From the NCBI GenBank assembly GCA_026125925.1, contig JAHCKF010000130.1, positions 1 to 8,557 of the forward strand: a DNA stretch of 8,557 bases. The letters are read 5' to 3'. The position numbers and the translations under genes were made by a program. This DNA comes from Pseudolabrys sp. GTDB lineage: Bacteria; Pseudomonadota; Alphaproteobacteria; Rhizobiales; Xanthobacteraceae. The stretch's first letter is position 1, and every line of letters starts with the position of its first letter. Shown piece by piece: positions 1-8,557 of the stretch. The notes under the pieces are model-generated. The model made no database searches. It saw only the letters and a program-made list of their open reading frames with translations, and was not told the DNA's origin.

Positions 1-1566
1 GCCGCTCAGCGCCTGCGCGAGCTGTCTTACCGGCAGCGGCGACAGCAGCCGCAGCGCAATGACGCGAACCTTGCGTCCCGCTTCGCCGAGACGACGCGCC
101 GCTTCACGCGCGGCGCCGACGGTCGAGCCGAAGGCAAGGATCGCGGTGTCGCCCTCACCCGTCACCTCGCCCCAGCGCTCGCCGGCTTCGAACTCTCTGA
201 TCTTGCGCGCCCGCTTGTGGATCTGCGCGGCATGCATCGCCGCGCCGCTGGCCGGCAGACCGGCTTCGTTATGCGTCAGCCCTTCGGCGACCCATTCGCG
301 GTCCGGCGTGCCCGGCAGCGGCATCGGCGTGATCGCATCGCCGCCCGTGGCGTAGCGCTTGAACGGCTCGCCGGCCGCCGCGCCGTCGATCTTGCGCTTT
401 TGCGGTGCCGGCCGATCCGATACCGGATTAATCGATGCGGTCGCCTGGCCGAGCAACTGGTCGGACAGGACAATGACCGGCACCTGAAGGGACTCGGCGA
501 CATAGACGGCGTATTCGGTGGTGGCGGCGCAGTCGGCGACCGACAGCGGGGCCAGCACGACGCGCGGCGCATCGCCATGCGTGCCGTAGATCGCCAGATT
601 GAGATCGCTCTGCTCGGTCTTCGAGGCAATGCCCGTCGACGGCCCGGCGCGCATGACATCGACCAGGACGAACGGGATTTCCGCGGCGATCGCCAGACCG
701 AGGCTCTCGACCATCAGCGAGAAGCCCGGACCCGACGTCACCGTCATCGCCGGGACGCCGCCATAGGAGGCGCCGAGCGCCATATTGATCGAGGCGAGTT
801 CGTCCTCGCCCAGCACCAGCCGGCCACCGAGCTTGATGAGATGCGGCGCGAGCCATTCGACCAGATCGGTCGCCGGCGTGATCGGATAACAGCCGACGAA
901 GCGCACGCCGCCGCGCAGCGCACCGAGCGCCACCGCCTGATTGCCGCTGATCAGCCAACGTTGATCGTGGCCGGGCGGCGCGAGTTTCAGATCAAGCGCT
1001 AGTGTGGCCGCCGCCTGCGCGCCGGCCAGCGCCCGCGCCGTATTGGCGGCGGCGACGTCCCTGCCCTTCTCGCCGAAGATCGCCTCGACCGCACCGGCGA
1101 TATCGTCGTCCGGCAGGCCGCACAAAGTCGCGACGCAGCCCGCCGCGAACATGTTGACGCGCTTGCCGAGCAGCGCGCGATCGAGCTTGCTCTCGCCGGT
1201 GTCGGCCATGGCCAGCGGCACGACGCGGCCCTTCGACTTGGCGATGCCGGGCGGCACCGGACCGCTCGCCGGATCGGCGACGATGAGGCTGGTCTCGTCG
1301 AGCGGGATTTCGGCGGCGAACTGCTCGACCTTGTCCCAGTCGAGCGCGACGAAGACGTCGAAACGGTCGGGCTGCGCCTCGACCGGATCGGCGCCGATCT
1401 GCACGAGCGCCGCCGACTCGCCGCCGCGCACCTGCGCGCCGAACAGTTGCGTCATCATGCCGAAATAACCGGCGCGCGCCGCGGCGCGGAGGAACACGGC
1501 GCCAGCGCTCATGGCGCCGGAGCCGCCGCTTCCGGCAAAGACGACGGCGATGGAACGGCGCGGCAT
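1..1566 (-). CDS. korA: 2-oxoacid:acceptor (ferredoxin) oxidoreductase, fused gamma-alpha subunit (KorA-like), 3' end outside window
   Basis: The frame stays open for 522 codons from an ATG at 1566 and runs off the left edge, so the C-terminus is missing; fused family members are usually about 580-620 residues, so perhaps 60-100 are absent. Residues 1-190 form the gamma domain, with a glycine-rich GSGGSG loop near residue 12 and FGAQVRGGESA at 42-52. Residues about 203 onward form the alpha (pyrimidine-binding) domain, with GCYPITPATD at 225-234, GEDELASINMALGAS near 253-267, TSGPGFSLM at 277-285 and GPSTG at 308-312. Such enzymes, with a separate TPP/Fe-S beta subunit (KorB, expected just past the left edge), oxidatively decarboxylate a 2-oxoacid to its acyl-CoA and reduce ferredoxin in the cytoplasm. 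The substrate (2-oxoglutarate or another 2-oxoacid) cannot be decided here. GGAG eight bases before the ATG is the ribosome site. The upstream transporter stops 14 bases before the ATG, so the two are probably one operon. Confidence 0.93.
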   Translation of the reverse strand, partial: MPRRSIAVVFAGSGGSGAMSAGAVFLRAAARAGYFGMMTQLFGAQVRGGESAALVQIGADPVEAQPDRFDVFVALDWDKVEQFAAEIPLDETSLIVADPASGPVPPGIAKSKGRVVPLAMADTGESKLDRALLGKRVNMFAAGCVATLCGLPDDDIAGAVEAIFGEKGRDVAAANTARALAGAQAAATLALDLKLAPPGHDQRWLISGNQAVALGALRGGVRFVGCYPITPATDLVEWLAPHLIKLGGRLVLGEDELASINMALGASYGGVPAMTVTSGPGFSLMVESLGLAIAAEIPFVLVDVMRAGPSTGIASKTEQSDLNLAIYGTHGDAPRVVLAPLSVADCAATTEYAVYVAESLQVPVIVLSDQLLGQATASINPVSDRPAPQKRKIDGAAAGEPFKRYATGGDAITPMPLPGTPDREWVAEGLTHNEAGLPASGAAMHAAQIHKRARKIREFEAGERWGEVTGEGDTAILAFGSTVGAAREAARRLGEAGRKVRVIALRLLSPLPVRQLAQALSG

Positions 1567-1580
1567 GACGAAAACTCCGC

Positions 1581-3104
1581 TCAGACGTAGCCGAGCCAGC
1601 GCCAGTAGGTGGCGCCGAGCAGCATGACGAGGGCGAGCGCCACCACGGTCAGCACCAGGCCGGTGCGGACGAAGTCGCGCGCCGTGAAGGTGTCGGTGCC
1701 GTAGGCCACCATGTTCTGCGGCGCGTTCACCACCAGGATGAAGCCGAACGACACGACGAACTGCAGCAGCATGGTCATGCCGATGACGTTGATGCCCGGC
1801 GTCGCCACGCCCTTGAGCACGGCGATGACGATCGGGATCATCGCGGAGGCGAGCGCGGTGGCGCTGGCGAAGCCGAGATGGATCACCACCAGGAACAGGC
1901 TCATGGTGCCGAGGATGAACAGCGCCGTGGCGTTCTTCAGGCCGAATTCGAGAACGACGATATCGGCGAGCCAGGTCGCGGCCTTGGTCTGCAGCAGCGC
2001 CGTGCCGAGCGAGATGCCGATGCCGAACAGGATCACCGTGCCCCACGGGATCTTCGGCTGCGCCTCCTTCCAGGTCATGATGCCGATGCCGGGCATGAAC
2101 ATCAGCGCCACCGCGGTGATCGTCGTGGTCGAGGTGTCGAACCGGTGCAGCACGCCTTCGGTCGCCCAGAAGGCGATCAGGGTCAGCGAGATGACGAGCA
2201 GCTTCTTCTCCGAAGCCTTCATCGGCCCGAGATCGGCCAGCGACTTCCCGATGCCTTCCTGCCCGCCGGGCACCGACGTGACTTCCGGCTTCATCATGCG
2301 CGTCATGATGAAATAGAGCGCGATCGACATGGCGATGCCGAACGGCGCCGCGGCGACCAGCCATTCGAGCCAGGTGATGGTCTGGTTGAAGGCCTTCTCG
2401 ATGAAGCCGATGGCGATCATGTTCTGCGCCGCCGCGGTCTTGATGCCGACGTTCCAGATACTGGCGGTCTGCACCGTCACCAGCATCAGCATGGCGGCGA
2501 AGCTGCTGGTGCGGCTGACGCCGAAGGCGGCGATCATGCCGAGCGTGATCGGCACCAGACAGGCGACGCGCGCCGTGGTCGACGGCACCATGAAGGCGAT
2601 GACGATGCCGACCAGGATGGTGCCGATGACCACGTTGCGGGTCTCGGTGCCGACACGCGAGAGAATGTTGAGCGCGATGCGCTTGTCGAGGCCGGTCTGC
2701 GTCATGGCCGCGGCGAGAAACAGCGCGGCGGCGACCAGCACCAGGCCGGTCGTGGTGAAGCCGCTGAAGGCGAGCGTCAGCGCCGCGCTGGTGCCCATCA
2801 GGACTTTCGGATTGGCGATGCTCGGGGCGAGGCCGAGCAGGAACGCCATGAGCGCCGCGATGACGATGGCGGACACTGCGTAGTCAATGGCTTCGGTCAT
2901 CCAGACGATGACGGCGAAGGCAAGAATGGCGAGCATGCGATGCCCGGCGACCGGCAAACCGGCCGGCGTCGGCAGCAGGAGCACGACGATCAGAGCGGCG
3001 ACGGCGGCGATCAGCCCCCAGTTCGACGCCAACCAGGTGCGTTCGCTTTTCGGTGAACTCGTCGCGGGCGTTGCGACCACTTGCAGGGCAGGCTGGGTCG
3101 ACAT
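1581..3104 (-). CDS. DASS/SLC13-family organic-anion (di/tricarboxylate) transporter
   Basis: The protein is a 507-residue inner-membrane permease with a cytoplasmic N-tail of about 28 residues followed by many hydrophobic segments. It shows the two-fold repeat of the family: VPSTTARVACLVPI at 173-186 and HLGFASATALASAMIPI at 409-425. The C-terminal signature-like stretch SFGFILVVNAPQNMVAYGT lies at 452-470. In characterised DASS proteins the two S-N-T motifs bind substrate carboxylates and Na+; here they read S-T-T (175-177) and S-A-T (414-416). As I recall, the second form is typical of the CitT/DiT exchanger branch, so antiport of dicarboxylates or citrate is plausible but unproven. An ATG 21 codons upstream (3167) is possible, but GAGGG five bases before the ATG at 3104 supports the start given; the upstream ATG lies inside a FixK box. 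It heads a two-gene unit with the downstream oxidoreductase, which suggests import of an organic acid that feeds that enzyme. Low-oxygen control through the box at 3167-3180 is likely. Confidence 0.9.
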   Translation of the reverse strand: MSTQPALQVVATPATSSPKSERTWLASNWGLIAAVAALIVVLLLPTPAGLPVAGHRMLAILAFAVIVWMTEAIDYAVSAIVIAALMAFLLGLAPSIANPKVLMGTSAALTLAFSGFTTTGLVLVAAALFLAAAMTQTGLDKRIALNILSRVGTETRNVVIGTILVGIVIAFMVPSTTARVACLVPITLGMIAAFGVSRTSSFAAMLMLVTVQTASIWNVGIKTAAAQNMIAIGFIEKAFNQTITWLEWLVAAAPFGIAMSIALYFIMTRMMKPEVTSVPGGQEGIGKSLADLGPMKASEKKLLVISLTLIAFWATEGVLHRFDTSTTTITAVALMFMPGIGIMTWKEAQPKIPWGTVILFGIGISLGTALLQTKAATWLADIVVLEFGLKNATALFILGTMSLFLVVIHLGFASATALASAMIPIVIAVLKGVATPGINVIGMTMLLQFVVSFGFILVVNAPQNMVAYGTDTFTARDFVRTGLVLTVVALALVMLLGATYWRWLGYV

Positions 3105-3166
3105 GATATCCCTCTGGGCCAGGTTTCTCCCGAGACGAATATTCGGCGCAACGTGCGGTAGCGCCA

Positions 3167-3180
3167 TTGACGAAAGTCAA
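3167..3180 (-). promoter_or_regulatory. FixK/FNR box upstream of the transporter-korA operon
   Basis: The site reads TTGACGAAAGTCAA, a perfect TTGA-N6-TCAA with symmetric TTGAC/GTCAA arms. Its centre is about 69 bases before the transporter ATG (3104). For a class II FNR-type promoter (box at -41.5) transcription would start near 3132, and the -10 hexamer would fall at 3139-3144. The minus strand there reads GAATAT, an AT-rich patch in GC-rich surroundings. The regulator encoded at 4757-5437 has the recognition helix expected to read this sequence. Binding is inferred, not shown. Confidence 0.8.
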
Positions 3181-3206
3181 GTTGCGGAGGCTTTTGCGGT
3201 GCCTGG

Positions 3207-3230
3207 CGTTTCGCTTTGCAGCGCGAAACG
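3207..3230. repeat. Perfect 8-bp inverted repeat upstream of the transporter promoter
   Basis: CGTTTCGC at 3207-3214 is matched by GCGAAACG at 3223-3230, with an 8-base spacer. It lies between the probable hsp20 terminator and the FixK box of the transporter, about 27 bases upstream of that box. It could be an operator for a second, substrate-responsive regulator, or a second hairpin helping to end hsp20 transcription. It has no T-run, and the sequence does not decide between these. Confidence 0.45.
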
Positions 3231-3233
3231 ACG

Positions 3234-3264
3234 AAGGCGCGACCGAGGATCCCGGGCGCGCCTT
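3234..3264 (-). terminator. Probable hairpin terminator of hsp20
   Basis: AAGGCGCG (3234-3241) pairs with CGCGCCTT (3257-3264). After one mismatch the stem continues for three more pairs, leaving a 7-base loop. The hairpin begins about 18 bases after the hsp20 stop, where an intrinsic terminator would sit. Read on the minus strand, the stem is followed by a broken T-poor tail (CGTCGTTTCG), so termination may be incomplete and some read-through into the transporter operon is possible. Confidence 0.5.
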
Positions 3265-3281
3265 TGTGCTTGGCCGTCCGC

Positions 3282-3755
3282 TCAGCCGGCGGCTTTGACT
3301 TCGACCTTCTTGGCTTGCGCCGGTACGGGCTTGGGCACCGTCACCTTGAGCACGCCCTTGGCGAGACTAGCCTTGATGGCGTCGGCATCGACGCCGGCCG
3401 GCAATTCGAGCGTGCGCTCGAACGAACCATAGCTGCGCTCGACTAGGCGGTAATTCTTGTCCTTCTGCTCCTTCTCGGCGGTCTTCTCGCCGCGAATGGT
3501 CAGGACATTGTCGGCGACGTTGATCTGCACGTCCTTCTCTTCGAGGCCCGGCAGTTCGGCGGTGATTTCGATTTCCTTATCGGTCTCGCTGACATCGACG
3601 CTCGGCGTCAGCATGCCGCCATTGCCGGCCGCATGCGGTGCGAGGCTCGGCAAGCCGCGCGAGAAGTCCTCGAACAGGCGGTCGATCTCGCGCTGCAATG
3701 AGCCGAACGGACTGGCAACCGAACGATTGGTCGGAAGAAGGGAACGAAAGGCCAT
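3282..3755 (-). CDS. Hsp20/alpha-crystallin small heat-shock protein
   Basis: The protein is a 157-residue cytoplasmic ATP-independent holdase that binds unfolding proteins, normally as large oligomers. Residues 1-48 are the variable N-terminal arm (RLFEDF near 26-31). The alpha-crystallin domain spans about 50-142, including PSVDVSETDKEIEITAELPG and the family hallmark A-S-L-A-K-G-V-L-K-V at 129-138. A short tail holds V-E-V (152-154 region), a likely version of the C-terminal I-x-I/V docking motif. Length is normal for bacterial Hsp20 class A proteins. An ATG four codons upstream (3767) is open, but GGAGG five bases before the ATG at 3755 favours the shorter form. A FixK box lies 87 bases upstream, and no ROSE-type thermometer motif or RpoH-like promoter was seen. 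Expression is therefore more likely tied to low oxygen than to heat, which is an inference. Confidence 0.93.
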   Translation of the reverse strand: MAFRSLLPTNRSVASPFGSLQREIDRLFEDFSRGLPSLAPHAAGNGGMLTPSVDVSETDKEIEITAELPGLEEKDVQINVADNVLTIRGEKTAEKEQKDKNYRLVERSYGSFERTLELPAGVDADAIKASLAKGVLKVTVPKPVPAQAKKVEVKAAG

Positions 3756-3782
3756 GGACGCCTCCATCGGTTACGGGGATAG

Positions 3783-3799
3783 CCGTCGCGCCGCGACGG
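3783..3799. repeat. Near-perfect palindrome in the hsp20 promoter/5' leader
   Basis: CCGTCGCG (3783-3790) and CGCGACGG (3792-3799) are perfect inverted arms around one central base. If transcription starts near 3800, as the upstream FixK box predicts, this sits at the very 5' end of the hsp20 message. There, with a few central bases unpaired, it could fold into a stable hairpin. It could instead be a DNA operator. It does not pair visibly with the GGAGG ribosome site, so it is not an obvious thermosensor. Confidence 0.45.
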
Positions 3800-3834
3800 T
3801 TGTGCTATTTGCTCCCCGCGACCGGCGCGGCGCC

Positions 3835-3848
3835 TTGACCAGAATCAA
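3835..3848 (-). promoter_or_regulatory. FixK/FNR box upstream of hsp20
   Basis: The site reads TTGACCAGAATCAA, a perfect TTGA-N6-TCAA. Its centre is about 87 bases before the hsp20 ATG, in the 106-base gap after the CBS-BON stop codon. A class II arrangement would place the transcription start near 3800 and the -10 hexamer at 3807-3812. The minus strand there reads GCAAAT, a modest match in an otherwise GC-rich stretch. Assignment to hsp20 rests on orientation and spacing. Confidence 0.75.
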
Positions 3849-3861
3849 AGCGCGGAGCGCC

Positions 3862-4599
3862 TCAATGGCGCGCCGTCTCGCTGGCAGCGTCCGGCGCATC
3901 GAATGTCATACCGGTCGATGGATCGATCCAGGCCATATGGTCTTTCACCGCCTTGACCCCGGGAACATTCTCGCAGACGACGCGCAAGGCTTCGCGCTGA
4001 CGCTCGTCGGTGATGACGCCGAACAGTTCCACGACGCCGTCCCGCACCACCACATCCATGGCGGCGATCGGCGTCCAATGCTGCTTTTCCATTTCGGCCA
4101 TTAATTGCGAACGGATGGCGCCGTCATCCTGCGGCGACTGCGGTTCCGGCGTGACCCGTGCCATGCTCACCATCGCCCGCATGAGGTTGGAACGGGTGAC
4201 AATGCCGACCAGCATCGAGCCGGCCATCACCGGCACGCGCTTGATCCGGTACTTTTCCATCAGTTCAATGACGTCCTCGAGCGAGGCGTTCTCGTCGACG
4301 GTCTGAACATCGACGGTCATGACTTCGCTGACGCGGCTGCCATGCGTATGCGCATATTCCTCCGCCACCTTGCCGGGGCCCATGATGAACTCGAGCCAGC
4401 GCGAGCGGCGCTTTTCGGTCTGAGTCTCGCGGCGGCGCAAGAAATCGCCTTCCGATACGACGCCGACCAGATTGTGATTCTTGTCGACCACCGGCAGCCC
4501 GCTGATGCGGTGTTGGAGCATCAGCCGCGCGGCCTGAAGTACGGTGGCCTCGGGTTCGATCGTGACCACGTCACGGGTCATGACATCGCTGGCGTGCAT
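3862..4599 (-). CDS. CBS-domain pair protein with C-terminal BON domain
   Basis: The protein is 245 residues, soluble, with no signal peptide or membrane segment. CBS domain 1 spans about 1-58 (DVMTRDVVTIEPEATVLQAA, then RISGLPVVDKNHNLVGVVSEGDFL). A charged arginine-rich linker follows at 55-90. CBS domain 2 spans about 91-145 (SEVMTVDVQTVDENASLEDV, then RIKRVPVMAGSMLVGIVTRSNL). A BON domain spans about 160-228 and ends in NVPGVKAVKDHMAWIDP. CBS pairs generally bind adenosyl nucleotides, and BON domains are thought to bind lipid or surfaces. The cellular partner is unknown, and the combination is common in rhizobial genomes as an uncharacterised stress-associated protein. The ATG at 4599 has AAGGAG eight bases upstream and is preferred over the ATG ten codons earlier (4629). 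A FixK box 64 bases upstream suggests induction at low oxygen. No strong terminator follows, so partial co-transcription with hsp20 is possible. Confidence 0.92.
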   Translation of the reverse strand: MHASDVMTRDVVTIEPEATVLQAARLMLQHRISGLPVVDKNHNLVGVVSEGDFLRRRETQTEKRRSRWLEFIMGPGKVAEEYAHTHGSRVSEVMTVDVQTVDENASLEDVIELMEKYRIKRVPVMAGSMLVGIVTRSNLMRAMVSMARVTPEPQSPQDDGAIRSQLMAEMEKQHWTPIAAMDVVVRDGVVELFGVITDERQREALRVVCENVPGVKAVKDHMAWIDPSTGMTFDAPDAASETARH

Positions 4600-4655
4600 C
4601 GTCGTGTCTCCTTCGGATTGCCGCAGCATTCCAGCACCGCGGCGGGGGTACCATG

Positions 4656-4669
4656 TTGATCGAAGTCAA
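4656..4669 (-). promoter_or_regulatory. FixK/FNR box upstream of the CBS-BON gene
   Basis: The site reads TTGATCGAAGTCAA, a perfect TTGA-N6-TCAA. Its centre is about 64 bases before the ATG at 4599. A class II promoter would start near 4621 with its -10 hexamer at 4628-4633. The minus strand there reads TGGAAT, four of six matches to TATAAT. The box lies just beyond the fixK terminator (4681-4710), so it serves the CBS-BON gene independently of fixK transcription. Confidence 0.82.
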
Positions 4670-4680
4670 TCGTGGCGCAC

Positions 4681-4710
4681 AAACAAAAGCCCCGGCTGAA
4701 CGGCCGGGGC
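4681..4710 (-). terminator. Strong intrinsic terminator of the fixK-type gene
   Basis: GCCCCGGC (4703-4710 read in reverse) and GCCGGGGC (4689-4696 read in reverse) form a perfect 8-bp GC-rich stem with a 6-base loop. On the minus strand it is followed directly by TTTTGTTT (4688-4681). It begins 47 bases after the regulator's stop codon. This is the clearest terminator in the window and separates fixK from the CBS-BON promoter. Confidence 0.87.
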
Positions 4711-4756
4711 AGTACGGGGGGAGGAAACGTGATGGTGAACTTGAAGCTGCCGGAGA

Positions 4757-5437
4757 TCAGCCGTTCAGGCGGTTGAGCGCGGCCTGGTTGCGCAGCACGA
4801 TGCGGCGCGAGGTCGGCACCGCGATCGCGGCCGAGTTCTCCAGTTGCGTCAGGGTCCGCGACACGGTTTCGATCGTAAGACCGAGATAGTCGGCGATATC
4901 CTGGCGCGACATCGGCAGTTCGACCGCTTCGGTGCAGCGCGCGCGCTGCGCCATTTCGAGCAGGAAACCGGCGACACGCTCCTGCGCGGTCTTGATCAGC
5001 AGCATGGTGTGATCCTGGGCGCGCTGCAGTTCGGTCGCGGCGAGCGTCCAGAGCTGACGGGCAACGTCGGGGCTGCGGGTCGCCAGCGACACCAGCGACG
5101 AACGCTTGATCAGCATAATCTTGCAATCGACGATCGCTTCGGCCGAGAAGCTGTGATGCTCGCCGACCTCGAGGCCGAACACGTCGCCGGGCAGACAGAA
5201 GGCGCCGATCTGGCGGCGGCCGTCGTTGAGCACGCGGTAGGTGCGCACCGCGCCGCTGACGATCTTGTAGAGATACTCGGCCGGCTCGTTCTCACCGTAG
5301 ATTTCGGCGTTGCGGGCGAACGGCATCACCGCGCCCATGAACTCGATGGTTTCGCCGGTGCCGTTGGCAATGTGCGGCTGCGACGCGGTGGCGGGATGGG
5401 GCTGCGACTTCCGGACGGTCAGGGTCTGGGTGTGCAT
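4757..5437 (-). CDS. fixK: FixK-type CRP/FNR family transcriptional regulator
   Basis: The protein is a 226-residue dimeric DNA-binding activator. A poorly conserved tail of about 30 residues is followed by a cyclic-nucleotide-binding-like beta-roll (about 35-120, with GDVFGLEVG at 84-92). Next come a long dimerisation helix (about 122-162) and a winged helix-turn-helix (about 172-220). The recognition helix TIETVSRTL carries E190, S193 and R194, equivalent to the E-x-x-S-R of FNR that reads TTGA. Cysteines occur only at 81, 105 and 168, so the N-terminal Fe-S cluster of FNR/FnrN is absent. Oxygen control must come from FixLJ, as for FixK. At the start of the HTH the protein reads LPMSRQDIADYLG, with serine where, by my recollection, Bradyrhizobium FixK2 has the redox-sensitive cysteine 183. 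GAGG nine bases before the ATG is the ribosome site. The gene diverges from fixLJ and is closed by a strong terminator. No FixK box precedes it, so direct autoregulation is not evident. Confidence 0.9.
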   Translation of the reverse strand: MHTQTLTVRKSQPHPATASQPHIANGTGETIEFMGAVMPFARNAEIYGENEPAEYLYKIVSGAVRTYRVLNDGRRQIGAFCLPGDVFGLEVGEHHSFSAEAIVDCKIMLIKRSSLVSLATRSPDVARQLWTLAATELQRAQDHTMLLIKTAQERVAGFLLEMAQRARCTEAVELPMSRQDIADYLGLTIETVSRTLTQLENSAAIAVPTSRRIVLRNQAALNRLNG

Positions 5438-5527
5438 GGTTTCGATCCTCGCTCAGGGCAGCTTCAGCGCCCGGTTGAATGTCATTGTGGTACCGGTGTC
5501 GCGAGCGCCCCGAAATTCAGATAATCT

Positions 5528-5545
5528 CCATAGGGGTTTTACCGG
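5528..5545 (-). promoter_or_regulatory. Candidate FixJ-binding site in the fixK promoter
   Basis: On the minus strand this reads CCGGTAAAACCCCTATGG, about 91-108 bases before the fixK ATG. The core GTAAAACCCCTA resembles the GTAATTCCCCTA-like element I recall from the FixJ-activated fixK promoter of Sinorhizobium meliloti. FixJ sites lie around -69 to -44, so transcription would start near 5475-5480, leaving a leader of roughly 40 bases. The match is from memory and rests on one sequence, so this is a candidate only. The same 150-base gap must also hold the fixL promoter, for which no clear -35/-10 pair was seen. Confidence 0.4.
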
Positions 5546-5587
5546 AGGCACCCGCCCTCTCCCGGGGGCCGGGTTCGAGTCGAACAA

Positions 5588-7081
5588 GTGGCTGACATAC
5601 AAGGCATTTTTTCATTCGAGCGGCGAATGCGGGTGTGGCGCTATGGCGTTGCGCTGATTGCCGTGGTGCTGGCCCTGGCTGGCCGCGCGCTGCTCACACC
5701 GGAGCTGCACAGCGAAGCGCTGTTTCTCTATTTCATCCCGCCGATCCTGGTGGCGTCGGCGATCGGCGGCCTAGGCCCCGGCCTGTTATCGACGGTGCTG
5801 AGCCTGACCGTTGCCCTCATCCTGCTCGACGACGGCAGCGGGCTGTCGAAATCCGACACGTTCAGCGCCCTGGCTTTTGCCGTGATCGGGGGCGCGACGG
5901 CCTGGGGCGGCGAACTGCTGCGCCGCGGCCGCCGACGCGCCAACGTCATGACGCGCGACGCACTGGCGCGCGAAGCACATTTGCAATCGATCCTCGACAC
6001 CGTGCCGGAAGCGATGATCGTCATCGACGAGCGTGGCGCCATGCAATCGTTTTCGAGCGCGGCGGAACGGCTGTTCGGCTATCGCGCCGCCGACGTCATC
6101 GGCAAGAACGTCAAGATGCTGATGCCTCAACCCTACCGCGACAACCACGATTCATATCTGCAACGTTACCGCGACACCGGTGAGCGCCGCATCATCGGCA
6201 TCGGCCGTGTCGTCGTCGGCCAGCGCGTGGACGGCTCGACCTTCCCGATGGAACTGGCGGTCGGTGAAATGAAGTCCGGCGACAGGCGGTTTTTCACCGG
6301 CTTCATCCGCGACCTCACCGAACGCCAGCAGACCGAACAGCGGCTGCAGGAACTGCAATCCGAACTCGTGCACATCTCACGCCTGACCGCGATGGGCGAG
6401 ATGGCCTCGACCTTGGCGCACGAACTCAACCAGCCGCTCGCCGCCATTTCCAATTACCTGAAAGGCTCGCAGCGCATCATCGATGGCGACGGCATCGACA
6501 AGCTGCCGATGCTGCGCGACGCATTGAGCAAGGCCTCCGAACAGGCCGGACGCGCCGGCCACATCATCCGCCGCCTGCGCGATTTCGTCGCGCGCGGCGA
6601 GAGCGACCGGCGGGTCGAGAGCATCACCAAGCTGGTCGAGGAAGCGAGCGCCCTGGCGCTGGTCGGCGTCAAGGACCGCGGCATTCGCGTGCAATTCAAG
6701 TTCGATCCGCAGGTCGACCTGGTGCTGGCGGACCGCGTGCAGGTGCAGCAGGTGCTGCTCAACCTGATCCGCAACGCCATGGACGCCATGGAAGAGGCGA
6801 CGGCGCGCGACCTGACGATTTCGATTGCGCCCGACAGCGCTGGTCAGGTTCGCATCAGCGTCGCCGACACCGGTTCCGGTATCGCGCCAGAAATCGCCGA
6901 ACATCTGTTCCAGCCATTCATGACAACCAAGCGGCAAGGCATGGGCGTTGGGCTGTCCATTTCACGCACCATCATCGAGGCCCACGGCGGACGTATCTGG
7001 GCCGAACCCAATCCGCGCGGCGGGACGACTTTCAATTTCACACTCGCGGCGGTACAGGAAGGCGATGTCGACGATGCCTGA
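5588..7081 (+). CDS. fixL: FixL-type membrane haem-PAS oxygen-sensor histidine kinase
   Basis: The protein is 497 residues from the GTG at 5588. About four hydrophobic segments (17-110, DUF4118/KdpD-like) anchor it in the inner membrane. One PAS domain (about 127-245) shows [13 protein letters not shown] with H187 as the expected haem ligand, followed by [14 protein letters not shown] and [14 protein letters not shown], closely FixL-like. A short coil ([16 protein letters not shown]) leads to the kinase core: H-box [11 protein letters not shown] with phospho-acceptor H278, N-box N396, G1 box DTGSG at 427-431, and GMGVGL at 451-456. Oxygen on the haem inhibits autophosphorylation; without oxygen the phosphate passes to FixJ. 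It resembles the membrane-bound S. meliloti type in layout rather than the soluble two-PAS Bradyrhizobium type. Neither the GTG nor the in-frame ATG at 5627 (13 codons later) has a strong ribosome site, so the start is uncertain. The stop overlaps the fixJ start. Confidence 0.95.
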
Positions 7082-7706
7082 TACCATGATCTACGTAATC
7101 GATGACGACGATGCCGTGCGGCAGTCGCTCGAATTCCTGCTGGCGACCGCGGGCTACAAGGCACGCGGCTTCGATTCGGCGCGGGCATTCTTTGACGTGC
7201 TGCCCGAGATCGAAGCCGGCTGCATCATCACAGACGTCCGCATGCCCGAAATCACAGGCATCGATCTGCTCAGGAAGGTCAAGGAAACGAAGCCCGGCCT
7301 GCCGGTGGTCGTCATCACCGGTCACGGCGACGTGGCGCTGGCCGTCGAGGCGATGAAGATCGGTGCCATCGATTTCCTGGAGAAGCCGTTCGATGACGAC
7401 GGCCTGATCGCGGCGGTGAAGGCCGCGCTCAGCAACGCCGCCGACAACGGCAAGCGTCAAGCCGAACTCGGCGCGATCAAGGAGAAGCTGGCGGCGCTGT
7501 CGAACCGCGAGCGCCAGGTGCTCGAAGGTCTGGTGGCCGGCCATCCGAACAAGACCATCGCCTTCGACCTCGGTATCTCGCCGCGCACGGTCGAGATCTA
7601 TCGCGCCAATCTCATGACCAAGATGGGCGCGAACAGCCTGTCCGATCTGGTGCGCATGGCCATGCTCGCCGGTATCATGGGCGACGACGGCAAGCCCACG
7701 AGCTGA
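7074..7706 (+). CDS. fixJ: FixJ-type two-component response regulator
   Basis: The protein is 210 residues with this start. The receiver domain (about 3-122) has the acidic pocket DDDD near 10-13, phospho-acceptor D54 in [10 protein letters not shown]82 in VITGHGD and K104 in EKPF. The LuxR/NarL-type helix-turn-helix (about 140-205) includes [36 protein letters not shown] and [10 protein letters not shown]. Phosphorylation by FixL drives dimerisation and activation of fixK and, in rhizobia, nifA or fixN-type targets. The ATG at 7074 overlaps the fixL stop (translational coupling) and puts the aspartate at 54, as in S. meliloti FixJ. The in-frame ATG at 7065 has a better spaced AGGA site and would add three residues. 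It is cotranscribed with fixL. No convincing terminator follows: hairpins in the downstream gap lack a T-run. Confidence 0.95.
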
Positions 7707-7744
7707 CGTCGCGACCGGTTTCGGCCTCGCCGGCACGCCACCGT

Positions 7745-7784
7745 GGCATAATTTATCCTTTAGCAACAATTCACTAGGTAAACG
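7745..7784. promoter_or_regulatory. AT-rich island after fixJ, possible promoter
   Basis: A 40-base stretch including CATAATTTATCC and ACAATTCACTAGGTAAAC stands out as AT-rich in strongly GC-rich DNA. CATAAT (7747-7752) could serve as a -10 element on the plus strand, but no TTGACA-like -35 lies 17 bases upstream, and a TGGCAC/TTGC sigma-54 site is not present. It may be a promoter for a transcript across the gap or simply unselected spacer. Confidence 0.25.
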
Positions 7785-7859
7785 CAGACGGCCGCGCGGA
7801 ACCGTATTTCGCGGCGCACACAAAGGCCCCGTTGCCCCGACATTGGAATTGCGCTCAAC

Positions 7860-7873
7860 TTGACGGACGTCAA
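7860..7873. promoter_or_regulatory. FixK/FNR box in the gap upstream of the IlvD/Edd dehydratase
   Basis: The site reads TTGACGGACGTCAA, a perfect TTGA-N6-TCAA with fully symmetric TTGAC/GTCAA arms. Its centre is 193 bases before the dehydratase ATG, much farther than the other three boxes from their genes. At the class II position on the plus strand (-10 at 7896-7901) the sequence is GC-rich with no hexamer, and the minus-strand position (7832-7837) is no better. Its target and sign of action are therefore uncertain. Confidence 0.6.
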
Positions 7874-7879
7874 CGTAAG

Positions 7880-7963
7880 GGCGGCGCAGCCGCCGGAGGC
7901 CCCTCATCGCCAGCGACCTGACAGCCAGCCGGACGCCGCACGCGCGGCGCGGCCCATCAGGTC
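7880..7963 (+). other. Cluster of GC-rich inverted repeats in the putative dehydratase leader
   Basis: Three nested or adjacent perfect stems are visible. GGCGGC (7880-7885) pairs with GCCGCC (7889-7894) around three bases. GACCTGA (7915-7921) pairs with TCAGGTC (7957-7963), enclosing CGCCGC (7934-7939) paired with GCGGCG (7944-7949) around four bases. They lie right after the FixK box and before the dehydratase start, and none has a following T-run. A structured 5' leader or a small RNA are possible readings. GC-rich DNA forms such stems by chance fairly often. Confidence 0.35.
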
Positions 7964-8059
7964 GGCCACCGCTTTCCAACGACCACGCCACCAAGGCTGC
8001 GCCGAAAAGGCAGCCATCAGAGCAATGACGCGCCGATCCGGCGCCAGGGAGTGACTTTC

Positions 8060-8557
8060 ATGAAGCAGCCGAAGCGCGGCCACCAATCGTCGGAGAAGAA
8101 GCCCAAGGGCAAAACCCTGCGGTCGCAGCTCTGGTTCGACAACCCGGAAAACCCCGGCATGACCGCGCTCTATCTCGAGCGCTATCTCAACTGGGGCCTC
8201 ACCCGCGAAGAACTCACCTCCGGCAAGCCGATCATCGGCATCGCCCAGACCGGCTCAGACCTGTCGCCCTGCAATCGCCATCACCTCGAGCTGGCCTCGC
8301 GCGTGCGCGAAGGCATCCGCGCCGCCGGAGGCATCGCTTTCGAATTCCCGGTGCATCCGATCCAGGAAACGGGCAAGCGTCCCGGCGCCGCGCTCGACCG
8401 CAACCTCGCTTATCTCGGTCTCGTCGAAATCCTCTATGGCTATCCGCTCGACGGCGTCGTGCTGATGACCGGCTGCGACAAGACCACGCCGGCCTGCATC
8501 ATGGCGGCGGCCACCGTGAACATTCCTTCTATCGTTCTGTCCGGCGGCCCGATGCTG
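8060..8557 (+). CDS. IlvD/Edd family sugar-acid dehydratase (arabonate/xylonate type), 5' part only
   Basis: The first 166 codons are in the window and the frame is open at the right edge; full-length relatives have about 570-600 residues. After a basic tail of about 18 residues the protein shows [20 protein letters not shown] (33-52), then [20 protein letters not shown], where the cysteine of SPCN is an expected iron-sulfur ligand. [21 protein letters not shown] follows, then [10 protein letters not shown] with a second cluster cysteine and the lysine near the active-site Mg2+. These stretches fit L-arabonate/D-xylonate dehydratase-type members better than classic IlvD. Such enzymes remove water from a sugar acid to give a 2-keto-3-deoxy acid in the cytoplasm; the exact substrate is open. 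AGGGAG eight bases before the ATG is the ribosome site. Its link to the FixK box 193 bases upstream is tentative. Confidence 0.9.

Follow-up and report, generated by a model that had tools for sequence, protein, structure and literature searches.

The closest described systems are those of Bradyrhizobium diazoefficiens and Sinorhizobium meliloti. In B. diazoefficiens, the genes for FixLJ, FixK, a CBS protein (blr2762) and the cbb3 oxidase lie close to each other by locus number, in a region (bll2757-blr2770) with the order fixLJ-fixK2, blr2762, fixNOQP-fixGHIS. In S. meliloti SM11, FixLJ is likewise followed by FixK and then by ccoN within a few kb, with a frame between fixJ and fixK, read by eye, that is presumably fixT-like; this region, however, is carried on a plasmid, and its FixK is only 39% identical to the protein described here. 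A report on B. diazoefficiens (PMC6515984) gives blr2762 and an Hsp20 as induced in microoxia and names blr7961 (Hsp20), blr6074 (CBS) and blr1311 (OmpW) as direct FixK2 targets; blr2762 is marked there as not being a direct target, which counts against the model set out below. The predicted core FixK regulon of the Bradyrhizobiaceae (PMC2908626) lists FixL, FixJ, Hsp20 and a CBS-domain protein, so that the last two are already predicted FixK targets, and the FixK list in the available part of that source holds neither a DASS transporter nor korAB.

The window examined here (the whole stretch of 8,557 nucleotides from Pseudolabrys sp.; Table 1) very probably represents most of a microaerobic cluster of the fixLJ-fixK-fixNOQP type, in which FixLJ would act on FixK, and FixK on three units within the window and on further targets outside it. 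The FixLJ-FixK circuit is thereby placed in Pseudolabrys; a single search of a set of papers gave none that names both Pseudolabrys and FixK. Several features differ from B. diazoefficiens: in the Pseudolabrys relatives, hsp20 and dass-korAB separate fixK from ccoN; fixJ is not followed by a gene with a box; FixK carries a Ser rather than Cys183; and FixL has an N-terminal DUF4118 domain.

Table 1. Features of the window, with their positions and supporting matches.
Feature	Position	Strand	Remarks
korA, fused gamma-alpha subunit of 2-oxoacid:acceptor (ferredoxin) oxidoreductase	1..1560	-	Pfam POR, POR_N; truncated by window edge
dass, DASS/SLC13-type anion (carboxylate) transporter	1581..3104	-	PF00939; TIGR00785 over cut-off; start MSTQPAL
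-10-like hexamer GAATAT (dass)	3139..3144	-	22 nt after box
Predicted FixK box of dass-korA operon	3167..3180	-	TTGACTTTCGTCAA on minus strand; perfect match; recurs in relatives
hsp20, small heat-shock protein	3282..3767	-	PF00011, 4.2e-27
-10-like hexamer GCAAAT (hsp20)	3807..3812	-	22 nt after box
Predicted FixK box of hsp20	3835..3848	-	TTGATTCTGGTCAA; perfect match; recurs in relatives
CBS-BON protein, two CBS domains and a BON domain	3862..4599	-	PF00571 in two stretches; PF04972
-10-like hexamer TGGAAT (CBS-BON)	4628..4633	-	22 nt after box
Predicted FixK box of CBS-BON	4656..4669	-	TTGACTTCGATCAA; perfect match; recurs in relatives
fixK, FixK2-like CRP/FNR activator	4757..5437	-	Best solved relative FixK2 4i2o, 2e-62
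Strongly conserved element before fixK, putative FixJ site	5512..5548	-	TTATCTGAATTT in 20/20 aligned sequences
fixL, haem-PAS histidine kinase, N-terminal DUF4118	5588..7081	+	DUF4118, PAS, HisKA, HATPase_c
fixJ, response regulator	7065..7706	+	Receiver and LuxR-type HTH; NCBIfam NF006900, 307.6 vs 255 bits
Fourth TTGA-N6-TCAA	7860..7873		Perfect string only
IlvD/EDD-family dehydratase	8060..8557	+	PF00920; truncated by edge; neighbouring operon, outside the cluster

An earlier, sequence-only reading of this DNA had described a sensor, a relay, an activator and at least three target units side by side, and this arrangement was borne out: FixL, FixJ and FixK were all identified, and the three units carry recurring class II boxes. 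FixL resembles the solved FixL structures (2e-50 to 2e-105) and contains the motif of the proximal haem histidine; its score against the NCBIfam Rhizobium FixL equivalog (584) is below the cut-off of 850, as is that of FixK against the Caulobacter FixK equivalog (249.7, cut-off 300). FixK is composed of a cNMP-like domain and a Crp HTH, and the N-terminal FeS cysteines of FNR are absent, there being no cysteine ahead of the sensor domain in the translation. The E-x-x-S-R recognition helix noticed earlier is present as ETVSR at residues 190-194, the same as in FixK2, and FixK would bind TTGA-N6-TCAA and activate transcription from it. At the position of FixK2 Cys183 the protein has a Ser, and the reactive cysteine of the FixK2 redox subtype is absent. 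Of 81 sequences, counting that of the window, 80 have Ser there (the position was unreadable in L032); the count is biased, since one of the six search patterns (MSRQDIAD) contains that very residue. With its Ser, the Pseudolabrys FixK would be insensitive to oxidation by nature, a property reportedly shared by FixK2 with the laboratory substitution C183S. The element ahead of fixK, whose 24-base core is identical in 13 of 80 relatives, is a candidate binding site for FixJ. Against this assignment, the motif GTACGTAG reported for R. palustris (PMC13327599) is absent from it. The FixJ consensus GTAMGTAG does not occur in the fixK-fixL gap either; its sole one-mismatch match in the window lies at 7091.

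There are exactly four perfect TTGA-N6-TCAA matches in the window, all of them intergenic by the gene calls used, whereas 200 dinucleotide shuffles averaged 0.06 matches and never gave more than 1, in agreement with the earlier observation of four intergenic boxes that are rare by chance. The longest dass frame would begin at 3167 and overlap the first box by one base; the start taken was that at 3104. The boxes of dass, hsp20 and CBS-BON each stand exactly 22 nt ahead of a -10-like hexamer on the minus strand, a spacing that, with the hexamer taken as the -10 element, centres the box near -41.5. All three hexamers had been named before, and they are indeed found at the class II distance; they are weak matches to -10, and a sigma-70 consensus scan of positions 3000-8200 gave zero promoters. 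The boxes had also been placed 64-87 bases before the starts. All three do lie upstream, but the gaps as called are 62 nt for dass, 67 nt for hsp20 (about 79 nt from the ATG at 3755, which is preceded by GGAGG and is perhaps the true start) and 56 nt for CBS-BON, the figures differing because of the choice of start and the method of counting.

Perfect boxes within 200 nt of the start, window included, precede 15 of 19 dass, 7 of 10 hsp20 and 32 of 49 CBS-type genes, with corresponding counts of 0/10 for korA, 0/58 for fixL, 0/55 for fixJ and 5/80 for fixK, the sequences being related and hence not independent. The 4 dass, 3 hsp20 and 17 CBS-type genes that have no perfect box count against the model. 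Unlike the core regulon of the Bradyrhizobiaceae, no perfect box lies here ahead of fixL or fixJ. Judged by sequence, the three boxes look real: they fit promoters, and relatives carry them ahead of the corresponding genes. The CBS-BON box occurs in all 22 gene-holding relatives within L001-L026, 51-57 nt from the start, and in 9 of 26 more distant loci; the last position of its hexamer is T in 27 of 31 aligned promoters. The dass hexamer is identical and in the same place in L001-L004 and mostly one base off in other relatives, and its spacing is mostly one base shorter outside L001-L004, which again speaks against the model, as does the hsp20 promoter, whose 22-nt spacing is not kept in relatives; GCAAAT is not conserved in the five relatives compared. 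An RNA element in the hsp20 leader was also considered and rejected (the window gave no match above the gathering score of any Rfam family; folding z-score -0.19).

Four working FixK sites had been proposed; three of them fit, whereas the fourth shows neither conservation nor the architecture of a promoter. No -10-like hexamer stands 20-24 nt away from it on either side or strand, and its position shows one mismatch in the nearest relative (L001) and a gap in L005. A perfect match is nonetheless improbable by chance, and in 20 related loci a perfect box does stand 26-78 nt beyond the fixJ match, the copy in L036 preceding a receiver-like frame; the fourth box could be real, either left over from a promoter that served a gene after fixJ or as a new promoter of the ilvD-type operon. 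We consider this unlikely and do not prefer the promoter remnant, because the 700 nt that follow fixJ hold no perfect box in any of the 22 fixJ-holding loci among L001-L023. The fourth box is probably not a working site and looks accidental. In L001, the ilvD-type gene adjoins genes for a short-chain dehydrogenase and a sugar-type ABC transporter. A larger claim was that the locus is an island for survival at low oxygen, self-contained and movable, with four FixK sites. This picture is favoured by the adjacency of sensor, relay, activator and three targets, by the variable neighbour of fixJ among close relatives (ilvD-type in the window as well as in L001 and L005, a different gene in L002-L004) and by L005, where the DASS gene is divergent and korA gave no match. 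Such an island is nevertheless highly improbable. Scans of three related genomes counted 59, 73 and 64 boxes, against 17, 20 and 15 in the reversed control, so that a self-contained regulon is not borne out. As to mobility, no tRNA was found in five loci taken from three related genomes, and the proteins scanned (8 of the window, 10 of L001) included neither an integrase nor a transposase. Of 569 matching plasmid records, none covers 80% of window positions 3000-8000 in a single place.

The extent of the cluster argues against an island as well. It continues past the left edge of the window to ccoN, of the cbb3 oxidase, in all four relatives tried, a linkage read from these related genomes, whose FixK identity is 82-93%. 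Measured between starts, ccoN lies 8-9 kb from fixK in G001, G002 and G004; in G003 the distance is about 6 kb. In G002, ccoN, ccoO, ccoP and ccoG are followed by a copper P-type ATPase (ccoQ was not called by the gene-calling script), and boxes precede ccoN and ccoG among the 50 of 73 boxes inspected, with crude gene calls. The locus had been set apart from a classic nitrogen-fixation cluster; nitrogenase is indeed missing (no nif gene in the window, nifH over the cut-off in none of the four relatives), but the continuation to the oxidase in the relatives points to a classic fixLJ-fixK-fixNOQP respiratory cluster, one end of which probably lies in the window. The main part in reading the boxes could also fall to another CRP/FNR protein (DNR/NnrR-like), with nitric oxide or another signal in place of FixLJ, but this is improbable. 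The sites of FNR, FixK and DNR hardly differ from one another (PMC2908626), and a second E-x-x-S-R regulator in G002 (L198), which could read the boxes, has its own box 66 nt upstream; fixK, however, adjoins these targets in L001-L005, only FixK and one other of the seven CRP/FNR relatives read in G002 (nine paralogue loci) carry E-x-x-S-R, and the paralogues with clustered N-terminal cysteines (L195, L196, L200) are without it.

In the preferred FixLJ-FixK circuit, low oxygen would cause the haem kinase FixL to phosphorylate FixJ, and phosphorylated FixJ would switch on fixK via the conserved element between fixK and fixL. Acting on boxes centred near -41.5, FixK would activate dass-korA(B), hsp20 and CBS-BON and, by analogy with the relatives, also the genes of the cbb3 oxidase immediately beyond the window, together with other targets elsewhere. 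The dass-korA(B) unit would combine carboxylate uptake or exchange with ferredoxin-linked oxidation of 2-oxoacids. KorA passes the cut-off of NCBIfam TIGR03710 (485.7 bits vs 482.75), and its substrate is presumably 2-oxoglutarate; the solved relatives of the DASS protein include NadC-family/VcINDY and chloroplast dicarboxylate transporters. We tentatively raise the possibility that FixK controls a ferredoxin-linked TCA bypass at low oxygen, in which a DASS carrier akin to the chloroplast 2-oxoglutarate/malate transporters feeds 2-oxoglutarate to KorAB. In this view the Pseudolabrys operon would have the oxygen sensor on one side and the cbb3 oxidase on the other, and FixK would act on the DASS gene in every family member that has the orthologue. 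The locus also suggests carbon supply (DASS, KorAB) as a recurring part of the FixK response, next to respiration and stress genes. A DASS gene as a FixK-box target was not found in print, and the dass-korA operon may be a little-noticed extra target of FixK. Among 149 genomes of the family, 21 dass orthologues were found, with a perfect box in 15 and a one-mismatch box in the other 6, compared with a perfect box in 1 of 8 unrelated DASS paralogues (L176, 25% identity, box 145 nt upstream), a control that comprised nine loci before L180, a broken fragment with an unplaceable start, was dropped.

The system in the window is very probably the known FixLJ-FixK microaerobic cluster, here in another genus. 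Structure matches and the FixJ model bear out the assignment of sensor, relay and activator to FixL, FixJ and FixK. A strict haem-His pattern matches 54 of 61 FixL sequences, that of the window among them, and in four of the seven sequences that it missed the His is still there by eye. The FixK proteins closest to the window's, at 90-93% identity, are those of the related loci L001-L004, two labelled Pseudolabrys and two Proteobacteria. The position of Cys183 is occupied by Ser in 80 of 81 FixK sequences, the window's included, a count biased by one of the patterns used to find the relatives, which contains that Ser. In the available part of PMC9104804, FixK2 C183S is active and oxidation-resistant; in that of Dufour et al. 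(PMC2908626), Cys occurs only in Nitrobacter, Bradyrhizobium and Rhodopseudomonas among their aligned FixK proteins.

Genes and TTGA-N6-TCAA boxes of the window
Feature	Position	Strand	Remark
korA		minus	cut by window edge
dass (DASS-type anion transporter)		minus	
hsp20		minus	
CBS-CBS-BON protein gene		minus	
fixK		minus	closest solved relative FixK2 (4i2o, 2e-62)
fixL		plus	protein matches FixL structures
fixJ		plus	product passes FixJ model
IlvD/EDD-type dehydratase gene		plus	after fixJ
First box	3167-3180		
Second box	3835-3848		
Third box	4656-4669		
Fourth box	7860-7873		

The four perfect boxes are confirmed, are far more than chance would give (200 shuffles average 0.06 boxes, none with four) and remain intergenic under the present gene calls; allowing one mismatch adds no further box in the window. 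The sequence-only reading took all four as FixK sites, which is credible for the three before dass, hsp20 and CBS-BON, given their class II-like arrangement, 22-nt spacing and recurrence, and not for the fourth. In the window, all three show precisely 22 nt between box end and -10-like hexamer, and they look like class II promoters. Recurrence was counted over 80 related loci and the window (box within 200 nt of the gene start); the loci being related, the counts are non-independent. The box precedes 15 of 19 dass genes (at 45-69 nt), seven of ten hsp20 genes (six of them at 64-75 nt) and 32 of 49 CBS-type genes, comprising all 22 in L001-L026 (51-57 nt), the window's own and 9 of the 26 elsewhere. 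The same criterion gives 0/10 for korA, 0/58 for fixL, 0/55 for fixJ and 5/80 for fixK, and these loci (1.36 Mb) hold 308 boxes in total, as against 2 reversed strings. In alignments the box stands out against diverged DNA before CBS-BON, together with part of the hexamer, and before dass, with one mismatch in L014 and L023; among seven aligned hsp20 relatives it is kept in L001, L002, L004, L005 and L007, and not in L014 and L023. A hexamer at 22 nt with final T is present in 27 of 31 CBS, 7 of 15 dass and 3 of 6 hsp20 promoters, the dass hexamer lying one base closer to the box in many relatives. A possible fixK terminator lies ahead of CBS-BON at 4689-4710, where a GC-rich hairpin on the minus strand runs into a T-rich tail between the two genes.

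As a working site the fourth box does not hold up: L001 reads TTGGCTGACTTCAA in a common flank, and L005 has a gap. There is no -10-like hexamer at 20-24 nt from it in either direction, and 187 nt separate it from the start of the next plus-strand gene; the L001 counterpart of that gene adjoins short-chain dehydrogenase and sugar-type ABC genes. Both L001 and L005 retain the CGCACACAAA-GCCCCGTTGCC stretch that lies within 7700-8060, upstream of the IlvD/EDD gene, and that is perhaps the control region of this operon. The border of the cluster after fixJ is variable among L001-L005: an ilvD-type gene follows in the window, L001 and L005, and another gene in L002, L003 and L004. A perfect box is seen 26-78 nt past the fixJ match end in 20 loci from L025 to L071 (including L036:7564); in the two viewed, the frame after it is receiver-like, possibly FixT-like, in L036 and different in L026. 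Such a box is absent from the fixJ-containing loci among L001-L023, so that these loci may lack feedback on FixL.

A movable, self-contained module had been proposed rather than a classic nitrogen-fixation cluster. The locus is indeed not a nitrogenase cluster (nifH above cut-off in none of the four genomes tried, those of L001, L002, L004 and L005); it is very probably a classic respiratory cluster and not an island, with ccoN on the contig of fixK, 6-9 kb away, in all four. korA lies between fixK and ccoN in three of them, and the DASS gene of L005 (12385-15254) is divergent, at about 70%, and keeps its box, with no korA match at the same place; the dass operon thus varies within the cluster. 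Pseudolabrys sp. Root1462 (G002) has, in order, fixK, CBS-BON, hsp20, dass, korA, korB, a 175-aa protein gene, an outer-membrane-type protein gene on the opposite strand, two boxes, ccoN, ccoO, ccoP, a box, ccoG and two genes that by position would be fixH (166-aa product without NCBIfam match) and fixI (copper P-type ATPase), ccoQ being uncalled by the gene-calling script. Another genome, G001, has a second ccoN, unlinked to fixK. In L001 (17256-18244), an OmpW-family gene, the match of the G002 outer-membrane-type gene, and ccoN are transcribed divergently from either side of two boxes; OmpW (blr1311) of B. diazoefficiens is listed as a direct FixK2 target (PMC6515984, available part).

Mobility finds no support in the five loci inspected (three genomes), which show no tRNA, or in plasmid matches, none of the 569 matching records covering 80% of window 3000-8000 in a single place; the best 20 of the 569 match fixLJ, one of them with fixK as well. 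GC content is 0.653 in the window, 0.651 in locus L150 and 0.623 on average in G002 stretches around boxes. Nor is the regulon self-contained, as scans of three related genomes give 59, 73 and 64 boxes (backwards pattern 17, 20 and 15). For G002, 50 of the 73 were examined and, by crude gene calls, 13 fall within genes; some of the intergenic boxes adjoin genes for a nitroreductase, a pfkB kinase or a CRP/FNR regulator paired with a divergent MFS transporter, and one of eight proteins scanned there has no Pfam match.

The fixK-fixL gap contains a conserved element. Among the 20 upstream regions aligned (of 81 sequences), TTATCTGAATTT occurs in all and GATTATCTGAATTT in 19, and 13 of 80 relatives share the 24-base core CCCCTATGGAGATTATCTGAATTT without change. 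To the eye, the element looks like the sequence ahead of S. meliloti fixK; unlike R. palustris, for which the available part of PMC13327599 reports a GTACGTAG motif, the window's element lacks GTACGTAG, and we therefore infer FixJ binding only from position and conservation.

In the part available, Dufour et al. place a CBS protein in the core FixK regulon along with FixL, FixJ and Hsp20. The corresponding part of PMC6515984 marks blr7961 (Hsp20) and blr6074 (CBS) as direct FixK2 targets; the indolepyruvate ferredoxin oxidoreductase blr7589 is microoxia-induced there, as is blr2762 (CBS; close to fixLJ by locus number), which is marked as not direct. This last marking and the less conserved hexamer spacing slightly reduce our confidence in the identification with the known cluster.

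The part most worth following is the DASS-korA carbon-supply operon, which may be new as a FixK target. Neither DASS nor KorAB was found named as one in main-text literature, among the matches listed, which covered few subscription papers; the main text of Tsoy et al. (PMC4999443), as available, does not mention 2-oxoglutarate, citrate or CBS. DASS matches occur in 50 of 149 family genomes, and 21 are orthologues (66-97% identity), a broken 22nd fragment being excluded. Upstream, 15 have a perfect box (42-147 nt) and six a one-mismatch box (25-81 nt), which is weak evidence on its own, given an expectation of about 0.03 in 200 nt; the 80-locus count shares at least three genomes with this set. 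Among unrelated DASS paralogues, taken as control, one of eight has a perfect box. korA immediately follows dass in six of the 21 (short fetched loci). An ordinary 2-oxoglutarate dehydrogenase E1 is above cut-off in all four relatives, so that KorAB would be a second route.
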